From the NCBI GenBank assembly GCA_013824715.1, contig PNOH01000028.1, forward strand, positions 1 through 62,113: 62,113 bases of DNA, read 5' to 3'. The notes under the pieces are model-generated. The model ran no database searches. It saw only the letters and a list, made by a program, of their open reading frames with translations, and was not told the origin of the DNA. Each line of letters opens with the position of its first letter. Within the stretch, counting starts at the first letter, position 1. Both the position numbers and the translations under genes were made by a program. Source of the stretch: Odoribacter sp. (lineage in GTDB: Bacteria > Bacteroidota > Bacteroidia > Bacteroidales > Prolixibacteraceae). Positions 1 through 62,113 of the stretch are shown in pieces.

Positions 1-117
1 TTTATTTATTTACAATTTACTATTTAAATGTATTCAACGAGTATCATGCATCCAGCTTTTGTGATTCCAAATGGTCAATTGTAAATCGTCCAATTGTCAA
101 TTTCTCTGCCCTCTGCC

Positions 118-1158
118 CTACGCTCCTTCCAGCTTCTTGATGGTTTCAATAAATGCCTGCATGTTTTCGGTCGGAACGTTCTGGGGAACTCCGCCACCAC
201 ACGACCAAACGATACCTTTTTTGTTCTGAACTTTATTCCACATTTGTTCAGTTTGTAGTTTAACTTCTTCAGGAGAAGCTGCCATCAGTACATCGCGTGG
301 AGGAATATTTCCAAGAAGTGCCACCTCTGGACCAGCCAGTTCACGGATTTCGTTGATCGAATGTTCGAAGCTAAAATTAAACAAATTAACTCCGATTTCC
401 TTCAAAAAAGGAGTGCTGATCAATCCTTGTGCATCATTGTGAAAAAAGCGCACTTTGGTTTCGAAGGCAGCAAAAATTGGTTTCAGGTATGGAACTACAA
501 ATTCGTGGCACTCGTCTTCGCCAACAAAACCTACTATATCGTCTAAAACCAGAATTCCCTCGATGGAAGGAAACTGTTCTTTTTGGTGACGCAGCCAATC
601 AACTGTAAATTCGGAAATGATTTTCAGAAGTTGGTGAGCTTCTTCCGGGTTCATCATCAAAGCCATCATAAATTCGGTGGTTCCCATCAGAAATGTGGCG
701 ATATTCAGCGGTCCACGGGCAATGGCGAACTTGATTTCGTGCCCCATTTCGTGAATGGAAGGCTCAAATTCCTTTAGTCTTTGAATAATAAAAGGCAATA
801 ATCCGTCCAGTTTTGGATTGGGTTTTTTGATACTGGCAATGTCTTCAATCGAATGGATCGTTTTATCAGCATGAGGCAAGCTGCTTTCATGCCAAACCTG
901 TTTCGCGCCGAAAGCCGAAGGTTCGCTGCACATGCCATATTCCGCCCAGAATCCGGGAAGAAAAATCGCATCAGGAAAAGTCTCGATTGCCTTTTTGTTG
1001 GTTTCGAACCACTGTTTGCCGCTGGCGTAATAATCGAGAGTTGAAAGGCCCGCCCAACCTGGCAACCAGGGGCTGTCTATGATAAAACCGACCGGCGCAG
1101 GCCCCTTATGTTTTCGACTGATTACATCAAGCAGCAAGTTCCATTGTTTGTTCGTCAT
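118..1158 (-). CDS. URO-D-fold (uroporphyrinogen decarboxylase-like) methyltransferase family protein
   Basis: A 346-residue protein of the uroporphyrinogen decarboxylase superfamily (PF01208), which includes true HemE and the corrinoid/cobalamin methyltransferases of the MtaA/CmuA type. The N-terminal Arg-rich motif expected of HemE is absent. His240 (in FFHNDAQ) and Cys320 (in WSCGGG) sit where MtaA-like enzymes have zinc ligands, so a methyl-transfer role on an unknown substrate is more likely than haem synthesis; this is inference. It is cytosolic, with no signal peptide. The gene stands alone, divergent from the AraC-type regulator at 1339, and the 180 bp between them could hold a shared control region. 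Short repeated phrases (GGCAGAGGGCAGAG, then AATTGACAATTG-like units) follow its stop codon directly. Confidence 0.8.
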   Translation of the reverse strand: MTNKQWNLLLDVISRKHKGPAPVGFIIDSPWLPGWAGLSTLDYYASGKQWFETNKKAIETFPDAIFLPGFWAEYGMCSEPSAFGAKQVWHESSLPHADKTIHSIEDIASIKKPNPKLDGLLPFIIQRLKEFEPSIHEMGHEIKFAIARGPLNIATFLMGTTEFMMALMMNPEEAHQLLKIISEFTVDWLRHQKEQFPSIEGILVLDDIVGFVGEDECHEFVVPYLKPIFAAFETKVRFFHNDAQGLISTPFLKEIGVNLFNFSFEHSINEIRELAGPEVALLGNIPPRDVLMAASPEEVKLQTEQMWNKVQNKKGIVWSCGGGVPQNVPTENMQAFIETIKKLEGA

Positions 1159-1307
1159 TTAATTTCAGTTTAATTGAGGTAGTTGGTTAGAAAAAAGCTG
1201 ATTTTTTCAATTTCCAGCAGCTAGAGGTCAGAGACCAGCAGCTTGCAAAATCAAAAGTAACTGTTTTACGACAGTTTAGCCAGTACTATTTTAACAGGCA
1301 TTTATAC

Positions 1308-1315
1308 TATTTTTG
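1308..1315 (+). promoter_or_regulatory. Bacteroidota-type -7 box for the AraC gene
   Basis: TATTTTTG matches the TAnnTTTG -7 consensus of the Bacteroidota housekeeping sigma factor and lies 24 bp upstream of the ATG at 1339. No clear -33 TTTG box was seen. Confidence 0.5.
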
Positions 1316-1338
1316 CGAAATATCAAATACTTCGGTCA

Positions 1339-2211
1339 ATGAAGATCATGCACGAACAGGTGAGCTTTGCACCGCGCACCATGCTTAAAGTAAAGTGGGA
1401 CGACTTCCCGCATTTTACCTATCCCTGGCATTTTCATAGCGAATTTGAAATTGTTTATGTGCTTAAAAGTTCAGGAAAACGATTTGTGGCCGACAGTGTT
1501 GAACCATTTAAGGAAGGTGATATCACGCTGATAGGTAGTAACCTCCCGCATTTTTGGAAAAGTGAAATTCAAAATGATCCTGATGATTCAAACCGGGTAA
1601 ATGCCATTGTGGTTCAGTTTCACAAAGATTTTTTCAAGGAGGAAATCAATGCCTATCCTGAATTTCACCGAATCAATGAGTTACTGAAACGTGCAGTACG
1701 CGGAGTTCATTTCAGTAATCCTTCGGCAGAGCAAATTGGAAAAATGCTGAAACGTCTTTTGAAACTTAATGGATTAGATCGGATGCTCTACTTCATTAAG
1801 CTGATGGACACGATGTCAAGGATCGAAAATTACCGTATTCTGGCCAGCAAAGCATATCTGTTACAGGAGCATAAAGAACTAAACACCCGGCTCGATAAAA
1901 TCATGCATTTTATCATCACCAATTATCAGCGAAAAATTACCCAGGAGGAAGTTGCCACCAAAATCAGCATGACAACAGCTTCGTTTTGTCGTTATTTCAA
2001 AGAAAAAACAGGGAAAGGTTTTATCTTTTTCGTGAATGAAATGCGCATTGGTTATGCATGCAAATTATTGATAGAAAATCATTTGTCGATTTCCCAGATT
2101 TGTTTCGAGTGCGGGTTCAACAACATTTCGAATTTTAACAGGATGTTCAAACGACAAACTGGCTACACCCCTGGTGAGTACCAGCAGCAATTTATCGGAG
2201 TGACTGTTTAG
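1339..2211 (+). CDS. AraC family transcriptional regulator with N-terminal cupin
   Basis: This 290-residue protein has the classic AraC layout. The N-terminal ~130 residues look like a cupin sensing domain (HFHSEFEIVYVL near residue 31, then a GDITLIGSNLPHFW turn). The C-terminal ~100 residues are a double helix-turn-helix, with ISMTTASFCRYFKEKTG in the first HTH and ISQICFECGFNNISNFNRMF in the second, both close to the family consensus. It should bind DNA and respond to a small ligand, often a sugar in this family. The likely target is unknown; candidates are the divergent URO-D-like gene or the downstream M20 peptidase. A TAnnTTTG box supports the chosen start. Confidence 0.9.
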   Translation: MKIMHEQVSFAPRTMLKVKWDDFPHFTYPWHFHSEFEIVYVLKSSGKRFVADSVEPFKEGDITLIGSNLPHFWKSEIQNDPDDSNRVNAIVVQFHKDFFKEEINAYPEFHRINELLKRAVRGVHFSNPSAEQIGKMLKRLLKLNGLDRMLYFIKLMDTMSRIENYRILASKAYLLQEHKELNTRLDKIMHFIITNYQRKITQEEVATKISMTTASFCRYFKEKTGKGFIFFVNEMRIGYACKLLIENHLSISQICFECGFNNISNFNRMFKRQTGYTPGEYQQQFIGVTV

Positions 2212-2234
2212 GAGAAAAGCAGAGGGAATTTATA

Positions 2235-2300
2235 GTCATTCAATGGTCATTCAATGGTCATTCAATGGTCATTCAATAGTCATTCAATAGTCATTCAATT
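2235..2300 (+). repeat. Six tandem 11-bp repeats downstream of the AraC gene
   Basis: Six uninterrupted copies of GTCATTCAATR (last base G,G,G,A,A,T) begin 24 bp after the AraC stop codon. Related words (AATGACAAC, TTGACAAC) continue to 2352. The array is non-coding. A similar GTCATT-rich stretch occurs at 27,603-27,636. Confidence 0.9.
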
Positions 2301-2383
2301 GCTTAAAAACTACAAATGACAACAAAATGACAACTTAATGACTATCATTGACAACCATAAACAATCCTAAAATATTTTCACCC

Positions 2384-3751
2384 ATGGAACACATCGAAAA
2401 GTACATTGAAGCAAATAAAGACCGGTTTCTGGAAGAACTGTTTGGATTGATCCGGATTCCGTCAATCAGCTCGATTGCAGCCAACAAACCCGAAATGTAC
2501 CGGGCGGCTGAGTACTGGAAACAAACCTTGCTGAGTGCTGGCGCCGACAGAGCAGAAATCTTTGAAACAGATGGAAATCCGGTGACTTATGGCGAAAAAA
2601 TTATCGATCCGGCCAAACCAACTGTGCTGATATATGCCCACATGGACGTGATGCCGGTTGATCCTTTGAATTTGTGGGTTTCGCCACCTTTCGAGCCTGA
2701 AATCAGGGATGGAAAAATATGGGCCCGCGGCGCCAACGATGACAAAGGCCAGAGCATGATGCATGCCAAAGCGTTTGAACTGATGGTGCATACCAATACC
2801 CTGCCCTGCAATGTGAAATTCATGATTGAAGGTGAAGAAGAAATCGGTTCGCCAAACCTGGGTAAATGGTGCGAACAGCATAAAGAAATGCTGAAAGCCG
2901 ATATTATCCTGGTTTCGGACACCTCGATGATTGCTCCGGATATGCCCTCCATCACTACCGGATTGCGTGGACTGGCATACTGGCAGATTGAAGTTACCGG
3001 GCCCAACATGGACCTCCATTCCGGATTATTTGGTGGCGCAGTGGCCAATCCGATTAATGTACTGGCCAAAATGATCGCTCAAATGACCGATGAAAAAGGC
3101 CGCATTACTATTCCCGGATTTTACGATGATGTAATTGAAGTTTCGGCTAAAGAACGCACACTGCTTGCTCAGGCTCCATTCGATCCGGAAAACTATAAAA
3201 AGGCGCTCAATATTGCTGAAGTTTCAGGAGAAGAAGGCTATTCAACCACAGAACGCACCGGCATCCGTCCGAGTTTTGATGTTTGCGGAATATGGGGGGG
3301 CTACATGGGTGAAGGAACCAAGACGGTGATACCATCAAAAGCTTATGCGAAAATATCTTGTCGTTTGGTGCCGAATCAAGATCACAAAAAAATTGCTGTT
3401 TTGTTTAAGGATCATTTCGAAAGCATTGCGCCAAAAACGGTGAAAGTGGAAGTGACTTCATTGCACGGCGGACAAAGTTACGGCTGCCCGATTGACCTTT
3501 CCGCGTATCGCGCTGCGGAAAAAGCATACATTGACGTGTATGGCAAACGACCGGTTCCTTTTCGCAGCGGCGGAAGTATTCCAATCATCTCTACTTTTGA
3601 ACAGGTTCTTGGAATTAAAACAATCCTTATGGGCTTTGGTCTTGAATCAGATGCCATTCACTCGCCCAACGAAAACTTTTCGCTGGAACAGTTTTTCAAT
3701 GGGATACGGACGATACCGTTGTTTTATAAGTATTTTGCGGAGATTGAATAG
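2384..3751 (+). CDS. M20 family dipeptidase
   Basis: A cytosolic zinc dipeptidase of the M20 (CNDP/PepV-like) family, 455 residues from the ATG at 2384. I chose this ATG over an in-frame TTG at 2348, which lies in repeat-derived sequence and adds 12 unconserved residues. Visible metal and catalytic residues are His86 and Asp88 (AHMDVMP), Asp119 (RGANDDKGQ), the Glu pair near 151-153 (EGEEEIGS), Asp180 and a C-terminal AIHSPNE histidine. The dimerisation (lid) domain occupies roughly 200-320, including the conserved DLHSGLFGG. It probably hydrolyses dipeptides released by other peptidases. A GC-rich dispersed element starts exactly at its TAG stop codon. Confidence 0.92.
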   Translation: MEHIEKYIEANKDRFLEELFGLIRIPSISSIAANKPEMYRAAEYWKQTLLSAGADRAEIFETDGNPVTYGEKIIDPAKPTVLIYAHMDVMPVDPLNLWVSPPFEPEIRDGKIWARGANDDKGQSMMHAKAFELMVHTNTLPCNVKFMIEGEEEIGSPNLGKWCEQHKEMLKADIILVSDTSMIAPDMPSITTGLRGLAYWQIEVTGPNMDLHSGLFGGAVANPINVLAKMIAQMTDEKGRITIPGFYDDVIEVSAKERTLLAQAPFDPENYKKALNIAEVSGEEGYSTTERTGIRPSFDVCGIWGGYMGEGTKTVIPSKAYAKISCRLVPNQDHKKIAVLFKDHFESIAPKTVKVEVTSLHGGQSYGCPIDLSAYRAAEKAYIDVYGKRPVPFRSGGSIPIISTFEQVLGIKTILMGFGLESDAIHSPNENFSLEQFFNGIRTIPLFYKYFAEIE

Positions 3752-3788
3752 AAGCCCCCTTACCGTTCCCCCACATAGGGAAAGCTTA
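3749..3788 (+). repeat. GC-rich stop-codon-associated dispersed repeat
   Basis: The element starts at the TAG stop of the M20 gene (TAGAAGCCCCCT...) and runs through C-rich then G-rich sequence to AAGCTT. It belongs to the family also seen at 14,155, 14,280, 32,532 and 46,095. Confidence 0.6.
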
Positions 3789-3893
3789 GGTTGATGGATT
3801 ACGTTTCCTTCTGAATTTTGCTATTTTAGCCAAATTACAACTGATAGTAAATCTGGATAATAGAAAAATACGAATGATTTAAAAAATTAAGAG

Positions 3894-4664
3894 ATGAAAA
3901 TAATTACACTTTTTCTGGTGATTCTTGGGTTATTCAGCGACGAGACAAAATTAAAACATGTAGAATCTAAAGTTTACAGCTATTCAAATGCCAGGGTTGA
4001 AAAAACCGATTCCGGTGAAAAACGAAATTTGATCAACGGAGAAACAACACATCTTGAAAACTTCGAAATTCATACAACGACCCTTCTGCCTGGGAAAGCT
4101 CCTCACGGGAGTCAAATTCATGCTGATTACGAAGAAATTATTTTTGTGAAAGAAGGCCTGTTAGAAGTAACCGTAAATGAAGAAAGCAAAGTAATGGGCC
4201 CGGGTAGCGTGGCTTTAATCATGCCGGGCGATAAACACGGATTGGAAAATGCAGGAAAGTCAAATGCCACCTATTACATTATCAAATATAAATCGAAACA
4301 ACCTCTTTCTGTCGAACGCGGAAAAACCGCCGGAGGTTCAATGCTGTTGGATTGGGACAACATTAAATTTACCCCTCACGATAAAGGTGGGATTCGCCGG
4401 TACTTTGACCGTAAATCAGCCATGTCGGACCGGATCGAAATGCACGTAACGACCTTGAACCCTGCAATTAAAAGCCATGAACCACATATCCACGAACCCG
4501 CCGAAATTGTGATTATGATGGAGGGAACCACAGAAATGGAAATTGGAGAAGGTATTTATCTGGGTCAAGTTGGCGATGTTTATTTTCTTGGTTCAAATAT
4601 TCCTCATGCCATTCGGAACACCGGCAGCAAACCCTGTATGTATCTGGCTTTTCAGTGGGAATAA
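3894..4664 (+). CDS. Bicupin domain protein
   Basis: A 256-residue protein with two cupin domains. Cupin 1 spans roughly residues 50-130 (LLPGKAPHGSQIHADYEEIIFV, split here as LLPGKAPHG and HADYEEIIFV; then MPGDKHGLEN). Cupin 2 spans roughly 180-256 (HEPHIHEPAEIVIMMEG; SNIPHAIRNTG). Both retain the His/Glu metal set. The hydrophobic first ~14 residues may be a weak signal peptide or anchor, but no convincing cleavage site follows. Bicupins of this size include ureidoglycine aminohydrolase and pirin- or germin-like enzymes; I cannot assign a substrate. A strong hairpin just after the stop codon separates it from the convergent tRNA gene. Confidence 0.8.
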   Translation: MKIITLFLVILGLFSDETKLKHVESKVYSYSNARVEKTDSGEKRNLINGETTHLENFEIHTTTLLPGKAPHGSQIHADYEEIIFVKEGLLEVTVNEESKVMGPGSVALIMPGDKHGLENAGKSNATYYIIKYKSKQPLSVERGKTAGGSMLLDWDNIKFTPHDKGGIRRYFDRKSAMSDRIEMHVTTLNPAIKSHEPHIHEPAEIVIMMEGTTEMEIGEGIYLGQVGDVYFLGSNIPHAIRNTGSKPCMYLAFQWE

Positions 4665-4671
4665 ACGAAAA

Positions 4672-4700
4672 AAGCAGCTAAGAAATTTTCTTAACTGCTT
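4672..4700 (-). terminator. Hairpin terminator for tRNA-Met
   Basis: AAGCAGCTAAGAAA pairs with TTTTCTTAACTGCTT (one mismatch). On the minus strand the stem is followed by a T run, so it fits termination of the tRNA at 4710-4783; it may also act on the bicupin transcript. Confidence 0.65.
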
Positions 4701-4709
4701 CATTTAAAG

Positions 4710-4783
4710 TAGCGAGAGCGAGACTTGAACTCGCGACCTCATGATTATGAATCATACGCTCTAACCAGCTGAGCTACCTCGCC
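4710..4783 (-). tRNA. tRNA-Met (CAT), elongator type
   Basis: A 74-nt cloverleaf is readable on the minus strand. The acceptor stem is GGCGAGG paired with TCTCGCT (two G-U pairs), the D arm is GCTC/GAGC, the anticodon loop is TTCATAA with anticodon CAT, and the T stem is GCGAG/CTCGC. The 3' CCA is not encoded. The TTCATAA loop and body resemble elongator Met tRNA rather than the initiator, although a lysidine-modified Ile2 tRNA also carries CAT and cannot be fully excluded. Confidence 0.93.
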
Positions 4784-4821
4784 ATTAATATTTGAACCTT
4801 ACAAAGCGGTTTTCTAGCAGA

Positions 4822-4878
4822 CCTTCCCGATTTTGATCGGGGCGCTCTAATCCCGAGTTCTCGGGAAGCTACCTCGCC
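4822..4878 (-). repeat. Palindromic repeat pair with a tRNA-Met 5' fragment
   Basis: Just upstream of the tRNA (in its transcription sense), the phrases CGCTCTAA and AGCTACCTCGCC, identical to the D-stem and 5' acceptor parts of the tRNA, recur at 4843-4850 and 4867-4878. In place of the D loop is the hairpin CCCGAG-TT-CTCGGG, and a second hairpin CCCGAT-TTTG-ATCGGG lies at 4826-4841. It looks like a partial tRNA copy invaded by small palindromes. Confidence 0.6.
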
Positions 4879-5059
4879 AATAAGCCAAAATGAACATGCA
4901 TCAATTCACCACCACGGTTCTTTTTTGCGGTTGCAAATATAGTACTTTATTTATTCGTTGGCTGCCGGCGATAAAAATTATTAAAAAAATTCAACCTCAT
5001 TTACTGTTACGTTGCGTATTACTGTTTAAATACATATCTTGCAAAAAATCAAATAACCT

Positions 5060-5449
5060 ATGTCTGGAAAAACAAAATTACTATTGGAATACATTATCAA
5101 CTGCTCGCCTAAAGTACTGTTTAACAGACTTAGCACAGCATCTGGACTCACCGAATGGTTTGCTGATGATGTAAGGGTAAAAGGTAATCTCTTTACTTTT
5201 GTCTGGGGAGATACGAATCAGGTTGCTGAAAAGAAAAATCACAAGGAAAACAAAACAGTTCGTTACGAATGGATTGGCGATGAATTTGATAAGGATGAAT
5301 CTTATTTTGAATTTACAATTGCACTTGATGATTTAACCAACGATGTTTCGCTTATGATTGTCGATTTTGCTGATGCTGACGAAGTAAAAGAAACCAATGA
5401 CCTGTGGAATACCCAAATTGCCAAATTAAAACAGTTGCTTGGTTCATAA
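5060..5449 (+). CDS. START-like domain protein (AHSA1/SRPBCC superfamily)
   Basis: This 129-residue cytosolic protein matches the small START-like proteins widespread in Bacteroidota. Features are an initial strand then SPKVLFNRLSTASGLTEWFADD (helix plus the WF..D motif), alternating strands through 45-105, and a long C-terminal helix (TNDLWNTQIAKLKQLLG). The fold makes a hydrophobic pocket, but the ligand is unknown. The start is the ATG at 5060; a TATCTTGC -7-like box about 20 bp upstream supports it and makes a longer overlapping frame starting at 4890 unlikely. Confidence 0.85.
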   Translation: MSGKTKLLLEYIINCSPKVLFNRLSTASGLTEWFADDVRVKGNLFTFVWGDTNQVAEKKNHKENKTVRYEWIGDEFDKDESYFEFTIALDDLTNDVSLMIVDFADADEVKETNDLWNTQIAKLKQLLGS

Positions 5450-5561
5450 TACTGTCCTTATTTCCTTCTTCATATTTTTCAATTATCTGAGCTAATCAGT
5501 TAATAACTCCTAAATATGATGACGGGACACGTCTTCCCCTTTTTAATTATTCAAAATAACT

Positions 5562-5569
5562 TAGTTTTG
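5562..5569 (+). promoter_or_regulatory. -7 box of the envelope operon
   Basis: TAGTTTTG fits TAnnTTTG and lies 29 bp before the ATG of the LptF/G gene at 5599. Confidence 0.5.
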
Positions 5570-5598
5570 TAATCGTTTTCACTACGCAAGCACAGAGC

Positions 5599-7077
5599 AT
5601 GAAGCGACTTCACCTGTTTATGATAAAAAGTTTTTTGGGTCCGTTTTTTATGACCTTTTTCATTTGTGTGTTTATTCTACTGATGCAATTTTTGTGGAAA
5701 TACATTGATGAATTGGTAGGAAAAGGACTCGAATGGAATATTGTTGCCGAGTTGCTCCTTTATGCTTCATTTGGTCTTGTGCCACTGGCATTTCCATTGG
5801 CCATGCTGTTGGCATCCATCATGACTTTTGGAAATCTGGGCGAGAATTATGAGTTGGTGGCCATGAAAGCATCCGGCATTTCCCTTTTCCGAATTATGCG
5901 GCCCCTGCTGGTTATTGCCCTCATCCTGACTTCTGTTGCTTTTTACTTCTCAAACAATATCCTTCCCAAAACTAACCTGGAATTTTACGCCCTGCTCTTT
6001 AGTGTCAAACAGCAAAAACCTGAAATGGTGGTTAAGGAAGGTGTTTTCTCAAACGACATGCCCAATTACAGCATCAAAGTTGAACGCAAAGGCAAAAACA
6101 ACAATATGCTTTATGATGTCATGATTTACGATCACTCGGACGATGATGGAAATGTAAACGTAACCATTGCCGATTCAGGTAAAATGGAGTTGACCGAAGA
6201 CAAAAAATTCATGTCAATTACCTTATACAACGGGCACAATTATACCGAAGGCAAAGAACGTCGGCAAGGATCTGATCGTCGGTTTCCTTTTCAACGGGAA
6301 TTATTTAAGAAAGAAGTCATCAACATCAGCATGCTCGATTTCGAGTTTAACCGGACCGACGAAAAACTTTTTACTCAGGGTTCCCGGGCAATGAATGTTA
6401 GTCAGCTAACCCATCGGGCCGATTCCTTGTTTTCAGATTACAAGCTGCGTATTTGGAGGTTCGCCGCTTCATTGAGTTATGTGGGTGCTCTTTCCAAACA
6501 AGTAGCCTGGCTGGCTAATCCTAATGAATTGATAAGGATTAATCCACACTTAAAGCCCGACACACTGGTTGATGTCGATCAGCTCATTACTTCATTGAGC
6601 ACTTTCGAAAAGCAGGACCTTTATCAACGGGCAATTGGGAGCGTAAGAACCAATTCGCAAATCATCAGTCAGCAGTTAGATGAAATGTATAACCGAAAAA
6701 AAATGGTTAATGCTTATGCAATGGAATGGCATCGCAAATTTACCCTATCCTTTGCCTGCCTTATTTTCTTTTTTATTGGCGCCCCACTTGGTGCAATTAT
6801 CCGAAAAGGAGGTCTGGGAATGCCTGTGGTTGTTTCGATTTTAATGTTTATTGCTTACTATGTTTTACTGATTACAGGCGAAAAATTTGCCCGCGAAGAT
6901 GCATGGTCAATGGCTATCGGGATGTGGTTTTCGTCCCTGGTCTTTTTACCGCTTGGGTTCTGGCTTACCTATAAAGCAGCCACCGATTCGGGTGTTATGA
7001 ATTTAGAAAGCTATCAACTTTTTTTCAAAAAACTGGCCAGTTTCAGTTTCCTGAAAAAAATAAAATCTGATAATTAA
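5599..7077 (+). CDS. LptF/LptG family permease (YjgP/YjgQ)
   Basis: A 492-residue inner-membrane protein of the YjgP/YjgQ family, the permease part of the LptB2FG transporter that extracts lipopolysaccharide for export. It starts with the conserved basic stretch MKRLHLFMIKSFLGPF, has three N-terminal membrane helices (about 12-35, 55-80 and 100-120), a large periplasmic jellyroll-like region (about 130-370) and three C-terminal helices (about 380-470). The region around 245-365 is longer than in E. coli homologues, as is usual in Bacteroidota. It is first in an operon with two glycosyltransferases (4-bp gap to the next gene), consistent with surface glycan assembly and transport. Confidence 0.9.
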   Translation: MKRLHLFMIKSFLGPFFMTFFICVFILLMQFLWKYIDELVGKGLEWNIVAELLLYASFGLVPLAFPLAMLLASIMTFGNLGENYELVAMKASGISLFRIMRPLLVIALILTSVAFYFSNNILPKTNLEFYALLFSVKQQKPEMVVKEGVFSNDMPNYSIKVERKGKNNNMLYDVMIYDHSDDDGNVNVTIADSGKMELTEDKKFMSITLYNGHNYTEGKERRQGSDRRFPFQRELFKKEVINISMLDFEFNRTDEKLFTQGSRAMNVSQLTHRADSLFSDYKLRIWRFAASLSYVGALSKQVAWLANPNELIRINPHLKPDTLVDVDQLITSLSTFEKQDLYQRAIGSVRTNSQIISQQLDEMYNRKKMVNAYAMEWHRKFTLSFACLIFFFIGAPLGAIIRKGGLGMPVVVSILMFIAYYVLLITGEKFAREDAWSMAIGMWFSSLVFLPLGFWLTYKAATDSGVMNLESYQLFFKKLASFSFLKKIKSDN

Positions 7078-7081
7078 ATAG

Positions 7082-8287
7082 ATGCGAATACTTCAACTGA
7101 TGAATAAAGTGCCATGGCCGCCGAAAGACGGAGGAGCCATTGCCTGTATGAATATGACCAAAGGATTTTCGATGCTTGGGCACGAAGTAACGGTTCTGTG
7201 CATGAATACCTCTAAACATCATGTTCGCATCAAAGATATTCCATCAGACATACGGAACAAGGCCGAATTCAGGCTGGTTGAAGTTCCTGCCTCAATTAAC
7301 TGGATTAAAGCTGCGCTCAACTTATTGCTCTCCAAACTTCCATATAATGCCCAACGATTTATTTCCCGCGATTTTAGCTCGGAACTAATCAAACTTTTAA
7401 CCGAAAAACATTTCGATATTATCCAACTCGAAGGTTTGTATCTCTGTCCATACATTCCGGTTATCAGGAAATATTCCGAAGCGTTGGTGACCTACCGGGC
7501 TCATAACATCGAGTACGAAATATGGGAGAGAACGGCCAAATTATCAAAAGGATTACGATCAAAATACCTCAGGAACCTTTCGGAAAGAATAAAACGGTTT
7601 GAAATCAGCTATTTAAATTCGTATGACATTTTAATTCCAATCACCGATCGTGATGGACTTATTCTCGATGAACTGGGAAACACAAAACCGCGCCATACCT
7701 CGCAAACAGGAATTGACTTTGCCTCGTTGGTTCCAACTGCCAAAAAACTCGAATTCCCTTCACTTTTTCATATCGGAGCGCTCGATTGGGCGCCTAATCA
7801 GGAAGGGCTCATTTGGTTTTTCGGGAATTGCTGGTCGAAAATAAAAAGCGAAAATCCCCAGCTTAAGTTTTATCTGGCCGGAAGAAATGCGCCGGAATGG
7901 TTCGAGCGGATTATTAAACTCGATGGCGTTGAATACATGGGCGAAATCAATGATGCCTACGATTTTATCAACTCAAAAGCAGTAATGGTAGTCCCTCTCT
8001 TCTCCGGAAGCGGCATGCGGATCAAAATCATTGAAGGGATGGCGCTTGGAAAACCTATTGTGACCACTGACATCGGAACTGAAGGTATTCCGACCGAAAA
8101 CGGAAACAACATACTGATTGCCAACGATGCAGATCAATTTATTGAAGCCATAACACGTTTGATTAATGACCGTGGATTGTCAGATCATATTGGGAAAAAT
8201 GCAATTGGCTTTATTCAGGAAAAATATGACAATTTATCGCAGGCCGGCGCTTTGGTCGAATTTTACAGGAACCACATTCACTCATAA
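7082..8287 (+). CDS. Glycosyltransferase family 4 (GT-B fold)
   Basis: A 401-residue GT-B glycosyltransferase. The N-terminal half begins with a typical acceptor-domain start (MRILQLMNKVPWPPKDGG). The C-terminal half has the nucleotide-sugar site GSGMRIKIIEGMALGKPIVTT (G-rich turn then EGMALGKP) at about residues 310-330. It should transfer a sugar to a cell-surface glycan, lipid or polysaccharide; donor and acceptor cannot be read from sequence. It is soluble or peripherally membrane bound. It is the middle gene of the LptF/G operon, starting 4 bp after the permease and ending 7 bp before the next glycosyltransferase. Confidence 0.88.
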   Translation: MRILQLMNKVPWPPKDGGAIACMNMTKGFSMLGHEVTVLCMNTSKHHVRIKDIPSDIRNKAEFRLVEVPASINWIKAALNLLLSKLPYNAQRFISRDFSSELIKLLTEKHFDIIQLEGLYLCPYIPVIRKYSEALVTYRAHNIEYEIWERTAKLSKGLRSKYLRNLSERIKRFEISYLNSYDILIPITDRDGLILDELGNTKPRHTSQTGIDFASLVPTAKKLEFPSLFHIGALDWAPNQEGLIWFFGNCWSKIKSENPQLKFYLAGRNAPEWFERIIKLDGVEYMGEINDAYDFINSKAVMVVPLFSGSGMRIKIIEGMALGKPIVTTDIGTEGIPTENGNNILIANDADQFIEAITRLINDRGLSDHIGKNAIGFIQEKYDNLSQAGALVEFYRNHIHS

Positions 8288-8294
8288 TAAGTAA

Positions 8295-9500
8295 ATGCCG
8301 TTGAACCACATTGCGGAAATAATATTTTGGATATCAGGATTTATCATTTTTTACACCTACGGTGGATACGGGATATTTTTGTTCATTTTCCTGAAAGCAA
8401 GAAGTTTATTCGTGACAACTAAAATTGTTTCAAACCCTTTTTTCGAAGAAAGTCTTCCTGAAGTTTGCCTCATCATTGCTGCCTATAACGAAAAAGATTA
8501 CGTTGACCAGAAGATAAAAAATTCGCTTTCGCTTATTTATCCTCCCGAAAAGCTTTCCATTATTTGGATTAACGACGGTTCGGACGATGGAACTCCTGAA
8601 TTGGTTGCATGTTATCCGGAAGTAATTTTGCTGCATAACCCGAAGCGAAGCGGAAAAATTGAAGGGATGAACCGGGGAGTTGAGCATTCTGCCGCACCAA
8701 TCCTCCTATTTACCGATGCAAATACCATGCTTTCGCCCAATTCTTTAATGGCTGTGATCCGCCATTTTCAGGACAGAACGGTTGGCTGCGTGGCTGGCGA
8801 AAAACAGTTTTACAAGGACAAAAACCAACCCGTTGCCGCAGTTGGTGAAGGGTTTTACTGGAGAATCGAATCGTGGCTTAAACAACTTGATTACCAGTTT
8901 TACAGCGCCATTGGCGCAACAGGTGAGCTTTTTGCAATCCGCCGGGAACTGTTTCACCGGGTTGAACCCGACACGCTACTCGACGATTTTATGATTTCGA
9001 TGCGGGTAACCCTGCAAGGTTTCCGTGTCGCTTATGAACCAACAGCAATTGCTTCCGAAAATGGTTCATCGAATATAAAGGAGGAACTCAAGCGAAAGGT
9101 CCGTATTGCTGCCGGTAGTTATCAATCGCTCCTTCGCCTGAAAAAACTGCTTAACCCGTTTTTTAACGCAAAATTGTTTTTTCAATATATCTCACACAAA
9201 GTGCTACGCTGGACACTGGCGCCTCTCGCATTGATCAGTTTGCTTGTTTCAACTGTTTTAATGCTGGGCAGTCAGCAGCAAATACCCGCTTATTCAGTCT
9301 ATTTCTTAGCATTTTATTTGCAGGTCTTGTTTTATAGCCTTGTCCTATTCGGTTTGCTCACTCAAAGCAACCCGGTGCGGATCAAATACATCTATGCCCC
9401 GTTTTATTTCGTGGCCATGAACTATGCTATGTTCAAAGGTTTCTTTCGCTTCCTGAAAGGCAGGCAATCGGTACTTTGGGAAAAATCGAAAAGGGCATAA
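8295..9500 (+). CDS. Membrane glycosyltransferase family 2
   Basis: A 401-residue processive-type GT2. A membrane helix (about 8-32) precedes a GT-A catalytic domain with DGSDDG (nucleotide binding, about residue 95), TDAN (the DXD-equivalent, near 140), the ATGELFAIRR acceptor strand and the LLDDF (ED-like) base near 235. RKVRIAAGSYQ near 268 stands where the Q/RxxRW motif occurs. Three or four C-terminal helices follow from about 300. The layout resembles cellulose/hyaluronan-synthase-like enzymes and exopolysaccharide glycosyltransferases. It is last in the envelope operon. Confidence 0.88.
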   Translation: MPLNHIAEIIFWISGFIIFYTYGGYGIFLFIFLKARSLFVTTKIVSNPFFEESLPEVCLIIAAYNEKDYVDQKIKNSLSLIYPPEKLSIIWINDGSDDGTPELVACYPEVILLHNPKRSGKIEGMNRGVEHSAAPILLFTDANTMLSPNSLMAVIRHFQDRTVGCVAGEKQFYKDKNQPVAAVGEGFYWRIESWLKQLDYQFYSAIGATGELFAIRRELFHRVEPDTLLDDFMISMRVTLQGFRVAYEPTAIASENGSSNIKEELKRKVRIAAGSYQSLLRLKKLLNPFFNAKLFFQYISHKVLRWTLAPLALISLLVSTVLMLGSQQQIPAYSVYFLAFYLQVLFYSLVLFGLLTQSNPVRIKYIYAPFYFVAMNYAMFKGFFRFLKGRQSVLWEKSKRA

Positions 9501-9535
9501 GAATGCTATTTCACCTTTCAAGTCGAAATTTTAGC

Positions 9536-9543
9536 TAATTTTG
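9536..9543 (+). promoter_or_regulatory. -7 box of ribBA
   Basis: TAATTTTG matches TAnnTTTG and lies 28 bp before the ribBA ATG, separating it from the glycosyltransferase operon upstream. Confidence 0.55.
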
Positions 9544-9571
9544 CCGCCGTATTTGAAAATCATTTGCTGAA

Positions 9572-10798
9572 ATGAACGAAATAAAATTGAATACGATCCC
9601 CGAGGCTATTGAAGCTATCCAAAACGGACAATTAATCATTGTAGTTGACGACGAGGACCGTGAAAATGAAGGTGATTTTATAGCTGCTGCCGAGAAAGTA
9701 ACTCCTGAAATGGTCAACTTTATAACCAAACATGGCAGGGGGCTTGTTTGTGCTCCACTCACCGAAGAACGATGTGATGAGTTGGAACTTGATTTGATGG
9801 TCGGAAAAAATACCTCATCGCACGAAACTCCTTTTACTGTTTCTGTTGATCTATTAGGATATGGTTGTACAACCGGCATTTCGGCCAGCGACCGTGCAAA
9901 AACGCTGAATGCTCTGGCTAACCCTGAACTGAAACCCGATGAACTCGGCCGTCCGGGACATATTTTCCCGCTCAGGGCGCGAAGCCGCGGCGTATTGCGT
10001 CGTGCAGGCCATACCGAAGCCGTAGTTGATCTGACCAGAATGGCAGGTTTGACCCCGGCCGGTGTGCTCATCGAAATCATGAACGACGATGGTACCATGG
10101 CACGCCTGCCCGATTTAATGAAAATTTCCCGGCATTTTAATCTGAAAATCATTTCAATCAAAGATTTGATCACCTACCGTTTGCAAAGCGAAAGTCTGAT
10201 TGAACGGGGCGATGAAGTGTTCCTGCCAACTAAAAACGGAATTTTCAGGATTATTCCTTTTAAACAACTTTCGAATGGAGTGGAACATATTGCATTAATC
10301 AAAGGTGAATGGACTCCTGAGGAATCAGTTCTGGTTCGGGTACATTCTTCGTGTATGACCGGTGACATATTCGGTTCGATGCGCTGCGAATGTGGGGAAC
10401 AACTCGAACATGCCATGAAACTGATTGAAAAGGAAGGGAAAGGGGTAGTTGTTTATATGCAGCAGGAAGGTCGTGGAATTGGGCTGATGAATAAAATTGC
10501 AGCCTATAAACTTCAGGACCAGGGTATGGATACTGTGGAGGCAAACATTCATCTCGGATTCGATGCCGACGAGCGCGACTATGGTGTTGGCGCACAGATT
10601 CTGAGAAGCCTTGGAGTTTCAAAAATGCGTTTAATTACAAATAATCCGGTCAAACGGGTTGGCATCGAAGGTTTTAATCTGGAAGTTGTTTCAACTGTCA
10701 ATATCGAGATTGAACCCAACGAATTTAATCAGGCCTATCTGAAAACCAAGCGCGACCGGATGGGGCACCATTTGCTGAATTTCAAATACGACAAATAA
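9572..10798 (+). CDS. ribBA: Bifunctional DHBP synthase / GTP cyclohydrolase II (RibBA)
   Basis: A 408-residue fusion enzyme supplying both branches of early riboflavin synthesis. Residues 1-205 are 3,4-dihydroxy-2-butanone-4-phosphate synthase, with the acidic DDEDREN at about 26-32, the GLVCAPL strand and the RAGHTEA motif at about 144-150. Residues 206-408 are GTP cyclohydrolase II, with zinc ligands Cys261, Cys272 and Cys274 (RCECGEQ) and the catalytic GRGIGL near 300. Both active sites look intact, so it is probably truly bifunctional. No FMN riboswitch was recognised upstream. It is followed after 4 bp by a DUF5522 gene, probably cotranscribed. Confidence 0.97.
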
Positions 10799-10802
10799 AG
10801 TA

Positions 10803-11027
10803 ATGGGAATGTTCGACAATATGTTTGATCCGGGCTATGGCGAACAAACCGTGGAAGGTGTTGATTACACTACGAGCCCGCAAGGTTACAGGATTATGAC
10901 TGAATTTTACCTTGTCAGGCGTGGATATTGTTGTTCCAATGGGTGCCTGAATTGTCCGTATTCACCCAAAGCGGTAAAAGGTAACCGAAAACTTCGAACA
11001 GAAGTGGAAAAGAAATTCAATCCATAA
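10803..11027 (+). CDS. DUF5522 small Cys-rich protein
   Basis: A 74-residue protein with a tight cysteine cluster (Cys43, Cys44, Cys48 and Cys51 in GYCCSNGCLNCPYSP), the hallmark of DUF5522 proteins common in Bacteroidota. The pattern suggests a bound metal or Fe-S centre, but no function is known. It sits 4 bp after ribBA, so it is likely in the same transcript, and ends at a bidirectional hairpin terminator. The C-terminus is basic. Confidence 0.8.
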   Translation: MGMFDNMFDPGYGEQTVEGVDYTTSPQGYRIMTEFYLVRRGYCCSNGCLNCPYSPKAVKGNRKLRTEVEKKFNP

Positions 11028-11071
11028 AAAAGCAGAAATCAGATAATCATGAATGACCTGTTTCTGCTTTT
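11028..11071. terminator. Bidirectional hairpin terminator
   Basis: AAAAGCAGAAA pairs perfectly with TTTCTGCTTTT across a 22-nt loop, between the convergent DUF5522 and isoamylase-like genes. Confidence 0.8.
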
Positions 11072-11098
11072 CAAACCATGTATTTCTCCTCTGGAGTT

Positions 11099-11410
11099 TT
11101 ACAAGAAAGTTGAAACCACACTATTTTCTTCGCCAAAACTATTGGTTACAAAATAGTCTGCCTGAGGTTCATTTTTCCACACCGATCCGTTAATCAAATA
11201 TCGGAATTGGTAATCTTTACCTGTTTCCAATTCAAGAGTAGCTGTAAAGTCTTTAGTCTTCAAAGCAGTCATTGGTTCAGAAGATTTATCCCAATTATTG
11301 AAATCTCCGAGCAATTGAACTGTTTTTGCTTCAGGAGCATCCACAGCATCTAACCGGAATGAAACCTTGCAAACCGGTTTTGATTTTAAAAATTGTTTTT
11401 TTAAGCTCAT
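11099..11410 (-). CDS. Isoamylase early-set (CBM48/AMPK-beta-like) domain protein
   Basis: A 103-residue single-domain protein resembling the glycogen-binding early-set domains of branching enzymes and AMPK beta. VQLLGDFNNWDKSS and YQFRYLINGSVWKNEPQADYF (the LxGdFNnW and YxYrflVdG motifs) are clear at about 30-45 and 65-85. It has no signal peptide and so would act in the cytosol, presumably binding glycogen or other alpha-glucans; no catalytic part is present. It is monocistronic and converges on the riboflavin operon. Confidence 0.85.
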   Translation of the reverse strand: MSLKKQFLKSKPVCKVSFRLDAVDAPEAKTVQLLGDFNNWDKSSEPMTALKTKDFTATLELETGKDYQFRYLINGSVWKNEPQADYFVTNSFGEENSVVSTFL

Positions 11411-11684
11411 CGCGTAAGTTTTAAATTCATAGTATAATCTGATGGGTCAAAAATACCTAAAGCATTCAGGTAAATCAGCCTAAATTACTGTGCACAAATT
11501 ATTTAGCATTATATTGATATTTAATTAACCTTTAACAACAACAACTCGTTGAATTTCAGAGCATACGTAAAAAATGCACCTTTGTTAACACAAGTTTAAG
11601 TGTTTCTTTTTCAACGCAATTTTTTCATGATCTATGCTTTATTAGTCTTTTCCGGATTCCTGTTTCCCTTTTCCTTTAATGGCT

Positions 11685-11692
11685 TATCTTTG
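11685..11692 (+). promoter_or_regulatory. -7 box of fmt
   Basis: TATCTTTG, an exact TAnnTTTG match 12 bp before the fmt ATG. The 294 bp upstream (11,411-11,704) is otherwise AT-rich with no feature I can support. Confidence 0.55.
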
Positions 11693-11704
11693 TAATAAAA
11701 AACA

Positions 11705-12682
11705 ATGTATCCGAAAGATATCCGCATCGTATTCATGGGAACTCCCGATTTTGCTGTTGAGAGTTTGAAGGCTTTAGTCGAAAAAGGATACCAGGTTGTT
11801 GGGGTAATTACAGCTCCTGATAAGCCTGCAGGCCGTGGCCGTCAATTGAGCGAATCAGCCGTTAAGCAATATGGAGTTCAGCAGAATTTGAAAGTAATTC
11901 AGCCCGAGAAACTGAAAAATCCGGAGTTTATTGCCGAATTGGAAAGTTTGAAAGCCGATTTACAGATCGTAGTTGCATTTCGTATGTTGCCCGAAATAGT
12001 ATGGAAAATGCCACTACTTGGCACGTTTAACCTCCACGCTTCCCTCCTGCCACAATACCGTGGCGCCGCTCCGCTAAACTGGGCAATCATTAACGGCGAA
12101 ACTGAAACAGGCGCCACTACTTTTTTGCTGTCACACGAAATTGATACCGGACGAATTATTTTTCAGGAAAAGGTAACCATTGGGGATAATGATACGGTTG
12201 GCGATTTGCACGACCGGATGATGGGAATTGGGGCCACTCTGGTTTTAAAAACTGTTGATGCCCTGGCTGAAGGAAAAATCCAGCCTATTGATCAGGAAAA
12301 ATTGATTGATGTCCCTGACAGAATCAAACAAGCGCCAAAGATTTTCAAAGAGGATTGCCGCATTGACTGGATTAGAGACACTGAGTCGGTTAGAAACCTG
12401 ATCAGGGGGCTGTCACCATATCCGGCGGCATGGATTGAGTTGGTTCATCCTGAAAAACATGAAATACTTAGTGCAAAAATTTATGCCGCCATCCCGGATC
12501 TTACCAGTTTACCGGCAGCTCCCGGAACCATTCGAACCGATGCTAAAAAATTCCTGAAAATAGCCTGTCCCGATGGTTGGCTGTCGGTTACAGATATTCA
12601 GCTTTCAGGAAAGAAACGGATGAAAATAGATGAATTGTTGCGCGGATTCCACGATTTGGGCGAGTGGAAGATAAAAATGTAA
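11705..12682 (+). CDS. fmt: Methionyl-tRNA formyltransferase
   Basis: A 325-residue enzyme that formylates initiator Met-tRNA using 10-formyl-tetrahydrofolate. It starts with RIVFMGTPDFAVESL, typical for Fmt. The formyl-transfer core includes FNLHASLLPQYRGAAPL (catalytic His and binding loop, about residues 110-126) and the catalytic Asp in HEIDTG near 147. The C-terminal OB-like tRNA-binding domain spans about 210-315. Length matches the family. Purine-rich repeated words (GAAGACGGAAGACCGGAG) start one base after the stop codon. Confidence 0.97.
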   Translation: MYPKDIRIVFMGTPDFAVESLKALVEKGYQVVGVITAPDKPAGRGRQLSESAVKQYGVQQNLKVIQPEKLKNPEFIAELESLKADLQIVVAFRMLPEIVWKMPLLGTFNLHASLLPQYRGAAPLNWAIINGETETGATTFLLSHEIDTGRIIFQEKVTIGDNDTVGDLHDRMMGIGATLVLKTVDALAEGKIQPIDQEKLIDVPDRIKQAPKIFKEDCRIDWIRDTESVRNLIRGLSPYPAAWIELVHPEKHEILSAKIYAAIPDLTSLPAAPGTIRTDAKKFLKIACPDGWLSVTDIQLSGKKRMKIDELLRGFHDLGEWKIKM

Positions 12683-12734
12683 GAAGACGGAAGACCGGAG
12701 CCGGAAGCGAGAGAACTTCGGACTTCAGACTTCA
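12683..12734. repeat. GAAG-type short repeats between two stop codons
   Basis: The gap between fmt and the convergent membrane gene consists wholly of GAAGNCNGAAG-like words: GAAGACGGAAGACCGGAG from the left, and, read from the minus strand directly after the other stop, TGAAGTCTGAAGTCCGAAG. The same word family follows the dnaK stop at 25,443-25,516. Confidence 0.6.
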
Positions 12735-13121
12735 CTACTTCTTCTTGCTGAAATTCACGATCAGAAAATAGGTGATAAATCCAAACGAAATAGAAACCAG
12801 TTCGATGCCAAATGGAAGCATGCTATCTTCCATGAAGTTTCGGTAATTATCATGGTTATTGATACTCGGGCTCATCTGGTTGATGATAATGAATCCAATT
12901 CCGGCAAAGAATGCCACCAAACCCCATTTCAGCGAAGGATATTTATTTGCTTCCTGATTTTCGGAATTAACTGCAGTAACCTGCTGATCAAGGATTCCGG
13001 CATTTTCGAAATGTCCTGCCTTAATGATTTTCCGTTTCAGTAAGAAGTCAGTAAAATTTTTCAGTACCCGGAAAATGGCGTAAAAAATCACCGATGCCAT
13101 TAATACTTCATTGATGCTCAT
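12735..13121 (-). CDS. Small membrane protein (DUF6249-like)
   Basis: A 128-residue protein with an N-terminal hydrophobic helix (about 6-20), a basic stretch, a soluble linker and two further membrane helices (about 65-85 and 101-123), ending in a Lys triplet. It resembles the small DUF6249-type membrane proteins that sit next to ECF sigma factor genes in Bacteroidota; the family name is a guess from layout and context. It is divergent from the sigma gene at 13,258 (136-bp gap), so the two may be co-regulated and this protein may belong to the same envelope-stress circuit. Confidence 0.6.
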   Translation of the reverse strand: MSINEVLMASVIFYAIFRVLKNFTDFLLKRKIIKAGHFENAGILDQQVTAVNSENQEANKYPSLKWGLVAFFAGIGFIIINQMSPSINNHDNYRNFMEDSMLPFGIELVSISFGFITYFLIVNFSKKK

Positions 13122-13257
13122 AATTTTCAGTTTTAAGTGTTTGTAAGATGTGACAACAAGGTTTCATTAAATGTTGCAGATGATTCGGTTTTTTTTCTGA
13201 ATAAAATATCGGTACTTCATGCAACATTTTCCTGTCTGCCGCTGTCAACCTTCAAGT

Positions 13258-13836
13258 ATGAATGATTCTGAATTAATAGTCCAGATTTTAAACGGGAATA
13301 GAAATGCATTTACCTTTTTGGTAAATCGCTACCAAAAATTGGTCGTTCATATTACAGGCCGGTTAATTCAGCGTCAGGATGAGTTGGAGGATGTATGCCA
13401 GGATGTATTTCTAAAAGTGTTTCAAAACCTGGGAAAGTACCGTAGCGAATGTAAATTATCAACCTGGATTGCCACCATTGCCTACAATACCAGTATCAAT
13501 TACCTTCGTAAATTTAAAAAGGGCGATGAAGTTAATCCGGATGATTCGGCAGCATTGCGAAACCTGACGGAATATAAGTCAAACGATTTTGAAAGAACTG
13601 ATTTACACCGGTATATTCGCGATCAGATTGAATTATTGCCTGTTCATTATCGTACTGTACTAACTTTGTATTATCTGGAAGAGTTTTCGTATCAGGAAAT
13701 TGAGCATATAACCGGAATGCCCGAAGGAACTGTAAAAAGTTACCTTTTTCGGGCAAAAGCAATTCTGAAGGAAAAATTAAATCAAATTGTTGATGAAAAC
13801 AGTTTAAATCTGGTAAAGGAGATTACAAATGAATAA
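13258..13836 (+). CDS. ECF-type RNA polymerase sigma factor
   Basis: A 192-residue sigma-70 family factor of the extracytoplasmic-function type. Region 2 lies at about 10-80 (DELEDVCQDVFLKVFQNL is the core-binding helix; STWIATIAYNTSINYLRK contacts the -10 region). Region 4 lies at about 120-175 (YLEEFSYQEIEHITGMPEG is the HTH). I start at the ATG at 13,258; an upstream in-frame ATG at 13,219 adds 13 residues not typical of the family. The last 8 bp overlap the next gene, so the two are translationally coupled. Confidence 0.92.
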   Translation: MNDSELIVQILNGNRNAFTFLVNRYQKLVVHITGRLIQRQDELEDVCQDVFLKVFQNLGKYRSECKLSTWIATIAYNTSINYLRKFKKGDEVNPDDSAALRNLTEYKSNDFERTDLHRYIRDQIELLPVHYRTVLTLYYLEEFSYQEIEHITGMPEGTVKSYLFRAKAILKEKLNQIVDENSLNLVKEITNE

Positions 13837-14191
13837 GGAAGAACTGGATAAGATTATAGAAAAATCGTTCAGGACTGAACCTGGATTTCAGCTAACATCT
13901 GATTTTGCGCAAAAGGTGACATTTACCATGGTTCGCCGGGAACAATGGAAAACAGATTTACGCGAATATCTTTATCTGATTGGCGTATTATTGTCGCTAT
14001 TTGCTGTGGTTTCGGGCTTTTATTATTTTGTCGCTAAAGAGTTCGTTCTTAAAGCCTTCGCTTTTCTTTCCGAAAATATAATCCCGGTAATTTCAATTAT
14101 TTTAATCCTGAATTTTATATTATTTGCTGATCGGGTACTTTTACGGCTGCTATTCAGAAGCCTCTCCCCGGCCCCGACAAAGGTGGGGTGA
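13829..14191 (+). CDS. Membrane protein coupled to the ECF sigma factor (possible anti-sigma)
   Basis: A 120-residue protein beginning inside the sigma gene (ATGAATAA overlap). Residues 1-45 are soluble and charged, followed by two membrane helices (about 48-70 and 82-105). Position and layout suggest an anti-sigma factor or sigma-associated membrane sensor, as is common in Bacteroidota; no zinc-binding HxxxCxxC motif is present, so this is inference. The C-terminal ten residues (SLSPAPTKVG) are encoded by a GC-rich dispersed repeat that has run into the gene, so the original stop codon may have been displaced. Confidence 0.7.
   Translation: MNKEELDKIIEKSFRTEPGFQLTSDFAQKVTFTMVRREQWKTDLREYLYLIGVLLSLFAVVSGFYYFVAKEFVLKAFAFLSENIIPVISIILILNFILFADRVLLRLLFRSLSPAPTKVG
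14155..14190 (+). repeat. GC-rich dispersed repeat overlapping a gene 3' end
   Basis: CAGAAGCCTCTCCCC followed by GACAAAGGTGGGG. It belongs to the AAGCC..C-rich..G-rich family, but here it is within the coding sequence and supplies its last codons. Confidence 0.6.
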
Positions 14192-14279
14192 AACAAATAA
14201 CCATTGCGAAATTTCTACAATGGAAGTTAGAAAATTTGTTCTTATAAGATAAACATCTCCAGAACTGTCAGTGAACAAA

Positions 14280-14323
14280 CTCCCTTCCCAATTTTGGGGA
14301 AGGGTTGGGGATGGGGCTTTCTA
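14280..14323 (-). repeat. GC-rich dispersed repeat at the stop of the LysM gene
   Basis: Read on the minus strand it starts with the TAG stop codon (TAGAAAGCCCCATCCCC) and ends in TTGGGAAGGGA. It has the same architecture as the copies at 3749, 14,155 and 46,095. Confidence 0.6.
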
Positions 14324-15268
14324 TCCCTTTCTGGGTCTTTTATTCCTGAGATACACAATTTGTCCTTCAGCAGGTTCGTCACCCAAATCCATGCGGTTTC
14401 TTCGAAGCAATGGTTTTAACCTGAGGGCATACCGTTGAGAAATATAGTGCATCGTATCGTCATGCTCAGCGACATGTTGTTTATGCTGGCGGTTAGCCTT
14501 TTTATACTTCGACGAGAGGTAAAGAATTTCATTGGCACGAGGTTGCTTTCCTTTAGCTAAGTCGTTATAGGTGTAGATTTCCCAATCTTTAAGTTTCAGG
14601 TCTTTTGTGAGACTTTCATAAGTATCGCCATCACTGACAACAATTGTACGCAATCCGTTCCGTATCTCAATTTTGTGTTTCGCATTGGTTCTACCTAAAA
14701 CTGAACCAATTTGTACCGATTTGGCTGATTCCTGCTTAATTAAAGCCAACTGTCGGTTGTCTCTATATTCGTCGTACATGGAAAGTTTAAAATCTTCTAT
14801 AATTTTAATCAGTCGCTGGGCGTAAGTCGGATCAGTGGCATAGCCCGCTTTTTTTAATCCGTGAGCCCAGCCAACATAGTCTTTCATGTCAAGTTGAAAA
14901 AGGAAGTTATACCGGTCACTGTTCATGAGGAAATTGGTGTGGTCGATGTACGAAGCTTCAGCATGGGCATACTTCCGGAAGCACTCCTGCAAAGCATCAT
15001 CGTCATGATAAATCTTCTTCCCTTTCCATTCGGCTTTACATTTAATTCCGAAATGGTTATTTCCCTCGGTTGCCAGGCGGCTATTGCCATTTTGCGACTC
15101 CCAGCAACCCTGGGCCAGGGTAATACTGGCCGGAATACCACTGCGTTCCATCTCCGAAATGGCCAGTTTATAAAATTTTTGAATGTATTTTTCTCTTGAT
15201 TGCTGCTTTTGTGCAAAGCCTGAAATAACCAATAAAAGCGTAAGATTGACCAGGATATATTTGAGCAT
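14321..15268 (-). CDS. Exported glucosaminidase with C-terminal LysM repeats
   Basis: A 315-residue exported peptidoglycan hydrolase. I start at the ATG at 15,268, which gives a clean signal peptide (LKYILVNLTLLLVISGFA, then QKQQS). An upstream in-frame ATG at 15,316 would spoil it. The mannosyl-glycoprotein endo-beta-N-acetylglucosaminidase domain (FlgJ/LytG-like) spans about 30-165, with the catalytic Glu in GCWESQNG and the GIKCKAEWKG strand. Two LysM-like segments follow (about 210-255 and 270-312, the first with VSDGDTYESLTKDLKLKDWEI). It probably trims septal or lateral peptidoglycan in the periplasm. Confidence 0.88.
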   Translation of the reverse strand: MLKYILVNLTLLLVISGFAQKQQSREKYIQKFYKLAISEMERSGIPASITLAQGCWESQNGNSRLATEGNNHFGIKCKAEWKGKKIYHDDDALQECFRKYAHAEASYIDHTNFLMNSDRYNFLFQLDMKDYVGWAHGLKKAGYATDPTYAQRLIKIIEDFKLSMYDEYRDNRQLALIKQESAKSVQIGSVLGRTNAKHKIEIRNGLRTIVVSDGDTYESLTKDLKLKDWEIYTYNDLAKGKQPRANEILYLSSKYKKANRQHKQHVAEHDDTMHYISQRYALRLKPLLRRNRMDLGDEPAEGQIVYLRNKRPRKG

Positions 15269-15290
15269 AACTATCGTATGGTATGTTTCA

Positions 15291-15298
15291 CAAAAATA
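15291..15298 (-). promoter_or_regulatory. -7 box of the glucosaminidase gene
   Basis: TATTTTTG on the minus strand matches TAnnTTTG and lies 22 bp upstream of the ATG at 15,268. It overlaps the longer alternative reading frame, supporting the shorter start. Confidence 0.5.
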
Positions 15299-15322
15299 AC
15301 AAAATGTTGTAAGCAACGGTCA

Positions 15323-15353
15323 TTGGCAAATAACAAGTATTAACGTACATTTG
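15323..15353 (+). promoter_or_regulatory. -33/-7 promoter of cdd
   Basis: TTG at 15,323, a 20-bp spacer, then TACATTTG (TAnnTTTG) at 15,346-15,353. The cdd ATG is 16 bp downstream. Confidence 0.5.
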
Positions 15354-15369
15354 GAAAAACTGTTCAAAG

Positions 15370-15849
15370 ATGAAAACGACTGAAATAAGAATTATAGTAC
15401 ACGAATATCAAAACATTGACGAACTGACTGAAAATGATCAAAATCTGTTACATGAAGCCAGAAGAATAACTGAATTTGCTTATGCTCCGTATTCCGGATT
15501 TCATGTTGGGGCAGCTATTTTACTGGGAAATGGAATAATTATTAAGGGCAATAATCAGGAAAATTCAGCTTATCCATCCGGATTGTGTGCAGAACGGGTC
15601 GCCTTATTTTATGCAAATGCCAACTACCCTGATTCGGAAGTTAAAACAATAGCCATTTCTGCAGCTAAGAACGGTGTTTTGGTGAACGAACCGGTAAAGC
15701 CTTGTGGTTCATGCCGGCAGGCTTTAGCCGAAACAGAAGTAAGGTTTGAAACTCCAATCCGGATTATTCTGGATGGCCAGACTTCGATTATGGTTTTAAA
15801 TGGTATGAAAAGTTTGCTGCCACTGAGTTTTTCGAAGAAAGACTTATAA
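15370..15849 (+). CDS. cdd: Cytidine deaminase
   Basis: A 159-residue homotetramer-type cytidine/deoxycytidine deaminase for pyrimidine salvage. The zinc site is explicit: CAERVA (first Cys ligand and catalytic Glu) and PCGSCRQ (two further Cys ligands). AYAPYSGFHVGAA earlier in the chain is the substrate-binding strand. It is slightly longer than the ~135-residue minimum because of an N-terminal extension of about 25 residues. The gene is monocistronic, and a hairpin separates it from the convergent hsp20. Confidence 0.95.
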   Translation: MKTTEIRIIVHEYQNIDELTENDQNLLHEARRITEFAYAPYSGFHVGAAILLGNGIIIKGNNQENSAYPSGLCAERVALFYANANYPDSEVKTIAISAAKNGVLVNEPVKPCGSCRQALAETEVRFETPIRIILDGQTSIMVLNGMKSLLPLSFSKKDL

Positions 15850-15854
15850 AAAAA

Positions 15855-15878
15855 GGATTGCACCCGAAGGCGCAATCC
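15855..15878 (-). terminator. Terminator of hsp20
   Basis: GGATTGC pairs with GCAATCC, with CC/GG inside the loop. On the minus strand it is followed by a run of seven T, fitting rho-independent termination of the hsp20 transcript. Confidence 0.8.
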
Positions 15879-15905
15879 CCAAACAAAGCACAATTTGACC
15901 TGCAC

Positions 15906-16337
15906 TTATTGAATTTCAATCTGACGGGACAAATTATTTTTGTACTCAACCTTCTTCGGAAGTTCAATGGTCAAAACCCCATTTTTATGTACTGCATTAA
16001 TGGCTGCCACATCCACTTCATGCGGCAAGGAGAATGAGCGCTGGAACGAAGAGTACCTGAATTCGGAACGAACCACTTTCCCTTTTTCCTTTTCTTCCTT
16101 TTTGTCTTTCTTTTCAGAATAAACAGTCAGATATTCGTCTTTCAGATCAATTTTGAAATCTTCTTTTTCGAGGCCGGGAGCTGCAATTTCAATTTCGAAC
16201 TTTTCGTTGTTCTCGTAAATATTTACAGCCGGAGTCGATTTCCAGGCTCCTTCTTCAATAAAATTCGGAAGTAAGTTTCCGCTAAAAAATTCATCAAAAA
16301 TACCCGGCAAGTTTCTGCTTTTAAATACTGGTAACAT
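15906..16337 (-). CDS. Small heat shock protein, Hsp20/alpha-crystallin
   Basis: A 143-residue holdase chaperone that binds unfolding proteins in the cytosol. The alpha-crystallin domain covers about 38-135, with FEIEIAAPGLEKEDFKIDL (strand core), the RSFSLPHEVD turn and the closing GVLTIELPKK with the conserved GVL. The N-terminal arm is short and Phe/Pro-rich, and a brief C-terminal tail follows. It is monocistronic, with an inverted TGACAT/ATGTCA pair about 100-125 bp upstream that could be an operator. Confidence 0.95.
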   Translation of the reverse strand: MLPVFKSRNLPGIFDEFFSGNLLPNFIEEGAWKSTPAVNIYENNEKFEIEIAAPGLEKEDFKIDLKDEYLTVYSEKKDKKEEKEKGKVVRSEFRYSSFQRSFSLPHEVDVAAINAVHKNGVLTIELPKKVEYKNNLSRQIEIQ

Positions 16338-16438
16338 AGTTTAATTCCTCCATTTTTAAGTGACACTTTATTTTAAAAATTGTTATCATGGAGGATATTT
16401 TCAAATTGAATACCAATTGTTATATACCTGATTAATAG

Positions 16439-16463
16439 TGACATAAAGTCATTTTTAATGTCA
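16439..16463 (-). promoter_or_regulatory. Inverted repeat upstream of hsp20
   Basis: TGACAT-N13-ATGTCA lies in the 5' region of hsp20. It is a possible operator only; TGTCA/TGACA words also occur upstream of dnaK. Nothing else was recognised in 16,338-16,590. Confidence 0.25.
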
Positions 16464-16593
16464 ATATTTCTGAGTGTATAAATTGAGAAATGACATTTTT
16501 TCCGGAAATAGCTATACCTCCAAGTTTTTCGAAACTTTGGAGATATATCGGCATCATAGAAAAAGGCTAAAAACACTTTCTTTCAGAAATAAT

Positions 16594-16624
16594 TTTGTTT
16601 TAAATGCCTAAAAAACTACTTTTG
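16594..16624 (+). promoter_or_regulatory. -33/-7 promoter of the TPP-riboswitch transcript
   Basis: TTTG (16,594-16,597), a 19-bp spacer, and TACTTTTG (16,617-16,624) make a textbook Bacteroidota promoter. Transcription would start near 16,631, just before the riboswitch aptamer. Confidence 0.7.
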
Positions 16625-16641
16625 TCACTATCAATTTACGC

Positions 16642-16736
16642 AATGGGGTGCCTTCCTGGCGAGAGTCGGGGTAATTACAGGCTGAGATCACACCCACCGA
16701 ACCTGATACGGATAATGCCGGCGAAGGGATGGCGAA
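16642..16736 (+). promoter_or_regulatory. TPP riboswitch (THI element)
   Basis: This carries the conserved thiamin pyrophosphate aptamer: GGGGTGCC opening strand (16,645), CTGAGATCACACCC (pyrimidine-sensing arm, 16,682) and ACCTGATACGGATAATGCCGG (here ACCTGAT, GGATAATGCCGG; pyrophosphate-sensing arm, 16,701-16,722), closed by GCGAAGGGA. It lies 50 bp before the ATG of the TonB receptor and shows no strong terminator stem with a T-run. The only downstream hairpin is TGGTTA/TAACCA at 16,756-16,772, so control may be at translation. High TPP should switch the receptor off. Confidence 0.96.
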
Positions 16737-16786
16737 AGGGACTTACTTGCCTCATTGGTTATTTATTAACCATTTAAAAAACAAGA

Positions 16787-19273
16787 ATGAAACGGATTTA
16801 TTTGACATTGCTTTTGCAATGTGCGGTGTTTATGGCAATCGCCCAATTTACACTGAAAGGAACGGTTAAAAATGAAGCAGGCGAATGGCTTGTTGGCGCT
16901 AACCTGGCTATCCCGAACAGTTTTACTTTGAGTAACTCATCCGATGACTCAAAGTCATCGGATGAGTTACGGACATCAACCGATTTAAACGGAATGTTTC
17001 AGTTTAAAAACCTGAAAGCCGGAAAATATCAACTGACGATTTCTTACATCGGTTTTGAAAAACAAACACTGGAAGTTAATCTTATCGGTGATCAAACTCT
17101 GGATGTCGTACTGAAACAGGCCATCTTTATGACTGAAGAAATTCTGATCTCGGCTAACCGGGTCAAGGAAAAAACTCCGGTTGCCTTTACAACTGTTGAA
17201 AAATCAGAAATCAGGAATAACAATTTAGGGCAGGATATTCCATATCTGCTTGGATTGACGCCTTCATTTGTAACTACTTCGGATGCCGGAACTGGCGTGG
17301 GCTATACCAGTTTCAGGATACGTGGAACCGACATGAACCGGATTAATGTGACGGTGAACGGCATCCCGATGAACGATGCAGAATCGCACGGTACCTGGTG
17401 GGTTGATATTCCCGATCTGGCTTCTTCGACCGATAACATTCAGGTGCAGCGTGGCGTTGGTACTTCAACCAATGGCGCCGCAGCTTTTGGGGCAACGATT
17501 AATCTGCAAACCACCAGGATTAATAAAGACGCTTCTGCCGAATACAGCGCTTCGGCGGGTTCATTCGGAACAATGAAAAATACAGTTGGGGTGAGTTCCG
17601 GACGGATCAACGGGAAATTTTCGTTCGACGCCCGCTTATCTAAAATTAGTTCCGATGGATTTATTGACCGTGCCTCCTCAAACCTGAAATCCTTTTTTAT
17701 TTCCGGAGGGTATTTTACGGCAAATTCGATCCTGAAAGTCAATATTTTTTCAGGACTGGAAGAAACATATCAGGCATGGAATGGAGTGCCTTCAGTACGT
17801 TTGAACAACGATTTGGCCGGGATGCAACGTTATGCCGACCATTGGCTCTATTCGCAGAAGCAAGTGGATGAGATGGTTGATTCCGACAACCGCACATACA
17901 ATATGTACACATACGAAAATGAAGTTGATCACTATCAGCAGGATCATTATCAGGCCTTGTTTTCGCATCAGATCAATGAATTGTTCAGTGTAAATGCCAG
18001 CCTGTTTTATACTGCAGGAAAAGGTTACTACGAACAATACAAAGCGGGCCAGAAATTAGCTGATTACCTGATTACTCCTCCTGTTTATGGTGGTGAGATC
18101 ATTAAAAAGTCGGATTTGATCAGACGGAAATGGCTCGATAATGATTTCTACGGAATGACCTTTTCGGTCAACAGGAAACAGGAAACCCGTGAATTTACCT
18201 TCGGCGGCGGATACAACGTTTACGACGGTAATCATTTCGGAAAAGTAATCTGGATGCGCAATGCCGGAAATTCAGATTTGAACCATGAATGGTACCGGGG
18301 TACCGGTCTGAAAAAGGATTTTAACCTGTATGCCAAATATTATTACGAGCTTGCCGAAAACCTGAACCTGTTTGCTGATTTGCAGTACCGGAAAATTGAT
18401 TACCAGATTGATGGAACGGATGATGATTTGCGTGGCCTGAAACAATCGCACAAATTTGAGTTTTTCAATCCTAAGGTTGGTATTTATTACCTGTTGAATG
18501 AAAAGCAAAGCCTGTACGTTAACTTTGCGCGTGCCAACCGGGAACCCAACCGCGACAATTATGTGGATGCCGATCCAAAAGGAAAACAACCTGAATTTGA
18601 GACCTTGAATGATTTTGAATTCGGCTACAAATACAATTCCAGCCGCCTGGCTTTGGGAGTGAATGCCTATTACATGATGTACCAGAACCAGTTAATCCTG
18701 ACTGGAGAAATCAATGACGTGGGCGCGCCAATCATGACCAATGTTGACAACAGTTACCGCGCCGGACTGGAACTTATGGCCGGAATGAAGCTTTCTGAGA
18801 AATTGAAATGGGATGTAAACCTGACATTCAGCAAAAATAAAATTCAGGATTTTACCGATTTTGTTGATGATTGGGACAATGGCGGACAAATTGAAACCAA
18901 ACTGGGAAGCACTGACCTTGCCTTTTCTCCGGAACTGATTGCCAACAGCCAGCTTAGCTGGAAGGCTGTCAAAGGTTTAAACATTAGCCTGCAATCGTAT
19001 TCAGTAAGCAGTCAATACATAGACAATACATCAAGCAATGATCGCAAACTGGATGCCTACCTATTGAATAATCTGAAATTTACTTATCATGTTCCCCAGA
19101 AATTCGCCAAAGAGTTTAACCTTCACCTGATGGTAAATAACCTTTTCAATACCGAATATGAAAGCAATGCCTGGGTTTATTCCTATGTTTTGGAAGGTGA
19201 GCGATATGCGATGGACGGTTATTTTCCACAAGCCGGAATCAATTTTATGGCTGGATTGGATATTAAATTCTAA
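16787..19273 (+). CDS. TonB-dependent receptor, probable thiamin(-precursor) transporter
   Basis: An 828-residue outer-membrane receptor. It has a signal peptide (cleavage near IAQF), a carboxypeptidase-regulatory-like domain (about 23-108), a plug domain (about 120-240, with the INVTVNGIPMNDAESHGTW strand including NGIPMNDAE) and a 22-strand barrel ending in the aromatic terminal strand MAGLDIKF. The TPP riboswitch directly upstream implies thiamin or a thiamin precursor as ligand; riboswitch-controlled receptors of this kind are known in Bacteroidota. It is monocistronic, with no partner permease adjacent. A perfect palindrome is inserted in frame at 16,932-16,970, adding an Asp/Ser-rich loop (NSSDDSKSSDEL). 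Confidence 0.93.
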   Translation: MKRIYLTLLLQCAVFMAIAQFTLKGTVKNEAGEWLVGANLAIPNSFTLSNSSDDSKSSDELRTSTDLNGMFQFKNLKAGKYQLTISYIGFEKQTLEVNLIGDQTLDVVLKQAIFMTEEILISANRVKEKTPVAFTTVEKSEIRNNNLGQDIPYLLGLTPSFVTTSDAGTGVGYTSFRIRGTDMNRINVTVNGIPMNDAESHGTWWVDIPDLASSTDNIQVQRGVGTSTNGAAAFGATINLQTTRINKDASAEYSASAGSFGTMKNTVGVSSGRINGKFSFDARLSKISSDGFIDRASSNLKSFFISGGYFTANSILKVNIFSGLEETYQAWNGVPSVRLNNDLAGMQRYADHWLYSQKQVDEMVDSDNRTYNMYTYENEVDHYQQDHYQALFSHQINELFSVNASLFYTAGKGYYEQYKAGQKLADYLITPPVYGGEIIKKSDLIRRKWLDNDFYGMTFSVNRKQETREFTFGGGYNVYDGNHFGKVIWMRNAGNSDLNHEWYRGTGLKKDFNLYAKYYYELAENLNLFADLQYRKIDYQIDGTDDDLRGLKQSHKFEFFNPKVGIYYLLNEKQSLYVNFARANREPNRDNYVDADPKGKQPEFETLNDFEFGYKYNSSRLALGVNAYYMMYQNQLILTGEINDVGAPIMTNVDNSYRAGLELMAGMKLSEKLKWDVNLTFSKNKIQDFTDFVDDWDNGGQIETKLGSTDLAFSPELIANSQLSWKAVKGLNISLQSYSVSSQYIDNTSSNDRKLDAYLLNNLKFTYHVPQKFAKEFNLHLMVNNLFNTEYESNAWVYSYVLEGERYAMDGYFPQAGINFMAGLDIKF
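16932..16970. repeat. Perfect palindromic element inside the TonB receptor gene
   Basis: GTAACTCATCCGATGACT, loop CAA, then its exact reverse complement: an 18-bp stem with a 3-nt loop. It is in frame and stop-free, encoding a polar loop between two strands of the N-terminal domain. A similarly built palindrome lies at 61,796-61,832. Confidence 0.95.
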
Positions 19274-19280
19274 GGGAAAT

Positions 19281-19363
19281 GTTACGGGTTACGGGTTGCG
19301 GGTTGCGAACAACACGTAACCCGTAACATTTTCATTGCTAACTGTGACTGAACACTGCCAACT
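19281..19363. repeat. Composite 3'-end repeat: GGTTACGG inverted repeat plus CAGT-type words
   Basis: GTTACGGGTTACG (19,281) pairs exactly with CGTAACCCGTAAC (19,315), with GGTTGCGGGTTGCG between; 12 bp later comes AACTGTGACTGAACACTGCC. The same two-part arrangement occurs at 53,023-53,111. It lies between two convergent genes and may act as a terminator. Confidence 0.75.
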
Positions 19364-19366
19364 GTT

Positions 19367-19567
19367 TTACGGATTCATATCCTTCAAAATCTTCTCGACC
19401 TCTGCTTCGGTTTTATGCAGTTTGTCTTTGCAGATAGTGATCAGTGCCGAAACACGGCTAACCTGTTCAGCAAGTTCATCCACATCGAGTTCTTCGTTTT
19501 CAATCTTTTCCAGAATTTCTTCAATTTCTGTGATTGCTTCTTTGTAAGTTACTTTTTTCGTTGCCAT
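19367..19567 (-). CDS. xseB: Exodeoxyribonuclease VII small subunit
   Basis: A 66-residue XseB, a coiled helical hairpin (residues 5-30 and 35-62) with the conserved TYKEAITEIEEILEKIE core and the ELDVDELAEQVSRVSALI segment. It forms the multi-subunit stalk around XseA in the ATP-independent single-strand exonuclease. I start at the MATKK ATG (19,567); an upstream in-frame start adds five residues. It follows xseA by a 119-bp gap rich in TTCAAAGTTTCAAG-like words, and its stop is followed by a CAGT-type repeat. Confidence 0.93.
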   Translation of the reverse strand: MATKKVTYKEAITEIEEILEKIENEELDVDELAEQVSRVSALITICKDKLHKTEAEVEKILKDMNP

Positions 19568-19686
19568 ATCTATAAAGTTCAAAGTTTCAAGTTCAAAATT
19601 CCAAGTTTGTCAAATGTTAGACTGTACCATCGGGATTTGTTTATTTTCTTATTTCTTATTTTTTGTTCGATATTCGATATTGGTTA

Positions 19687-21135
19687 TTATTTATTGGATA
19701 TTTCCTTCACTGTGCTTCTCACCGATCCATCACTTAAGCGGGTTTGGATCTGGTCGCCTTCTGCTATTTGTTTTACTGATTTTATGATCTTCCCGTTGAT
19801 CATGGTTAGCGAATAGCCCCGTTTCAGAATATTATTCGGATCAACCAAACGGAGTTTTTCATGAATCAAATCCAGGTTTTTCTTTTCATACCTAATCGTT
19901 TCCATGGTTCTGATTTTGATTAAATGCTGAAACTGATTCAGGATGTTTTTATTCATGATCACTTTTTCGCGGAAAATGTAATTCAATTTATTTCCAAAAT
20001 GATCGAGTTGATGGGTTTCTCCTGTGATAAAATGGCTGGTAAGATTTTTAGTTTCCACCATCAGCTTTTTCAATTCCGATTGCTGCCCTTTCAGGAATGC
20101 TTCTGTTCGGTTTGCAAGGTGAATACCCGCTATGCCAAGCCGGTTTTGATGAGCGACAATTAGTTGATTTACCAAATCATGCAACTGGTCTGTTGCTTCA
20201 GTCAACCTGTTTTTATGGTCCTCAAGCTGATCGGATATCAATTCTCCGAAATGATTTTCGATTTCCTTCAATTCCTGCCAAAACCTGAGAGCTCCTGCAA
20301 TCAGGAATTCGGCAACAGCGGTAGGGGTTTTCATGCGGGTGTGTGAAACCAGATCAATCACGGTGTCATCTTTGTCGTGCCCAATGCCTGTAATTACTGG
20401 AAGCGGAAACTGTGCAACATGGAAAGCCAGTTCGTACTGATCGAAACAGGCAAGATCAAGTTGAGCGCCACCGCCACGAATAATAACCACCGCATCAAAT
20501 AAATCTTCGTATTCATAAATCCGGTCAAGGGCAATCATGATGCTGCGCGGGGCTTCACCCCCCTGCATAACTGCCGGGAAAAGTTTGGTATAAAATACGA
20601 ACTGATGAGGGTTGTTATGTAATTGGTTCAGGAAATCCTGTAATCCGGCAGCAGTGGGCGACGAAATAACTGCAATTCGCTGAGGGACCAATGGCAATTC
20701 GAGTTCCTTGTTCATTTCGAATACCCCATCTTCCTGAAGCCGACGGATAATTTCGCGGCGCTGCCTGGCCAGATCACCCAGCGTATAAACCGGATCAATG
20801 TCGCGGATATTAAGACTGAGACCATAAACCTCGTGGTATTCAACTTTGGCTTGCAATAATACTTTCAAACCTTCAGTAAAAACCTGACCGGTAGTTGTCT
20901 CGAAATATGGTTTAAGCATCCTTAAAGTGTAGGACCAAATGGTAGCCCGGCATCGTGCAATCACGGTATCCGTTCCCTGTTCCGTTTCAATCAGGTCGAG
21001 ATAGCAATGCCCGCTGCGGTTGATGGTCATTTCGCTGATTTCAGCTCTCACCCATACTGGCATTGAGAAAGTCTCTTCCAGACTACCTTTCACCCGGCTT
21101 TGTAATTCAGAAAGTGTAATTTGCTGATCGCTCAT
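19687..21135 (-). CDS. xseA: Exodeoxyribonuclease VII large subunit
   Basis: A 482-residue catalytic subunit of exonuclease VII, which degrades single-stranded DNA to oligonucleotides in repair. The N-terminal OB fold (about 5-105) binds ssDNA. The nuclease core (about 125-340) includes the P.IAVISSPTAAGLQDF strand, VVIIRGGGAQLDL and TGIGHDKDDTVIDLVSHTRMKTPTAVAE, cut here into its two halves IGHDKDDT and RMKTPTAVAE. A long coiled-coil stalk (about 280-430) and a small C-terminal domain follow (RGYSLTMINGK). The start ATG overlaps the TGA stop of the upstream protease by 4 bp (ATGA). Confidence 0.97.
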   Translation of the reverse strand: MSDQQITLSELQSRVKGSLEETFSMPVWVRAEISEMTINRSGHCYLDLIETEQGTDTVIARCRATIWSYTLRMLKPYFETTTGQVFTEGLKVLLQAKVEYHEVYGLSLNIRDIDPVYTLGDLARQRREIIRRLQEDGVFEMNKELELPLVPQRIAVISSPTAAGLQDFLNQLHNNPHQFVFYTKLFPAVMQGGEAPRSIMIALDRIYEYEDLFDAVVIIRGGGAQLDLACFDQYELAFHVAQFPLPVITGIGHDKDDTVIDLVSHTRMKTPTAVAEFLIAGALRFWQELKEIENHFGELISDQLEDHKNRLTEATDQLHDLVNQLIVAHQNRLGIAGIHLANRTEAFLKGQQSELKKLMVETKNLTSHFITGETHQLDHFGNKLNYIFREKVIMNKNILNQFQHLIKIRTMETIRYEKKNLDLIHEKLRLVDPNNILKRGYSLTMINGKIIKSVKQIAEGDQIQTRLSDGSVRSTVKEISNK

Positions 21136-22778
21136 CGTTTTGTTTTCACCAGTTTAAACCTTTCTTCCTTTTCGCCTGAACGAATAGTAAGAAACAATAC
21201 TCCTTGAGGCAAATTATCCAGATTTTGTAGTACAATCTGTTCAGAAGATCCGAAAGTTGACTGCCATACCATAATTCCCTGAAGGTTATAAATGCTGACC
21301 AAACAGGGTTGAGCAGAGTTTGGAGTGGTGTTTTGAATCAGGAGATAATCACTAAACGGATTCGGTAAAACCAACCATGAGTTTTTCAAAACCTGGTTTT
21401 GTACACTGCTCACTTTCAGGTATTTATCTGCTTTTCCGAAATCAGGAATGCCAAAGCCCAGCAACGAATCGGGTTTGCTGTATTGGTGTGCGCTTTGCTC
21501 AATGGCCATTTTTAACTGTTTCACATTGGCATACGGATTGGCCTGAAGCAGACAAGCGCCCATTCCGGCCAAAACCGGCGACGAGAAAGATGTTCCGCTC
21601 GAATAGCCCAAAACCCCGCTACTGGTTACCAAATAGGTTGACCAGCCAACCGCTGCCACATTAGGTTTTATTGCTCCTCCGAAAGCAGGGCCATAAGAAC
21701 TGAATGCAGCACGAACCCCGTTTTTATCTACTGCTGCCACAGCAATCACATTTTCGCCATCCGATGGAGCTATGATTTTTTTCCACGCCTTGCTTCCTTC
21801 GTTGCCGGCACTGCAAAAAACCAGGATGCCTTTACGGAAAGCCATGTTGGCGCCCTGTGTTACACGGGTAGTTTTCCCGTTGATGTCGGAATACGGATGG
21901 CTCATTTTGGTATCATCAAACGAATAATAACCCAACGATGAATTGATGACATCTACCCCCAAACTATCGGCCAGCTCGGCGGCAGCAACCCAGTTGTCTT
22001 CTTCAATCAGGTATTCGGTGGTCACATCTTCCGAACGGAAAAGGTAATAGGACGCATCCGGAGCGGTACCAATCAGTAGTCCGGGAACGTTGCCGCCCAT
22101 GCACGAAAGTACGCTCATTCCGTGGGAATGCTGCTGGAATACATCCGATTTTGGATCAACAAAATCCCGGGTTCCAAGTATGCGTTTTGTGATCCTAAGA
22201 CTATCGAAGGCTGCAATTTGGCTGACATGCCAGAATCCGGCATCCAGTACTGCAATCTGAATTCCTTTCCCCCTGAATCCCTGGCCATGAAGGTACTGAC
22301 CGTTCAATTGGGTTAATTGGCTGATGGAAGCCCCATAAGTTGCCGGTCCAATGTCAGCTTGCAGGTCATCTTCATTGAATTTGTTCCTTGCCGATTTTAA
22401 TACATTGGCCGGACGTGTATATTGCACGGAAGCCACAAACGGAAGAGCCGCAATTTTTCTGATTTGCGCTGTGTCTGCAATTCGTACAGTGACGCCATTC
22501 AGCCATTTCGAAGTATGAAAAATCTCAAGCCCTCTCTTTTTAAGACTATCCAGATATACCGTGGATACTGGCAGGTCGGTTTCGTCAATGGCAATATGCT
22601 GCCTGACACGCCTGTTAATGGCCCGTTGTGACAAGAAAACTTCTGGTTTGCTGATCTGGTAAGGCGTTCCTTTCTTGTCTTTCAGTTGCACCCAATAGTA
22701 ACTTTTGGGAGTACTTTGTGCAAACGATATAAATTCGACCAGTAAAAAAAACCATAAAATAATCAGTTTTGTCTTCAT
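21132..22778 (-). CDS. Subtilisin-like S8 protease with T9SS type A sorting domain
   Basis: A 548-residue secreted serine protease: signal peptide (1-20), a propeptide-like inhibitor region (about 25-125), and an S8 catalytic domain (about 150-450) with Asp179 (IAVLDAGF), His219 (HSHGMS), oxyanion Asn326 (AGNEGS) and nucleophile Ser397 (GTSFSSP). From about residue 468 a T9SS C-terminal sorting domain starts (PNPFSDYL...) and ends in KLVKTKR. It should be exported by the type IX system and anchored or released at the cell surface. It sits between a YwqK-type gene (9-bp gap) and xseA (4-bp overlap). Confidence 0.93.
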   Translation of the reverse strand: MKTKLIILWFFLLVEFISFAQSTPKSYYWVQLKDKKGTPYQISKPEVFLSQRAINRRVRQHIAIDETDLPVSTVYLDSLKKRGLEIFHTSKWLNGVTVRIADTAQIRKIAALPFVASVQYTRPANVLKSARNKFNEDDLQADIGPATYGASISQLTQLNGQYLHGQGFRGKGIQIAVLDAGFWHVSQIAAFDSLRITKRILGTRDFVDPKSDVFQQHSHGMSVLSCMGGNVPGLLIGTAPDASYYLFRSEDVTTEYLIEEDNWVAAAELADSLGVDVINSSLGYYSFDDTKMSHPYSDINGKTTRVTQGANMAFRKGILVFCSAGNEGSKAWKKIIAPSDGENVIAVAAVDKNGVRAAFSSYGPAFGGAIKPNVAAVGWSTYLVTSSGVLGYSSGTSFSSPVLAGMGACLLQANPYANVKQLKMAIEQSAHQYSKPDSLLGFGIPDFGKADKYLKVSSVQNQVLKNSWLVLPNPFSDYLLIQNTTPNSAQPCLVSIYNLQGIMVWQSTFGSSEQIVLQNLDNLPQGVLFLTIRSGEKEERFKLVKTKR

Positions 22779-22787
22779 ATCATCTGC

Positions 22788-23588
22788 TTAACGGTTTTGC
22801 ATCAATCGCATGTATTCCTCCGGATTCTGTATGAATTTTTCAGGATCAGGAATACTATCTCCTCTTGGTTTAAATATTACCGACTTTATTTTATCAATGC
22901 TGTCCTGAACTTCAGGGTTCAGTAATTTTCCAAGATCGAATATCAGTGTGTAAAGCAGGTTACCTTCCTGATCGAAGTATTTCCAATTCTGATCGCGGGC
23001 ATCGTTCTGATAGCTGGCATCCAATTCAGGTTGGCCGTTTGGAAACCATGTTTTGAATGTTCCGCTCCGCCTTCCTCCTGAATAATTACATTCCAGAAAA
23101 GGCTTTCCATCCTGAAAATAAGTGCGGTAAATTCCGTGCAGTTTATTGTTTTGCCAATTCGATTCTTCCAGCAATTCTCCGGTTTTGTAGAATCGTTTGC
23201 CGGTTCCGGTTTTTTGTCCCGCAACATAAGTTTCAGTTGAGATCACTTTCGAATGGAGCAGGTAAGTCCATTCTCCGGTTTTCTTTTGCCCTTTATATTT
23301 TCCCCTGGCAATTAACATTCCGGTTTCATCAAACAATTGGGCTTCCGAAATTTCATTTCCTTCGGTAAAATTCATGATCGCCTTTAGCTTTCCGTTTGAA
23401 TGAAAACGTTTCATTTCGCCAATCGGCTTATCATCTTTAAAGTTTGCCTGATACAGCAGTTTCCCGTCAGCATCCTTTTTTGACCATAAGCCTTGTTTTT
23501 GCCCCTTTGCATCTATCTGATTAATTGCATTCTGGGCCAATATACTTCCTGAACTCAGGACGAATAAACAGAAGATCAATAAACGCAT
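22788..23588 (-). CDS. Exported MORN/YwqK-repeat protein
   Basis: A 266-residue protein with a signal peptide (starting at the ATG at 23,588, MRLLIFCLFVLSS) followed by eight or so MORN-like repeats of the YwqK type (GKLKAIMNFTEGN, GKYKGQKKTGEWTYL, TGELLEESNWQNNKLHG, NGQPELDASYQ). Databases often label such proteins YwqK family antitoxins, but with a signal peptide and no toxin nearby that role is unlikely. The repeats form an extended beta surface, perhaps binding envelope components. It is first gene of the operon leading to xseA/xseB. Confidence 0.8.
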   Translation of the reverse strand: MRLLIFCLFVLSSGSILAQNAINQIDAKGQKQGLWSKKDADGKLLYQANFKDDKPIGEMKRFHSNGKLKAIMNFTEGNEISEAQLFDETGMLIARGKYKGQKKTGEWTYLLHSKVISTETYVAGQKTGTGKRFYKTGELLEESNWQNNKLHGIYRTYFQDGKPFLECNYSGGRRSGTFKTWFPNGQPELDASYQNDARDQNWKYFDQEGNLLYTLIFDLGKLLNPEVQDSIDKIKSVIFKPRGDSIPDPEKFIQNPEEYMRLMQNR

Positions 23589-23726
23589 ATTTTCACAGTT
23601 TTTTCGAACCACTAAGTTAAAGATTTATTTGGCGGAAAAGGTTTTCAAAATTTTTCATTTTTGGTAATGCTTTTCAATTCCTCATAAATTAAATCCATAT
23701 TTTTAAGCCTGAAAAATAGATACCTC

Positions 23727-24191
23727 ATGCAATCATCACAATCACCCGAATTCATTCGCACTACCAGCGAACATCCCGATTTCAGGAAAATGGTCAATGC
23801 GTTGGACGAAGATCTTTATCAACGCAACGGCGATACACAAAAACAATACGAACAGTACAATCAGATTGATAAAATCAAACATGCCATTGTGATCTATTCC
23901 GAAAGAAAACCTGTAGGCTGCGGTTGTTTCAAACGGTTTGACAACGAAAGCGTTGAAATGAAACGAATGTTTGTACTTCCTGAAATGCGTGGCAAACACC
24001 TGGCTGCCAGAATGCTTCAGGAATTGGAGAAATGGGCCGTTGAAGAAGGTTACAGCAAGGCGGTACTCGAAACCGGAGTCCGTCAGGTGGAAGCCATTCG
24101 ACTTTACACACTTGCAGGTTATTCGCTCACCGGAAACTATGGGCAATACATCGGAATGAAAGACAGTATTTGCTACCGGAAAGAATTATAA
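23727..24191 (+). CDS. GNAT family N-acetyltransferase
   Basis: A 154-residue GNAT acetyltransferase. Motif A (acetyl-CoA binding) is VEMKRMFVLPEMRGKHLAARML at about 75-96, with R-x-x-G/K-x-A variant RGKHLAA. Motif B follows (EGYSKAVLETGVRQVEAIRLYTLAGY, of which AIRLYTLAGY is diagnostic). It is cytosolic, and the substrate is unknown. It is monocistronic, ending 15 bp before a perfect 10-bp-stem hairpin shared with the convergent aldo/keto reductase. Confidence 0.9.
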   Translation: MQSSQSPEFIRTTSEHPDFRKMVNALDEDLYQRNGDTQKQYEQYNQIDKIKHAIVIYSERKPVGCGCFKRFDNESVEMKRMFVLPEMRGKHLAARMLQELEKWAVEEGYSKAVLETGVRQVEAIRLYTLAGYSLTGNYGQYIGMKDSICYRKEL

Positions 24192-24206
24192 TAAAGGATT
24201 TATACA

Positions 24207-24235
24207 TAGTGAGCGGTTGACTCACCCGCTCACTA
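24207..24235. terminator. Hairpin between convergent genes
   Basis: TAGTGAGCGG pairs perfectly with CCGCTCACTA over a 9-nt loop. Neither side has a strong T-run after the stem, so the terminator role is tentative. Confidence 0.5.
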
Positions 24236-24254
24236 AAAAAGCGCTGTCGGAAAT

Positions 24255-25250
24255 TTACAATATCAGATTCAACTTATTAAGTTCCCCTGTGATCAATCCA
24301 ACTTCTTCGGCGCTCAGCTTAATGTCCAGTGCTTTGGCATTTTGAACTGCCTGAAACGTATTTCTGGCTCCAACCAATGCAATGGTTATCCCCGGTTGTT
24401 CAACGGTCCAGCGGATAACTAACTGACCGATTGTCGCATTCTTTTCTTCAGCCAGTGGTTTGATTTTTTCAAGAAATGCATTGGTCCGTTTGATATTTTC
24501 ATCGCTGAAAAACGAAAGGCCTGCCCGATGATCACCTTCGGCAAATTTGTGTCCTGGTTTCATTTTACCGGTAAGCAGTCCACGTTCCAAGGGGCTATAT
24601 GCAAGGATTGATTTTTTATTTTCTATGGTATAAGTGATTAATTCGTTTTCAATTCCACGCTTAACCATGCTGTAAGGAACCTGATCGGATACAAGTGTGA
24701 TGTATTTTTCAGCTTCCTTCATTTGTTCTGCGTTATAGTTACACACGCCGGCGTATCTAACTTTGCCATCCTGAATAAGCCGGGCAACAGCTTCCATTGT
24801 TTCCTGAATGGGTGTAGTCGGATCGGCCCAATGAATCTGGTAAAGATCAATATAATCAGTTCCCAGCAAGCGTAAACTGTCTTCGCACTCTTTGATGATA
24901 CTTTCTCTGCCTGAATAGCGATACAGGTCAATCGCTTTGCCCTGGTTATCAAAACTGTTAAAAAAAAATTCACCCTGTTTGGTATCCCAACGTAAACCAT
25001 ATTTGGTAAGGATTTGCACCTTATCACGAGGAATATTCTTTATGGCTTCACCCACAATTTCCTCACTTGTTCCCTGTCCGTAAACCGGGGCAGTGTCTAT
25101 TGATGTGACACCCAGGTCGTATGAAGCTTGTATTGCTTTAACTGAATCACGACGTTCTGTTCCTCCCCACATCCATCCACCGGCAGCCCAGGCTCCAAAT
25201 GTTACAACAGATATCTCTAAATCTGAAGTTCCTAATTTTCGATATTCCAT
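24255..25250 (-). CDS. Aldo/keto reductase
   Basis: A 331-residue NADPH-dependent oxidoreductase with the (beta/alpha)8 AKR fold. The catalytic tetrad is visible: Asp near 53 (SIDTAPVYG), Tyr near 58, Lys near 84 (LTKYGLRWD) and His near 140 (YQIHWADP). The N-terminal GTSDLEISVVTFGAWAAGG is typical of the YajO/YdjG-like branch; GARNTFQAVQNAKALD close to the C-terminus binds the cofactor phosphate. The substrate is unknown. It is monocistronic, with a TATTTTTG -7 box on the minus strand at 25,324-25,331. Confidence 0.92.
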   Translation of the reverse strand: MEYRKLGTSDLEISVVTFGAWAAGGWMWGGTERRDSVKAIQASYDLGVTSIDTAPVYGQGTSEEIVGEAIKNIPRDKVQILTKYGLRWDTKQGEFFFNSFDNQGKAIDLYRYSGRESIIKECEDSLRLLGTDYIDLYQIHWADPTTPIQETMEAVARLIQDGKVRYAGVCNYNAEQMKEAEKYITLVSDQVPYSMVKRGIENELITYTIENKKSILAYSPLERGLLTGKMKPGHKFAEGDHRAGLSFFSDENIKRTNAFLEKIKPLAEEKNATIGQLVIRWTVEQPGITIALVGARNTFQAVQNAKALDIKLSAEEVGLITGELNKLNLIL

Positions 25251-25323
25251 GATAATTAATTTTATAAATAATATTTAATCGTAAAGTCCATCCTGAAACC
25301 GATCTTTCATTTTACTTTTAAAA

Positions 25324-25331
25324 CAAAAATA
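25324..25331 (-). promoter_or_regulatory. -7 box of the aldo/keto reductase gene
   Basis: TATTTTTG on the minus strand, 73 bp upstream of the ATG, in an otherwise featureless 140-bp gap. Confidence 0.45.
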
Positions 25332-25393
25332 GAAGCTTTATTCCTATGAAACAAGTACTCATTTTTTTTCAGGACTAGACACAAAGCAATCAT

Positions 25394-25428
25394 AAAAAGC
25401 CCCGCCGGAAAATCCGACAGGGCTTTTT
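25394..25428 (-). terminator. Terminator of dnaK
   Basis: AAAAAGCCC pairs with GGGCTTTTT, with an additional CGG/CCG inner stem; a T-run follows on the minus strand. It lies 89 bp after the dnaK stop. Confidence 0.85.
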
Positions 25429-25442
25429 ATATAATTTCGAAA

Positions 25443-25516
25443 TTCAGAATCTTCTGCCTTCGACTGCATTTCGCGCTCAGGCAGCATCGCTTCGGACTTC
25501 TGTCTTCCGACTTTCC
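25443..25516 (-). repeat. GAAG-type short repeats after the dnaK stop
   Basis: On the minus strand directly after the stop codon: GGAAAGTCGGAAGACAGAAG, then TCCGAAGCGATGC and further related words. It is the same word family as at 12,683-12,734. Confidence 0.55.
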
Positions 25517-27430
25517 TTATTTTACTTCTTCAAAGTCAACATCAGTAACTTCGCCATCCTGTTTGCTGCCACCGCCTGTGTTGGCTTTGGCTTGCTGCCC
25601 TCCCTGAGGTTCCTGGGCGCCACCGCTGGCCTGTGCATTGTACATTTCCTGCGATGCAGCCTGGAATACGGCATTCAGTTCAGTTGTTGCAGCATCAATG
25701 CCTGCAATATCCTGAGCTGCGTGGGCCGTTTTCAATTTGCCCAACGCTTCTTCGATCGGGCCTTTTTTGTCGGCAGGCAATTTGTCGCCAAATTCTTTCA
25801 ATTGTTTTTCGGTGGTGAAAATCAGACTGTCGGCCATATTCAGCTTATCAACCTTTTCGCGGGCGGCCTTATCCGAAGCTTCGTTGGCGGCGGCTTCGTC
25901 GCGCATACGTTTGATTTCGGCGTCAGTCAGGCCCGAGGAAGCTTCAATCCGAATAGACTGTGATTTGCCGGTAGCCTTATCTTTGGCAGTTACATGCAAA
26001 ATACCGTTGGCATCAATATCGAACATCACTTCAATTTGCGGAACTCCGCGCATGGCAGGTGGCAGTCCGTCGAGGTGAAAACGTCCAATAGTTTTGTTAC
26101 CGTTTGCCATGGGGCGTTCGCCCTGCAGCACATGGATTTCGACCGAAGGCTGATTATCGCTGGCAGTGGTAAATGTTTCTGTTTTTTTGGTCGGAATGGT
26201 CGTGTTTGATTCAATCAAGCGGGTCATTACACCACCCATTGTTTCGATACCAAGTGATAAAGGAGTTACGTCGAGCAACAGCACATCTTTTACTTCGCCG
26301 GTCAATACACCTCCCTGGATGGCGGCGCCAATTGCAACAACTTCGTCAGGATTTACCCCTTTTGAAGGAGCTTTTCCAAATAACTGTTGTACTTTTTCCA
26401 CAACAGCCGGAATACGGGTTGAACCACCCACCAGAATAACTTCATCAATATCGCTCGCTTGTAAACCGGCATTCTTCAGCGCTTTGCGGCAAGGTTCCAT
26501 CGTTGCCTGAATCAGTTTGTCGCACAATTGTTCGAATTTGGCACGGGTCAGGGTTTTAACCAAATGTTTTGGAATACCATTTACCGGCATAATGTATGGC
26601 AGGTTGATTTCTGTCTGAGTTGAACTTGATAATTCGATTTTTGCTTTTTCGGCAGCTTCTTTCAAGCGCTGCAAGGCCATTGGATCCTGGCGCAGGTCTA
26701 TTCCTTCGTCATTTTTAAATTCAGCCGCCAACCAGTTGATGATCTCCTGATCGAAGTCGTCGCCACCCAGATGAGTGTCGCCGTCGGTTGATTTTACTTC
26801 AAATACTCCTTCGCCCAATTCGAGTATCGAAATATCGAAAGTACCTCCACCAAGGTCGAAAACGGCGATTTTCATTTCGCGGTGCATTTTATCCAACCCA
26901 TAAGCCAGCGCTGCGGCTGTTGGTTCGTTGATGATACGGCGAACGTTCAAACCCGCAATTTCGCCGGCTTCTTTGGTCGCCTGACGCTGCGAATCGCTGA
27001 AATAGGCCGGAACTGTAATAACAGCATCGGTAACTTCCTGGCCAAGATAATCTTCAGCCGTCTTCTTCATTTTCTGAAGGACCATGGCCGAAATTTCCTG
27101 CGGTGAATACTTGCGGTCGTCAATAACTACGCGTGGTGTGTTGTTATCGCCCTGAACTACGGTATAGGCAACACGTTTTATTTCTTTGGTCAGGTTTGAA
27201 TAGGTTTCGCCCATCAGGCGTTTGATCGAATAAACGGTTTTTGACGGATTGGTAATGGCCTGACGTTTTGCCGGATCACCTACTTTGCGTTCACCGTTTT
27301 CAACAAAACCAACAATTGATGGAGTTGTACGCTTGCCTTCGCTATTTGGAATAACAACAGGCTCGTTACCTTCCATAACTGATACGCACGAGTTGGTGGT
27401 ACCTAAGTCAATTCCAATAATTTTTCCCAT
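25517..27430 (-). CDS. dnaK: Chaperone DnaK (Hsp70)
   Basis: A 637-residue Hsp70 with all hallmarks. The nucleotide-binding domain covers 1-385 ([42 protein letters not shown]). The linker and substrate-binding domain begin with [19 protein letters not shown] ([15 protein letters not shown]). A helical lid runs about 505-600, and the Gly/Gln-rich tail ends in the acidic [12 protein letters not shown]. It folds and refolds client proteins in the cytosol with DnaJ and GrpE, neither of which is adjacent. It is monocistronic; the upstream 354 bp hold TGTCA-rich words but no clear TAnnTTTG box. Confidence 0.99.
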
Positions 27431-27564
27431 TTTATAATTTTTTTTAACTGGTTATTTTCTATAAAAATTAAATACGAGCTTTTCTATTCAATCGCTGTGC
27501 CATAAACCGGACAAACAAAAATCTGGCAAAATTGACACCCAATTCCACAGACGTATCTTTATCG

Positions 27565-27636
27565 TGTCATTATGCGTGACAAAAAGACAGCGGAACAAGA
27601 AAATGTCATTCATTGTCATTGATAGTCATTGATTGA
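27565..27636. repeat. TGTCA/GTCATT-rich words upstream of dnaK
   Basis: TGTCA-N7-TGACA (27,565-27,581) followed by several GTCATTG/GTCATTC words up to 27,636. They could be regulatory for dnaK or simply repeat debris like that at 2235-2300. They occupy the middle of a 354-bp gene-free stretch. Confidence 0.35.
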
Positions 27637-27684
27637 CGGATGCTCTCCATGTATTTTTACTAAAAATCTGGCTTTACAGCTTTT

Positions 27685-27752
27685 AATCTTCAAATTGTCG
27701 AATTTTTGAATCTTCAAATTGTCGAATTTTTGAATTGCCGAATTATCAAATT
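27685..27752 (+). repeat. Tandem 24-bp repeat
   Basis: Two exact copies of a 24-bp unit (AATCTTCAAATTGTCGAATT + TTTG) at 27,685-27,708 and 27,709-27,732, plus a degenerate partial third copy, about 30 bp before the DUF5009 start. Confidence 0.9.
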
Positions 27753-27784
27753 TATTACCTTCATGCCATCTTAAACTTTAACCG

Positions 27785-28900
27785 ATGAAACAAAAACCAA
27801 CACAGGCTGTTCCTCGCGAACGCCTTTTATCGCTCGATGCGCTTCGTGGCTTCGATATGTTCTGGATAACCGGTGGCAGCTATCTGGTAACCATGCTGGT
27901 AAAATATTCAGGCGCCGGATGGCTCCAACCGATTGCTGAACAAATGGACCATGTTGAATGGGCCGGATTTCGTTTCTACGACCTGATTTTCCCCTTGTTC
28001 ATGTTTATCAGCGGAGTTGCTATCCCCTTTGCTCTGGTTTCGAAACTCGAAAAGAAAGTCCCTAAAAATGAACTGGCTAAAAAAGCTTTAAAACGGGGAA
28101 TCATCCTTGTTTTGCTCGGCTTTGTCTATAACGGGGTTTTCAGCAATGGATTTGAAAATCCACGGCTTGCAAGTGTATTGGCTCAAATAGGTTTGGCATA
28201 TCTCGGTGCAGCGCTGATTGTGATTTACACCAAATCGTTTAAACAAACTTTATATTGGCTTGGTGGAATACTGGGGGTAATTGCTATTATTCAACTGTTA
28301 ATTCCGGTGCCCGGAATTGGCGCTGGCGTTCTGACTCCGGAAGGTTGCTTCAACGGATATATCGATCGGATGCTTTTGCCCGGACAATTATATGGTAAAG
28401 TGTTTGATCCTGAAGGTTTGCTTTGTATCGTATCAGCCGTTTCGGTAACTTTGATGGGTTCGGTGGCCGGACATTTTTTGCGCGATAAAACAACCAACGA
28501 CCAACAAAAAATCAAAACGCTATCCCTGATCGGCCTTTCGGCAATTGTTGTGGCTTTACTGCTCAGCACCTTCTACCCAATAATAAAAGCTTGCTGGACA
28601 AGTAGTTTTAATTTACTGACAGGTGGAATTGGCTTCCTTCTAATCATGTCCTTTTACTGGATCATTGATGTGAAAGGCTGGAAAAAATGGTCGTTCTTCT
28701 TCCGGGTTATCGGTATGAATTCGATCTTCATTTACCTGCTTTACAATTTGGTGGACGTGGGGAGGACAGCTAAATCTATCTTCGGATGGACCGTCCTTTG
28801 GGGAGAATTTGGTAAGCTCATCAGCATTATCGGAGGTATTATGCTGGTTTGGTCGTTGCTGTACTACATGTATAAAAAGAATATTTTCCTGAGGGTATAA
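27785..28900 (+). CDS. DUF5009 / heparan-alpha-glucosaminide N-acetyltransferase-like membrane protein
   Basis: A 371-residue polytopic membrane protein with about ten hydrophobic segments. The start RERLLSLDALRGFDMFWITGG is the signature of the DUF5009/DUF1624 acyltransferase group related to lysosomal HGSNAT (NagX in some annotations), which is thought to move acetyl groups across the membrane to sugars. A conserved His/Glu-bearing stretch follows (QMDHVEWAGFRFYDLIFPLF, of which HVEWAGFRFYDL is key). Its partner genes are usually in glycan degradation clusters; here it stands alone between dnaK and a strong terminator. Confidence 0.87.
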   Translation: MKQKPTQAVPRERLLSLDALRGFDMFWITGGSYLVTMLVKYSGAGWLQPIAEQMDHVEWAGFRFYDLIFPLFMFISGVAIPFALVSKLEKKVPKNELAKKALKRGIILVLLGFVYNGVFSNGFENPRLASVLAQIGLAYLGAALIVIYTKSFKQTLYWLGGILGVIAIIQLLIPVPGIGAGVLTPEGCFNGYIDRMLLPGQLYGKVFDPEGLLCIVSAVSVTLMGSVAGHFLRDKTTNDQQKIKTLSLIGLSAIVVALLLSTFYPIIKACWTSSFNLLTGGIGFLLIMSFYWIIDVKGWKKWSFFFRVIGMNSIFIYLLYNLVDVGRTAKSIFGWTVLWGEFGKLISIIGGIMLVWSLLYYMYKKNIFLRV

Positions 28901-28901
28901 A

Positions 28902-28939
28902 AACAAGGAAGCCGGTTCGATTGAGCCGGCTTCCTTGTT
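28902..28939. terminator. Strong bidirectional terminator
   Basis: AACAAGGAAGCCGGTTC pairs with GAGCCGGCTTCCTTGTT (one G-T pair), loop GATT. It lies between the convergent DUF5009 and outer-membrane protein genes. Confidence 0.88.
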
Positions 28940-28948
28940 ATGAGGAGT

Positions 28949-30304
28949 TTAAAAGATTGCGTAGCGGAGGCCGAGATTGTAGTTTAAACTTTTATGATCG
29001 CCATTGTAATATTCTTCAAAACTATGACTTAGACTAAAATTGCCGTAAAGTTGAAGTTGAGGAGAAATATAATATCCTCCATTAAAACCCAAATGGATTT
29101 CATTTCTCCAGAATTTTGATTGGAAACCTGGAAGTTGGTTTGTTGGTTCTTCATGTAAGGAATATCTCAATGATGTCTGTAGCGAAGACCTGGTATTAGG
29201 ATAGAAGCCATAACCTAAATCCAATGCTGATTTAAATTGGTTCTTGGGATAGTTGTTGTTATAATTTCCAGATTGATCTACCAATGTCACATTAGTTACC
29301 TCAAGTTTGACTATCCGTTCCCAAAATAGATTCAACTGTTTGTTACATTCAAATGACATATTCGATTTGAAATATATAGTATTTGAATTTATAACATTAC
29401 TATTCAATGATTTATACTTACTTGTCCAATATTCAGGCGACACCCAAAACTTCAACACCTTACCTGATTCACGATCTGGAAATTCTACAAAATTCCAATA
29501 GTCATTTAGGGTTGTGAAATAGGATATATCAGAATCCCTGATCAGACCTTGTTTGTGCAAAATAGAATCCAAAGACTGCAATTCTGCTATTTTGCGAAGA
29601 CGGAAATCAAAAAAACGCTTGTTTTTTAGTTTGGAAGTATGTCTGGCAAATTCAAAAATGTCATCTTCATTGAGTTCACGAACCATCGATTGCTGCTTTT
29701 TTAGGCTTTCTAAAATATAATAAGCTTGCCATAAATCGCTCACTTTTTCTTTTCTCCCGAAGCCGGCACCCAAACCAATTGAAATGTTGAAAGAATTTTG
29801 GCTGTTTTTTAAATCAACCATTTCATCAATGGTTTTTTTTGTTCCTGTAAATGATAAGCCAACATTTGAAGAACCTTCCAAAAAGAATTTTCCTTCGGTC
29901 AGATAATAATCTTTTGATCCTCCAAAACTCCAAAATGCTCCTGGCTTAATATTCTTTTCTCTTTGCCTGTAATTATCCTGCATTGAATAGGTGTATTCGC
30001 CTGAAATTGAAGAAAATAGACGATCTATACTCTTTCTTGTTACACTTTCAAATGAATACCTCAGTCCCAAATTTGACCGGGAGTTAGAATCTGCCCATCC
30101 ACTTTTTTTGGTAGTGGCATTTTCGTCGTTTGAAAGCTCATTCCAAGAGTTGTTCCTGTTATATCCGTTCGAATTAAAATTCAACTCCATTTCATGCCTT
30201 TTGTAATCCGGAAATTTATACTTCGATAAATCAAAATTCTTATCCTGGGCGTTGCCTGTTAGAGAGGCAACCAGGACACAAAGCATTGCCAATGTCTGTT
30301 TCAT
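28949..30304 (-). CDS. Outer-membrane protein of unknown family
   Basis: A 451-residue protein with a clear signal peptide (MKQTLAMLCVLVASLTGNA). The mature part is rich in alternating aromatic/polar stretches and Asn/Tyr (YSFESVTRKSID, FWSFGGSKDYYLTEG, LQLYGNFSLSHSFEEYY), and it ends with a typical barrel closing strand (YNLGLRYAIF). It is probably a beta-barrel with an alpha-helical insert at about 195-265 (AYYILESLKKQQSMVRELNEDD). I do not recognise the family. It is monocistronic. Codon use is more A/T-rich than its neighbours, possibly because of recent acquisition. Confidence 0.75.
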   Translation of the reverse strand: MKQTLAMLCVLVASLTGNAQDKNFDLSKYKFPDYKRHEMELNFNSNGYNRNNSWNELSNDENATTKKSGWADSNSRSNLGLRYSFESVTRKSIDRLFSSISGEYTYSMQDNYRQREKNIKPGAFWSFGGSKDYYLTEGKFFLEGSSNVGLSFTGTKKTIDEMVDLKNSQNSFNISIGLGAGFGRKEKVSDLWQAYYILESLKKQQSMVRELNEDDIFEFARHTSKLKNKRFFDFRLRKIAELQSLDSILHKQGLIRDSDISYFTTLNDYWNFVEFPDRESGKVLKFWVSPEYWTSKYKSLNSNVINSNTIYFKSNMSFECNKQLNLFWERIVKLEVTNVTLVDQSGNYNNNYPKNQFKSALDLGYGFYPNTRSSLQTSLRYSLHEEPTNQLPGFQSKFWRNEIHLGFNGGYYISPQLQLYGNFSLSHSFEEYYNGDHKSLNYNLGLRYAIF

Positions 30305-30431
30305 GTTTTTGGGTTATTAATGAGTGGATTTTTTTCGCTTTAAAACATAACGCAAGATAGGCAAAAAAACATATCGCTGGCTGTCATAATTATGAATATT
30401 TAACATTCTAACAATTGTTTTTAACACATCG

Positions 30432-30464
30432 ATAGCCTGGAATAAATCGGATATTCCAGGCTAT
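30432..30464. terminator. Hairpin terminator after the M3 peptidase gene
   Basis: ATAGCCTGGAATA pairs perfectly with TATTCCAGGCTAT over a 7-nt loop. T-rich sequence follows on the plus strand; it most likely closes the minus-strand M3 gene. Confidence 0.7.
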
Positions 30465-30507
30465 TAATTTTTGCTTTTGCAGCGAATCGAATACAAAGGT
30501 ATGGTTT

Positions 30508-32607
30508 TCAGGTAAGTCCGTTTCGTTTCAGCAACGCCGTCACTGTTGGTTCCTGTCCCCGGAAAGACTTGTACAAATTCATTGGATGTTCACTTCCTCC
30601 TTTTTCCAGAATGTTTTTTCGGAACGAATCGGCTGTGGCACGATCGAAAATTCCATGTTCCTGAAACACCGAAAAAGCGTCGGCATCCAGTACTTCAGCC
30701 CATTTATAGCTGTAGTAACCTGCGTCGTATCCTCCTGAAAATATATGTGAGAAGGCGGTACTTTGAAGGCTTCCCTCAACAGGTTCAAACAAATCAGCGG
30801 AAACGATCGCACTCATTTCAAACGCTTTCAAATCGCCGTCAACCGGCAGTTCACGATGATGATAAGCCATATCAAGCATGGCAAAACTCAATTGGCGTTC
30901 CATCTGGTAAGCTGCCTGAAATTTCTGTGCATCCTGAATTTTCCGGATCAATTCTTTGGGCAATCGAGCTCCGGTTTGGTAATGGACCGCAAAAGTATCG
31001 AGCCATTCTTTTTCGTAAGCCCAGTTTTCGTGAATCTGCGACGGAAGTTCAACAAAATCCCAGTAAACATTGGTTCCTGAAGTTCCTGAAAACTGACATT
31101 GCGACAACATGCCATGCAATCCGTGCCCGAATTCGTGCAGAAAAGTGGTCACCTCGTCAAACGTTAACAACGAAGGTGCAGTCTCAGTCGTTTTGCTGAA
31201 ATTGGTCACCAGCGAAACATGCGGCCTGACCGAGTTTCCGTTAACATTCGACTGGGAGCGGTAATCAGTCATCCAGGCACCGGATCGTTTGCCTTCGCGC
31301 GGGAAAAAATCGAGGTACAAAACAGCTATAAAACGATCGTCCTCATCAAACACTTCGTAGGCGGTCACTTCCGGATGGTAAACTTCGATGTTCTTATTTT
31401 CATGCAACCGAAGGCCGTAAAGTCTTTTGGCCAGCCCGAATATCCCTTCAATAACTTTTTCCAGTTGAAGGTATGGTTTAACTTCTTCTTCAGTAAAATT
31501 GTATTTTTCTGATTTTAGCTTTTCCGAATAATACGCCCAGTCCCAACGTTGTACTAATCCAATAAACCCTGATTTTTCAGCATATTCCTGAACTTCGGCA
31601 AATTCTTTAGCGGCAAATGGTTTTGATTCCTGATGAAGATCGTTCAAAAACCGGGTAACTTTTTCAGGCGTTTCGGCCATCCGCTCCTGAAGTTTATATT
31701 CGGCATGAGTCTGGAAACCCAGCAAGTGCGCCTTTTCGAGCCGCAACTCAACCATCCGCTTTATAATTTCGTTGTTATCGTTTTCGTTACCATGATTGGC
31801 CCGCGAACTTGAGGCGCGGAAAATCTGTTCGCGCAACTCCCGGTTGCCGGCATATTTCAGGAAAGGAACGTAACTGGGATATTGCAGGTTAAAAAGCCAG
31901 CCTTCCTTGTTTTTCTCCTTCGCGGTTTGGGCGGCCAATTCCACCACCGACTCCGGAAGTCCGCTCAAATCTTTAACTTCGGTAATCAGCAACTCAAAAG
32001 CATTAGTTTCGGCCAAAACATTTTGTTGGTACTTCAAACCGAGTTGCGACAGTTCCTTCGTTATTTCGCGGTATTTTGCTTTGTCTGCTTCGTTCAGATT
32101 GGCGCCACTTCGTACAAACCGGCGGTACGTTTTTTCGAGCAGAGTCTTTTCCTCTGCATTCAAGACCAGACTTTCACGCTGATTGAAAACAGTGTTGATC
32201 CGTGCAAAAAGTTTTTCGTTCAGGGTGATGTCGTTGCCAAAATCCGAAAGCTTTGGAGCGATTTCCTGAGCTATATCCTGCATCTCGTCGCAGGTTTCGG
32301 CCGAATTCAGGTTAAAGAAAATACCTTTGATACGTTCCAGTCGTTCTCCGGCAAGGTCAAGCGCCACAATGGTATTGATAAAATCAGGATCAGCAGGATT
32401 GTCGATTATTGCCTTAATTTCTTTCCATGCTTCTTCAATAGCCGCATCAAATGCCGAAAGGTAATGCCCGATTTTTATGGAATGAAAAGGCGCCGTTTGA
32501 TGAATAGTCTGAAACGGTTGCAATAGCGGGTTGGCCTCCCCCTGCCCCCTTCCGCCAGTTGGCGGAGGGTTTTGGGAATCGGTATGTGTAGGTCTTTGTT
32601 TTGTCAT
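30508..32607 (-). CDS. M3 family metallopeptidase (oligopeptidase / dipeptidyl carboxypeptidase)
   Basis: A 699-residue zinc peptidase of the thimet oligopeptidase/Dcp family. The active site HEFGHGLHGML (HExxH; about residue 485) with the downstream third ligand Glu is intact, and the Tyr/His substrate segment near the C-terminus (SHIFSGGYDAGYYSYKWAEV, of which GGYDAGYYSY is diagnostic) is present. There is no signal peptide, so it degrades short peptides in the cytosol. Residues ~12-27 (QNPPPTGGRGQGEANP) come from a GC-rich dispersed repeat, and the real conserved protein seems to start near residue 28. An alternative start inside could be used, but no good ATG is seen there. Confidence 0.92.
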   Translation of the reverse strand: MTKQRPTHTDSQNPPPTGGRGQGEANPLLQPFQTIHQTAPFHSIKIGHYLSAFDAAIEEAWKEIKAIIDNPADPDFINTIVALDLAGERLERIKGIFFNLNSAETCDEMQDIAQEIAPKLSDFGNDITLNEKLFARINTVFNQRESLVLNAEEKTLLEKTYRRFVRSGANLNEADKAKYREITKELSQLGLKYQQNVLAETNAFELLITEVKDLSGLPESVVELAAQTAKEKNKEGWLFNLQYPSYVPFLKYAGNRELREQIFRASSSRANHGNENDNNEIIKRMVELRLEKAHLLGFQTHAEYKLQERMAETPEKVTRFLNDLHQESKPFAAKEFAEVQEYAEKSGFIGLVQRWDWAYYSEKLKSEKYNFTEEEVKPYLQLEKVIEGIFGLAKRLYGLRLHENKNIEVYHPEVTAYEVFDEDDRFIAVLYLDFFPREGKRSGAWMTDYRSQSNVNGNSVRPHVSLVTNFSKTTETAPSLLTFDEVTTFLHEFGHGLHGMLSQCQFSGTSGTNVYWDFVELPSQIHENWAYEKEWLDTFAVHYQTGARLPKELIRKIQDAQKFQAAYQMERQLSFAMLDMAYHHRELPVDGDLKAFEMSAIVSADLFEPVEGSLQSTAFSHIFSGGYDAGYYSYKWAEVLDADAFSVFQEHGIFDRATADSFRKNILEKGGSEHPMNLYKSFRGQEPTVTALLKRNGLT
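32532..32577 (+). repeat. GC-rich dispersed repeat inside the M3 gene 5' end
   Basis: GGCCTCCCCCTGCCCC, then the palindromic core CCGCCAGTTGGCGG and AGGGTTTTGGGA. It has the same C-rich/core/G-rich plan as the copies at stop codons, but here it is translated as residues ~12-27 of the M3 peptidase. Confidence 0.65.
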
Positions 32608-32695
32608 TTCTGTATCTGCTTATAAAATTATCTGGGTGTATAACACCCGGTAATACTCAATGTTTTCATACTTCGCCTGTGCCTGTTTTATTTTA

Positions 32696-32722
32696 CTGAA
32701 AACTGAGACTGTCCACTGCCTG
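32696..32722 (-). repeat. CAGT-type words after the flavin reductase stop
   Basis: On the minus strand directly after the stop codon: GCAGGCAGTGGACAGTCTCA followed by GTTTTCAGT. It has the same phased CAGT words as at 19,340, 52,318 and 53,088. Confidence 0.5.
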
Positions 32723-33295
32723 CTACTTTTTCTTCTTCTCCACCGACCAGCCAAATTTACCGATCGGATCGCCCATTTTAAAATAGTGGCCATGAGAATA
32801 AATCAGGGGATTTGATCTTTTCAAACTGAAAGCTCCTGTTTTCGGATCAATATAACGATCGTCGGCAATAATGTTCACCACTTCAGAAATAAACATGTGA
32901 TGCACGCCCAGTTCGATGATTTGTTTCACTTTACATTCGATGCTGACAGGGGCTTCGGCAAGAATCGGAGCCTTGACGATGGTTGCCCGGGCCGGGGTTA
33001 GTCCCATCTCCTTCCACTTATTGTATTTGGCCCCCGAGCGGCATCCACACCAATCGGTTGCACGCGCCAGCTCTTCGGTGGTCAGATTAATCACATATTC
33101 GCCCGTCCGTTTAATAATTTCATACGAATGCCGACTGGGCCGAACCGAAATGTAGCACATGGGAGGATCGCTGCTGATGGTTCCCGTCCAGGCAATCGTA
33201 ATCAGGTTGTATTCTTCGGGAGTTTCTCCACAGGTAACCAATACCGCCGGAAGCGGATAAATCATCGTGCCTGGTTTCCAGTTTATTTTTGCCAT
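32723..33295 (-). CDS. Flavin reductase family protein
   Basis: A 190-residue FMN-binding split-barrel protein of the flavin reductase/DIM6-NTAB family. The N-terminal PLPAVLVTCGETPEEYNLITIAWTG strand (PAVLVTCG and NLITIAWTG) and PPMCYISVRPSRHSYE are the FMN phosphate-binding part; VINLTTEELARATDWCG continues the fold. Members supply reduced flavin to partner oxygenases or act as standalone NAD(P)H:flavin reductases; no partner gene is adjacent. It ends in a Lys-rich tail. It is monocistronic. Confidence 0.9.
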   Translation of the reverse strand: MAKINWKPGTMIYPLPAVLVTCGETPEEYNLITIAWTGTISSDPPMCYISVRPSRHSYEIIKRTGEYVINLTTEELARATDWCGCRSGAKYNKWKEMGLTPARATIVKAPILAEAPVSIECKVKQIIELGVHHMFISEVVNIIADDRYIDPKTGAFSLKRSNPLIYSHGHYFKMGDPIGKFGWSVEKKKK

Positions 33296-33443
33296 GATGT
33301 GCTGTTTCCTTATAGTCTGTTTATTTGTTCAGCAAAAATAGGAAAAGAATGAAGGTGAATTTTATATATGGCAAATTCATACTTGATTTTATTGCGGAAT
33401 CGAATCCTTTCTTTTTCATGTCTTTATCTTCTAAAAAAGTTCA

Positions 33444-33451
33444 TACTTTTG
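33444..33451 (+). promoter_or_regulatory. -7 box deciding the start of the M16 gene
   Basis: TACTTTTG fits TAnnTTTG and lies 32 bp before the ATG pair at 33,484/33,487. Because it falls inside the longer possible frame starting at 33,325, it argues that the shorter protein is the real one. Confidence 0.6.
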
Positions 33452-33483
33452 CAGACCAATTTTTAATCTACTTTTCAGGAAAA

Positions 33484-34701
33484 ATGATGCAAACTTTCGT
33501 TTTAAAGAATGGAATCCGGATCATCCATCAGGAGGCAATCTCACCGGTTTCTCATTTTGGGGTGCTCATCAATACCGGATCGCGCGATGAGGAAGCAGAC
33601 GAACAAGGTATTGCCCATTTTATTGAGCATGTGATTTTTAAAGGAACACAAAAACGAAAAGCCTTTCATATCTTAAACCGGATCGAGGATGTTGGCGGTG
33701 AACTGAATGCCTACACCACCAAGGAAGAAACCGCGGTTTACGCTACTTTTTTAAGCGAATATTACCAGCGCTCGATGGAACTGATCAGCGATATTCTGAC
33801 TAACAGTACTTTTCCAGCTAAAGAACTTGAACGCGAAAAAGAGGTGGTGATCGAAGAAATAAACTCGTACAAAGACAGTCCTTCGGAACTGATCTTCGAT
33901 GAGTTTGAAGAAATTCTGTTCGACGGTCATCCGATTGCACGTAATATTCTGGGCACTCCCGAACTCATTAAAACATTCAATAAAGCCATCATCCTGAAAT
34001 TCATGCAGGAAAATTACCACACCGACCAGATTGTACTTAGCTCGGTTGGAAATATTTCCATGACTAAGTTTATTCGTCTTGCTGAAAAATATTTCGGGCA
34101 TATTCCGGAGAAAAGCCGCGGCAAGAAACGATCGTATGTTTATCATTATCAGCCCGAAACCCGGATTGTTCAGAAAGATACCTTTCAGGCGCATTGTATA
34201 ATCGGAAACCTTGCCCCGGATATTTACAGCCCCAAACGGATGCCGATGGTTTTGCTAAGCAACATTTTGGGTGGTCCGTCAATGAATTCCCGTTTGAATA
34301 TGGTTTTGCGCGAACGTAACGGCATGGCTTACAATGTTGAATCGGGTTATACCGGTTATTTTGATACGGGCGAATTCAGTGTTTACTTTGGAACCGACAA
34401 GGAAAATCTCGATCAGGCGCTGCGTTTGGTGAACAGGGAATTCAGGAATATTAAGGAAAAACAATTGGGAATTGTGCAATTGAGCCGTGCTAAAAAGCAG
34501 ATGATCGGACAATTGGCCATTTCGGCTGAAACGCATGAAGACCTGATGCTTTCGATTGGTAAAAGTTACCTGTTTTTTAATCGGGTTGATACGCTGGAAA
34601 CAATTTTCAAGAAAATTGAACAGACCGAAAGCCGCGAAATCTTGGAAATTGCCAACGAAATATTTGATGAATCGAAAAGCAGCATCTTAATATACCAGTA
34701 G
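33484..34701 (+). CDS. M16 family zinc peptidase (PqqL/mitochondrial-processing-peptidase-like)
   Basis: A 405-residue single-unit M16B peptidase with the inverted zinc motif HxxEH at residues 45-49 (HFIEH) and the third ligand Glu in the REKEVVIEEINSYKDSP stretch. An N-terminal beta strand (TFVLKNGIRIIHQE) and a C-terminal domain with GGPSMNSRLNMVLRERNGMAYNV (GGPSMNSRL, RERNGMAY) complete the clamshell half, so it would work as a dimer. No signal peptide is seen from the chosen ATG. The upstream extension to 33,325 is rejected because a promoter lies within it. The next gene starts one base after the stop. Confidence 0.92.
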   Translation: MMQTFVLKNGIRIIHQEAISPVSHFGVLINTGSRDEEADEQGIAHFIEHVIFKGTQKRKAFHILNRIEDVGGELNAYTTKEETAVYATFLSEYYQRSMELISDILTNSTFPAKELEREKEVVIEEINSYKDSPSELIFDEFEEILFDGHPIARNILGTPELIKTFNKAIILKFMQENYHTDQIVLSSVGNISMTKFIRLAEKYFGHIPEKSRGKKRSYVYHYQPETRIVQKDTFQAHCIIGNLAPDIYSPKRMPMVLLSNILGGPSMNSRLNMVLRERNGMAYNVESGYTGYFDTGEFSVYFGTDKENLDQALRLVNREFRNIKEKQLGIVQLSRAKKQMIGQLAISAETHEDLMLSIGKSYLFFNRVDTLETIFKKIEQTESREILEIANEIFDESKSSILIYQ

Positions 34702-34702
34702 T

Positions 34703-35347
34703 ATGACTGATCCGGTTTTACTAGACCAATATATTCTCGACCATATTTCACCCGAAGAAGACTATTTGCGCGAACTCGACCGCGAAACCCACCAAAAGGT
34801 GCTTCACCCGCGAATGTTGTCGGGTCATTTACAAGGTCAAATCCTGAGTATGATCAGTTGCATGATTCAGCCGCAATGTATTCTCGAAATCGGGACTTTT
34901 ACGGGTTACTCAGCTCTGTGTCTGGCTAAAGGACTGGCCGATGGCGGAAAGTTACACACCATCGAATTAGACGATGAACTCGAAACCCTTGCACAAAAAT
35001 ACATCCTGAAATCTGGCATGGCCGACCGGATTATTCAGCACACAGGCGATGCGCGAAAAATTATTTCTACAATCAACCAGTCGTTTGATCTTGTATTTAT
35101 TGATGCCGATAAACGCGATTACTGCGATTATTACCAGCTTATTTTCGATCAGATTCGGGTTGGTGGTTTCCTGTTGGCCGACAATGTTTTATGGGATGGC
35201 AAAGTTGTTGATCCGGAATCTGCCGGCGAAGAACAAACACACGGCATCATTGCGTTTAACGATTTGGTTCAAAACGACCCGCGTGTAAACAATGTAATCT
35301 TGCCGGTAAGAGATGGAATCATGGTGGTGCAGAAGGTTACGGAGTGA
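34703..35347 (+). CDS. Class I SAM-dependent O-methyltransferase (CCoAMT-like)
   Basis: A 214-residue O-methyltransferase of the caffeoyl-CoA/TrmR type. SAM motif I is ILEIGTFTGYSALCLAKGL (about 60-78); the acidic FIDADKRDY (about 132-140) and LADNVLWDGKV (metal-binding Asp/Asn, about 156-166) are conserved, implying a divalent metal. Small bacterial members methylate catechols or a tRNA base (TrmR), and the two cannot be separated here. It starts one base after the M16 gene, so the pair is one operon. Confidence 0.92.
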   Translation: MTDPVLLDQYILDHISPEEDYLRELDRETHQKVLHPRMLSGHLQGQILSMISCMIQPQCILEIGTFTGYSALCLAKGLADGGKLHTIELDDELETLAQKYILKSGMADRIIQHTGDARKIISTINQSFDLVFIDADKRDYCDYYQLIFDQIRVGGFLLADNVLWDGKVVDPESAGEEQTHGIIAFNDLVQNDPRVNNVILPVRDGIMVVQKVTE

Positions 35348-35585
35348 ACAGAAATTCTTCACGGAAAATAAAGAGTCGTGCTGCTATTTTGAAGTTTAAA
35401 TTCAAGATGAAAACGAATTTCAAAAATAATTTTCTTTCCAGCTTACACCAAACGATCTTCTTTATTTTGAAATGAGAGGTTTCTGTTAATTAAAGTTGTT
35501 TTGTTTTATGAATTTACCTCATACAGATAGTGTTTAATGCTTGTTTTTTCAGAACTTTATTACTTTAACTTTTAACCAAATAGTC

Positions 35586-36053
35586 ATGAATAAAATTGTA
35601 TTTCTTTTAGCTATTCTATTAGCTTCGGTAGTTCTTTCAGCACAGGGCATAGATTTCTCCGGAAACTGGAAATTGAACAGTTCGAAAAGCAAATTGAACG
35701 ATCAGTTCAGTATGGCTCCCAAAGACATCATTGTTGTACTGGCTGGTAACGATTTTGATGTGGAAAAGCACTCCAGTTTTCAAGGGAATGATTTTACAAT
35801 CAAAGACAAATTTACACTGGACGGAAAGGAATGTATCAATCCCGGATGGCAAGACACCGAGAAAAAATCAACCGCAGTTTGGGCAGACGATAAACTATCG
35901 TTGAAAATTACATCTAAATTTCCAATGGGCGACAGTGGTGAAATGACCATTATTGAAGTTTACAAAATGGATGGCAGTAACCTTGTTGTAGAAACCAGCG
36001 CCTCTTCCTCTTTTGGCGATGTGGCCGAAACCATCGTTTTCGATAAACAGTAA
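35586..36053 (+). CDS. Exported lipocalin-like beta-barrel protein
   Basis: A 155-residue exported protein starting at the ATG at 35,586, which gives a clean signal peptide (KIVFLLAILLASVVLSA then QG). The mature part begins FSGNWKLNSSKSKLNDQ, a lipocalin-like/THAP4-type start, followed by regularly alternating strands. It closely parallels the C-terminal domain of the neighbouring decayed glycosidase (FSGQWVFNEDKSDVG), so the two probably share an origin or ligand, perhaps glycan-related. The pseudogene begins only 2 bp after its stop, so the two formed an operon. Confidence 0.7.
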   Translation: MNKIVFLLAILLASVVLSAQGIDFSGNWKLNSSKSKLNDQFSMAPKDIIVVLAGNDFDVEKHSSFQGNDFTIKDKFTLDGKECINPGWQDTEKKSTAVWADDKLSLKITSKFPMGDSGEMTIIEVYKMDGSNLVVETSASSSFGDVAETIVFDKQ

Positions 36054-36055
36054 CC

Positions 36056-36989
36056 GTGAAATTCAATACATTAACCAGAAATTGTCTGATTTTAGCTTTG
36101 GTTGTGAGCATGTTTGCCAGTGTATTTGCAAATGAACCGGTAAACCCAAAAGCTACTCCGGAAGCCAAAGCTTTGCTCGAATTGCATTACCGGATTTCAG
36201 GAAAATAAACACTAACCGGACAGCACAATTATCCAAATACCTCGACATTGCTTCGCTTGATGTTTAAGGAAGTGATTTCAGCCAGGCCTACTACGACAGT
36301 TTGAAAGTGCTGGCAAAAGGGAAACCAATCCTCTTTGGTGAAGTTGGCAACCCTCCTGCTCCTGAAATTTACAAGCAACAGCCTGACTGGACTTCGTGGG
36401 TCGTTTGGGCCGGAATGGTTCGGAACACAACTAAAAAGCAGTATCAGGAAATGGTTGACAATCCAAGAATGCTGTTTCAGGAAAGCCAAGCCTATTGGGA
36501 AGCAATGAATCCTTACCGGAAAGTTTGCAGCCTTCCATTGTTGCCGCTGAAAGATAAATACCCGGTTAATTTTTCAGGCCAGTGGGTTTTTAATGAAGAT
36601 AAAAGTGATGTGGGAAATGCCGGAACAGGAAATGTAGCCCATGAAATAGAAATTGATCAGGATGGAGACTTGCTGCATGTAAAAAAACAGGTATTAGTTG
36701 AATGGGGCGGCGACCGGACAACCAATGAAACAATCCCATTGGATGGTTCAGAAATGAAATCAGAATTTTTTAATTCCCCGCGCATTTCAAAAGCCAGTTG
36801 GGATGAGGTTTCCAAATCGGTTAAGGTCAGTTCTGTAGTTAAATTCACCCGGGGTGGTCAAACGACCGAAATGAAAAGCACTGAAGAATGGAGCCTTCAG
36901 GAAGGAGGGAAAGCTTTAAAATTGCGCAGACTTCAACCGGCTTCAGGGGTGGCGAAACTACGGTTTCGCTGATTTATCAGAAGCAATAA
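36056..36989 (+). pseudogene. Decayed GH26-like glycosidase with C-terminal lipocalin-like domain
   Basis: The remains of one exported protein are spread over two frames. From GTG 36,056: a signal peptide, then ALLELHYRISGK, an in-frame TAA at 36,206-36,208 where a Gln is expected, and TLTGQHNYPN, as in GH26 mannanase-like proteins. Around 36,230-36,245 the frame shifts and most of the catalytic barrel is missing. The other frame resumes with DIASLDV, a TAA at 36,265-36,267 (Tyr expected), then GSDFSQAYYDSL and ILFGEVGNPPAP (nucleophile Glu region). The C-terminal domain (FSGQWVFNEDKS) resembles the upstream gene. A last frameshift in a G run near 36,946-36,949 hides the natural end (GGETTVSLIYQKQ, stop at 36,987). 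With four independent lesions it cannot be functional. GH26 assignment is moderate. Confidence 0.88.
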
Positions 36990-37011
36990 TTTGGCTTGAA
37001 ATTTTGAACTT

Positions 37012-37058
37012 AAAACCGGCAGTCCTGATATAAAATTTGGAACTGCCGGTTTTTTTTG
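37012..37058 (+). terminator. Rho-independent terminator
   Basis: AAAACCGGCAGT pairs exactly with ACTGCCGGTTTT, then T8. It ends the lipocalin-like/glycosidase transcript. Confidence 0.88.
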
Positions 37059-37087
37059 CCTTGATTATCAATGCACATTCACGAACC

Positions 37088-37240
37088 ATTACTACTAAGA
37101 GGTTTCTCTGGCAAATAAGGTTTTAAAAAATGAAAATTCCTGTACCCACGACAAAAAAAGCTACTCCGGACAAAACAATAATACCCACAGCATTCGTTAT
37201 AGAACCAAATTTTTCTTCCATACCTATTATTTCAGGTCAT
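37088..37240. repeat. Dispersed element, fuller copy (second copy at 55,825-55,905)
   Basis: Shares ACTACTAAGAGGTTTCTC-like, AAATAAGGTT and GTGGGTA-containing segments with 55,825-55,905 in the same order. It occupies most of the 450-bp gap before the propeller gene and contains a short minus-strand open frame (37,123-37,221). The rest of the gap (37,241-37,440) shows no recognised feature. Confidence 0.55.
37123..37221 (-). CDS. Possible 32-residue single-pass membrane peptide
   Basis: An ATG-started open frame encoding MEEKFGSITNAVG and then about 19 hydrophobic residues (IIVLSGVAFFVVGTGIFIF) before TAA: a charged N-terminus followed by one membrane helix, the look of a small membrane protein. 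There is no clear RBS or promoter, and it lies inside a dispersed element, so it may be chance. The copy at 55.8 kb has lost part of this frame. Confidence 0.3.
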   Translation of the reverse strand: MEEKFGSITNAVGIIVLSGVAFFVVGTGIFIF

Positions 37241-37440
37241 GACAATTTCATATTGAATTGAGAACAGAGTATGGCCAATTTGCGTATAAAAACATATTTT
37301 GCAGACACAACATTAAGGTGATTGCAAAGGACTACTAAACTTCAGTCGCATGATCCTTCTTCCATTTAATTCCCCCGACCTCCTTTGTCGGTGAGAATTC
37401 GCAAATCTATTTCAGATAACAAATAATAAATGAAAATCAA

Positions 37441-39564
37441 ATGAAAACAATGTTGCGGGTATTTGTTTTGGTTGCTGCTTTCATAGCCAATACGAATCAA
37501 TTGCATGGACAATGGGTTCAGACCACCGGGCCAGGTGGTGGTAAAGTGTATGCTTTTGCTACGATGGGTACTAACATCTTTGCTGGTACACAGGGTGGCG
37601 GTGTCTTCCTTTCTTCAAATAATGGTGTTAGTTGGAGCGCTGTCAATAATGGCTTGACTGCCGATTCAGTCCGGGCACTTGCCGTTAGCGGTCCAAATCT
37701 TTTTGCAGGTACTGAGGGTCGTGGAGTCTTTCTTTCGACCAATAATGGTGCAAGTTGGACTGCAGTGAATTCCGGTTTGACGGACAACTATGTTTATTCT
37801 CTTGGTGTGAGTGGGAATAATATTTTTGCCGGAACCTGGCGTGGCGGTGTCTTTCTTTCCAGGGACAATGGCGCCAATTGGAGTGCAGTGAATTCGGGAT
37901 TAGGTGGAAACGCTATGTGTATCAATTCTATTGCTGTCAGTGGTACTAACCTGTTTGCCGGAACTAACGACGGCGTGTACCTGTCAACCAACAACGGTAC
38001 AAGTTGGAGTACCGTTAAATGGTTCTCTACCGGTCTTGATCCCTTTGTTAGTGCTCTTGCAGTAACGGGCACGAATCTTTATGCCGGGACAAGGCAAGGA
38101 GTCTTTCTTTCGACCAACAACGGGACAACCTGGAGTATCGTGAATTCCGGAATTACGGGTACAATAGCAGGGATATTGGTAAAGGCTCTTGCTGTCAGTG
38201 GCGACAATCTCTTTGCCGGAACTTTGAACGTTGGCATATATCTATCAACCGACAAAGGCAAAAGTTGGAACGCTGTGAATTCAGGCCTGATGAACACAAA
38301 AATTAATGCTCTTTGCGTAAATCCTAACAAGGCAGGTGGTACCAACCTATATGCCGGAACAGATGGCGATGGCGTGTTTCTATCAGCCGATAGCGGAACC
38401 AGTTGGAGTGCTGTTAACTCTGGATTAGCGGCATCTTTTGTCTGGCCACTCATCACGAACGGACAAAATCTCATAGCAGGGACCAATGGTGGCGGTGTCT
38501 TTCATTCGACCGACAATGGCGCCAGCTGGAAAGCCGTCAATTCCGGACTGACGGACAAAAATATTTATTCACTCGCAGTGAGTGGCAATACTTTCTTTGC
38601 CGGAACAGAGGGCGGTAGCGTGTTTCGTTCGACCGACAACGGCACCAGTTGGAATGGCCTAATTTTAAATCCTTTTTGTGTCCGTGCTCTTGCTGTCATC
38701 GGCACCAATATCTTTGCCGGAACTTATGGTCGAGGCTGTTTTCTTTCGACTGACAACGGAACGACATGGAATCCTGTCAGGACAGGTCTGGACTGGGATG
38801 TATGGGCTCTCGCCGTTAGCGGCTCCAATCTCTTTGCCGGGACAAAGGGCGGTGGCGTCTATCTTTCGACCGACAATGGCACCAGTTGGAATGCTGTCAA
38901 TTCCGGCTTGACAAGCAAGTGGATTTTTTCTCTTGCCGTCAGTGGCACAAAACTTTACGTTGGGACTAACGGCGGCGGAGTAGCTGTTTCGACCAACAAT
39001 GGTACAAGCTGGAGCGACATTGGTTATGGTTTGACCAATCCTTATGTGATCTCTTTTGCCAGTAGCGGTTCTAATGTGTTCGCTGCAACTGCCAGTGGAG
39101 TTTTTCTGTTGACCAATGACGGCACTGGCTGGAAGGCTGTTCATTCTGGCCTGACGAACACCGATGTTCGCGGACTTGCAGTAAATGGCCCTAACCTTTA
39201 TGCATCAACATGGGGCGGCGGAGTGTGGAGGCGACCGCTGGCGGAGTTGATCACATCGGTGGAAGATGTTCCTGGCGAAACATCTTTAGCGTTTTCTTTG
39301 GAACAAAACTATCCCAATCCTTTTAATTCATCCACTTCTATTAATTTTCAGGTTGGCAAATCAGCCCAGATAATCCTTAAAATATACGATACAATTGGGA
39401 GAGAAGTAAGAACTCTGGTTAATGGCTTTTATGATACAGGTAATTACAGTATTACCTGGGATGGACTCGATAATAATGGTCAGAAAGTAAATGCCGGCAT
39501 GTATTTTTATTGCATGGAATCAATGCATTTTAAAGAAGTTAAAAAAGCTATACTATTCGAATAA
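37441..39564 (+). CDS. T9SS-secreted protein with 14 BNR/Ycf48-like propeller repeats
   Basis: A 707-residue secreted protein: signal peptide (about 1-23), then 14 repeats of about 40-46 residues with the pattern LAVSGTNLFAGT.GGGVF and LSTNNGTSWSAVNSGL, the sialidase/BNR and Ycf48-type blade. Fourteen repeats would make two seven-bladed beta-propellers. From about residue 610 a FlgD-like T9SS type A sorting domain follows (LEQNYPNPFNSSTSI ... MYFYCME). Such proteins are surface-exposed, and binding rather than catalysis is likely. The repeats are also similar at the DNA level, suggesting recent amplification. It is monocistronic. Confidence 0.9.
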   Translation: MKTMLRVFVLVAAFIANTNQLHGQWVQTTGPGGGKVYAFATMGTNIFAGTQGGGVFLSSNNGVSWSAVNNGLTADSVRALAVSGPNLFAGTEGRGVFLSTNNGASWTAVNSGLTDNYVYSLGVSGNNIFAGTWRGGVFLSRDNGANWSAVNSGLGGNAMCINSIAVSGTNLFAGTNDGVYLSTNNGTSWSTVKWFSTGLDPFVSALAVTGTNLYAGTRQGVFLSTNNGTTWSIVNSGITGTIAGILVKALAVSGDNLFAGTLNVGIYLSTDKGKSWNAVNSGLMNTKINALCVNPNKAGGTNLYAGTDGDGVFLSADSGTSWSAVNSGLAASFVWPLITNGQNLIAGTNGGGVFHSTDNGASWKAVNSGLTDKNIYSLAVSGNTFFAGTEGGSVFRSTDNGTSWNGLILNPFCVRALAVIGTNIFAGTYGRGCFLSTDNGTTWNPVRTGLDWDVWALAVSGSNLFAGTKGGGVYLSTDNGTSWNAVNSGLTSKWIFSLAVSGTKLYVGTNGGGVAVSTNNGTSWSDIGYGLTNPYVISFASSGSNVFAATASGVFLLTNDGTGWKAVHSGLTNTDVRGLAVNGPNLYASTWGGGVWRRPLAELITSVEDVPGETSLAFSLEQNYPNPFNSSTSINFQVGKSAQIILKIYDTIGREVRTLVNGFYDTGNYSITWDGLDNNGQKVNAGMYFYCMESMHFKEVKKAILFE

Positions 39565-39654
39565 AAATGAACTTTTCCTTTCCTTTTATGAACATTCAGG
39601 CTCTACTGAAACAGTAAAAAGATAATATTCGGGATTGCCGTTTTTATTATTCCG

Positions 39655-41925
39655 TTATTGTGCATCCACCACCGCAATGGTAGTCATATTGACTATATCG
39701 CGCACCGAACATTCGGTTGGAACGACAAGTATCGGTTTATTCATGCCCATCAGGATTGGACCTACGACTTCAGCCCCGCCGATTTCGTACATCATTTTGT
39801 AGGCAATATTACCTGAAGTCAGATTTGGGAAAATGATCGTATTTACATCCCGGTTTTCTAAACGTGTAAATGGGAATTTTTGACTTCGAAGCTCTTTATT
39901 GAGTGCAAAATTCATCTGAATTTCACCATCGACGATTAACTCCGGATGGTTTTGGTGCAAGTATGCCACTGATTGCCTCACACGGTCGAGTGTCCGGGTA
40001 TGTTCCGATGATGGAACAGAACCAAAATTGGAGTAGGATACCATGGCAATGACAGGTTCAATGTTGAATTTTTTGACCTGATCAGCAGTCAATAAAGTAG
40101 TTTCGATCAGTGTCTGAGTATCCGGGTCAAGGTTAACAGTAGTATCGGCAAAGAAGAGAGGCCCACGCTTGGTCATTATAATATACATGCTTGAAATATG
40201 ATTGATGTTTGGCCTGGGGCCGATTAACCTCAGGGCCGGGCTCATTACATCGCCGTAATGGCTCGTCACACCCGATATCATGGCATCGGCCAATCCCGTA
40301 TCAACCATCATGATTCCAAAATAATTGCGGTTAAATGTCAGTTCATAAGCTTCTTCCAGGTTAACACCTTTACGCTGGCGTTTTTTCCAGATCAGATCGG
40401 CAAAAGTCCTCCGCATTTCATTACTCACCATTGAGTGAGGATCGAAAATTGAAGTTCCGTTTAAATCGAGATGGTTATCGGCAATGAGTTGTTTTATTTC
40501 TTCCACATTCCCCAATAAAATTGGAATTGCAATGCCTTCGTGCAATACTTCGTTGGCAGCACGCAGAATCTTCAGGTTGTTGCCTTCAGCAAATACAATT
40601 CTCTTTGGGTTCTGTTTGGCTTTGGTCTCAATTCCATGAAACAACTGGTTATCCAGGCCAAGTCGCTGGCTTAATTCGAGCTTGTATTGGTTCCAGTCTT
40701 TAATTGGGTTACGGGCTACACCGCTGTCCATGGCTGCTTTGGCAACAGCAGGAGCCACGGTAGTAAGCAGCCTTGGATCGAGCGGTTTCGGGATAATATA
40801 ATCTTTCCCGAAAATCAGGTTCTGCACATTATAAGCCTTGCTCACACTTTCAGGAACTACTTCTTTGGCCAAACCGGCAAGGGCGTAAACGGCCGCCAGT
40901 TTCATTTCCTCATTGATGCAGGTAGCCCGTACGTCGAGCGCTCCACGGAAAATGTACGGGAATCCAAGCACATTATTCACCTGGTTCGGGTAATCTGAAC
41001 GACCGGTTGCCATAATCAAATCGTCGCGCGACGACATGGCTTCGTCGTAGGATATTTCAGGATCGGGATTAGCCATCGCAAATACAATGGGATTTTTAGC
41101 CATGGAACGAACCATTTCTTTCGTCACTACATTGGCCTGCGATAAGCCCAGAAAGATGTCTGCCCCGTTCAGTGCGTCAGCCAAAGTTCTCACATCGCGA
41201 CCGGTAGCAAATTCAATTTTATATTTATTCAGGTCGGTTCGGTCTTTCCGAAGCGCTCCTTTTGAATCGAGCATTACAATGTTTTCGCGCTTTGCACCGA
41301 GCGAAACAATCAGTTTGGTGCAGGCGATGGCCGATGCCCCGGCTCCATTGATGACAAGTTTTGCTTCACTTAGTTTCTTTCCCGACAGCTCAAGCGAATT
41401 GATTATTCCTGCCGAAGAAATAATGGCAGTTCCGTGCTGATCGTCGTGCATCAGGGGGATTTGCAATTCACGTTTCAGCCTTTCTTCGATTTCAAAACAT
41501 TCCGGAGCTTTAATATCTTCAAGATTGATACCACCGAAAGTAACGGCAATATTTTTGACCGTCTCCACGAACTGATCAATGTCTTTGGTGTCCACTTCGA
41601 TATCGAAAACGTCAATGTCGGCAAATATCTTGAACAGAAAGCCTTTGCCCTCCATAACAGGTTTGCCGGCGCCAGCCCCGATGTCGCCCAATCCGAGTAC
41701 GGCTGTTCCGTTGGAAATAACTGCTACCAGGTTTCCTTTGGAAGTATATTTATAAATATCATCAAAGTTTTTATTGATTTCCAGACAGGGAAAAGCGACT
41801 CCGGGCGAATACGCCAGTGAAAGATCGCGTTGGGTAGTGTGAGGTTTTGTGGTTACAACCTCCAGTTTTCCGGGACGGCCTTCGAAGTGATAGCGCAGGG
41901 CGTCTTCTTTCGTTATTTTAGCCAT
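39655..41925 (-). CDS. maeB: NADP-dependent malic enzyme, MaeB type
   Basis: A 756-residue two-domain malic enzyme converting malate to pyruvate, CO2 and NADPH. Residues 1-~420 are the malic enzyme ([15 protein letters not shown] with the catalytic Tyr region; [23 protein letters not shown] as [12 protein letters not shown]; metal site ECFEIEERL and [12 protein letters not shown](P) site [10 protein letters not shown]). Residues ~430-756 are a phosphotransacetylase-like domain that in related enzymes has a regulatory role (acetyl-CoA sensing) rather than catalysis. Length matches the family. It is monocistronic. Confidence 0.97.
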
Positions 41926-41999
41926 AATAATCAGTTTTTAGGATGATGCAAGTGAGGAAAAATGACTAATAAAACTAAAGATAAATAGGTGATTATTAT

Positions 42000-42253
42000 A
42001 TGATAAGATTCATGAATCTGTACAAAAAATGTTTATTTTCAGAAGCTTTGGAATTATTTTCCGGAAGCATCCATTATAGAGTAAATCAGATTAGACAACT
42101 CATTTTATTCCATTTGGTTGGAATAATAAGCCAAGACATAATAGTGCCAAATTATTCAACAATTGTTCTTCATGTGGAAAAGAAAGAGAAACCGTAAATT
42201 TTGAAGAATTTCCGGAAGCTTCTAAAAAAGGATTCAAAGAGTTGATGAATTAA
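42000..42253 (+). pseudogene. Possible gene remnant in an AT-rich stretch
   Basis: Two short adjacent frames look like pieces of one small protein. One is 65 residues from 42,000; another continues in a shifted frame as KPRHNSAKLFNNCSSCGKER and ends with a plausible helical tail (FPEASKKGFKELMN) at 42,253. The CxxC suggests a small zinc ribbon. There is no recognised family. The following 42,254-42,600 has only a terminator-like hairpin. It could equally be chance frames in non-coding DNA. Confidence 0.25.
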
Positions 42254-42366
42254 GAACCATACAAAAGTGGAGCAACTTTTCTTTCTTGTCAGGAATTCGA
42301 TGCATATTCAATTTTGAGTAGCCCTTATCTTTAGTTATTAAATTTAAATAGAAAGATAACAAAACT

Positions 42367-42390
42367 AAATCCGTTAACTGCGGATTTTTT
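42367..42390 (+). terminator. Hairpin terminator
   Basis: AAATCCG pairs with CGGATTT over a 7-nt loop, then a T run to 42,390. It would end a transcript from the possible remnant upstream. Confidence 0.6.
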
Positions 42391-42718
42391 GATTTTCAAT
42401 ATAGTGACAAATAGGCAATGACCAATCAAGATGCTTCTGGAGAACTTGTTTATTTGTCCATAAATACCTATGAAAAAACCGTAATTAAACCTACAATATT
42501 CCGATAAGGGATCGCACAAAAAAAATAAATAATTTCTTAAATTTGATCATTATAAATGCATTAGTTTGTTCAAAATGTTTGGTTAAGAAATATTTTGTAA
42601 TTTTAGCATAAATGAATTCTTGCATTTATTAAATTTGAACATAACAGAATCATACGGATATGTTAGATCTAGTCGTAAACCTAAACAAGAATACAAACGA
42701 TTTTATAAGGGAATAATT

Positions 42719-43339
42719 ATGTCAATTTTTTCTGGATGGTTTAAACAAACCCAATCCGATATTGAAAAGGGATTGGTAGAAGTGTATTCGCAAATGTACT
42801 CTCAATTTGCCGGGATTACATTGAAAGACTCTAGAAATGAAGTTATAAAGTTAATTGCGATTTTTAAAGAAGAAGCAATTAAAAACGGCACGGCTAACTT
42901 ACCTGATAATTATGGTGATTTACTACTCCGAGTTGCTGAATCGGGAAATCTGAATGCTGAAAAATGCATAGTTAAAGCACATAAAGAAGGTGCTACCGAT
43001 GAAGATATTCGAGAATTTTGGAATCTAAGTATTATAGAAAGGAGACTGGTATTTTGGTCAGAAGATATTTTTCGTCTTGCCAGTTTTAAACGTTTTAAGG
43101 ATGAAGGACTCGACCCTGAGATGGCATCGGCTAAAATTAGAAAAATGTTTCCAATGTATGGTGATCCAGATAATGAAAAACATGTATTTAGTGATGATAG
43201 GCTTTTACCTCAGGAATTGCGAGGTAGAGTAGATAAGTATAGGAAGAAGTATGGTGCAACTTATATTGCGGAGAAAGTAACAAAATACAACACCTATAAT
43301 GCCTATGTTAGAGAAGAAATTCGAAATGGTAATTTGTAA
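42719..43339 (+). CDS. Hypothetical protein, helical, unknown family
   Basis: A 206-residue soluble, mainly helical protein I do not recognise. The start is the ATG at 42,719, after AAGGGAATAATT; an in-frame TTG at 42,620 would add 33 basic residues. Charged helices alternate throughout (DSRNEVIKLIAIFKEEAIKNG; LLLRVAESGNLNAEKCIVKAHKEGATDEDI, with a Sel1-like AESGNLNAEKC). The C-terminal part (YRKKYGATYIAEKVTKYNTYNAYVREEI) is basic. Base composition is more AT-rich than the flanks, suggesting transfer. It stands alone between malic enzyme and the tRNA-Gln pair. Confidence 0.65.
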   Translation: MSIFSGWFKQTQSDIEKGLVEVYSQMYSQFAGITLKDSRNEVIKLIAIFKEEAIKNGTANLPDNYGDLLLRVAESGNLNAEKCIVKAHKEGATDEDIREFWNLSIIERRLVFWSEDIFRLASFKRFKDEGLDPEMASAKIRKMFPMYGDPDNEKHVFSDDRLLPQELRGRVDKYRKKYGATYIAEKVTKYNTYNAYVREEIRNGNL

Positions 43340-43451
43340 TTGTTCTCTAAAAGTGAGTTAAAAAAATGCATTGAGGGCGTTGTTGTATAAAGATATGTGT
43401 ATCTAATAATTTTAAAACTTAACTGACCCCTGCAATGTCCCCCATAAAATA

Positions 43452-43486
43452 AAAACCTCTGCAATCGTTTGATTTACAGAGGTTTT
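43452..43486 (-). terminator. Terminator of the tRNA-Gln transcript
   Basis: AAAACCTCTG pairs exactly with CAGAGGTTTT; on the minus strand T-rich sequence follows. It lies 14 bp after the tRNA-Gln(CTG) 3' end. Confidence 0.8.
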
Positions 43487-43499
43487 TAAATTTAAATTG

Positions 43500-43572
43500 T
43501 TGTCCTGTCAGGTTTCGAACCTGAACTCTTCTGATCCAGAATCAGACGTGTTGCCAATTACACCACAGGACA
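43500..43572 (-). tRNA. tRNA-Gln (CTG)
   Basis: A 73-nt cloverleaf on the minus strand: acceptor TGTCCTG/CAGGACA, anticodon arm CTGAT-TCTGGAT with anticodon CTG in loop TTCTGGA, and T loop TTCGAAA. CCA is not encoded. It is second of a tandem pair with tRNA-Gln(TTG), 8 bp apart. Confidence 0.95.
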
Positions 43573-43580
43573 GTAACTTG

Positions 43581-43653
43581 TTGACCTGCCAAGGCTCGAA
43601 CTTGGACTCTACTGAACCAAAATCAGTTGTGTTGCCAATTACACCACAGGTCA
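43581..43653 (-). tRNA. tRNA-Gln (TTG)
   Basis: A 73-nt cloverleaf on the minus strand: acceptor TGACCTG/CAGGTCA and anticodon TTG in loop TTTTGGT. The D-arm half (GTGGTGTAATTGGCAACAC) is identical to the neighbouring Gln(CTG) gene, showing recent duplication. It is the promoter-proximal member of the pair. Confidence 0.95.
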
Positions 43654-43819
43654 ATCCTTAGTTGTCTTTTCTTTAAAGACGGTGCAAAAATATAAAAATT
43701 ATTTTTTCAGGGCCTGTTTTGGGTATAATTTTTCGATTTACCCGAGTGTTTGTTTATACTTCGCGATCAGCAAATCAGTTCACCGGTCATTAAGGTTTAG
43801 GGTTCAGGTAATTGACAAA

Positions 43820-44347
43820 TCAAGGTAAAGGATGTGCCTTCAATTTCTGAATTAATTTTCGGCCTCTTGATGCTATTCCAGCCGATCCGTGAAATTCAAT
43901 CTCTTGTTCAATCAGTTCGATCAGTTCTGCTGAAAAATCGGGTTCTTTTTGGGCAATGTTGAACAGTATTTGCATCGCGTGAACCCGCACTGCGACAGAA
44001 AGAGATGCATTCGTAAACACCGGAATGCAGTAATTCAATAATACAGCCATTGTTTCTTCCGGAATATCATTCTCACTAATCAGTTTCAGCAGATGCCTCC
44101 TTTTGCTGTTGTTTTGTGTTCTCAGCAAAAAATCGGTCATTACCGGAAAGTAGGGAATTACAAGTTCAGGATGTTTCTCATGAATCTTATCCACCATCCA
44201 CATAGCCCGCCAGTTTTCGGGTTGGCTGTCATCCAATGCTTTGGACATGATAAGATCGAGGTATTCCGGGTAATCAGCGATATACCGCACCATCAATGCC
44301 AGATTTTCCCACGATTGGATCAATGTGCGGATTTCATTTTCAGTCAT
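43820..44347 (-). CDS. HEAT-repeat-like helical protein
   Basis: A 175-residue all-helical protein starting at the ATG at 44,347. Helix pairs such as WRAMWMVDKIHEKHPELVIPYFPVMTDFLLR (AMWMVDKIHEKHPELVIPYF) and VRVHAMQILFNIAQKEPDFSAELIELIE (RVHAMQILFNIAQKEP) look like HEAT/adenylosuccinate-lyase-type repeats with the typical final re-start ASRGRKLIQKL, seen in small Bacteroidota proteins of unknown role. It probably mediates protein contacts in the cytosol. Monocistronic. Confidence 0.72.
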   Translation of the reverse strand: MTENEIRTLIQSWENLALMVRYIADYPEYLDLIMSKALDDSQPENWRAMWMVDKIHEKHPELVIPYFPVMTDFLLRTQNNSKRRHLLKLISENDIPEETMAVLLNYCIPVFTNASLSVAVRVHAMQILFNIAQKEPDFSAELIELIEQEIEFHGSAGIASRGRKLIQKLKAHPLP

Positions 44348-44466
44348 TGCGCAAAAGCTTTTTTTGTGCAATAAATATAAACGAACTTTAGCAAAATCCG
44401 GGGAAGGTTTCCCCTTTTTCTAATCATATATTTACCTTCTTTGCACCCAGATTCTAAATTAAGCAA

Positions 44467-44618
44467 ATGCTTGAAGTTTGTTGCGCTATCATACTGAAAG
44501 ACGCTGGAATACTGACTGTTCAGCATGGTCAAGAAGGCAGCCATCCGTGGAAATGGGAATTTCCGGGAGGTAAAATTCGTTCATCTGAGACTGCAAAACA
44601 ATGCATTGTTCGGGAGAC
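44467..44618 (+). pseudogene. Truncated NUDIX (MutT-like) hydrolase
   Basis: The first ~50 residues of a MutT/8-oxo-dGTP pyrophosphatase: MLEVCCAIILKDAGILTVQH and WEFPGGKIRSSETAKQCIVRE, i.e. the beginning of the NUDIX box (GX5EX7RE). The box stops at VRE, where EEL.. should follow; the reading frame then runs into the antisense of the convergent membrane gene and ends at 44,697. About two thirds of the enzyme is missing, and key metal-binding Glu residues are lost, so it cannot be active. The junction is at about 44,612-44,619. Confidence 0.85.
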
Positions 44619-45128
44619 TTATTTCACCAGATTCGGGAAAATAAGAACAACTGCAACAAAAACGGCAGTCCAGCTAAGGATGGATAAAACCATATAGGAC
44701 ATGGCAAATTTATGTTTGGAGTAGTATTTGTTGAGCAAAAAAGCGCCAATCGGGATGCTTAAAATTACAGGAGATAAAATAATAATCCCGGGTAAGCCAA
44801 ATTTAGCACGGAACCTGGCAATAAACCTGTTCCTTTTTGAGAAAACACGCTCGCCGGTGATACTTATACGCCATATTACCAGTTGACGATATTTTAAACG
44901 GAATGAAATTGGAGCGTATTTCCGCAGAAATGTTTTAACGTGATGAAACTGCCTGATTGCAAAACCACTGAAATGGTAGAAAAAAAATAATCCGGCGATT
45001 CCTCCCAGGGTAACTGAAATTAATGTTTGCTCAAAGTTTAATCCGATGAGCAGTGCAAATGGAAATGTAAATACATACTTTACAGTTGCCAATAAAAAAA
45101 CCTGAATGATTTTAAAAACCGCGATCAT
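44619..45128 (-). CDS. Small polytopic membrane protein
   Basis: A 169-residue protein with four membrane segments (about 5-28, 33-55, 112-132 and 145-166), separated by a basic amphipathic loop (about 60-110, rich in Arg/Lys). The stretch KFGLPGIIILSPVILSIPIGAFL resembles the small multidrug export (PF06695) group, but I am not sure (the diagnostic part is GLPGIIILSPVILSIP). It appears complete: its last residues PNLVK and stop form the breakpoint with the truncated NUDIX gene. It is the only intact gene in this part of the minus strand. Confidence 0.7.
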   Translation of the reverse strand: MIAVFKIIQVFLLATVKYVFTFPFALLIGLNFEQTLISVTLGGIAGLFFFYHFSGFAIRQFHHVKTFLRKYAPISFRLKYRQLVIWRISITGERVFSKRNRFIARFRAKFGLPGIIILSPVILSIPIGAFLLNKYYSKHKFAMSYMVLSILSWTAVFVAVVLIFPNLVK

Positions 45129-45432
45129 AATCTCCTCCGCCTCCTAAATTTTCAGAATAGAACGACAAATGTCGGTAAAATGTTGTTACGTTATTCGTAT
45201 AAGTACCTGATTTTTAATTTTATTAAGAATTTTTAATGCTTAACTTTAGCTTATTTTTCGTTAATAATTGCTGAAATCGCTGTCTGGTGAGGGTTTCTGT
45301 ACTATAAATTCATCGGATACTGAATCATCAGTTCGTTTTCAAATTCATCAAAATTGGTTTTCGCAACTGTTACTTATCATGAAGGAACCGAAAATAATAA
45401 GTTTGAAAATACAAATTCTAAAAGGATAGCAT

Positions 45433-45440
45433 TACTTTTG
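45433..45440 (+). promoter_or_regulatory. -7 box of the DUF1080 gene
   Basis: TACTTTTG fits TAnnTTTG, 54 bp before the ATG at 45,495. The remainder of the 366-bp gap (45,129-45,494) is AT-rich with nothing else recognised. Confidence 0.5.
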
Positions 45441-45494
45441 GGGCATTCATAACAAGTTTCGAAGACCATATTAACCTCCTAAATAAGAAATAAA

Positions 45495-46094
45495 ATGAGA
45501 ACATTTGTCCTGATTGCGTTTATTGTAGCCTGCGCCATGCTTGCCAAAGCACAAAATCCTGCCGAATCGCTGTTCGACAGTAAAAGTCTGAATGGCTGGA
45601 AAATATACGGCACCGAAAAATGGATCGTCGAAGACAGTTTGTTGGTGTGCGAAAGTGGACCAGACAAGAAATACGGCTACCTTGCCACCGAAAAATGGTA
45701 CGATAATTTTGTACTTGAACTCGAATTCAGGCAGGAAGCAAACGGAAACAGCGGGGTGTTTTTTCGTTCGACCATTGATGGCACAAAAATTAAAGGCTGG
45801 CAGGTCGAAGTTGCCCCACCAAATCACGACACCGGTGGAATTTACGAATCGTATGGCCGGGGCTGGCTTCACCAGATTCCCGATGATCAGGAAGGCTTCC
45901 TGAAAATGGGGGAATGGAACAAAATGAAAATTCAGGTTGTTGGAAACCGAGTTCAAACATGGCTAAACGGGCATCAGATGACTGACCTGACTGATGATAA
46001 AATTGGCGAAGGCAAAGGCTCCATTGCCCTTCAGATTCATGATGGCGGTGGCATTAAAGTAAGTTGGAGAAATTTGGTGATTCAGGAATTGTAA
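45495..46094 (+). CDS. DUF1080 (3-keto-disaccharide hydrolase) protein
   Basis: A 199-residue exported protein: signal peptide (RTFVLIAFIVACAMLAKA, cut before QN) and one jellyroll DUF1080 domain (about 25-198) with the typical LFDSKSLNGWKIYG start, SGVFFRST and KMKIQVVGNRVQTWLNG. DUF1080 enzymes have been shown to cleave 3-keto-disaccharides, products of glycoside oxidation by Gfo/Idh/MocA dehydrogenases; such an oxidoreductase is in this window at 56.2 kb but not linked. It is monocistronic. The whole 47-bp gap to the convergent dgt gene is one GC-rich dispersed element. Confidence 0.9.
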   Translation: MRTFVLIAFIVACAMLAKAQNPAESLFDSKSLNGWKIYGTEKWIVEDSLLVCESGPDKKYGYLATEKWYDNFVLELEFRQEANGNSGVFFRSTIDGTKIKGWQVEVAPPNHDTGGIYESYGRGWLHQIPDDQEGFLKMGEWNKMKIQVVGNRVQTWLNGHQMTDLTDDKIGEGKGSIALQIHDGGGIKVSWRNLVIQEL

Positions 46095-46141
46095 AAGCCA
46101 CATTCCCAAATTTCCTTTTGTGGAGGGGTTGGGGGAGGCTT
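46095..46141. repeat. GC-rich dispersed repeat filling the gap between two stop codons
   Basis: AAGCC begins directly after the TAA of the DUF1080 gene on one strand and directly after the TAG of dgt on the other (TAGAAGCCTCCCCCAACCCC), so the element is exactly bounded by two stop codons. Confidence 0.75.
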
Positions 46142-47479
46142 CTAAACACCGGGAATATTGATTCCCTTGATTTTCCGGTATAAATCGAGTGCATACAGAT
46201 CCGTCATTCCTGAAACAAAATCAACAACTGCCTGAACTTTTTCGTAGGTTGACTCATGATTTCCTCCATATTGATCGGGAATGAGCTGGAGCAGTTTTTT
46301 TGAAAATCCTTCCTTCGGGCTTAAAAAAGCTTCAATAAAAACTTCGAGTAAGGTGCCGATGATCTGGTAGCCCGAAATCTCAATTTCAATGACTGACCGA
46401 TCGTTGTAAATATTCCTGATGCTGACCTCTTTAATTTCTTTGATGGCAGCCAGCGAACCTGGAGGAACATGATTGATCAGCGCTTTCTGAAATCTTCCGG
46501 ATAAAATATCATCCTGCTTTTCCCAAAAAACATTTACACATTGCTTCACCAGTTTCCCAATCACACTGGCCCGCAAATAGGCAATCTGTTCGTTCGGGTC
46601 GGCCACCAGGTTAAGCGTTTCATTCATCCGTCCGATTTGTTTTTGTTCAGTCTGAGGGTCAAAAAAACGCATAAACAATGATCTTGTTTGCTCATAAGAG
46701 TGGATTTTCAGTTTGTGGGCATCTTCAAGGTCCATGAGCTGATAACAAATATCATCGGCAGCTTCGACCAGAAAAACCAGCGGATGCCTGATGTATTTCA
46801 CCGTATTTTCATTGGTTTGAAGTAATCCAAGTTCATTGGCAATGGTTGCAAAAATTGTTTTTTCTGATTGGAAGAAACCGAATTTGGGCTTTTCAGTCAG
46901 CATGGATTCGTAAGGATATTTGACGATGGATGCCAGAGTGGTATAGGTCAGTGCAAAACCCCCTGCGCGCCGCCCGTTAAACTGGTGGCTCAGTAACCGA
47001 AATGCGTTGGCATTTCCATCGAACTGGGCAAAATCTTTCCATTCGGCTTCACTGAGTTCATTCCTGAACCTGAGATCAGTGTTTTTTTTGAAAAACTGGG
47101 CAATAGCATCTTCTCCGGAATGACCAAAAGGGGGATTTCCCATGTCGTGCGCCAAACATGCTGCTGAGACCACTGAACCTATTTCCTGAAAAAGAGGGTT
47201 TTCAATTTCCATTTTTTCGCTTTCGGCTTTTTCGACAAACATGCTTCCCAATGAGCGGCCAACACTGGCAACTTCCAGGCTGTGGGTCAATCGGTTGTGC
47301 ACAAAAACACTTCCCGGAAGCGGAAAAACCTGTGTTTTGTTCTGCATCCTCCGGAACGGAGATGAAAAAATAATGCGGTCGTAGTCTCGCTGAAACTGTG
47401 TCCGGCTATGTTTGATATCGTTGTATGAAAGTTCTTCCTGTCCCAATCGGGTGGTTGATATGATTTGATTCCAGTTCAT
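46142..47479 (-). CDS. dgt: Deoxyguanosinetriphosphate triphosphohydrolase
   Basis: A 445-residue HD-domain dNTPase that converts dGTP (and in many homologues other dNTPs) to nucleoside and triphosphate. HD metal ligands are His66 (NRLTHSLEV), His111-Asp112 (LAHDMGNPPFGH) and a later Asp in the VEAADDICYQLMDLEDAH stretch. Length and the N-terminal FSSPFRRMQNKTQVFPL segment fit the Dgt family of Bacteroidota. It is cytosolic and controls nucleotide pools. It follows the YgjP-like gene by 12 bp, so the two form an operon. Confidence 0.95.
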   Translation of the reverse strand: MNWNQIISTTRLGQEELSYNDIKHSRTQFQRDYDRIIFSSPFRRMQNKTQVFPLPGSVFVHNRLTHSLEVASVGRSLGSMFVEKAESEKMEIENPLFQEIGSVVSAACLAHDMGNPPFGHSGEDAIAQFFKKNTDLRFRNELSEAEWKDFAQFDGNANAFRLLSHQFNGRRAGGFALTYTTLASIVKYPYESMLTEKPKFGFFQSEKTIFATIANELGLLQTNENTVKYIRHPLVFLVEAADDICYQLMDLEDAHKLKIHSYEQTRSLFMRFFDPQTEQKQIGRMNETLNLVADPNEQIAYLRASVIGKLVKQCVNVFWEKQDDILSGRFQKALINHVPPGSLAAIKEIKEVSIRNIYNDRSVIEIEISGYQIIGTLLEVFIEAFLSPKEGFSKKLLQLIPDQYGGNHESTYEKVQAVVDFVSGMTDLYALDLYRKIKGINIPGV

Positions 47480-47491
47480 TCAGAAATTATT

Positions 47492-48202
47492 TTAAAATGT
47501 TTGAGTCCGGTAGTTGTTCATTTCCTTGTCAGCTTTTCGGGCATTCGGATAACATTGTTCGAGCAACAACCAGAATTTTTCGCCATGATTTTTCACAACC
47601 GTATGAGCAAGTTCGTGCAGAAGCACATAGTCGGTCAGATGTTCCGGAACCCGCATCAGGTGTAGGTTCAGGTTAATGTTGTTGGCCGACGAGCAACTTC
47701 CCCATCGGGTTGATGTGTTTTTAATCGTCACGTTCTGATAGTTAAAACTGTGTTTACCGGCCAGTTCCTTCAGTCGTTCAGGAAGGTAAATTTTTGCTTC
47801 CCGGCGCATCACTTCAATCAGCGTATTTTTGATAAATTCCTGAACTTTGGGTTGCTGATGATTTACATTTTCAGGAATGAAAATCTGAATAATGCCATTT
47901 CCAACCCGGTTGTAAACTTTATCAGTATTGCCTTTAGTAATCGCCAGCTTGTGAAACCTGGTTTTAAAACAGCTTTCGGGTGCAAACAAAGTCAAATCAG
48001 CGCGGGTCTTTGATTGATGCTTAAGTATCCAGTTGGTCTTTGATTCAGCAAACCGGATTGCATCGCGGTACAATACTGAAGGTGGCATAGAAACTACAAT
48101 TTCGCCGTCCGATTTCACCTTCAGGCGAATTCTTCTTGATCGTTTATTAATTGTGAACGAAACTTGTCCGACTTGTTCAATATTTATGTATTTTGTACTC
48201 AT
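47492..48202 (-). CDS. YgjP-like (DUF45/M48-type) metallopeptidase
   Basis: A 236-residue SprT/YgjP-like zinc protein. The C-terminal zinc motif HELAHTVVKNHGEKFW (His196, Glu197, His200 and the third ligand His206) is complete, preceded by the WGSCSSANNINLNLHLMRVP strand typical of YgjP (WGSCSSANNINLN). The N-terminal 100 residues hold the IEQVGQVSFTINKRSRRIRLKVK motif. The biological substrate is not established. It lies 12 bp upstream of dgt on the same strand. Confidence 0.9.
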   Translation of the reverse strand: MSTKYINIEQVGQVSFTINKRSRRIRLKVKSDGEIVVSMPPSVLYRDAIRFAESKTNWILKHQSKTRADLTLFAPESCFKTRFHKLAITKGNTDKVYNRVGNGIIQIFIPENVNHQQPKVQEFIKNTLIEVMRREAKIYLPERLKELAGKHSFNYQNVTIKNTSTRWGSCSSANNINLNLHLMRVPEHLTDYVLLHELAHTVVKNHGEKFWLLLEQCYPNARKADKEMNNYRTQTF

Positions 48203-48255
48203 TCAATATTACAGGAATATTTTGCTAAAGTAAGCAAACCAAAAAGACTAATGAT

Positions 48256-48960
48256 ATGAAACAGAACAAACGATTTGAAGTTTTTGGGACCTTAACAAAA
48301 ACCGAAACAGTTTTTACAATAGACCAAAAGATTCTTCCCGGCACTTTAGTTTTTGAAGCCCTGAAACCTTTTCCGGGTTACTATTCCGATTCTCCAACCG
48401 GAGCCAAGCCTGTTTATATGTACCTGGCCCTTGAAGAGCAATATGAGCTTGAAGATATTTTACGGGCATCGCAAAGTGTTCAACTTGAGTTTGATATGCA
48501 TTTCGATGCAGGAAAGGGTTTTCTTCAGGTTTTTGATACTAAATATAACGTATTGCGGGTAAGGCATTTAAAAGATTATAACTTGCTCGAAAAGCTTCAA
48601 CGATCATTCTCTGAAAATGGGATTCTTTTTTTGCAAAAGTCGAAAAAATACAAAGACGAATTGGTGAAAATCAGAATCATCAAATTTTTTGACCTGGAAG
48701 AAATTGCTGAAAAGATTTATCAGGATAGGCGCGAAAAAAATCATGCTTACTTCGAAATCCCACGCCACCTGAATTGGGAAGAGTTTAAAGGCATCACCAA
48801 AAAGGTGAAGTACAATTGGGTTGAAAGTAAATTTGATGCTGCGATGGCTTCTTTTTTTTATGAGGGTGAATTGCACGAAGTGATCCGTATTTATTCTGAT
48901 AAAATTGGACTTGAATATTTGCTTGAATTGCGCAAACTCTATCTTGAGAAAATGAAATAA
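48256..48960 (+). CDS. Hypothetical protein, unknown family
   Basis: A 234-residue soluble alpha/beta protein that I cannot place. An N-terminal beta-rich part (RFEVFGTLTKTETVFTIDQ) precedes PFPGYYSDSPTGAKPVYMYLALEE; a middle helical region has repeated Lys/Glu clusters (RSFSENGILFLQKSKKYKDE). The C-terminal third has FEIPRHLNWEEFKGITKKVKYN and ends in a helix (LLELRKLYLEKMK). There is no signal peptide. It sits between the YgjP operon (divergent) and the fucosidase, with a TATTTTGC -7-like box about 30 bp upstream. Confidence 0.7.
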   Translation: MKQNKRFEVFGTLTKTETVFTIDQKILPGTLVFEALKPFPGYYSDSPTGAKPVYMYLALEEQYELEDILRASQSVQLEFDMHFDAGKGFLQVFDTKYNVLRVRHLKDYNLLEKLQRSFSENGILFLQKSKKYKDELVKIRIIKFFDLEEIAEKIYQDRREKNHAYFEIPRHLNWEEFKGITKKVKYNWVESKFDAAMASFFYEGELHEVIRIYSDKIGLEYLLELRKLYLEKMK

Positions 48961-49046
48961 ATTCTTGAGACTGCTCCAAAAACCACTTTTCGGGGTGTAC
49001 TCAATCTTCAGATTAATCTGAATTTTTCTAACCAAAATTTCAAAAA

Positions 49047-50414
49047 ATGAAGAAATTAGTCATGATTGCCTGCTTAATGGCCCTGTTCGTTCAGGGAACG
49101 AATGCCCAGCAAAAACTTTTTAAGGAAACTGAGGAGCAGAAAACGGAACGTATGTCCTGGTGGGTAAACGACCGGTTCGGTATGTTTATTCATTGGGGAT
49201 TGTACGCCCTGCCAGCCCGGCACGAATGGGTAAAAAATCAGGAACGGATTACCGACGAAAATTATCAGAAGTACTTCGATAATTTCAATCCTGACCTGTA
49301 TAACCCGCGCGAATGGGCCAAAATGGCCAAAGCTGCCGGAATGAAATACGCGGTGATTACCTCCAAACATCACGAAGGATTTTGTCTGTTCGATTCAAAA
49401 TTTACCGATTACAAATCAGTAAATACCCCAATTGGTAAAGATCTCCTGAAAGAATGGGTGGAAGCATTCCGTGCCGAAGGTCTGAAAATTGGGTTCTATT
49501 ACAGCCTGATTGACTGGCATCACCCTGATTTTACGGTTGACAGCCGGCATTCTCAACGGACCGATGATAAAGCCAAATTAGCTGAACTCAATAAAAACCG
49601 CGATATGAGTAAATACCGCGAATACCTTCACAACCAGGTGCGCGAACTTTTGACCAACTATGGAAAGATAGATATGCTCTGGCTCGATTTTTCGTATCCG
49701 GGCGAAAACGGCAAGGGTCATCAGGATTGGGATTCAGAAAAACTGATTAAAATGGTCCGTCAGTTGCAACCTGCAATTTTGGTAAACGACCGGCTCGATC
49801 TGAAAGAGTACGATGATGGCTGGGATTTCACTACTCCTGAACAATACAAAGTTTCCAAATGGCCTGAAGTAAACGGCAAAAAAGTACCCTGGGAAACCTG
49901 CCAGACTTTCAGCGGATCGTGGGGATATTACCGTGACGAACATACCTGGAAAGACACCAAACAATTACTCGTTTTATTGATCGAATCGGTGAGCAAAGGC
50001 GGAAACCTGTTGCTGAATGTTGGCCCGACTGCCCGTGGAATGTTTGACGAACGCGCCGAAAAGGCCCTCAGTGCCATGGGCAACTGGATGAAATGGAATA
50101 ACCGGTCAATATATGGTTGCACCCAGGCTCCCGGGGAATTTAAAGCTCCGGATAACAGTTTGCTCACTTACAATCCGAAAACAAACAGGCTATATATTCA
50201 TTTATTGGATTATCCTTTGCAGAACTTCAACCTGCCCGGATACGCCGGAAAGGTAAAATATGCCCAATTTCTGCACGATGCTTCCGAAATTAAAATCACA
50301 CAGCGGGTAGAACATGGAACCAGGGAGGGTGAATCTGCCGGAAATTTGAACCTGAGTTTGCCAGTTACCAAACCCAATGTTGAAATTCCGGTGATCGAGT
50401 TGATTTTGAAATAA
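49047..50414 (+). CDS. GH29 alpha-L-fucosidase
   Basis: A 455-residue exported retaining alpha-L-fucosidase that removes terminal fucose from glycans. It has a signal peptide (cleavage near NAQQ), the N-terminal GH29 start RFGMFIHWGLYALPARHEW, the KHHEGFCLF strand and the nucleophile Asp214 in MLWLDFSYPG; the GPTARG and TWKDTKQLLVLLIESVSKGGNLLLNVGPTARG barrel end (LLNVGPTARG) is present. A short beta-sandwich C-terminal part (about 355-455) follows. It is probably periplasmic or surface-exposed. It is convergent with the LytTR gene, 2 bp apart. Confidence 0.94.
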   Translation: MKKLVMIACLMALFVQGTNAQQKLFKETEEQKTERMSWWVNDRFGMFIHWGLYALPARHEWVKNQERITDENYQKYFDNFNPDLYNPREWAKMAKAAGMKYAVITSKHHEGFCLFDSKFTDYKSVNTPIGKDLLKEWVEAFRAEGLKIGFYYSLIDWHHPDFTVDSRHSQRTDDKAKLAELNKNRDMSKYREYLHNQVRELLTNYGKIDMLWLDFSYPGENGKGHQDWDSEKLIKMVRQLQPAILVNDRLDLKEYDDGWDFTTPEQYKVSKWPEVNGKKVPWETCQTFSGSWGYYRDEHTWKDTKQLLVLLIESVSKGGNLLLNVGPTARGMFDERAEKALSAMGNWMKWNNRSIYGCTQAPGEFKAPDNSLLTYNPKTNRLYIHLLDYPLQNFNLPGYAGKVKYAQFLHDASEIKITQRVEHGTREGESAGNLNLSLPVTKPNVEIPVIELILK

Positions 50415-50416
50415 AA

Positions 50417-51166
50417 TTACCGATCCAACCAATTCTTAAACTCCATCACCCGTTCGCGGGCAACGATGATGTCGGAATCATCGATACCGTCTATTTTCAG
50501 GCGGAGGCGCGAGTTGGTCCAGGCCAGAATGTTGGAACAGGCAGCAATAGAAACAATGTATTTGCGGTTGATACGGAAATATTTTTCAGGATCGAGCATG
50601 GGCTCCAACTGGTCGAGCGCGTAGTCTATGCAAAAGGAATGTTTGTCGGTGGTGCGGATGAAACTGGCTTTCTCCTGACTGTAAAAAACTAAAATATCTT
50701 CCACCGGAACACTTTTAATTTTATCGCCAACTTTCACCATAAAACGCGATTTATAAACCTTTTCGGAGGCCGGATTATTTAATGAAAGTATTTTTTCGAG
50801 GACCAAACCCGGTGAAAAATGTTCTGCCTTTACAATGGCCTGCCTGAGCCGTTCTTCTTCAATGGGTTTGAGCAAATAGTCAATCCCGTTGGTTTGAAAA
50901 GCTTCGATGGCATAATGGTCGTAAGCAGTCGTAAAAATGATAGGGCACCGAACTGATACCAGATTGTAAATCTCAAAACTCAATCCATCGGCCAATTGAA
51001 TGTCGGAAAAAATCAAATCTGGTTCCGGATTATTGCGCAAATATTTCACGCCATCGCGAACCGATTCGAGTTTTGAAATCACAGTTATTTCAGGAGCCAC
51101 CTTTGCCAGTAAGCGTTCCAGGTGATTGGCTGCACGGGTTTCGTCTTCAAGGATTATGGCTTTCAT
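50417..51166 (-). CDS. LytTR-family response regulator
   Basis: A 249-residue regulator: a receiver domain (1-~115) with phosphoacceptor Asp55 (IFSDIQ), the conserved acidic pair at EDET, Thr in FTTAYDHYA and Lys in LLKPIEE; then a LytTR DNA-binding domain (about 145-245: IKSVPVEDILVFYSQ, DYALDQLEPMLDPEKYFRINRKYIVSI as LEPMLDPEKYFRINRKY). It is paired with the LytS-type kinase upstream (123-bp gap) and belongs to the TonB-receptor operon. It probably controls its own operon or surface glycan/peptide genes. Confidence 0.93.
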   Translation of the reverse strand: MKAIILEDETRAANHLERLLAKVAPEITVISKLESVRDGVKYLRNNPEPDLIFSDIQLADGLSFEIYNLVSVRCPIIFTTAYDHYAIEAFQTNGIDYLLKPIEEERLRQAIVKAEHFSPGLVLEKILSLNNPASEKVYKSRFMVKVGDKIKSVPVEDILVFYSQEKASFIRTTDKHSFCIDYALDQLEPMLDPEKYFRINRKYIVSIAACSNILAWTNSRLRLKIDGIDDSDIIVARERVMEFKNWLDR

Positions 51167-51289
51167 GTGTTTATAGTTTCATATCTGTGTGCTACAAGTT
51201 ACTAATTAACCACATAGACACATTAGGACACATAGTTTTTTTGTTTTTTCTCTATTGTGTTCTATGTGCCTATGTGGTTTTCTTCTTAA

Positions 51290-52078
51290 TCATCTTTCTG
51301 CCGATTTTAAGATGGGAACCCGCACCATGTATCGTTCGTTAGAAGTGATGATTTTAATGGGCTTTTCGGAGAAAAATGCAAATTGCTGGGTGATGTTTTT
51401 CAATCCGGTTTTCTTTGAGTCGTCACCCGCACTTTTAGACTGCAAATTATTCTCTACTTCAAGCCATTCATCTGTTTTCCGGATCGAAATCCGTAGCGGA
51501 AAAGCCTCGGAAATTTCGTTGTGTTTCACTGCATTTTCGATGAGAAGCTGAAGCGTCATCGGCACAATATAATCTTCTGGATCGGGCTGCACATCGATTT
51601 CAATCTTCAGCTTCTCTTCGAAACGGGTTTTCAGTAAAAAAGTAAACGAATTGATAAAATCCAGTTCTTCCCGAAGGGGAACCAGTTCCTTGTCGCGGCT
51701 GTCGAGTACATAGCGGAATAAATCGCTCAACTGTTGGATGAACTTCACGGCCATGCGCTGATCGTCGTACACCAGATCGCTCAGTACATTCAGACTGTTG
51801 AACAGGAAATGCGGGTTGATCTGGTTTCGAAGCGATTCGTATTTATAGGCGAGCATTTCCACTTTCAGTTTTTCGGCCTGTTGAAAAGATCTCTTCCAGG
51901 CAAAGAAAAACCCTACTGCCGTAAATATCAATGAAATAATGCCTGAAATCATCAGTGTGTAGGGCAGTGATTTAATGATTGAATCCCAGGATTTTGACGG
52001 CAAATAACCCATCCAAACGTAATAATTGAAAAGCTGAACCAGAATGAAAGCTGTGATTGAATAGGAAAGAAAGACCAA
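51290..52078 (-). CDS. LytS-type sensor histidine kinase (start uncertain)
   Basis: A 262-residue kinase (from TTG 52,078) with two membrane helices (about 3-22 and 38-60), a coiled helix, and the His_kinase domain with phospho-acceptor His90 in NPHFLFNSLNVLSDL. The ATPase part has the N-box LLIENAVKHNEI and GLKNITQQF. No ATG precedes it: the frame is open only back to a TAA, and the most convincing N-terminus (KTPVKKTFVQIL) would begin at an ATC codon, complement 52,112-52,114, twelve codons upstream. It feeds the LytTR regulator. See findings. Confidence 0.88.
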   Translation of the reverse strand: MVFLSYSITAFILVQLFNYYVWMGYLPSKSWDSIIKSLPYTLMISGIISLIFTAVGFFFAWKRSFQQAEKLKVEMLAYKYESLRNQINPHFLFNSLNVLSDLVYDDQRMAVKFIQQLSDLFRYVLDSRDKELVPLREELDFINSFTFLLKTRFEEKLKIEIDVQPDPEDYIVPMTLQLLIENAVKHNEISEAFPLRISIRKTDEWLEVENNLQSKSAGDDSKKTGLKNITQQFAFFSEKPIKIITSNERYMVRVPILKSAER

Positions 52079-52203
52079 AATCTGAACGAACGTCTTTTTT
52101 ACCGGTGTTTTGATCGGTTAATGTTTTGTAAAGTTAAGATTTATCCGGTCACTGACATTTTAATGGATGTTGTCGGTTTCATAGGACTATGTTTCACTTC
52201 GTC

Positions 52204-52252
52204 CCTGCCTGCGGCTGGCAGGCTATGCTTTTACATGTCGGGGCCTTGCCCC
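52204..52252. repeat. Two short hairpins upstream of the kinase
   Basis: CCTGCC/GGCAGG (52,204-52,222) and GGGGC/GCCCC (52,240-52,252), small palindromes of the kind scattered in Bacteroidota intergenic DNA. A 16-bp word ATTCGCCCAGTC is repeated just downstream (52,279-52,307). Confidence 0.5.
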
Positions 52253-52317
52253 TAAAGAAGTGATCCATGTATCACATATTCGCCCAGTCTCCCTATTCGC
52301 CCAGTCGCATGGTATGG

Positions 52318-52345
52318 ACATTGACCACTGAGACTGCGTACTCTA
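52318..52345 (-). repeat. CAGT-type words after a stop codon
   Basis: On the minus strand immediately after the stop: GAGTACGCAGTCTCAGTGG, then TCAATGTCC. It belongs to the phased CAGT family. Confidence 0.45.
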
Positions 52346-52987
52346 TTACTCGCATCCCTTCACAATTCCCTCAATCTGGTCTTTTCCCCAATTCGGATGG
52401 AGAGGCGATTTTGGTTTGAAATCATCCCAACTGGCAAGTAATTCCCTGGCCTGCGGACAAAACGATTTTGGATCCAAACCCATGTAAGGTGCAGAACCCA
52501 TATCCATCTGAAGTTTCATCAGTTTTGCCCGTGGATTGGAAGTATCAATGGCCAAAGCTTTATCGGTTGCCTGCCCGACCAGGCCACCGTATTCCTGACC
52601 ACGCTCCATTGGATTTACGACCAGCCGGCCAGTTAAATAAAAAGCCTGTAAAACAAAGACTTCAGCTTCGCCCGGAACCATTTCCATTAGTTTATTAACC
52701 GATTTCTCCGCAACATCCAGATAACTGTCTTTTTTAGCTGCATCGGCTTGTTCGATAAAACTCATCAGAATGTAGCACTGGGCATGATAATACAAAGGCA
52801 GCCATTCACTTGTTTCGACATTGGCAATCATTTCGAACTTATTGCCCAAAGCCTGAAAGTCGGCTACACTTTGACAGTTTGCATATTGACCGAGCGTTTC
52901 GCCCATTGCCTGATAATACTCTGGTTTCTGAGCCTTTGAAACAAAACTAACTAACACTACTGCAACGATTAATGTAAACTTTTTCAT
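52346..52987 (-). CDS. Exported TPR-like protein
   Basis: A 213-residue exported helical protein: signal peptide (KKFTLIVAVVLVSFVSKA then QK) and a chain of helix pairs resembling tetratricopeptide repeats (ADFQALGNKFEMIANVET; VAEKSVNKLMEMVPGEAEVFVLQAFYLTGRL as VNKLMEMVPGEAEVFVLQAF; ATDKALAIDTSNPRAKLMKLQ). Cys residues near 38, 72 and 189 could be structural. Proteins like it are often found downstream of TonB receptors of this operon type, probably as periplasmic adaptors. It lies 123 bp after the TonB receptor and 267 bp before the kinase. Confidence 0.75.
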   Translation of the reverse strand: MKKFTLIVAVVLVSFVSKAQKPEYYQAMGETLGQYANCQSVADFQALGNKFEMIANVETSEWLPLYYHAQCYILMSFIEQADAAKKDSYLDVAEKSVNKLMEMVPGEAEVFVLQAFYLTGRLVVNPMERGQEYGGLVGQATDKALAIDTSNPRAKLMKLQMDMGSAPYMGLDPKSFCPQARELLASWDDFKPKSPLHPNWGKDQIEGIVKGCE

Positions 52988-53022
52988 GATTGTAATTATT
53001 TAAGGTTAAACATTTTATAACT

Positions 53023-53111
53023 GTTGCGGGTTGCAGGTTATGAGTTTCGGGATCTTACCCGTATCCCGTAACTCGCAACCTTTTTACAACTGCGACTGAA
53101 CACTGTCAACT
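53023..53111. repeat. Composite repeat between cotranscribed genes
   Basis: GTTGCGGGTT and AACTCGCAAC form an imperfect stem (with an inner TTTCGGGAT/ATCCCGTAA), followed by AACTGCGACTGAACACTGTC. It is the second copy of the arrangement at 19,281-19,363, here between the TonB receptor and the TPR-like gene. It may attenuate the operon. Confidence 0.7.
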
Positions 53112-55276
53112 TATTCTATCTTCTCCAACTGATTCGCATTTCCTTTTCTTGTCAGCGTGATGAAACAAGCCAGCACATACATACGGTTCGAACTTGGCAG
53201 AATAGCTTTTCCGGGATAATTCCCGTTTGAATCAGGATGATCGCTGTACCGCTGTCCAAATTCATTTTTAAAATTCAGGACATTGGTTACCGCTCCGTAC
53301 AGAATGATGTTTTGGCGGTAGAGAAAACTCCAGCTTAAATCCAGGCTCCGGTAGGGCAGCATCTTTTTACCGTTGAATACCTGTGAATTCGGATCGTTAT
53401 AAACCCGTGGTGATGAATACCTGAAATTCGCTCCGGGATACGATCTTATGCTGCCAAACCAATGCTTGTAAACCACCGATAAATTGTGTTTGCTTGCAAA
53501 TGTTGGAATTGCCTCTTCCGGAAAATTGCGGTAATCCCGTTTGGTATCCAAATAGGAATAGGAAATCCAGTAATCGCCATTTTTAATTGATTTTTTGTCT
53601 CTCCAGAACAGATCAAGTCCTTTGGCATAGCCACTTCCAGAGTTATTGTAACTGGTTGGCAGATAAAATTCACTGCCGTTCAGCTTCACCAAATCCTTAT
53701 AATCTTTGTAGTACAATTCGACCCTGATCGTCCGGCTGTTTGCCGACGACTGGAAACTAAATGTATAATGGTCGGCACGTTCCGGCTTAAGCTGGTCGGT
53801 GTACAGCAGGTAATCATCAACAGGATTCTGGTAGAACCAGCCGTAAGCCATCGAAAACTGGCTTTTGCCGGTTACCTTATAGGCGGCTGACAATCGTGGC
53901 GAAAAGTTGAACCGGTTCAGATAATCGGAGTATTCTGCGCGCACGCCAATTCGGGTCACGAATTTTGATGAAGCATAAACCTGAGCTTCTGTAAATCCCG
54001 CAAATGTGAGATTGTTAAAACTGTTGTTATGAGTTTCGGAAGGCAATTTTACATTTTGTGAATAAGTTTTGGAAAATAGTTCGCCCCCGAATTTCAAGGT
54101 AAACTTTTCGTTGATATGATAGGAAAACGCGTTTTTCAGATAGGTTCCCAGAATTTGTTTGGTTACGGTCTTTTGGTCAAAATGAATGTCATCCTGGTTA
54201 TTGGTATATGAAGCGGCAGCATTCATTCCCCATTTTTCACCCAATTTGTCATTCCAGGATGCATTCAGATAATAGTTTCTATTGGTCAGCTCATAATCGA
54301 AAGGCATTCTGTTCATGTCCAGATTTTCCTGACGAATATTAAATCCGCCTTCCCCGAAACTTGAATATACTTTTAGCATACCTGTTTTGCTGGTTTTCTG
54401 CCGAAAACTCAAGGCTCCGGTTTTTGATTCGGGCGCCTGGTTCCAATGATAGTTTTGTGGCGCTAAACTCATGTATGGCTGAAGATTGTTGTATGTAAAA
54501 GTTCCGGTGACTGCGCCGTTTTTCCATAATTTGGTACCTGCAATTTCAGCGCCCACCGAAAGAACCGACAAATCGAGCTGATCTTCGGCAGGCATATCAT
54601 TGGTACTGAGCAGCAGAACCGATGAAAGAGCCTGACCGTATTCGGCGGAATAACCACCGGTACTGAAAATGGTTCCTTTGAACATGAAAGGATTGAATCG
54701 TCCACGAACGGGCAGATTTGGCTCTGACGAATTGTAAGGAACACATACCAGCGAACCATCAATATAAGTTTGTGATTCTTCGCTGTCGCCACCTTTTACA
54801 AACAACCTGCCCGACTCACCATTAATGGTAGTGCCGGGCAACGACTGCAAAGCTCCAAAAACATCGCCCGCGGCGCCGGCAGTAGTTACCATGTCGAGGG
54901 GAGTAATGGTGACAGCCTGTTTTTTATCGCTGGCTTCGAAAGTGCCGGCAGTAATGGTTACCGCATTTAACTGGTTAAAGGTTTCTTTCAATTGAAAATT
55001 CATACGTATGGTATCACCGTTCAGTTCTACTTTTTTTGAAAAAGGCTCGTAACTGATGAATCCTGCCACTAAAGTAAACTGCCCGGTTTTTGAAGTTTTG
55101 AATTTAAACTCTCCGCGTTCGTTTGCCGAAATTCCATCGTAAGTTCCCTGTAAATAAACATTGGCTCCGGGAAGAGGATTTCCTTTTTCCTCTGTCACTT
55201 TTCCGGTGATCACCGTTTGTGAGAAAGCATTTGCCCCAATCAGGAAAAATAGAAAGTTGAAAATAAACTGTTTCAT
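53111..55276 (-). CDS. TonB-dependent receptor with N-terminal carboxypeptidase-like domain
   Basis: A 721-residue outer-membrane receptor. I start at the ATG at 55,276, giving a good signal peptide (KQFIFNFLFFLIGANAFS, cut before QT). The carboxypeptidase-regulatory-like domain is at about 22-105 (ITGKVTEEKGNPLPGANVYLQG; VTEEKGNPLPGANV is diagnostic), the plug at about 120-225 (LPGTTINGESGRLFVKGGDSEES in parts), and the barrel runs to the C-terminus. The substrate is unknown. It heads an operon with a TPR-like protein, a LytS kinase and a LytTR regulator, which suggests sensing-linked uptake of a specific peptide, siderophore or glycan. Confidence 0.92.
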   Translation of the reverse strand: MKQFIFNFLFFLIGANAFSQTVITGKVTEEKGNPLPGANVYLQGTYDGISANERGEFKFKTSKTGQFTLVAGFISYEPFSKKVELNGDTIRMNFQLKETFNQLNAVTITAGTFEASDKKQAVTITPLDMVTTAGAAGDVFGALQSLPGTTINGESGRLFVKGGDSEESQTYIDGSLVCVPYNSSEPNLPVRGRFNPFMFKGTIFSTGGYSAEYGQALSSVLLLSTNDMPAEDQLDLSVLSVGAEIAGTKLWKNGAVTGTFTYNNLQPYMSLAPQNYHWNQAPESKTGALSFRQKTSKTGMLKVYSSFGEGGFNIRQENLDMNRMPFDYELTNRNYYLNASWNDKLGEKWGMNAAASYTNNQDDIHFDQKTVTKQILGTYLKNAFSYHINEKFTLKFGGELFSKTYSQNVKLPSETHNNSFNNLTFAGFTEAQVYASSKFVTRIGVRAEYSDYLNRFNFSPRLSAAYKVTGKSQFSMAYGWFYQNPVDDYLLYTDQLKPERADHYTFSFQSSANSRTIRVELYYKDYKDLVKLNGSEFYLPTSYNNSGSGYAKGLDLFWRDKKSIKNGDYWISYSYLDTKRDYRNFPEEAIPTFASKHNLSVVYKHWFGSIRSYPGANFRYSSPRVYNDPNSQVFNGKKMLPYRSLDLSWSFLYRQNIILYGAVTNVLNFKNEFGQRYSDHPDSNGNYPGKAILPSSNRMYVLACFITLTRKGNANQLEKIE

Positions 55277-55614
55277 GATTCTGACTTTTTCAAGTTTCAC
55301 GATTCAAAGGTGAAACAAAGCCAGCGACACTCAAAAAAATAGTTGCTGAAGTGTCGGAAAAGTCGGATGAAGTGCAGAAAGAAACAGGAAAGTGGAAAAT
55401 GTTATGGAGTCATTAGTCAAAAAGAAAAGGTTTTTTCTGCCTTCTATTGCTTTTATGTAACTTGTTTTTTGAAGGCCGATGCTGTTCCGTCCGAAAGAAG
55501 GTTTGTGCTTTGAAAAAGGCTTTCGCATGGACGGTTTTCTACTCCATTTTCCATTCTCTATAAATATTTTGCCCCGGCAGGTCATTGATCCTAATGGAAC
55601 AGAAAACAGTGCCA

Positions 55615-55905
55615 TCGGCGTTCGACTGAGCTCACGCCGAAGTCACTAAACCTGCCCGACGCAGCTACCGTGTACCCACATCTTTTTCGGCACTATGACG
55701 ATTAATAAAACCTTATTCTTATTGGGAAACCTTAGTACAAAACATGCGGACCAAAGACTCAAACCTTATTAATATGCTGTATTTTAGTATAAATAAGGTA
55801 CTAATTGGATGGTGATTGCCTGACTACTAAGGTTCTTCTGGGAAAATAAGGTTAAAAAAATATGGCTACCCACATCAATTGTCATAGAGCCAAAATTAAT
55901 AGATT
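55615..55905. repeat. Intergenic repeat cluster (shorter copy of the 37.1-kb element)
   Basis: Holds the hairpin TCGGCGT/ACGCCGA (55,615-55,640), three AAACCTTATT words in both orientations (55,706-55,860), a TACCCACA/TGTGGGTA pair (55,674 and 55,908), and a segment at 55,825-55,905 related to 37,088-37,240. No gene is supported in 55,277-56,158. Confidence 0.5.
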
Positions 55906-56158
55906 TGTGGGTACATGGTAGCCAATGCAGGCGGGTATTTGTAGAATGACGATTAGCCGTAACGTCTGGAGTGCCGTAGGTACGAAACAATCCTATTTCA
56001 AAATTCAACCGATCCATTCAATCACGATTCAACTACATCCCCAACATTTCCCAGTTATTCATTTATGGGCTGCATAATTTTTATGCTGAGTGACTCTGGT
56101 GCTTAAGACGTGCTTCATCATTACTAATATCTGATGACTTTTTCCTTTTTGCTGTTTT

Positions 56159-57265
56159 CTAAAGAACTACCCGCATGCCACCCTTTCGGACTGACTCGCG
56201 CATAGCATCTATAATAACCATATCACGCAGTCCTTCCTCCCCTGGTGTTTTTGACGGACGTTTTTCCATGATAGCCAGGCACATTTCGTCCATTTGCCGG
56301 GCTTGCTGGTTCATCTCAGGGAAGTCGAACTTTTCTCCTTTGGGCAAGTACCCATGAAGACCACCATATCCGTTAAATGGATTGAGCCCATATTCCCCTT
56401 TTTGTGCATTGATATTCAGAAAATTGACATTGGCTGCAAAAGTGGTTAAACAATTGGCTACTATGTTGCCCGGAAATTCGAGCTGAAAAGTGGTGGTTTC
56501 ATCAATCCCATCGAAAACTTTAGGATCGGAATTAAATTGCTGTGCAGTAACTGCAATTGGCTCAAGTCCGGTGGAATAGCGCGCAGCCTGTAGTGGATAA
56601 GGCCCCATGTCCATGATTGCGCCACCACCATAAATATTTTTCACTTTCCAATGTTCGGTTGGGCGGTTCATCCGGAAACCGGCAGAGGCATGGACCATCG
56701 AAATATCACCAAACGGCTTTTCTTTGGCCATTTGCATGATTTTCCGGGTATAAGGCTCGTATTGAAGGCGGTAACCTATTGAAAGTGAAACTCCGGCATT
56801 CTGGCAAGCTGCAATCATTTCGCGGCATTCGGCGGCATTCAGGGCCATAGGTTTTTCGCAAATCACATGCTTTCCGGCCTTTGCGGCCCGAATGGTAAAT
56901 TCTTTGTGCATGCTGTTTGGCAGTACGATATAAACCACATCAATAGCCGGGTTTTTGGCTATTTCGTCGAAGTTCTGGTAATTGTATATGTTCTCCTTCG
57001 GAATACTACATTTTTCTCCGTACTGTTTGGCTTTTTCAGGAGTCCCGGTTACCAGGCCAACCAGTTTAACATGTTCAGTTTTTTCAAGGGCCGGCATTAA
57101 TAATCCGGTAGAGTAATAACCAATTCCTACCAGGGCAATTCCAAGTTTCTTTGTCTCTTTAACTGATTTGGCGCCGGAAATAAAAGGAAGCGCTGAAAGT
57201 CCGGTTGCAACGGTTGCTGCCGTTACTTGTGTCAGGAAAGTTCTGCGGTTAAATTGATTGTTCAT
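56159..57265 (-). CDS. Gfo/Idh/MocA oxidoreductase with Tat signal
   Basis: A 368-residue NAD(P)-dependent sugar oxidoreductase. A twin-arginine signal (NRRTFLTQ, then a hydrophobic stretch to ISGA) targets it to the periplasm via Tat with bound cofactor. The Rossmann start is LGIALVGIGYYSTGLLMPAL; EKPMAL (catalytic Lys) is at about residue 130, and GYRLQYEP and GGGAIMDMGPYPLQAARY follow (the latter in two parts GGGAIMDMG and YPLQAARY). It resembles periplasmic glucose-fructose oxidoreductase-like enzymes that make keto-sugars. It is monocistronic. Confidence 0.93.
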   Translation of the reverse strand: MNNQFNRRTFLTQVTAATVATGLSALPFISGAKSVKETKKLGIALVGIGYYSTGLLMPALEKTEHVKLVGLVTGTPEKAKQYGEKCSIPKENIYNYQNFDEIAKNPAIDVVYIVLPNSMHKEFTIRAAKAGKHVICEKPMALNAAECREMIAACQNAGVSLSIGYRLQYEPYTRKIMQMAKEKPFGDISMVHASAGFRMNRPTEHWKVKNIYGGGAIMDMGPYPLQAARYSTGLEPIAVTAQQFNSDPKVFDGIDETTTFQLEFPGNIVANCLTTFAANVNFLNINAQKGEYGLNPFNGYGGLHGYLPKGEKFDFPEMNQQARQMDEMCLAIMEKRPSKTPGEEGLRDMVIIDAMRESVRKGGMRVVL

Positions 57266-57424
57266 AGATGTAGGGATATTAATTATTTAATTCCTGTTTT
57301 TTTTCGTTTGAGCTTTGATTAGCAACGCCATTTATGGCGTTATAAAATGTGACATTAAATCGGCTTTAGCCCAAATATTAATATTTGTGTACGATAAAAT
57401 TCACAAATGGATAATTTCATTTTT

Positions 57425-57638
57425 CAGTTATCAAATGTTTTTTGAAATCCTGAAAGGATTTAATATCAATAGCCCCGGATGGAATCCGGGGTAAAATAGC
57501 GATAATGAACAACAACCCTGCAAAGGGTTGAATATCAGAAATGAACAAATTCAACCCTTTGCAGGGTTGCAAAAACTATCTTTACCTTACCCACTGAGTT
57601 TCACTCAGGGCTATTCACATTCAACCACTCGTGGTTAT
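57425..57638 (+). repeat. Composite palindromic repeat, copy 1 (inverted copy at 61,903-62,113)
   Basis: A ~214-bp non-coding element, nearly identical in reverse orientation to 61,903-62,113. It includes AAATCC/GGATTT, CCCCGGAT/ATCCGGGG, and a perfect 21-bp stem starting CAACCCTGCAAAGGGTTG (57,513-57,533 with 57,549-57,569). Preceding it, AACGCC/GGCGTT (57,328-57,346) and other small palindromes fill the gap 57,266-57,424. Confidence 0.92.
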
Positions 57639-57693
57639 TATGTGTCAGAGTACCCTTTTAAACACGTTTTGCTCCAAAAGGTTCGATGTTGAA

Positions 57694-58164
57694 TTATTCA
57701 GTCAAATCGCAAACCGAAGCACCGGTTATTCGAATCAAATCTTCAGGATTAAGTTTGAACTGTAATCCGCGCTGCCCGGCGCTTACAAAAATATGAGCGT
57801 ACAACTTACAGCTTTCGTGAATGTAAGTTGGGTAGGATTTTTTCATGCCAAACGGCGAGCAGCCTCCGCGAATGTAACCGGTTAATCCCAGTAATTCTTT
57901 TTGCTGAACCATTTCACAACTTTTATTTCCAGAGATTTTTGCAGTTTTTTTCAGGTCAACTTCGGCATTTCCGGGAACAACAGCCACAAATACACCGGTT
58001 TTATCGCCGCGGAGTACCAGCGTTTTGAATATCTGCTCAATGTTTTGGCCGATTTTCATAGCCAGGGTAAGCGCGCTCAAATCGTTTTCGTCCACCTCAT
58101 ATTCCGCCAGTTCATAGTTTATACCGGCGGCATCAAGCAGGCGGGCTGCATTCGTCTTTTTCAT
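57694..58164 (-). CDS. ybaK: Cys-tRNA(Pro) deacylase YbaK/EbsC
   Basis: A 156-residue YbaK-type editing enzyme that hydrolyses Cys-tRNA(Pro), acting in trans with prolyl-tRNA synthetase. The INS-fold core has the conserved FKTLVLRGDKTGVFVAVVPGN (KTLVLRGDK and VVPGN), KLKK-like DLKKTAKISG, and RGGCSPFGMKKSYPTYI near 109-125 with the family's GGxSPxGxKK. Length matches the family. It starts 6 bp after the stop of the mutarotase gene, so the two are an operon. Confidence 0.93.
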   Translation of the reverse strand: MKKTNAARLLDAAGINYELAEYEVDENDLSALTLAMKIGQNIEQIFKTLVLRGDKTGVFVAVVPGNAEVDLKKTAKISGNKSCEMVQQKELLGLTGYIRGGCSPFGMKKSYPTYIHESCKLYAHIFVSAGQRGLQFKLNPEDLIRITGASVCDLTE

Positions 58165-58170
58165 CCTTTT

Positions 58171-59073
58171 TTATTCTTCCAGTCCGATAATCGCCGAAGT
58201 TTCATACGATTCACCCGGAGCCAGTTGAATTTCATAGCCAAAAGCATTGGTCGCTTCAACGCAAACAAAGGTTTCGTAACCATCATCGGGCAAATCAACA
58301 ATATTTGCACAGGCTTCCTGACCCGGGTTCCACACAGTGGTCACTTTACTTCCTGATTTATTGACTTTGATCCGGCGGTGGAAAATACTGTCGGCAATCA
58401 CAACCGGAGTTTCAGTATCTAAATAATGACGGGTAAAAGCACCCTGTATCTGAAGAAAATCCTCCTCCTGAACACCATTTTCTGCTGAGAGCTGATTGTA
58501 ATAAGCTGTTCCCTGCAATCCTTCGACAGACATGTTTTCGATGGCCGAAAGGTTGTAATATGAATGCAGGGCACAGCCATATTCAAATGGTTCAGCCGAA
58601 GTATTGGTCATTTTCAGGGCAACCGTCAGGGTGAGTCCGATCGTGATAATCATTTCGGCATGGAAATCACAAGGCCAGTAGGCTTTGGTTTTGTCCGAAG
58701 AATTAAGTTGCAACCTGATTAGTGTTTCGCAGTTAGGCCTGACGGCTGTTTCCAAAACATCCCAGTACATGAGCCGGGCAAAACCATGCTGCGGCTGATC
58801 CGAATCAGTTTTGTGAGGGCCAAACCACGGAAAACATACCGGGATTCCTCCGCGGATGGGTTTGCCTTCTTCAAAAAAGCTGTCAGGACTCAGCCAAAGC
58901 AAATCAATGGCATTTCGCGGCCGGAAACTGGTTACATGGGCGCCGTACAGGCAAATATCCGCATCGGCATATTTATTCGATACAGTAATAAAAATCAGGT
59001 CCTCTTCCAGTTCGGCAAAACCAACTTCGCCTTCAATGCTGAACTTTTCGTCCAGTTCGTCAGTATCAATCAT
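58171..59073 (-). CDS. D-hexose-6-phosphate mutarotase (YeaD-like)
   Basis: A 300-residue aldose-1-epimerase-superfamily enzyme of the YeaD group, which interconverts anomers of hexose-6-phosphates. Visible motifs are ADICLYGAHVTSFRP, GKPIRGGIPVCFPWFGPHK (RGGIPVCFPWFG, conserved Arg/Pro core), the catalytic His near HGFARLMYW, FEYGCALHSYYNLSAIE (His at LHSYY) and the Glu near ETFVCVEATN. It is cytosolic and acts in early sugar catabolism. It heads the operon with ybaK. Confidence 0.93.
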   Translation of the reverse strand: MIDTDELDEKFSIEGEVGFAELEEDLIFITVSNKYADADICLYGAHVTSFRPRNAIDLLWLSPDSFFEEGKPIRGGIPVCFPWFGPHKTDSDQPQHGFARLMYWDVLETAVRPNCETLIRLQLNSSDKTKAYWPCDFHAEMIITIGLTLTVALKMTNTSAEPFEYGCALHSYYNLSAIENMSVEGLQGTAYYNQLSAENGVQEEDFLQIQGAFTRHYLDTETPVVIADSIFHRRIKVNKSGSKVTTVWNPGQEACANIVDLPDDGYETFVCVEATNAFGYEIQLAPGESYETSAIIGLEE

Positions 59074-59195
59074 GTGAAATGTTGAGTTTTAAATGGTGAA
59101 TTTTGAATTTCAGGCGCAAGGTAGCAAACCTTTTCCGGAGATAAAAGGAAGGAAATGGAATAAAATGAAGGCTATTGAAGGCTGTTGCACACGAA

Positions 59196-60089
59196 TTAAC
59201 GGATTTGAAAATCTCTGGAAAGGTTCAGTTCGCCCAGCCAGATACGTCCATTTCGCTGAACCAAATCTCCCTTTTCAACGTGTGAAAGTCCGGGAAAGCT
59301 GAATTGTAATTTATACAAACCTGCCGGCACCGGATCAAAATTGGTGTAATTAATCCTGATGGTCTTTTTTTCGTGACTGCCAATCACCGACAACCACTTC
59401 ATCTCCCACGAGTCCCAGGGGTCGGGTTGAATGTGCTGTACACGATTTTCAAACGATTTTTGCAGCGTCGGGCTCCAGAACGAAAGTCCATTGGTGAAAT
59501 AATGAAACAAACCCAGGCCCATCTTTTCCGGATCGAGGTAATAATAGTTAAACGGGTCGTTGTTAATCAGTTCAAGTTCCAGGGAAACTTCACGGCCCGA
59601 TTTAAACTGAACCGATCTGATTTCGCACTGCAAACCCTCGTGCAACTGGTTCCACGACTTCAACGCGTCAAGAATACGCGGATCGCTGCGTGGATCTTTG
59701 GTCGGTACTTTTTTCCCACTCTGATCGAAGTAACTGCCGTAAGAGATTGGCACCAGATAGTCTCCATAAAACGATCCGGGCGTATAAATGGCAGGGCCCA
59801 TTGGTATGGACGACATATACCAGGCATGAAATACTCCGGAATATATTTTCTTGCCATTCGCGTAAATCCGAAAACTGTCACGAACTAGTTTGTCGTTCAG
59901 GAAAGAATTGGTTCCCTTCAGGTAAATAAAATGCGTTGAAAGATCGTAACATTCAATATCATTGGCAGTAATAACTACGCGGTCACCAATTGTCATGGAT
60001 AATCCTTCGCCTGAATGATAGTATTCATCCTGATCGCATCCAGCCATCAGAACCATCAACAAAGCAACAAAAGGGAGGAAAGTTTTCAT
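59196..60089 (-). CDS. Lipoprotein of unknown function
   Basis: A 297-residue lipoprotein: signal peptide KTFLPFVALLMVLMAGC with lipobox LMAGC (lipidated Cys18). The Asp/Glu after the Cys (CDQDEYY) would fit a surface-exposed lipoprotein signal of Bacteroidota, though this is inference. The mature part is rich in Tyr/Trp/Phe and Pro (FHYFTNGLSFWSPTLQ; WDSWEMKWLSV; LYKLQFSFPGL), suggesting a beta-sandwich. The family is not recognised. Monocistronic. Confidence 0.8.
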   Translation of the reverse strand: MKTFLPFVALLMVLMAGCDQDEYYHSGEGLSMTIGDRVVITANDIECYDLSTHFIYLKGTNSFLNDKLVRDSFRIYANGKKIYSGVFHAWYMSSIPMGPAIYTPGSFYGDYLVPISYGSYFDQSGKKVPTKDPRSDPRILDALKSWNQLHEGLQCEIRSVQFKSGREVSLELELINNDPFNYYYLDPEKMGLGLFHYFTNGLSFWSPTLQKSFENRVQHIQPDPWDSWEMKWLSVIGSHEKKTIRINYTNFDPVPAGLYKLQFSFPGLSHVEKGDLVQRNGRIWLGELNLSRDFQIR

Positions 60090-60198
60090 CTTAAGTTTTT
60101 ATATCAGATGAGGGGAACTACAAAATGGTTGCGCTTTGGCATCAACAAAAACTGAGTGAAAGGTACATTATTTAAGGCGGAATGGAATGTCTTTTTTG

Positions 60199-60205
60199 TA
60201 TTTTG
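60199..60205 (+). promoter_or_regulatory. -7-like box of the DUF438/PAS gene
   Basis: TATTTTG, one base shorter than TAnnTTTG, 23 bp before the ATG at 60,229. It lies inside the longer alternative frame and so supports the shorter start. Confidence 0.35.
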
Positions 60206-60228
60206 CACCAATTAAAAACCTCATTCAA

Positions 60229-61428
60229 ATGTCAGAATTTACCAATCATAAACGAAACAGAGTAGAAAAACTGGTCGAACTTTTCCAATTGGTTATTCGC
60301 GGAGAGTTAAGGCCGGAACTGGTCGCCAAATATCAGCAAGTCATTGATTTGGCCAATCCGTCCGATGTAATCGGGGTAGTTGATCAATTGGTCCGGATGA
60401 AAATCCCCATGCCTGAACTGAAAAAAGGGATCAATAAGGCGCTCAACCTCCTGAATAAATCGTTGCAGGAATTTCCATACCGGCAGCCAGCAGCAGGAAG
60501 TTTTTTGCATTTGCTGATTCAAAATAACGGGCAGATTGACCTGCGCTTAAAAGCTATTCGCCCATTGCTGAAACAAATTAATCAGGATTTCGAAAATCAA
60601 TCCATCCGGAATGAACTTATGGAGAAATTCACCGGTTTGGCCAAAATTGATTTACATTACCAGATCAAGGAAAATGTATTGTTCCCGCTCATTGAAAAAT
60701 ACCTGCCAGATTACCGCTGCCTTCAGGTGATGTGGTCGTTTCATGACGACATCCGCCGAAACCTGAAAGATGCCATCCAATTATTGGATACCCCAGACTT
60801 CGATCTGAAAAAGCTAAACCGTTTGGCCGGCGACATTTTTTTCAATGTTTATGCCATCAGGTTCCGCGAAGAGCGTATTCTTTTCCCTGTCATTTCTGAA
60901 TTTATTCCTGAAAATGAGCTTAATTCGCTGATTAATGAAAGTCGCGAAATCGGGTTCCCGTTTATTCAAGCTGAAATACATTCCGAAGAAACAGAGGTGA
61001 ATAAACCTGAGATTTCAGGAGAAGTTGACCTGAAAACCGGCAACTTATCTGCCGAACAAATCCGGCTCCTGTTTAATCATTTACCTGTTGACATTACTTA
61101 TGTGGACGAAAACAACCGGGTGAAATTTTACTCTACTCCTGAAAAACGGATATTTCGCCGCACCAATGCGATTATTGGCCGCGATGTTAAAAACTGCCAC
61201 CCGCACGAAAGCATTGATATGGTGGAGCAAATCGTAGAAGCATTCAGGAATGGAGAAAAGGACAAAGCCAGCTTCTGGTTTCAGATGAAAGGTGAATTTA
61301 TCCTTGTTCAGTACTTTGCCGTACGCGACGAGCGTGGCAGTTATAAAGGTGTTGTAGAAGTATCGCAGGAAATAACAGAAATCCGAAACATTCAGGGCGA
61401 AAAACGGTTATTGGATTGGACCCTTTAA
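60229..61428 (+). CDS. DUF438 / hemerythrin-like / PAS sensor protein
   Basis: A 399-residue three-part protein starting at the ATG at 60,229. DUF438 covers about 1-75 (RVEKLVELFQLVIRGELRPEL). A hemerythrin-like HHE domain covers about 105-240, with His/Glu ligands in LHYQIKENVLFPLIEKY, MWSFHDDIRRNL and REERILFPVISEFIPE (a diiron or haem-binding sensor). A C-terminal PAS domain (about 280-399) contains LPVDITYVDENNRVKFYS and GRDVKNCHPHESI. It would sense oxygen, NO or redox and pass the signal by protein contact; there is no output domain. The neighbouring cupin starts 10 bp later, likely one operon. Confidence 0.9.
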   Translation: MSEFTNHKRNRVEKLVELFQLVIRGELRPELVAKYQQVIDLANPSDVIGVVDQLVRMKIPMPELKKGINKALNLLNKSLQEFPYRQPAAGSFLHLLIQNNGQIDLRLKAIRPLLKQINQDFENQSIRNELMEKFTGLAKIDLHYQIKENVLFPLIEKYLPDYRCLQVMWSFHDDIRRNLKDAIQLLDTPDFDLKKLNRLAGDIFFNVYAIRFREERILFPVISEFIPENELNSLINESREIGFPFIQAEIHSEETEVNKPEISGEVDLKTGNLSAEQIRLLFNHLPVDITYVDENNRVKFYSTPEKRIFRRTNAIIGRDVKNCHPHESIDMVEQIVEAFRNGEKDKASFWFQMKGEFILVQYFAVRDERGSYKGVVEVSQEITEIRNIQGEKRLLDWTL

Positions 61429-61438
61429 TCTATTCATC

Positions 61439-61777
61439 ATGAAAATAACCAGATATCAGGATCAGGAAAAACATCAGAACCCACATGGTGTGGATGTTCG
61501 GAAATTGTATGACAAAGAATCGGCTCAGGTATCGCACATTACCCTTCAGCCAGGCGAAAGTTTAAAACCTCACAAAACACCGGTTGATGTATTTTTTGTT
61601 GTTCTCGAAGGCTCCCCGGTAATTCAGGTGGGCGATGAAGAAGAAATTTGCGAAAAGGATAGTCTGATTGAAAGTCCGGCGCATATTGTTCACAACATCT
61701 ACAATGCCTCACCAGATATTGCCCGTATTTTGGTGGTAAAAGCCCCCAGACCTGCAACAATATCAAGGGTTTTGTAG
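61439..61777 (+). CDS. Single-domain cupin protein
   Basis: A 112-residue small cupin with both motifs: ITLQPGESLKPHKTPVDVFFVVLEG (motif 1; the second His replaced by Thr-Pro in KPHKTPVDVFF) and DSLIESPAHIVHNIYN (motif 2). It probably binds a metal and may act with the DUF438/PAS protein directly upstream, for example in sulphur- or redox-linked control; this is inference from the 10-bp spacing and the frequent pairing of such genes. A perfect palindrome follows 18 bp after the stop. Confidence 0.85.
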   Translation: MKITRYQDQEKHQNPHGVDVRKLYDKESAQVSHITLQPGESLKPHKTPVDVFFVVLEGSPVIQVGDEEEICEKDSLIESPAHIVHNIYNASPDIARILVVKAPRPATISRVL

Positions 61778-61795
61778 GATTGAACCTTTGTTGCT

Positions 61796-61832
61796 TTACT
61801 CAGGGCCTGACTCGAAGTCAGGCCCTGAGTAA
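61796..61832. repeat. Perfect palindromic element (sibling of 16,932-16,970)
   Basis: TTACTCAGGGCCTGACT, loop CGA, then its exact reverse complement (17-bp stem, 3-nt loop). It shares the ACTCA...TGACT plan with the palindrome inside the thiamin receptor gene. It may serve as the terminator of the DUF438-cupin operon. Confidence 0.9.
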
Positions 61833-61902
61833 CCGCATATTTTTCACTTCTCCATGTCAGTATCTGAGTGGTGTACCACAAAAATCCCTTTTTGAAAAAA
61901 TG

Positions 61903-62113
61903 AACCACGAGTGGTTGAATGTGAATAGCCCTGAGTGAAACTCTGGGGTAAGGTAAAGATAGTTTTTGCAACCCTGCAAAGGGTTGAATTTGTTCATTTC
62001 TGATATTCAACCCTTTGCAGGGTTGTTATTCATTGTCGCTATTTTACCCCGGATTCCATCCAGGGCTATTGATATTAAATCCCTTCAGGATTTCAAAAAA
62101 CATTTGATAACTG
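61903..62113 (-). repeat. Composite palindromic repeat, copy 2 (cut by the window edge)
   Basis: The reverse complement of 57,425-57,638 with only a few substitutions and a small indel. It may continue past the window end. The 70 bp between it and the palindrome at 61,796 show no feature. Confidence 0.9.

Follow-up and report, generated by a model that had tools for sequence, protein, structure and literature searches.

A REP-like palindrome inserted in frame in a TonB-dependent receptor gene of Prolixibacteraceae and its probable link to RAYT transposases

It has long been known that bacterial genes can contain in-frame palindromes, and to our knowledge no clear engine has been found for them; likewise, we know of no mobiliser for the palindromic elements of Rickettsia. 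According to the accessible text of Di Nocera et al. 2013 (PMC3733652), the Rickettsia elements RPE-1, RPE-4 and RPE-6 are inserted in frame in many genes, and intragenic GTAG/CGTC REPs with tagged ends are short in-frame palindromes, most other copies being intergenic; both the in-frame insertion and the intergenic majority recur in the palindromes analysed here. The REPtrons of TnpA_REP subclass 2.4 (RAYT group 4), as presented in the accessible part of Quentin et al. 2018 (PMC6006769), share with the present system a RAYT-like HUH protein of Bacteroidota, a variable insertion between the HUH and Y motifs, and palindromes that lie in frame in the transposase gene as well as flanking it; GT[AG]G-tagged REPs are found near most genes of this subclass, and its motifs are WQ and YIxNNP. 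Since in-frame REPs in genes, even inside tnpA_REP genes, are already published in the accessible text of these two papers, their principle is not new. The E. coli REP is characterised by GTAG and a bulged stem, and E. coli TnpA_REP is reported, in the part of the paper available to us, to cleave and recombine REPs in vitro (PMC8266576). REP and REPtron systems are a nearer comparison for the present locus than the Rickettsia elements, because in relatives the palindrome family accompanies a RAYT gene. A literature survey at the level of titles and abstract openings, covering few subscription papers, found no Bacteroidota description beyond PMC6006769.

The window, i.e. the whole stretch of 62,113 nt analysed, contains a perfect palindrome at positions 16932-16970 (+), with 18-nt arms (16932-16949 and 16953-16970) that are 100% complementary and a 3-nt loop, CAA (16950-16952); the core plan occupies 16935-16967. 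The palindrome is located in a TonB-dependent receptor gene (16787-19273, + strand) encoding an 828-aa protein with CarboxypepD_reg, Plug and beta-barrel domains, and its site is within the N-terminal carboxypeptidase-regulatory-like domain. The frame is intact, and the open reading frame reads NSSDDSKSSDEL across the palindrome with no stop codon. The preliminary description, which had reported a perfect 18-bp palindrome with a 3-nt loop forming an in-frame, stop-free element of 39 bp, was thus accurate on these points. The same plan, searched with at most three mismatches, occurs at two sites in the window and at none in 100 shuffles. Folded as RNA, a 59-nt stretch with the palindrome reaches -30.2 kcal/mol (z -9.0), which none of 200 shuffles equalled, and its arm score of 18 was reached by none of 1000 synonymous-codon shuffles. 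Since neither the sequence shuffles nor the synonymous-codon shuffles match it, a chance origin of the palindrome is very unlikely.

The other site in the window, at 61796-61832 (no strand assigned), had also been pointed out previously as a sibling on the same plan, correctly so: it has 17-bp perfect arms and a different stem core, GGGCC. The sole open reading frame of at least 60 aa over it is a 103-aa reverse one, here taken as spurious, and the sibling is taken as intergenic. A second repeat is present in the window at 57513-57569 and 61969-62025, where identical palindromes of the CAACCCTGCAAAGGGTTGAAT type have 21-bp arms and 15-nt loops.

Orthologues of the receptor were searched for in 101 genomes including the own genome, of which 85 gave a match at E 1e-30. 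Thirty loci were fetched, one being the own gene, and 24 of the 29 others were aligned with it (25 rows). All 29 are 13-15 codons shorter across the matched N-terminal part, and all 24 aligned relatives, 18 of them congeneric, lack 42 nt where the palindrome stands. At this site the own protein has NSFTLSNSSDDSKSSDELRTSTD, as against, for example, NSFSGTTTD in relatives. Because all 24 aligned relatives are gapped there, the receptor palindrome was inserted into the gene, the frame of which remains open. The extra stretch suggested earlier from comparison with related receptors is borne out, and an ancient loop carried by all orthologues is contradicted. The proposed size of 39 holds for the palindrome itself; the net insertion relative to the orthologues is instead 42 nt, or 14 codons, at about 16928-16969 (+), with edges uncertain by a few nucleotides. 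A TPP riboswitch (RF00059, 64.5 bits) is found at 16634-16746, just 5' of the gene, so the substrate of the receptor is probably thiamine or a relative. An imperfect 27-nt inverted repeat covers the end of the receptor reading frame and the region just beyond it (19272-19336).

The exact plan ACTCAn5TGACTn3AGTCAn5TGAGT occurs eight times in the own genome (4.6 Mb), with three more copies at two mismatches, and the reversed control gave none in either search. Across the family Prolixibacteraceae it was found in 30 of 140 genomes and 10 of 23 genera, in 153 copies (control 0). The alternative that the genome holds no other copies is thereby contradicted, and the earlier proposal that this is a protein-coding palindromic element, possibly of a type belonging to Bacteroidota, gains support from the empty sites and these further copies. 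For the analysis of stems and gene context, 92 of the 153 counted copies were collected, so most of the copy-rich genomes are only partly sampled. The arms are perfect in 71 of these copies and imperfect in 21, and the middle five bases of the stem, left free by the plan search, take 17 forms. Genes are avoided: only eight of the 92 fall inside one, which is a RAYT gene in a single case, versus 78 expected at the coding density of the window (0.849). The family is thus dispersed and mostly outside genes, with many stem versions that are mostly self-complementary; in being short, multi-copy and mostly intergenic, it agrees with REP elements. Within the arms of 91 distinct RAYT-locus stems, most positions show a tendency towards self-pairing, position 2 being the exception; this trend was counted across related sequences with kinship ignored, and between-arm pairing is partly built into the set, the hairpins having been preselected as palindromes. 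This pairing within arms makes the element resemble two small palindromes joined into a larger one. On contigs C3, C28 and C72 of the own genome, palindromes or a RAYT gene are close to the contig ends. The assembly may have been broken at these features, and own-genome copies may therefore have been missed.

Copies were assigned to genes if an open reading frame of at least 110 aa extended about 20 aa before and 15 aa after the element, which listed 12 rows. The count of eight leaves out the L038 reverse reading frame, L054, L107, where the stretch lies before a likely later start, and L123; it includes the L038 copy within a 433-aa reading frame. L117 resembles the cusB-like region discussed below, and no reading frame there passed the filter. 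Six of the in-gene copies are in phase 0, two in phase 1 and none in the phase with a built-in TGA. Together with the TonB receptor, cusB-like and murF-alr genes show that the in-frame insertion affects unrelated genes. The cusB-like adaptor gene encodes a product with HlyD_D23 and HMA domains, and 15 of the 25 loci given were compared, duplicates and loci without the matched motif being dropped. The linker before the HMA domain holds a scored palindrome (11-16) in 6 of the 15 genes, with five stem types at differing distances from the HMA domain, and a decayed or half palindrome was seen by eye in two further linkers. The five stem types and varied distances point to separate insertions, as judged from these sequences.

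Another host gene, presumably murF-alr, encodes a product with Mur ligase and alanine racemase domains and was matched in 20 of 23 congeneric genomes. It contains one palindrome copy plus a half in two genomes (G008 and G022), a different stem at the same place in a third (G003) and an expanded run of half-palindromes in a fourth (G019), while the protein alignment reveals no palindrome in the other 16 of the 20. In the gene of G019 (L349), which is probably essential, the half-palindromes stand in tandem and in frame and yield five copies of KSPAEY. In G011 (L331) the corresponding sequence is TATTCTGGAGAGTAT, possibly left behind by a copy since lost, or else due to chance.

At four loci (L062, L064, L124 and L137) copies of the plan occur in pairs spaced 394-768 bp, with a RAYT gene between or across the pair; no RAYT gene was seen between the paired copies at L140 and L107. 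The RAYT clade was found by protein search with one of the RAYTs of these loci, which detected relatives in 87 of the 140 family genomes at E 1e-15. Profile PF01797, applied to three of the RAYTs, gave 17.8 bits for one (cut-off 23) and nothing for two, and NCBIfam NF047646 gave 57.9 bits, below its cut-off of 80. The structure predicted for the RAYT of Alkalitalea saponilacus (L314) has pLDDT below 50 at residues 71-88 and 150-153, the palindrome corresponding to residues 78-88. The best PDB match of the RAYT model is 4er8, the E. coli TnpA_REP with a REP hairpin (E 1.2e-6, 14% identity), which is also the sole sequence match up to E 0.1. Both structure and sequence thus place the RAYT in the HUH/Y1 TnpA_REP fold, which it shares with the E. 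coli enzyme.

Hairpins were scored in two sets of RAYT genes, which overlap (e.g. L144 and L265). In 58 delimited loci out of 80, a flanking hairpin was present at 49 and an internal one at 38. The second set comprised the best 80 of 243 relatives, mostly from Prolixibacteraceae by their titles, with other Bacteroidales or Marinilabiliales, Flavobacteriaceae and other Bacteroidota; 74 reading frames were delimited, the region being set to a fixed length in those that lacked the end motif. Among these, hairpins were internal in 52, upstream in 44, downstream in 40 and elsewhere in the gene in 6, and 22 of the 74 had no internal palindrome at the threshold used. The internal hairpin follows the HUH motif in frame and precedes the next conserved stretch, so that these RAYTs carry a REP-derived in-frame insertion between the HUH and Y motifs. 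In comparison with synonymous shuffles, 28 of the 58 loci of the first set had none as good in 200, and 48 of 70 (70 of the 80 loci) none as good in 100; the internal palindromes thus exceed what the protein sequence requires. The exact stem of the receptor palindrome was found inside two RAYT genes, those of A. saponilacus and of a MAG (L306). The IS200-like genes of the own genome were considered as partners and rejected: of 11 PF01797 matches, two at loci cut by contig ends, none has a plan palindrome within 1.5 kb, and ten, which have a reading frame, are by eye short IS200-type proteins.

In relatives, RAYT genes are flanked by their own palindrome version, and the versions around and inside the gene match each other. 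Internal stems match their own flanks at 22.0 of 24 positions versus 14.2 of 24 for other loci (33 loci, 41 internal hairpins). Leaving the variable part aside, 266 RAYT pairs share at least 60% identity, and 188 of them have strongly different internal stems; in 156 of these 188, which are drawn from the 33 loci and are not independent, both RAYTs match their own flanks better than those of the partner. Counter-cases are L202 and L213, with internal stems unlike the flanking ones. Regarding the dispersed copies, GC[AG]GG stems account for 21 of 23 where the genome encodes a close RAYT of that type (six genomes) versus 18 of 69 elsewhere. These values become 22 of 26 versus 17 of 66 when G126 and G014, with that stem inside their RAYTs, are added; if copies from the four RAYT-bearing loci listed above are then set aside, the values are 16 of 20 versus 17 of 64.

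The presence of a RAYT in a genome was compared with that of palindromes at four E-value thresholds, kinship being ignored. At E 1e-30, a RAYT was matched in 21 of 30 genomes with palindromes versus 37 of 110 without; 9 of the 30 palindrome-bearing genomes had no match. RAYTs are therefore commoner with palindromes, in an association that is far from strict. The genome G001, assembled as one contig, bears four palindrome copies, and the RAYT search at E 1e-15 gave nothing there, indicating that copies outlast the enzyme or arrive without it.

The nearest RAYT of the own genome is encoded at the start of a contig (C72:23-685), which cuts off its upstream side. The protein is 76% identical to P0006 of G004, whose gene holds a ACTCATCCGATGA palindrome. 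The C72 gene has an internal palindrome with a stem unlike that of the receptor palindrome, and just downstream of it is an imperfect palindrome, GATCCGATGA...TCATCGGATC (TCCGATGA). In the own genome, no RAYT was found to be flanked by the exact stem of the receptor palindrome. From sequence comparison, the C72 protein is a plausible candidate for the enzyme acting on that palindrome.

The receptor element is very probably a copy of a dispersed family of REP-like palindromes moved by a RAYT/TnpA_REP HUH single-strand transposase. The enzyme would bind the folded palindrome on single-stranded DNA, cut beside it and join it to a new place, the cutting and joining being modelled on the in vitro activity reported for E. 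coli TnpA_REP (PMC8266576, accessible part). Within genes, insertions would survive only if their length is a multiple of three, only in the two reading phases without the built-in TGA and only where a loose loop or linker takes up the added peptide. Movement by RAYT is proposed here from sequences and not from an observed movement, cut or single-strand intermediate. A local origin of the palindrome by template switching, in which a hairpin copies itself by error, with no link to other copies, is extremely unlikely: its expected trace is indeed perfect arms with a short loop, and the stems do differ between copies, but the eight exact copies of one plan in the own genome, with none in the control, and the same plan at and inside RAYT genes, two of them with this very stem, contradict it.

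The very stable RNA fold and the TPP riboswitch just upstream would suit a regulatory hairpin (attenuator, terminator or mRNA stabiliser) selected in the receptor message. Such a role is nevertheless very improbable, as the palindrome lies inside the coding region and is absent from all 24 aligned relatives; two other copies (L002 and L010) are situated between divergently oriented reading frames, where a terminator makes little sense, which disfavours that version in particular. Finally, the family might be a passive miniature element moved by another enzyme, such as an IS transposase, with the RAYT gene merely one of its targets. Palindromes do occur inside the RAYT gene just as inside cusB and murF homologues, and G001 has copies and no RAYT match. 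However, stems of all three kinds (flanking, internal and dispersed) correspond to the RAYT type, and an HUH enzyme of the same fold is the one reported to act on REPs in vitro (PMC8266576, accessible part), so that we give passive movement very little credence.

Movement by RAYT being the preferred reading, it is also possible, as a tentative extension, that the RAYT gene carries its own target palindrome in its coding sequence and that internal, flanking and dispersed stems change together. If so, the coding copy would actively serve the system, either as a donor or as a tag for self-recognition, and would be swapped when the preference of the enzyme shifts; host proteins such as the TonB receptor, MurF-Alr and the CusB-like adaptor would have their loops rewritten in frame by the same exchange of stems. 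Here one in-frame palindrome family is tied by matching stems to a transposase gene holding the same kind of element, and the relatives of one host gene offer clean empty sites. It now becomes testable which enzyme spreads coding palindromes and whether new protein loops arise from them, even in murF-like genes.

The likeness to the Rickettsia elements concerns the manner of insertion; a difference is that a RAYT is indicated as the mobiliser here. A GT[AG]G tag, present in subclass 2.4 REPs (PMC6006769, accessible part), is absent from the present palindromes: it was found at the foot of none of the 92 copies, and at 2 of 86 RAYT-flanking palindromes versus 5 at a control offset. The ends of the REPs of Di Nocera et al. 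are likewise tagged, GT[AG]G being the only tag scored here; unlike those REPs, as their accessible text presents them, the present family offers an empty site in orthologues and a linker hit by several stems (PMC3733652). The distinctive features are thus the lack of the GT[AG]G tag, the clean empty sites, the repeated insertion into a linker and the joint stem change. At the W and Y motifs, the RAYTs mostly have LFQ or LFR and YIHxNP, some having YIHNNP, as read by eye from alignments of 9 and 28 sequences. These residues apparently differ from the WQ and YIxNNP of subclass 2.4 (PMC6006769, accessible part), on the basis of our own alignments only. A second RAYT clade, with the HUH motif at residue 49 and TTAGCGG-like flanking palindromes, was observed at five loci (L175, L206, L209, L212 and L214).
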